From contig JAFMAU010000043.1 of assembly GCA_029784825.1 (NCBI GenBank), positions 1 to 15,673 of the forward strand: 15,673 bases of DNA. Direction: 5' to 3'. The first letter of the stretch is position 1. Each line of letters opens with the position of its first letter. Below the pieces are notes generated by a model, which saw only the letters and a list, made by a program, of their open reading frames with translations, did not search any database and was not told the origin of the DNA. Origin of the DNA: Nitrososphaerota archaeon. GTDB lineage: Archaea > Thermoproteota > Nitrososphaeria > Nitrososphaerales > UBA183. The position numbers and the translations under genes are program-made. Positions 1-15,673 of this stretch are shown here, piece after piece.

Positions 1-77
1 GTGGGATTCGAACCCACGAACCCCTGAGGGACGAGGTCCTAAGCCTCGCGCCGTTGACCAGGCTGGGCGACCCCCGC
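1..77 (-). tRNA. tRNA-Leu (anticodon UAG), 3' end cut by the window edge
   Basis: Read on the minus strand, the gene starts at 77 with the acceptor strand GCGGGGG. It has a D arm closed by GCC/GGC, a 5-bp anticodon stem CGAGG/CCTCG (44-48 with 32-36), and a 7-base loop CTTAGGA with anticodon TAG at 39-41. A long variable arm (CCC-TCA-GGG core) makes it class II, as expected for leucine. The T arm GTGGG-TTCGAAT-CCCAC ends at position 1. The 3' acceptor strand lies outside the window. The anticodon loop is a normal 7 bases, so no intron sits at the usual archaeal position 37/38. It should read CUA and possibly other CUN codons. Confidence 0.93.
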
Positions 78-101
78 GTCGCACTTCATGCTTGCAACTG
101 A

Positions 102-110
102 AACTATAAC
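102..110 (-). promoter_or_regulatory. TATA-like box for tRNA-Leu
   Basis: The minus strand reads GTTATAGTT, centred about 29 bases before the first tRNA base. This is the usual distance for an archaeal TATA box when transcription starts at or just before the mature 5' end. It is an AT-rich island in GC-rich surroundings. Confidence 0.6.
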
Positions 111-167
111 GGTTTGCCAGCCACCGCGAGGATTCCCTCGACAAGACTTACTCAGGAATCCGCCGGC

Positions 168-467
168 CTAGCGCCCCCTCTTCCTGCGCTTCTCCTCGTC
201 ATTCTTCAGCTTCTTCTCCCTCTCGGCTTTCCTCTTCTTGTCGAAATCGCCGAGGGGAGCCTCCGATTCCACGAACCCGTGGTAGATCTCAAGCGTGCGC
301 TTCACGACTGCCTCGGTCGCCTCGCTCCTGCTCGGGAATCTCACCGACAGGTTCCTCCTGTCCAGGACGACGTATTCGAACCCCTGGTGCCTCTTCAACT
401 CCTCGATGGCCTGCTCCATGGCGTATTCGTTCCCGAACAGACCCCTGACCTCCCAGACCTTGCCCAT
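168..467 (-). CDS. small basic-tailed protein of unknown function (99 aa)
   Basis: I do not recognise this family. The frame runs from ATG at 467 to TAG at 168-170. Residues 1-68 look like a compact alpha/beta domain: it opens MGKVWEVRGLFGN, has an acidic helix (about 17-27), a beta-like stretch EYVVLDRRNLSVRF, and another helix (about 46-63). The last 25 or so residues are a highly charged Lys/Arg/Glu tail ending KRRKRGR, probably disordered and able to touch nucleic acid. It lies 33 bases downstream of the DUF255 gene on the same strand. A TATA-like box ending at the DUF255 stop could give it its own leaderless transcript. That the gene is real is likely from its codon composition and start context; a function cannot be given. 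Confidence 0.7.
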   Translation of the reverse strand: MGKVWEVRGLFGNEYAMEQAIEELKRHQGFEYVVLDRRNLSVRFPSRSEATEAVVKRTLEIYHGFVESEAPLGDFDKKRKAEREKKLKNDEEKRRKRGR

Positions 468-490
468 GGCTCATCGCGCAGCCTTTGCCA

Positions 491-500
491 GGATAAAACG
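491..500 (-). promoter_or_regulatory. possible TATA-like box for the 99-aa gene
   Basis: The minus strand reads CGTTTTATCC, centred about 28 bases before the ATG at 467 and directly after the stop codon of the upstream gene. If used, it would give a leaderless or nearly leaderless mRNA. The alternative is read-through from the DUF255 gene. Confidence 0.4.
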
Positions 501-2579
501 CTAACCCCTGGCTATCCCGAGCTGCATCTCCAACTCAGCGGGGCTCCTGGCGGGAAGCTTGCAAGAGAAGTTCTGGCAGACGTATGCCACGGGCTCGGAG
601 CGCGGGGTCCGCCCCTCGGCCAGCGGCGTGAGCGCCGAAAGGGAGTCTCGATTTTCACCGTCCAAGACGAACGAGGTGGTGTCCGGAAGGAAGCTCTTTC
701 GGAGCCCGCCGAGAAACGGGTCCGCCTTGCCGCGGCTCTTGGCGGAGACCACGACTTCTCTGGTGCCGTTGACCAAGGAATCCACGGACAGCAGCATGAA
801 CGGATGGCTGGTTGGCGCCTTCTCAACCTCCGGAGCGAACCTCCGGAGTGCCTTGTCGGCAGACCGCCTGAACCTCGCATTGTCCGTTATCGCCGACAGC
901 CGCTGCAACAGCATGACGGCAGCCGAGTTTCCCGAGGGCGTTGGGCCGTCGTACGATTCCACCATCCGGGCGGGCAACTCCGTCGCGCTCATGAAGAATC
1001 CTCCTCCGGCGTCTTCAAACAGGTTCAGCATCCTCTCTGCCAGGGCGACCGACTCTTTCAGCCAACGCGGGTCTGAGGTCGCCCCGAAGAGGTCGAGCAG
1101 ACCGATGCCGAGAAAGGAGTAGTCCTCCAAGGTGGCCGGGACTCCAGCCTCACCGCCAGCATACCTCCTCTGCAGGGCCCCGTCCTTGACGCTTCTCGTG
1201 AGCACAAAAGCCGCTGCCTTCTCCGCCGCCCTCCGATAGCCCGCATCGCCGAACACCTCAGACGCCTGCGCAAGTGCGGAGATGGCGAGTCCGTTCCACG
1301 ACGTCAGAATCTTTGTGTCTGTGGCGGGCCTGGGCCTCTCCAGTCGGGCCCCGTAGAGCGCGGCCCTGGACTTCGCCAGGTCATCGACGGTCTGGGCAGA
1401 CGTCAACCCGAACTTCGAGGCGGTGTCCTCGATTGACTCGGCGAGATGGAGGATTGACCTTCCGCCTTCGAAGTTCCCGTTCCTGGTGACTCCATACGCG
1501 TAACGGAATCGCTCTGCTTCCCTCTCGCCGAGAACCGCTCCGATTTCGTCTGGGGTCCAAGCGTAGTAGATGCCCTCGCCCTGCTCCGTATCGGCATCCT
1601 GGGCGGAGTAGAACCCGCCGTCCGGGGCCTCCAGTTCGGCAATCATCCAGGCGAGCGTGCCCTTGGCGACCTCGGCAAATCCTTCGTCGTCGGTGGCTTG
1701 GTAGGCATGGAGGTACGCCGCCGCCAGCAGGGCGTTGTCGTAGAGCATCTTCTCGAAGTGAGGGACAAGCCAGACCCTGTCGGTGGAGTACCTGTGGAAC
1801 CCGCCGCCCAGATGGTCGTGTATGCCTCCGGAAGCCATCGCCTGCAGGCTCTTCACGACCACTCTGAGGGCAAGTTCCTTCCGAGCCCTGAAGTGGTATC
1901 TCAGCATGAATTCCAGGGAAAGCGGCAGGGGGAACTTCGGAGCGCCTCCGAATCCGCCGTGTTCGGCGTCGAATGACGCAGCCAGCGACTCAAAGGCATC
2001 ATCCAGCAGGGTGGAGGAGACGGAGCCTCCGCCCGGGGTCGTCAGCGCCTTCCCGAGTTCCGTGTGGACGCGGTTCGCCTGGTCAGTCACCTCGGCCCTG
2101 TTGTCCTTCCACAGCTTGGCCACGAACTCGAGGACCTGCCTGAAGCTCGGCATCCCGTATCTCGGCTCCGGGGGGAAGTAGGTCCCACCGTAGAACGCCT
2201 TCAAATCGGGAGTGAGGAAGACAGTCAATGGCCAGCCTCCCTGGCCAGTCAATCCCTGGACGGCCGACATGTAGTAGCTGTCGACGTCCGGTCTCTCCTC
2301 CCTATCGACCTTGATTGGAATGAAGTTCTTGTTGATGAAGTCGGCAGTCTTCCTGTCCTCGAATGATTCCTTTCTCATTCGGTGGCACCAGTGGCAGGTC
2401 GAATACCCGATGCTCAGAAGTATGGGTTTGCCGTCGTTCTTAGCCCGTCTGAACGCATCGTCACCCCACGGATACCAGTATGTCGCGTTGAACGCATGCT
2501 GAAGAAGGTACGGGCTCTTCTCGTTTGCCAGCCCGTTCGGTCCAACGCGTCCTTGCGCGCTCTCCGGTCTTCCGGACAA
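501..2579 (-). CDS. DUF255 / thioredoxin-domain protein, YyaL/SPATA20 family
   Basis: This 692-residue protein has the full length usual for the family. The N-terminal thioredoxin-like domain (about 18-175) carries the hallmark [11 protein letters not shown] (19-29), the [10 protein letters not shown] stretch, and the motif STCHWCH with cysteines 62 and 65. These are followed by KESFED and [14 protein letters not shown]. The rest resembles the alpha/alpha-barrel (six-hairpin glycosidase-like) part, with [19 protein letters not shown] and a closing [13 protein letters not shown] segment. The family is widespread, but its biochemical role is poorly settled; a redox or sugar-related function is suggested only by the folds. 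No signal peptide is seen, so it is probably cytosolic. The frame is closed by TAA at 2607-2609 and contains no ATG before the family core. The best start is TTG at 2579, about 29 bases after a TATA-like box, which suggests a leaderless mRNA. Confidence 0.9.
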
Positions 2580-2603
2580 GAGAGACCATTTTCTTCGGCG
2601 GGG

Positions 2604-2612
2604 CTTTTATGA
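2604..2612 (-). promoter_or_regulatory. TATA-like box for the DUF255 gene
   Basis: The minus strand reads TCATAAAAG, centred near 2608, about 29 bases before the TTG start at 2579. It supports that start and a leaderless transcript. An ATG at 2589 lies closer but is in the wrong frame. Confidence 0.5.
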
Positions 2613-2737
2613 TTATCTTGATCGCACCGCCGGATGAGGCGCTGGCGGGGAGTACCGGAGGGTCGGCCCCAAAATTCGCCACCGAGCTCCGGCCGCGGGA
2701 TTCCGGCAGCTTCCGCGGAACCTCTGAAGCGAATTCA

Positions 2738-2749
2738 TTAATATATTAA
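2738..2749 (+). promoter_or_regulatory. palindromic TATA region of the marR operon, candidate MarR operator
   Basis: TTAATATATTAA is a perfect 12-base palindrome and the only strongly AT-rich run between the divergent genes. Its centre is about 28 bases before the MarR ATG, the right place for a TATA box serving a start near the ATG. MarR dimers bind short palindromes and often repress their own promoter, so occupancy here would block TBP. The TATA role is well supported by position; the operator role is inference. Confidence 0.55.
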
Positions 2750-2757
2750 GCATCTCC

Positions 2758-2763
2758 GAGGTG
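2758..2763 (+). promoter_or_regulatory. Shine-Dalgarno-like site before marR
   Basis: GAGGTG matches the archaeal anti-SD complement and lies 8 bases before the ATG at 2772. It can only act if transcription starts upstream of it, whereas the TATA palindrome predicts a start nearer the ATG. The two signals therefore disagree on whether the mRNA has a leader. Confidence 0.4.
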
Positions 2764-2771
2764 GGGTCTTC

Positions 2772-3242
2772 ATGAGAGGAGGCGGCCCACGGGAGCGAAG
2801 TGCTCCAGGGTCGGAGGATCTGGTGCTGTGGCAGAGCATCAGAAGCATCTACCGCAAGGTGCTCAAGAGACTGAACGCCAGGCTCGCCCGCGAGAAGATT
2901 ACCTTTTCGCAGTACGGCGTCCTGCTCGCCCTCTCCCGCGAAGGGCCGACGCAGATGAACAAGCTCGGAGAGCACATGCTCGTCGCCCCCGCCAACGTCA
3001 CTGGGTTGATCGACCGGATGAGCAAGAAGGGCTACGTGAGGAGAAGGAGAGACCTCCGCGACCGCAGGCTCTTCGTGGTCGAACCCACGGAGGACGGGGC
3101 CAGGCTCTTTCGGAGCATATCGTCAAGGTTCAGGCAGTATGTGGGCAGGCTCGGCGCTGAACTCACCGACGAAGAGCTGCTGGTCACCCTGAAAGCGCTC
3201 GAGAAGGTGCTGCGGGCGGTCGAGGCGGAGGAGGAAATCTAG
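2772..3242 (+). CDS. MarR-family winged-helix transcriptional regulator
   Basis: The protein is 156 residues, normal for MarR. A dimerisation helix (about 18-40) leads into the winged helix: FSQYGVLLALS (45-55), MNKLGEHMLVAPANVTGLIDRM (62-83, containing the recognition helix), and the basic wing DRRLFVVEPTEDG (97-109), which is the family signature. The C-terminal helices would complete the dimer interface. MarR proteins usually repress an adjacent transporter and release DNA on binding small phenolic or lipophilic ligands, or on cysteine oxidation. There is no cysteine here, so ligand binding is more likely than thiol sensing. The MFS exporter begins 5 bases after its stop, so the pair is almost certainly one regulated efflux unit. 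The first 15 residues are Gly/Arg-rich and not typical of the family. Confidence 0.9.
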   Translation: MRGGGPRERSAPGSEDLVLWQSIRSIYRKVLKRLNARLAREKITFSQYGVLLALSREGPTQMNKLGEHMLVAPANVTGLIDRMSKKGYVRRRRDLRDRRLFVVEPTEDGARLFRSISSRFRQYVGRLGAELTDEELLVTLKALEKVLRAVEAEEEI

Positions 3243-3247
3243 CGCGG

Positions 3248-4720
3248 ATGCAGTACAAGTGGACCGTCCTCACCGTCACCACCGTCGGCGTGCTGATGAG
3301 CGGCATCGACTCCAGGATAGTGGTGATCGGCCTGCCGACGGTGGCCGCAGCCCTGAAGGCGGACGCGGAGCAGGCAATCTGGTTCACCCAGGCGTACACC
3401 ATAGGCAGCACCATCGCCCTGCTCTTCATCGGACGGGTGAGCGACATGTTCGGAAGAGTGAAGATCTACAGCCTGGGCTTCTCCATCTTCACCGTCGGCT
3501 CTCTGCTGACCGCCCTCTCGCCGTCGCCAACATTCTTCATTCTCGCCAGGGTCTTTCAGGGCCTGGGTTCGGCGGCTCTCTTCGCCAACAGCGCAGCCAT
3601 AATCACTGACGCGTTTCCGTCGGGGGAGCTGGGCCTCGCCCTGGGAACGAACCAGATCGCCTTCAGGGCGGGCTCCATGGCGGGCCTCACGGTCAGTGGC
3701 CTGATCCTTGCACTGGTCGACTGGAGGTATCTCTTCTACATCAACGTCCCGATCGGGGTCTTCGGCACTGTCTGGGCGAGCAGGCGCCTCAAGGAAGTGG
3801 GAGCCTCCGACAGGCGTGCGCCCATGGACTGGACGGGCTTCGTTTCCTTCACGTCCTTCATCACGTCGCTGCTCCTGTGCCTCAGCTTCGCCGCCTATGG
3901 GCTAGCCGACGAGTCTGTCGTGGTCGTTCTCGCGGTGGTCTCGGCGGTGTCCATCGCCTGTTTCGCCTATGTTGAGAGGCGCAAGCGTGACCCGCTCCTT
4001 GACCTGAGGCTGCTGCGGATCAGAGAGTTCGCGGGCGGAGTGACAGCGCAGACCCTGAACTCTATGGCGTTCGGCGCCTTCCTGCTTCTGATTAGCCTCT
4101 ACCTTCAGCTGGTCCAGGGAGAGTCACCTCTGCAGGCGGGCATCTCGGTGCTTCCGTTCGACGTCGCGTTCCTGTTCGTCGGACCGGTCAGCGGGAGGCT
4201 CTCGGACAGGCACGGGGTGCTGCCGTTCGCAACGGCGGGGCTGTCCATAACCAGCCTCGCGCTCTTCCTCTTCTCCACTCTGAGCCCCTCCGCTCCCTAT
4301 GCCACCATCGTGGTCTATCTCGTCATCTGCGGCGTGGGGATGGGTCTCTTCACCTCCCCCAACATCAGCTCGATCATGGGTTCCGTCCCTCCCTCCCGGC
4401 GTGGTGTGGCTTCGGGGCTGCGCGCGACCATGTTCAACGTCGGGCTGACGCTCAGCTTCAACCTGGTGATACTCGTCCTCGCCTTCTCCCTCCCGTACTC
4501 CCTCATCACCGCAGTCATCTCCTCGGGCAACGTGGCAGCCATACCGGAGGCCACGAGGCTGCTCTTTTCGCAGGGACTCGACAGGGTCTACCTCACGCTG
4601 GCCGTGTTGAACACTGTCGCGCTGGCTCCATCTCTTCTGAGGGGCAAGAGGGAGAACAAATGGCCTGGGGGGACGGGAAATTCAAATACGACGCCAGCGG
4701 GCTCCGAGCCAACCGACTAG
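3248..4720 (+). CDS. MFS transporter, DHA2-type 14-helix drug/proton antiporter
   Basis: This 490-residue membrane protein shows about 14 hydrophobic segments, the DHA2 (EmrB/QacA) arrangement. Helix 1 carries GIDSRIVVIGLPTVAAAL (19-36), equivalent to the LD-x-TIVNVALP motif of this family. The loop after helix 2 holds MFS motif A, GRVSDMFGRVK (62-72). A motif C-like region near 142-150 is followed by DWRYLFYINVPIG (158-170), very typical of DHA2. The family exports hydrophobic drugs, dyes or metabolites in exchange for protons; the substrate cannot be read from sequence. It lies between a MarR regulator (5-base gap) and aconitase (1-base gap), so the three may be cotranscribed. That leaves open an organic-acid-related substrate, though this is only contextual. 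A purine-rich GGAGGAGG at 3227-3234 precedes the ATG by 13 bases. Confidence 0.92.
   Translation: MQYKWTVLTVTTVGVLMSGIDSRIVVIGLPTVAAALKADAEQAIWFTQAYTIGSTIALLFIGRVSDMFGRVKIYSLGFSIFTVGSLLTALSPSPTFFILARVFQGLGSAALFANSAAIITDAFPSGELGLALGTNQIAFRAGSMAGLTVSGLILALVDWRYLFYINVPIGVFGTVWASRRLKEVGASDRRAPMDWTGFVSFTSFITSLLLCLSFAAYGLADESVVVVLAVVSAVSIACFAYVERRKRDPLLDLRLLRIREFAGGVTAQTLNSMAFGAFLLLISLYLQLVQGESPLQAGISVLPFDVAFLFVGPVSGRLSDRHGVLPFATAGLSITSLALFLFSTLSPSAPYATIVVYLVICGVGMGLFTSPNISSIMGSVPPSRRGVASGLRATMFNVGLTLSFNLVILVLAFSLPYSLITAVISSGNVAAIPEATRLLFSQGLDRVYLTLAVLNTVALAPSLLRGKRENKWPGGTGNSNTTPAGSEPTD
4679..4690 (+). promoter_or_regulatory. weak AT-rich island that might be an acnA promoter
   Basis: AAATTCAAATAC lies inside the end of the transporter gene, centred about 37 bases before the acnA ATG. 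At the usual archaeal spacing it would place a start near 4711 and give an 11-base leader. It is the only AT-rich run nearby, but constrained by coding sequence, so this is a weak call. Confidence 0.25.
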
Positions 4721-4721
4721 G

Positions 4722-7700
4722 ATGCAAAACGAACTTTCTGAAGCCAGACAGAAGATGGACACTCCCTACGGCAGGGCACTGGTCTTCAACGCCCAGTCGC
4801 TCAAGGCGCGCGGGTACGAAGTCGAGAGGCTGCCCTACTCGGTCAAGGTACTGCTCGAGAACGCCCTCAGGCACGCCGACAAGGTGGCCGGGGCGGAGGA
4901 GGCTGCACGGAGCCTGCTCGAGTGGCCGAGGAGAACGGGCGGTGAACTCCCGCTGATGCCGTTCAGGGTGCTGCTCCAGGACTACACCGGGGTGCCCCTG
5001 GTCGTGGACCTGGCCGCGATGAGGGACGCTGCGGCGGCTTCAGGGTTGAGCGCCAAGCTCGTGAACTCGAAGATCCCGGTCGACCTGATAATCGACCATT
5101 CCGTACAGGTCGACGCCTGGAGCAGCGAAGGCGCGTTCGACACGAACCTGGAGAGGGAGTACGAGCGGAATTCAGAGCGCTATTCGCTGCTGAAGTGGGC
5201 GCAGACCGCATTCGGAGGGATGCGGGTCTTCCCACCAGGAAAGGGGATCTGCCACCAGGTGAACCTGGAGTACCTCTCCAAGGTGGTGGCCACCTCGGAC
5301 GACGCCGGCGTGCTCCAGGCATTCCCGGACACAGTCCTTGGGACGGACTCCCACACCACGATGGTGAACGGCATGGGGGTCCTGGGCTGGGGAGTCGGAG
5401 GGATAGAGGCCGAGGCCGTCATGCTTGGGGAGCCCTACCACATGCCGATACCTGAGGTCCTCGGAGTCAAACTCACCGGAAGCCTGCAGGAAGGGGTGAC
5501 GCCTACGGACATGGTGCTCGCCGTGACGGAGAGGCTGCGAGAGAAGAGCGTGGTCGGCAAGTTCGTTGAGTACTTCGGCGACGGATACGGGAATCTGACG
5601 GTCCCCGACAGGGCGACGCTGGGGAACATGTCTCCAGAATACGGCGCAACCGTCGGGTACAGCCCGGTCGACGAAGCGACCCTCGCCTATCTCCTCGGCA
5701 CGGGAAGGGAGAAATCCCACGTCGAGTTCGTGAGGAAGTACGCAACGGAGACAGGACTGCTCCGTTCCGGCAGCGAACCGAAGTACTCGGAAGTGCTCGT
5801 CATAGACCTGGACAAGGTGGAACCGTCCATCGCGGGCCCGAGGAACCCAGAGGAAAGGCGGCCGCTCAGGTCGGTGCCTGCCTTCGCGAAGACCTTCCTC
5901 GCCGAGTACCGAAGGGCGGCGAGTCCAAGTCCTCAGACGGCGGTCCCCACCTCCTCCGGGGCCCAATCGACCCTCCAACGCGGCCGCGAAGCGGACGCCC
6001 TCGAAGACGGCGCGGTTGTGATCGCCGCCATAACAAGCTGCACCAACACCTCCAACCCGACCGTCATGGTGGGGGCTGGTCTCCTCGCCAAGAAGGCTGT
6101 CGAGGCCGGACTGAGCCCCAAGCCGTGGGTGAAGCGGAGCCTCGCGCCCGGTTCGACGGTGGTCACGGACTACCTCAACAACTCTGGACTGCTTCCTTAC
6201 CTCGACAGGCTCGGCTTCAACGTCGTGGGATACGGCTGCACGACGTGCATTGCCGAAGGAACGCCCATCTTGTTGGCTAACGGCACTGCCAGACCCATCG
6301 AGAGTATACCAGCAGAAGGCGGTGCTTTGGTATTTGGTCCCACCGCCAAGGGCAGGTTAGGAATCGCCCGACAATCAGTGCTCATGGAGAAGGGTATGCG
6401 CGACTGTATCAGAATCGTGCTGCAGGATGGACGATCGCTGATTTGCACACCAGACCACAAGATTCTCCGTTCAGACGGGTGTTGGGTCAGGGCGGATGAA
6501 CTCGTACTAGGGAAGGATCGCGTAATCGTAGGGCTTGAAGGGCCTCTTGACAATCCAGGCGACGACGAATCTAGTTATGTTCTACACGCGGACAATCTAG
6601 TCTTCAGAATGGATACGCAACAAGCTCGAGTTCGTACGCTGGCATTCGCACGATTGCTCGGCCATCTTCTCAACGATGGATCGATCAGTGCCTTAGGGCA
6701 GGGCCGGATGACCGCAGGCCAAGCTGTGGACCGTGAGATGATACTCAACGACGTAGAATTACTCACGGGGCTTCGACCGGCCGCCAATCGCTACGACGAT
6801 CGGAAATGGTCCATCATATTACCAATGGCGCTTACGAAGGCCATCATCGCACTGCGTGGCGTGCAGACGGGGAGGCGTATCGATCAGCCCCCCATACTTC
6901 CTGAGTTTGTGTGCCAGAATGATTGTCCCATGGCAGTGGTTCGGGAGTTCCTGGGTGGACTCTTTGGAGCCGATGGGCATGCGCCTACTCTGCATCGCTG
7001 GGGGAAGCGGGAAGAGGACGCGACCCTTGAACCACCGGCGTATTCTCAGAGCACCATTCCCGCCCATTTGGAGCAATCAAAGGAGATGATGCGCGAAGTA
7101 ATTCATCTATTGGCACGGTGCGGTGTCAAGACTGAAGGTGCAAGAGTATGCGAATATCCAACGCGTAGGAGCAGTTCGTCTTATGCCGCAGCTCGAGACG
7201 GTGTACCACGGATCGAAGTGCGCCTAGATTTGCCGGACGGCCTCTCTTTCATCGAACATGTGGGTTTCCGTTACAGTGTAGACAAGGCAATGCGTGCCAG
7301 TGCAGCTGCTGTGTACTGGCGCCTTGTGGAGGGTATCCAAAGACAGCGGCTCTGGATGGCGGCCCGCCTGGAAGAATTTCATAAAGACGAACCTGCGTTG
7401 TCATTTTCTCGGGCGCGACAGCTGGTAGCCGTATCATTGCTAGGTCACGAGACAGAGGACCCTTTGCCTCCAGTAGTGTCGCCTCATTATGCATTGCTTG
7501 AGGGTTACGACCGGTTCTCGCGTCTTCCAAGGGCGACTGACCGCAGATTCCAGCCGTTGCATCGCGAAAGTTGCAATTTCCTGTCACCTGTGACGTTGCT
7601 CAAGCAGCTTGGTGTGCGAGAGTGGTTCGCTCCGCTCCGACGTACGGCAAAGACTGAGCGCGGCAGGCGATACTGTGTAGAAAAGGAAGCGTTGACTCTA

Positions 7701-8990
7701 CCGACTTTTTCACTTCAGGTCGTCGACCGAAGTCCAGCGGGACAGAAATTGGTCTATGACCTGACTGTGAGTGATTTGCACGCATTCATTGCAGGCACAG
7801 TGGCCGTTCACAATTGTATCGGCAACAGCGGTCCGCTGGCTCCAGAAATCGAGCAGGAAATCAAGGCGGGGGATCTCTACGCCGTCGCCGTCCTCTCGGG
7901 CAACAGGAACTTCGACGGCAGAATCAACCCGCTCGCGAAGGGAGCCTTCCTGATGTCGCCCATGCTGGTCGTCGCCTACGCCCTAGCTGGGAAGATCGGT
8001 TTCGACTTCCAGAACGCGCCCCTGGGCGCCGGGAAGGACGGAAGGCAGGTCTTCCTCAGGGACATCTGGCCCACCATGAAGGAGATAGGGCGGGTGGTCG
8101 AGAAATCGCTCTCGCCTCAGCTCTACAGGATCCGCTACGCCGAGGCCATGAAGGGCGACAGCAGGTGGGATGGGCTGGGCGCGAACTCGGACGAAAGGTA
8201 CAGCTGGGACCGCGACTCCACCTATGTAAGACAGCCTCCTTGGTTCGAACCGGAGCAGTCAAGGTCAGCGAAGTCCGACGTGACAGGCGCGAGGGTGCTC
8301 GCGGTCCTCGACGACAAGGTCACCACCGACCACATCTCGCCGGCGGGCGCCATAGCATTCGACAGTCCTGCCGGAAATTACCTGACATCCAAGGGCGTTG
8401 AGATGGTCCGCTTCAGCACCTACGGCAGTCGCAGGGGGAACCACGAGGTGATGGTGAGGGGCGGTTTCGCCAACATCAGACTCAGAAACGCCCTCGCCCC
8501 CGGAAAGGAGGGCGGCTGGACCACTCACCTTCCCTCTGGGGAGACGATGTCGATCTTCGATGCGGCAGTGAAGTACCGTGCAGCCAAGACTCCTCTGCTG
8601 ATTATCGCAGGCAAGCAGTACGGAGCGGGCAGCTCTAGGGACTGGGCCGCCAAGGCGCCGAAGCTGCTCGGCGTTCGCGCGGTCATCGCGGAAAGCTTCG
8701 AGAGGATCCACCGGAGCAACCTCGTAGCCATGGGCGTCCTGCCCCTCCAGTTCATGAAAGGCCAGAGCCGCGCCTCCCTGGGGCTCGAGGGCGACGAGAC
8801 GTTCGACATCTTCGGTGTCTCCGCGATGTCCAAGCCCGACGAATCCATAGAGGTAGTCGCCAGGGGCACCGCGGGGGAGAAGAGATTCAAAGTGCTGTGC
8901 AGAATCGACAACTCGACCGAGATGCAGTATGTCGAACGGGGCGGAGTCCTTCCCTTCGTCCTGGCCAGAGTGCACAACTCTGTACATTGA
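4722..8990 (+). CDS. acnA: aconitate hydratase A (aconitase) interrupted by an intein
   Basis: The precursor is 1422 residues; removing the 523-residue intein (509-1031) leaves 899, the standard AcnA/IRP-type length. Aconitase interconverts citrate and isocitrate in the TCA cycle through a [4Fe-4S] cluster. Visible landmarks are TDSHTT (208-213) with the long GMGVLGWGVGGIEAEAVMLG stretch after it, ITSCTNTSNP with cluster Cys440, GYGCTT with Cys506, and the third ligand supplied by Cys1032, which becomes residue 509 after splicing. The C-terminal swivel domain has TTDHISPAG, RGNHEVMVRGGFANIRLRN and GSSRDWAAK (precursor about 1303-1311). Mature ligand spacing 440/506/509 mirrors human IRP1 437/503/506. 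ATG 4722 is one base after the transporter stop; Met12 is another possible start. No strong ribosome site is seen. Function depends on splicing; the unspliced chain would have a broken cluster site. Confidence 0.95.
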   Translation: MQNELSEARQKMDTPYGRALVFNAQSLKARGYEVERLPYSVKVLLENALRHADKVAGAEEAARSLLEWPRRTGGELPLMPFRVLLQDYTGVPLVVDLAAMRDAAAASGLSAKLVNSKIPVDLIIDHSVQVDAWSSEGAFDTNLEREYERNSERYSLLKWAQTAFGGMRVFPPGKGICHQVNLEYLSKVVATSDDAGVLQAFPDTVLGTDSHTTMVNGMGVLGWGVGGIEAEAVMLGEPYHMPIPEVLGVKLTGSLQEGVTPTDMVLAVTERLREKSVVGKFVEYFGDGYGNLTVPDRATLGNMSPEYGATVGYSPVDEATLAYLLGTGREKSHVEFVRKYATETGLLRSGSEPKYSEVLVIDLDKVEPSIAGPRNPEERRPLRSVPAFAKTFLAEYRRAASPSPQTAVPTSSGAQSTLQRGREADALEDGAVVIAAITSCTNTSNPTVMVGAGLLAKKAVEAGLSPKPWVKRSLAPGSTVVTDYLNNSGLLPYLDRLGFNVVGYGCTTCIAEGTPILLANGTARPIESIPAEGGALVFGPTAKGRLGIARQSVLMEKGMRDCIRIVLQDGRSLICTPDHKILRSDGCWVRADELVLGKDRVIVGLEGPLDNPGDDESSYVLHADNLVFRMDTQQARVRTLAFARLLGHLLNDGSISALGQGRMTAGQAVDREMILNDVELLTGLRPAANRYDDRKWSIILPMALTKAIIALRGVQTGRRIDQPPILPEFVCQNDCPMAVVREFLGGLFGADGHAPTLHRWGKREEDATLEPPAYSQSTIPAHLEQSKEMMREVIHLLARCGVKTEGARVCEYPTRRSSSSYAAARDGVPRIEVRLDLPDGLSFIEHVGFRYSVDKAMRASAAAVYWRLVEGIQRQRLWMAARLEEFHKDEPALSFSRARQLVAVSLLGHETEDPLPPVVSPHYALLEGYDRFSRLPRATDRRFQPLHRESCNFLSPVTLLKQLGVREWFAPLRRTAKTERGRRYCVEKEALTLPTFSLQVVDRSPAGQKLVYDLTVSDLHAFIAGTVAVHNCIGNSGPLAPEIEQEIKAGDLYAVAVLSGNRNFDGRINPLAKGAFLMSPMLVVAYALAGKIGFDFQNAPLGAGKDGRQVFLRDIWPTMKEIGRVVEKSLSPQLYRIRYAEAMKGDSRWDGLGANSDERYSWDRDSTYVRQPPWFEPEQSRSAKSDVTGARVLAVLDDKVTTDHISPAGAIAFDSPAGNYLTSKGVEMVRFSTYGSRRGNHEVMVRGGFANIRLRNALAPGKEGGWTTHLPSGETMSIFDAAVKYRAAKTPLLIIAGKQYGAGSSRDWAAKAPKLLGVRAVIAESFERIHRSNLVAMGVLPLQFMKGQSRASLGLEGDETFDIFGVSAMSKPDESIEVVARGTAGEKRFKVLCRIDNSTEMQYVERGGVLPFVLARVHNSVH
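6246..7814 (+). mobile_element. intein with LAGLIDADG homing endonuclease, in AcnA
   Basis: The in-frame insert encodes 523 residues, from Cys1 of CIAEGTPILL to the terminal VAVHN, followed by C+1 of CIGNSG. Splicing blocks are present in order: block A (1-13); block B with TPDH at 68-71; LAGLIDADG motif LLGHLLNDG (137-145, Asp144); LGGLFGADG (236-244, Asp243); a block H-like FRYSVDKAMRASAAAVYWR (341-359); block F VYDLTVSDLHAFIA (503-516); and block G ending His522-Asn523. No stop or frameshift interrupts it, so it should self-excise and join GCTT to CIGNSG. Both endonuclease aspartates are kept, so homing activity is plausible. Spot GC counts of 30/60 and 31/60 inside, against 39/60 and 42/60 in flanking aconitase, and freer use of A/T-ending codons point to horizontal acquisition. 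Several extra cysteines (54, 67, 79, 223, 227) could matter for redox behaviour. Confidence 0.96.
6606..7385 (+). other. homing endonuclase domain of the AcnA intein (approximate limits)
   Basis: Intein residues about 121-380 separate the two halves of the splicing domain. Two LAGLIDADG helices, 137-145 and 236-244, are about 100 residues apart, as in single-chain, pseudo-dimeric enzymes. Each ends in Asp-Gly, supplying the two metal-binding acids. GADGHAPTLHRWGKR after the second helix resembles that of large archaeal and eukaryotic inteins. The natural target would be the uninterrupted acnA sequence around the codons for GCTTCIGNSG. The limits are estimated from the blocks, not from structure. 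Confidence 0.8.
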
Positions 8991-8996
8991 AGAAAC

Positions 8997-9006
8997 CATT
9001 TTAACG
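8997..9006 (+). promoter_or_regulatory. TATA-like box for ilvE
   Basis: CCATTTTAAC in the 39-base gap after acnA is centred about 28-29 bases before the ATG at 9030. This spacing predicts a leaderless or nearly leaderless mRNA, so the aminotransferase is probably transcribed separately from acnA. No ribosome-binding motif is present directly before the ATG, which agrees. Confidence 0.6.
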
Positions 9007-9029
9007 GTCGGAGAATCGCGCTGGAAAAC

Positions 9030-9935
9030 ATGCGCGAGCCATTGGTCTACGTGAACGGCGAGTTCGTCGAGAAGTCCAGGGCGTCGGTCTCTGTCTTTGA
9101 CCACGGCGTCCTCTATGGCGACGGCGTCTTCGAGGGCATAAGGGCGTACAACGGAAACGTCTTCAAGCTCGACGAGCACGTCGAAAGGCTGTTCAACTCC
9201 GCCAAGGTCATCCACCTCGACATCCCGCTCTCGCGCCACGAGACCGCAGAAGCGATAATGGAGACTGTGAGGAAGAACGAGTTGCGGGACGCGTACATCA
9301 GGGTGGTCGTCACCAGGGGAGCGGGCGACCTTGGGGTCGACCCATCGACCTGCAAGACGCCGACCCTGTTCATAATCGCCGAGCAAGCCCAGAGCACGCT
9401 CGCGTCCGGGGTTCCGCGCCTCATCTCTCTCTTCACCACGTCAGTGAGACGCGACCCGGTGGACGGCACCTCGCACGAGGTGAAGTCCCTGAACTACCTG
9501 AACAGCATCCTTGCCAAGATGGAGGCGAAGCGGGCGGGCGCGGACGACGCGCTCATGCTCGACCACAGGGGCTTCGTGTCCGAGTCCAGCGGGACGAACA
9601 TCTTCATCGTGAAGGACAACAGGGTCTCAACGCCGGCGACGTCAGCGGGGATCCTGCATGGGATCACCCGCTCGCGCATCATCAGGCTCTGCTCAGACCT
9701 TGGCCTGGAAGTCTCCGAGCGCGACATCACTCCTTTCGAGCTCCTCACGGCCGACGAGGCATTCCTTGTCGGCACCAAGGCTGAGATCCTCGCCGTGGGG
9801 ACTGTCAACGGCACGAAGATAGGGACCGGAACTGTGGGACCCATCGTCCGAAGGCTGGTTTCGGAGTTTGCGAAGGTCGTCGCCCGGAGACAAGAGGGGA
9901 CGCCGGCCTACGAGTCGGAATACATCGACCTCTGA
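9030..9935 (+). CDS. ilvE: branched-chain amino acid aminotransferase (class IV, PLP)
   Basis: The 301-residue length matches archaeal/bacterial IlvE. The enzyme transfers the amino group between glutamate and the 2-oxo acids of valine, leucine and isoleucine, at the last biosynthetic or first catabolic step. The class IV fold is shown by VYVNGEFVEKSRASVSVFDH (6-25), the phosphate-side YGDGVFEGIRAY (29-40), AYIRVVVTRG (88-97) with an Arg typical of the family, and EVKSLNYLNSILAK containing the PLP lysine, Lys152. ESSGTNIFIVK and GILHGITRSRI are the usual C-terminal cofactor-binding segments, and EAFLVGTKAEILAV closes the active site. Related class IV enzymes (D-amino-acid transaminase, aminodeoxychorismate lyase) share the fold, but length and the EGIRAY motif favour BCAT. 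It has its own promoter and ends 136 bases before the polymerase operon leader meets rpo5. Confidence 0.93.
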   Translation: MREPLVYVNGEFVEKSRASVSVFDHGVLYGDGVFEGIRAYNGNVFKLDEHVERLFNSAKVIHLDIPLSRHETAEAIMETVRKNELRDAYIRVVVTRGAGDLGVDPSTCKTPTLFIIAEQAQSTLASGVPRLISLFTTSVRRDPVDGTSHEVKSLNYLNSILAKMEAKRAGADDALMLDHRGFVSESSGTNIFIVKDNRVSTPATSAGILHGITRSRIIRLCSDLGLEVSERDITPFELLTADEAFLVGTKAEILAVGTVNGTKIGTGTVGPIVRRLVSEFAKVVARRQEGTPAYESEYIDL

Positions 9936-9972
9936 GAAAGACGCAGGAGCCGTCCCCGAGCCCAGATTCAGA

Positions 9973-9987
9973 AAAAAACCTAAATAC
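9973..9987 (+). promoter_or_regulatory. BRE/TATA promoter of the rpo5-rpo2-rpo1N operon
   Basis: AAAAAACC followed by TAAATAC forms a purine-rich BRE-like element next to a TATA-like box. Transcription should begin about 25 bases downstream, near 10009-10012. That would leave a leader of about 60 bases before the rpo5 coding frame, unlike the leaderless genes elsewhere in the window. Confidence 0.55.
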
Positions 9988-10031
9988 ACGACGATTGCCG
10001 AGAATTCTTGGGCCCTGCGTATTGTGCATAG

Positions 10032-10048
10032 TAGGTAACCTAGGGTTA
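10032..10048 (+). repeat. two overlapping inverted repeats in the rpo5 leader
   Basis: TAGGT-A-ACCTA (10032-10042) overlaps TAACC-TAG-GGTTA (10036-10048). The arms are exact, 5 bases each. They lie in the predicted 5' leader between the promoter and the rpo5 ribosome site, and could be an operator or a mutually exclusive RNA fold. Short palindromes can arise by chance, so function is uncertain. Confidence 0.4.
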
Positions 10049-10057
10049 GTTATGAAT

Positions 10058-10064
10058 GGGGGTG
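10058..10064 (+). promoter_or_regulatory. Shine-Dalgarno-like site that bears on the rpo5 start
   Basis: GGGGGTG differs from GGAGGTG at one base and lies 7 bases before ATA at 10072, the only start-like codon (ATN) in the rpo5 frame upstream of its core. It overlaps the ATG (10056) and GTG (10062) of a different frame. Its spacing therefore favours initiation at ATA over those codons. Confidence 0.35.
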
Positions 10065-10071
10065 CGAGCAG

Positions 10072-10386
10072 ATAGCGCCAAGAAAGGAAGCGAAGCCGAG
10101 GAAGCCGGCCGTCAGGCGCAAGAAAGCCAAAGAGGACGAGGTCCCACCCTTCAAGATCAGCACTCACTTCCTGATTCCAAAGCACGAGCTCCTCACCAAG
10201 GAAGAGGCCCAGCAGGTAGTCGCAAAGTCGAACGCGAAACCTAGCCAGTTTCCCTTCCTACTCGCCACCGACCCGCTCGCCAAGGAGATCGGGGCCAAGC
10301 CCGGCGACTTCGTGCGCATAACGCGCAACAGCGAGACCGCCGGTTCCAGCACCTACTACAGGTACGTCGTGGAGGGAGGGGCATGA
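10072..10386 (+). CDS. rpoH: RNA polymerase subunit Rpo5 (RpoH), no standard start codon
   Basis: The archaeal counterpart of eukaryotic Rpb5 C-terminal domain sits in the jaw of RNA polymerase. The conserved body is clear: FKISTHFLIPKHELLTKEEA, FPFLLATDPLAKEIGAKPGD, and FVRITRNSETAGSSTYYRYV near the end. Its TGA overlaps the rpo2 ATG (ATGA at 10383-10386), the normal rpoH-rpoB order. A Lys/Arg-rich tail of about 25 residues precedes the core. The frame opens after TAA at 10036-10038 and contains no ATG, GTG or TTG before the core. From ATA at 10072 it would encode 104 residues. Alternatives are a start at ATG 10056 or GTG 10062 in the next frame followed by a +1 shift near 10080-10090, or a one-base sequence error there. 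The gene identity is firm; the start is not. Confidence 0.88.
   Translation: MAPRKEAKPRKPAVRRKKAKEDEVPPFKISTHFLIPKHELLTKEEAQQVVAKSNAKPSQFPFLLATDPLAKEIGAKPGDFVRITRNSETAGSSTYYRYVVEGGA
10371..10376 (+). promoter_or_regulatory. ribosome-binding site for rpo2 inside rpo5
   Basis: GGAGGG lies 6 bases before the rpo2 ATG at 10383. Together with the ATGA overlap it indicates coupled translation of Rpo5 and Rpo2. Confidence 0.6.
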
Positions 10387-13300
10387 GCAAACAGATCATA
10401 AAGTCAAACTCCTGGATAATCCTACGCGACCTCCTCGAGAGGGAAGGGGTGGCGAGGCAGCACCTCAACAGCTACAACGAGTTCGTCACCAAGGGGCTGC
10501 AGAATATCATCGACGAGATAGGTGAGATCGAGGTCGAGACCGTCAGCACGCCCTACAAGATCAAGCTGGGCCGCGTCACCCTCGGGCCCTCGCGCGTGGT
10601 GGAGATCGACGGCTCCATCAGCAGCGTCCTTCCCATGGAAGCCAGGCTCAGGAACCTGACCTACTCGGCTCCCATAATGCTCGAGATGACCATAGAGGAG
10701 GAGGGGCTCCCCAGGGACACAGCCAGGCAGCACATCGGCGACCTCCCGGTGATGGTGAAGTCGGAGCTCTGCCAGCTCTCCAACAAGACCAAGGAACAGC
10801 TCATCGACGTCGGCGAGGACCCCAACGACCCGGGAGGTTACTTCATAATCAACGGCGCCGAGCGCGTCATAGTCGGGCTGGAGGACCTCTCGCCCAACAA
10901 GATCCTGGTGGACGCCGAGAAGGTGTCGGGCGCGACGACCTACAAGTCCAGGGTCTACTCTTCGGTCGTGGGCTACAGGTCGAAGCTTGAGCTGACGCTG
11001 AAGCAGGACGGCGCCATCAACGTGAAGGTGCCCAGCTGCCCAGTCGACCTTCCCTTCGTGATTGTCATGCGGGCCCTTGGCATAAAATCCGACAAGGACA
11101 TCGCGGATTCGATATCGCCAAAGCCGGAGATACAGGACCTCCTCGAGGTCTCCTTCGACAAGGCGAGCGAGGCGCCGACGGACAAGGACGCCCTGGTGTA
11201 CATCGGCAACAGGGTCGCCCACGGCATGCTCGAGGAGTTCCGTGTCAAGAGGGCTCTTTCGATGCTCGACTGGGGGCTCCTGCCGCACTTGGGCAAGACC
11301 GACGACAGACGCTACGACAAAGCAATGTTCATGGGCGAGGCGGTCTGCAAGCTCCTCGAGCTGAGGCTCGGCTGGATAGGCCCCGACGACAAGGACCACT
11401 ACGGCAACAAGGTGATCAAGTTCGCGGGACAGATGCTTGCGGATCTGTTCAGGACCGCGTTCAGGAACCTGGTCCGGGACATGAAGTACCAGCTCGAGAG
11501 GACAGGCCAGAAGCGGGGCGGCAACGTCGTGGGTGCGGCCATCCGCACGGGCATCATAACCGACAAGCTGAACAACGCGATTGCGACTGGCAACTGGGGC
11601 AGGGGCAAGGTTGGCGTCACCCAGCTGCTCGACAGGACCAACTACCTCAGCACCCTGAGCCACCTGAGGCGGGTCCAGTCCCCGCTCTCCAGGAGCCAGC
11701 CCAACTTCGAGGCCAGAGACCTCCACGCGACCCACTTCGGAAGGATATGCCCCTCAGAGACCCCCGAGGGCGTCAACTGCGGCCTGGTCAAGAACCTGGC
11801 CCTCTCCGCCACAATCTCGGTGGGAGTCCCTTCCACGGAGGTGGAGGAGAAGCTGTGGGAGCTGGGCGCCAAACCGATCAGGGATGCGGAGCAGAAGCTC
11901 CAGGTCAACGGCTGCAGGATATTCATGGACGGAAGGTTCCTCGGCTACGTGGACGACGGCGAAAGGCTCGCCAAGGCGTTCAGGAAGCTGAGGCGGGAGG
12001 GCCAGATCAACCCCGGCGCTAGCGTCCTCTTCGTGCCTCCCATCAACGACAAGGCGTATCCGAGGCTCTACATCAGCCTCAGTTCCGGCAGAGTCCTCAG
12101 GCCGCTGATAGTCTCCGAGAACGGAAGGTCGCTGCTCACGCCCGAGCTGATAGAGAAGGTCTCCGCCGGACAGCTCTCATGGAGGGACCTCGTCGAGCAG
12201 GGCGTCGTCGAACTGATCGACGCCAACGAGGAAGAGAACTCGCTGGTCTGCATGGACGCCGAGGAGGCCACGGCGAAGCACACCCACATTGAGCTCTTCC
12301 CCGCGGCCATGTTCGGCATAGCTGCATCGGTGATTCCGTATCCGGAGCACAACCAGTCTCCCAGGAACACCTACGAGTCAGCAATGGCGAAGCAGAGCCT
12401 GGGCTTCTCTTCTCCCACCTATCCTATCTCCCCCCACGTGAGGCAGCACCTGCTGGTCAGCCCGCAGGCTCCGGTGGTGAGGACCAGGACCCTTGACCTG
12501 CTGAAGATAGACGAAAGGCCGCTGGGCCAGAACTGCACGGTCGCGGTGCTCTCATTCGAGGGCTACAACATCGAGGACGCGATAATCATGAACAAGTCGA
12601 GCGTCGAGCGGGGCCTCGCGCGCTCGTTCTTCTACAGACTCTACGAGGGGGAGGCGAAGCAGTACCTCGGAGGCATGAGGGACACCTTCGAAGTCCCCTC
12701 GGCCGAGTCCAACATCAGGGGATACAGGGGCGAGAAGTTCTACAGGCTGCTCGAGGGCGACGGGGTCATCTCCCACGAGGCACAGGTCTCCGGAGGAGAC
12801 GTCGTGATCGGCAGGACAAGCCCGCCGAGGTTCATGGAGGAGTACAAGGAATTCGAGATCAAGGGACCCTACAGGAGGGACACGTCGGTGGCCGTCAGGC
12901 CGTCCGAGTCCGGCGTCGTCGACTCCATCTTCATGACCGAGAACGTCGAAGGCGGCAGGATGTTCAAGGTCAGGGTGAGGGACATGCGCGTGCCGGAGAT
13001 CGGCGACAAGTTCGCCTCCAGGCACGGCCAGAAGGGTGTGGTGGGCCTGGTGGTGCCCCAGGAGGACATGCCCTACACCGCCGAGGGAATAGTTCCAGAC
13101 GTCATAATCAACCCCCACGCGTTCCCGTCCAGGATGACCGTGGGCCAGTTCATAGAGTCGATCGCCGGCAAGGCGGGCGCGCTGAGAGGGTCGCCCGTCG
13201 ACGGTTCCGCCTTCGCAGGCGAAAGCATCGAGGAGCTGGAGAAGGTCCTGCGCTCCAGGGGCTTCGAGCCGACCGGCAGAGAGGTGATGTACGACGGCAA

Positions 13301-13739
13301 GACGGGGAAGAAGTTCGCTGCAGACGTCTTCATGGGCGTGGTCTACTATCAGAAGCTCCACCACATGGTCGCCGACAAGATCCACGCGAGGGCGAGGGGC
13401 CAGGTTCAGATGCTCACCAAGCAGCCCACCGAGGGGCGCGCCAGGGGAGGCGGGCTCAGGTTCGGCGAGATGGAAAGGGACTGCCTCATCGCCTACGGGG
13501 CGTCCATGGTGCTGAAGGACAGGTTGCTCGACGAAGCCGACAAGACAGAGATCTACGTCTGCGAAAAGTGCGGGCTGATTGCCTATTACGACGCAAAGCA
13601 GAGGAAGTACACGTGCAAGATAGACGGAGACCAGGCGAAGATCTCGACCGTGGTGGTCGCCTACGCGTTCAAACTCCTGCTGCAGGAGATGATGAGCCTC
13701 AACATTGCTCCGAGGCTGCAGCTGAAGGACAAGGTGTAG
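10383..13739 (+). CDS. rpoB: DNA-directed RNA polymerase subunit Rpo2 (B), unsplit
   Basis: This 1118-residue protein is the complete second-largest subunit of RNA polymerase; it is not divided into B'' and B' as in many methanogens and halophiles. Landmarks include GYFIINGAERVIVGLEDLSP near 156-175, ESAMAKQSLGF, the EGYNIEDAIIMNKSSVERG catalytic-face motif, GDKFASRHGQKG (874-885), NPHAFPSRMTVGQFIE, and the C-terminal clamp-side stretch AYAFKLLLQEM. The C-terminal zinc site reads Cys1060-x2-Cys1063-x14-Cys1078-x2-Asp1081, so the fourth position, usually Cys, is Asp. It overlaps rpo5 by ATGA and is followed 4 bases later by rpo1N, forming the core polymerase operon. Base composition is uniform with its neighbours and no insertion is visible. 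Confidence 0.98.
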   Translation: MSKQIIKSNSWIILRDLLEREGVARQHLNSYNEFVTKGLQNIIDEIGEIEVETVSTPYKIKLGRVTLGPSRVVEIDGSISSVLPMEARLRNLTYSAPIMLEMTIEEEGLPRDTARQHIGDLPVMVKSELCQLSNKTKEQLIDVGEDPNDPGGYFIINGAERVIVGLEDLSPNKILVDAEKVSGATTYKSRVYSSVVGYRSKLELTLKQDGAINVKVPSCPVDLPFVIVMRALGIKSDKDIADSISPKPEIQDLLEVSFDKASEAPTDKDALVYIGNRVAHGMLEEFRVKRALSMLDWGLLPHLGKTDDRRYDKAMFMGEAVCKLLELRLGWIGPDDKDHYGNKVIKFAGQMLADLFRTAFRNLVRDMKYQLERTGQKRGGNVVGAAIRTGIITDKLNNAIATGNWGRGKVGVTQLLDRTNYLSTLSHLRRVQSPLSRSQPNFEARDLHATHFGRICPSETPEGVNCGLVKNLALSATISVGVPSTEVEEKLWELGAKPIRDAEQKLQVNGCRIFMDGRFLGYVDDGERLAKAFRKLRREGQINPGASVLFVPPINDKAYPRLYISLSSGRVLRPLIVSENGRSLLTPELIEKVSAGQLSWRDLVEQGVVELIDANEEENSLVCMDAEEATAKHTHIELFPAAMFGIAASVIPYPEHNQSPRNTYESAMAKQSLGFSSPTYPISPHVRQHLLVSPQAPVVRTRTLDLLKIDERPLGQNCTVAVLSFEGYNIEDAIIMNKSSVERGLARSFFYRLYEGEAKQYLGGMRDTFEVPSAESNIRGYRGEKFYRLLEGDGVISHEAQVSGGDVVIGRTSPPRFMEEYKEFEIKGPYRRDTSVAVRPSESGVVDSIFMTENVEGGRMFKVRVRDMRVPEIGDKFASRHGQKGVVGLVVPQEDMPYTAEGIVPDVIINPHAFPSRMTVGQFIESIAGKAGALRGSPVDGSAFAGESIEELEKVLRSRGFEPTGREVMYDGKTGKKFAADVFMGVVYYQKLHHMVADKIHARARGQVQMLTKQPTEGRARGGGLRFGEMERDCLIAYGASMVLKDRLLDEADKTEIYVCEKCGLIAYYDAKQRKYTCKIDGDQAKISTVVVAYAFKLLLQEMMSLNIAPRLQLKDKV
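13731..13736 (+). promoter_or_regulatory. ribosome-binding site for rpo1N at the end of rpo2
   Basis: AAGGTG directly precedes the rpo2 stop codon and lies 7 bases before the ATG at 13744, which selects this start over the second ATG two codons later. Confidence 0.5.
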
Positions 13740-13743
13740 AGAA

Positions 13744-15673
13744 ATGTCGATGGAACAGGCCCTCAAGACAATAGGCGGCATCGACTTCGCAGTCTTCTCT
13801 CCCAACGAGGTGAGGCGCTATTCGGTCGCCGAGATCACGCAACCGGAGACCTACGACGAAGACGGCATGCCGGTCCAGGGAGGCCTGATGGACAGCAGGC
13901 TGGGAACGCTCGAGCCCGGGCAGAAGTGCGGCACGTGCGGGAGCACCGCGGGCAGATGCCCCGGGCACTTCGGTCACATCGAGCTGGCGGAGCCGGTGCT
14001 CCACATCGCCTTCGTCGACGAGATCAACATCCTGATTCAGACCACCTGCAGGACGTGCGGAAGGCTCCTCCTCGCGCCCGAGGAGCTCGACGCCTACAGA
14101 GCCAGGCTGGCCGGCAGGACTGACTTCACCCCGGCGATCGTAGAGACTGTGGCCAAGGAGATAGTCACAAAGGCGAAGAAGGTGAAGCTCTGCCCGCACT
14201 GCGGCAAGCAGCAGTTCCAGATCGAGTTCACAAAGCCCACGATCTTCCACGAGATCACCGAGGAGGGCGGTGCCACCAGGCTGCTACCTGTGGCAATCCG
14301 CGAGAGGCTTGAGAGGGTGACCAACGAGGACCTCGAGCTCCTAGGCTTCAACCCCAAGGCGGCCAGGCCGGAATGGTTCGTCCTCCAGGTGCTGCCCGTC
14401 CCGCCGCTGACCGTGAGACCCTCCATCACGCTAGAGTCGGGCATACGCTCCGAGGACGACCTGACCCACAAGGTCGTCGACATACTCAGGGTCAACCAGA
14501 GGGTGAGGGAGAGCAAGGAGTCGGGCACGCCCCACCTGATCGTCCAGGACCTGGTCGACCTGCTTCACTACCACGTGACCACCTACTTCGACAACGAGGT
14601 CTCAGGCATCCCCCAGGCGCACCACCGCTCGGGCAGGCCCCTGAAGACGCTCAGCCAGAGGCTGAAGGGGAAGGAGGGAAGGTTCAGAGGCTCGCTCTCC
14701 GGAAAGAGGGTGGACTTCTCCAGCAGGACGGTGATCAGCCCAGACCCCAACCTGGACATAGGCGAGGTCGGCGTTCCCTTCGAGGTCGCCAAGAAGCTGA
14801 CGATTCCCGAGAAGGTGTCCGCCTGGAACATCGAGACGCTCAAGCAGCTCGTCGTCAAGGGGCCGTTCGAGCACCCCGGAGCCAACTACGTGATCAGGCC
14901 CGACGGCGTGAAGATCAGGCTGGACTTTGCAAGCGACAGGAAGGCACTGGCGGACTCGCTGGCGCCCGGCTACATCGTCGAAAGACACCTGATGGACGGC
15001 GACGTCGTCCTCTTCAACAGGCAGCCCTCGCTGCACAGGATGTCTGTGATGGCGCACTTCGTGAGGGTCCTGCCCTACAGGACCTTCAGGCTGCATCCGT
15101 CGGTCTGCCCGCCCTACAACGCCGACTTTGACGGCGACGAGATGAACCTTCACGTCCCGCAGAGCGAGGAATCTAGGTCGGAGGCTCTCATGCTCATGAA
15201 GGTGCAGGACCAGATAATCACGCCCAGGTACGGCGGGCCCATCATCGGCGGGATCAGGGACTTCATCACCGGCGCCTTCCTGCTCACGACCGACGAGACC
15301 CTGCTCACCTCCGCGGAGTTCTCCAACCTCGCCCTCATAGGGGGCTACGAGGGAGACCTGCCCGAGCCGGCCGGCAAGGGGGCCTACACAGGCAAGCAGC
15401 TCTTCTCTCTCTTCCTCCCCAAGGGGATGAACTACGTTCTCACCTCCAAGTGGGCGAAGGCCTCCAAGACGGGCTCCACCAACGACGTGGTGGTCAAGGA
15501 CGGCCAGCTCATCTCCGGCGTGGTCGACAAGGCTGTGATCGGCGCCGAGGAGCCGGACAGCCTCCTCCACAGGATCGCAAAGGACTACGGCAACGAGGAG
15601 GCGAAGAACTTCCTCAACTCCATCCTGAAGGTCCTGAAGACATTCCTGACCAGGCGCGGCTTCACATACGGGT
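13744..15673 (+). CDS. rpoA1: DNA-directed RNA polymerase subunit Rpo1 N-terminal part (A'), 3' end outside the window
   Basis: The frame is open from ATG 13744 to the window edge, giving 643 codons of the largest subunit, which holds the catalytic magnesium. The clamp zinc site is Cys62-x2-Cys65-x6-Cys72-x2-His75 (CGTCGSTAGRCPGHFGH). A second site pairs CRTC (102-105) with CPHC (150-153). GKRVDFSSRTVISPDPNL and FNRQPSLHRMSVMAH lead to the catalytic loop NADFDGDEMN (459-468) with Asp461, 463 and 465. YGGPIIGGIRDFITGAFLLT follows. The subunit is split into A' and A'' in many archaea but is a single gene in some lineages, such as Thaumarchaeota; the window ends too early to tell. It follows rpo2 by 4 bases in the same operon. 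Confidence 0.97.
   Translation, partial: MSMEQALKTIGGIDFAVFSPNEVRRYSVAEITQPETYDEDGMPVQGGLMDSRLGTLEPGQKCGTCGSTAGRCPGHFGHIELAEPVLHIAFVDEINILIQTTCRTCGRLLLAPEELDAYRARLAGRTDFTPAIVETVAKEIVTKAKKVKLCPHCGKQQFQIEFTKPTIFHEITEEGGATRLLPVAIRERLERVTNEDLELLGFNPKAARPEWFVLQVLPVPPLTVRPSITLESGIRSEDDLTHKVVDILRVNQRVRESKESGTPHLIVQDLVDLLHYHVTTYFDNEVSGIPQAHHRSGRPLKTLSQRLKGKEGRFRGSLSGKRVDFSSRTVISPDPNLDIGEVGVPFEVAKKLTIPEKVSAWNIETLKQLVVKGPFEHPGANYVIRPDGVKIRLDFASDRKALADSLAPGYIVERHLMDGDVVLFNRQPSLHRMSVMAHFVRVLPYRTFRLHPSVCPPYNADFDGDEMNLHVPQSEESRSEALMLMKVQDQIITPRYGGPIIGGIRDFITGAFLLTTDETLLTSAEFSNLALIGGYEGDLPEPAGKGAYTGKQLFSLFLPKGMNYVLTSKWAKASKTGSTNDVVVKDGQLISGVVDKAVIGAEEPDSLLHRIAKDYGNEEAKNFLNSILKVLKTFLTRRGFTYG

Follow-up and report, generated by a model that had tools for sequence, protein, structure and literature searches.

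The window, a 15,673-nucleotide stretch of DNA from a Nitrososphaerota archaeon, carries in order the genes for a DUF255 thioredoxin-domain protein (minus strand), a MarR regulator, an MFS transporter, AcnA, a class IV aminotransferase and two RNA polymerase subunits, the last of which is truncated by the window end; the second subunit gene is presumably what we call it, the name resting on its sequence. The AcnA precursor scores 1240 bits against NF006757 (cut-off 686) and 1220 bits against TIGR01341 (cut-off 945), the latter a full-length AcnA match, and by these scores the host protein is an aconitase of the AcnA / IRP1 type in which the three cluster cysteines are present. Features of the gene are collected in Table 1.

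Table 1. Predicted features of the acnA gene, in window coordinates
Feature	Position	Strand	Description	Basis
AcnA precursor gene	4722..8990	+	1422 codons plus stop	family-model matches
N-extein	4722..6245	+	AcnA residues 1-508	aligned to IRP1 structure
Cys440 codon	6039..6041	+	first cluster ligand	alignment to IRP1
Cys506 codon	6237..6239	+	second cluster ligand, extein position -3	153/153 rows
Intein	6246..7814	+	523 aa, Cys1 to Asn523; precursor residues 509-1031	
Splicing block B	6447..6458	+	T68-P-D-H71	T68 and H71 in 153/153 rows
LAGLIDADG homing endonuclease region	6627..7676	+	intein residues about 128-477	
LAGLIDADG motif 1	6654..6680	+	catalytic Asp144	sequence alignment
LAGLIDADG motif 2	6951..6977	+	catalytic Asp243	sequence alignment
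Splicing blocks F and G	7752..7814	+	V503-Y-D505 ... H522-N523	sequence alignment
Cys509 codon	7815..7817	+	third cluster ligand, splicing nucleophile C+1	153/153 rows
C-extein	7815..8987	+	mature AcnA residues 509-899; begins CIGNSG	

The original prediction held that an intein sits exactly at a cluster cysteine of aconitase and that its C+1 nucleophile doubles as the third cluster ligand, and both points are borne out: excision of the 523 residues in silico yields an 899-aa AcnA with GCTTCIGNSG intact and Cys440, Cys506 and Cys509 all present, and C+1 coincides with Cys509 in every aligned precursor. The three cysteines align with the ligand positions of IRP1. Because C+1 is Cys509 itself, the mature third ligand would be put in place solely through splicing.

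Splicing and endonuclease anatomy

Conservation was scored in an alignment of 153 rows, drawn from the window, from 32 loci in other genomes that have both junctions, and from the 120 proteins listed among 870 matches; nine loci without a C-junction were excluded, and one of the 120 proteins (P0001) is 100% identical and probably derives from the window's own organism. By its residues the insert is a complete class 1 intein of the form C1...HN/C+1, with C1, N523, C+1 and D505 each found in all 153 rows and H522 in 150, the other three having Ser. This penultimate Ser occurs in loci L003, L010 and L030. The predicted intein structure (mean pLDDT 88.8) contains both a HINT fold and a LAGLIDADG fold, the latter with structural matches to PI-PfuI, E-DreI and I-Tsp061I; the structure alignments had 76 and 64 rows, with 43 of the 120 proteins in each. 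Among Pfam models, the one for inteins fell short of its threshold when run against the whole precursor, and LAGLIDADG_3 stayed below its own in every case.

Both endonuclease acids (D or E) are kept in the window, as Asp144 and Asp243, and in 147 of the 153 rows. An acid is lost in the remaining six, so some copies are presumably not mobile. Two of these six, L044 (2-3871; 443 aa) and L026 (3-4049; 476 aa), are shortened inteins that retain C1, HN and C+1. NG86 ratios for the endonuclease were 0.04-0.21 in those 10 of 13 pairs that allowed their computation, and lend weak support only, because many dS values lie near or beyond saturation. Elsewhere in the intein, cysteines C54, C67 and C227 are invariant across the 153 rows and C292 is found in 152, and a structural, metal or redox role for these residues is possible; in the Mtu RecA intein, positions 54 and 67 are Val and Ala.

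Occurrence in other genomes and movement between hosts

An initial protein search scored 7995 candidates and returned 870 matches, and in all of the 120 listed, domains of both aconitase and intein are present and the match spans the entire intein, at 66-100% identity. One of them is even named "aconitase A/intein/homing endonuclease" (P0047), so the protein databases already hold intein-bearing aconitases. Species genomes were scanned with a DNA pattern that encodes GYGCTTC or GFGCTTC and requires Thr at intein position 6. The scan gave 83 matches, 41 of them AcnA frames with the intein start and 42 chance frames; the figure of 41 loci is a minimum, since the pattern overlooks variants such as CTSC that are found in proteins. 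The suggestion that the insertion might be rare thus fails on both counts, 870 proteins and 41 AcnA loci.

All 41 loci carry the titles of metagenome-assembled genomes (MAGs), and by those titles they belong to Chloroflexota (11), Gammaproteobacteria or "Proteobacteria" (14, one titled Deltaproteobacteria), Eisenbacteria (4), Omnitrophota (3), Acidobacteriota (1), Myxococcota (1), Nitrososphaerota or Thaumarchaeota (5), an "archaeon" (1) and a "bacterium" (1; L035), which places the intein in archaea and six bacterial phyla. Titles of this kind can mislead: the genome of L035 falls within the archaeal family, and L026 is titled Proteobacteria while its extein adjoins Ktedonobacteria. L007 and L073 share a common isolate name.

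Both junctions were found in 32 loci besides the window, and the strict junction motif in 107 of the 120 listed proteins; the other 13 vary on the N-side (for example, CTSC) and end HN/CIGNSG. At 9 of the 41 loci (L005, L006, L007, L024, L043, L052, L061, L068 and L078) the C-junction is absent in frame, a count in which contig ends, frameshifts, assembly errors and real decay are not distinguished. Locus L002 (949-5337) has an open frame of 1463 aa, and the database protein presumed to come from the same locus, P0163, has 872 aa; gene callers seem to cut such precursors. Database entries annotated as AcnA that are about 1400 aa long, or that are cut fragments of AcnA, may be precursors.

A protein search with the intein alone gave 246 matches; the 120 of them listed show aconitase domains, intein domains or none, with no domain of a different host, and within that list no sister family in another host protein came to light. 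Carriage on viruses or plasmids was considered and rejected as far as the collections searched extend: no relative of the intein was found among viral contigs, searched with six peptide patterns, or in a plasmid collection, and a phage collection gave one distant match (22.8% identity across 72% of the query), which lies in the terminase gene of a phage known only from uncultured material.

Relatives with an uninterrupted gene are numerous. In the family of G003, the archaeal genome with locus L080, 9 of 46 members have the intein and 28 an uninterrupted AcnA, with 9 unjudgeable; in the family of G009 the corresponding numbers are 2, 24 and 3 of 29. For the order of a further genome, G010, a sample of 78 genomes showed the intein only in G010 itself among the matches listed.

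Intein and extein trees were built from 33 rows (loci and window) as quick trees without bootstrap. The intein tree unites the 7 archaeal rows in a single clade (SH-aLRT 99), whose placement within Chloroflexota rows has supports of 83-94, not starred. In the extein tree archaeal rows fall in two places, with five AcnAs, including those of the window and L035, apart from L053 and L071, whose grouping with an acidobacterial row carries a long-branch warning. For groups that were picked after the trees had been seen, AU tests rejected two extein groupings on the intein data (p-AU 0.006 and 0.0099), and gave a single archaeal clade a p-AU of 0.026 on the extein data, or 0.090 without the long-branched L018. 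Pairwise identities between the window and other loci are 70% for the intein and 52% for the extein with Chloroflexota L056, 69% and 52% with archaeal L071, and 67% and 71% with L059, its neighbor in the host tree. Because the two trees conflict, and because intein identity to L056 exceeds extein identity, we read this as an intein that moves independently of its host gene. Base composition was set aside as proof of recent arrival: GC3 in the window is 0.54 in the intein and 0.82 in the extein, and the intein has the lower value in 31 of the 33 loci.

A search of an open-access library turned up no paper on an aconitase intein; joint mentions of intein and aconitase concerned unrelated topics in the portions of text retrieved, and the main text of one review (PMC5874633) does not contain "aconit". 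Of the earlier idea of a new or rare site, novelty thus stands within that literature and rarity does not. Since no open paper was found, even though databases already contain such proteins, aconitase offers an element of known kind a host and an insertion site that are new, unpublished within the searched literature, and frequent among uncultured microbes. With it a central metabolic Fe-S enzyme joins the hosts of inteins, one in which the nucleophile and the -3 residue are both cluster ligands.

A probably mobile element at a cluster ligand, and alternative readings

The element is very probably a class 1 intein that is mobile, its two-motif LAGLIDADG endonuclease being intact, and that homed into acnA at the third-ligand codon. 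This account is based on its anatomy, the conservation of catalytic residues, the fold, the empty sites in relatives, and the tree conflict. The endonuclease would cut an empty acnA at the conserved GYGCTT^CIGNSG, and repair would copy the intein in. The resulting allele would be translated as a 1422-aa precursor, in which Cys1, the TxxH block, Asp505, Asn523 and Cys509 (C+1) are expected to perform canonical splicing, and the 899-aa apo-aconitase would acquire its [4Fe-4S] cluster afterward. An improbable alternative is that of a decaying, immobile intein which persists only since its precise loss is difficult; the six rows that have lost an endonuclease acid, including the two shortened inteins, are what such decay would leave, and against it stand the retention of both acids in the window and nearly all other rows and, subject to saturation, the low NG86 ratios. 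An assembly chimera or a non-splicing insertion is extremely improbable; against an assembly artefact, the junctions recur across assemblies, identically in the 32 further loci and in the proteins with the strict motif, and with an unchanged C-side in the N-side variants.

A further reading would make the intein an aconitase switch, beyond a parasite. MoaA is a radical-SAM Fe-S enzyme. Its intein in Pyrococcus abyssi forms a disulfide between Cys-3 and Cys1 that blocks splicing under oxidizing conditions, as described in two papers (PMC10663303, PMC3922620, citing Callahan 2011). The AcnA intein resembles the MoaA case in having an oxygen-labile host enzyme and a pair of cysteines, N-extein Cys-3 and intein Cys1, that can pair; it differs in its host, aconitase, and in that the disulfide is reported for MoaA and only possible in AcnA. 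The residue pair of the MoaA redox trap, Cys at -3 plus Cys at 1, is present in all 153 rows. Further, the N-part of the precursor contains Cys440, Cys506 and, in the place of Cys509, intein Cys1, with the C-T-T-C spacing preserved. Because these thiols retain the ligand spacing, a cluster or disulfide could form in the unspliced precursor, and the original prediction that the enzyme acquires its cluster only after splicing need not hold. On the switch reading, which we regard as unlikely, a Cys506-Cys1 disulfide, or an Fe-S cluster or metal bound with Cys440, would hold back splicing of the precursor until reducing conditions or enough iron prevail in the cell.

Several observations weigh against such gating. 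Aconitase function already requires Cys-3, whose conservation is therefore uninformative on regulation; as Cys506 would be kept regardless, redox gating counts as a possibility, short of a finding. The distribution of the intein is patchy, as expected of a parasite. In a 1200-residue model of the precursor both parts are folded, and the junctions are of low confidence (residues 505-508 and 1033-1035, pLDDT <50), with the relative placement of the parts not fixed (pTM 0.58). The more specific proposal, that splicing of AcnA is gated by cofactor chemistry, with Cys506-Cys1, and perhaps Cys440, C54 and C67, sensing redox state or cluster supply, we consider quite doubtful. If it were true, aconitase would be matured only when a cluster can be assembled and persist, and the element would be a recurrent post-translational switch of the citric acid cycle in archaea and, by record titles, six bacterial phyla. 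The archaea and bacteria that carry the intein have many relatives lacking it, which offers natural pairs for distinguishing a redox or iron sensor from a plain active-site parasite.

Other known inteins offer further comparisons. The SufB intein of Mycobacterium tuberculosis is likewise canonical (C1, Asn, C+1) and lies in an Fe-S related protein (PMC8891592); SufB, however, builds clusters, and as described there its intein is not assigned to a cluster ligand. The best-scoring NCBIfam model for the AcnA intein is the intein-containing RtcB family (NF038162; residues 1-382, E 1.8e-11), whose match on the precursor begins seven residues before Cys1; the host is different, and the 42.8 bits are far under the model cut-off of 1150 bits. 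Similarly, the N-terminal splicing region of the Rv2578c-family intein-containing radical SAM protein (NF038136) aligns from five residues before Cys1, with a different host and a low score (34.9 bits; cut-off 700). The Mtu RecA intein and the Ssp DnaB mini-intein have DNA-metabolism hosts and, unlike the AcnA intein, chains of 139-160 residues without an endonuclease. A separate intein, of 501 aa, interrupts the gene for RNA polymerase subunit B in the related genome G003 (L114:275-5182, minus strand), at a distance of two genes from acnA, and this intein sits after SETPEGVN and ends HN/CGLVKN; the window's subunit B gene (10383-13739) is uninterrupted at that position. The subunit B intein bears a distant likeness to the AcnA intein (BLASTP, 23% over AcnA-intein residues 56-369).
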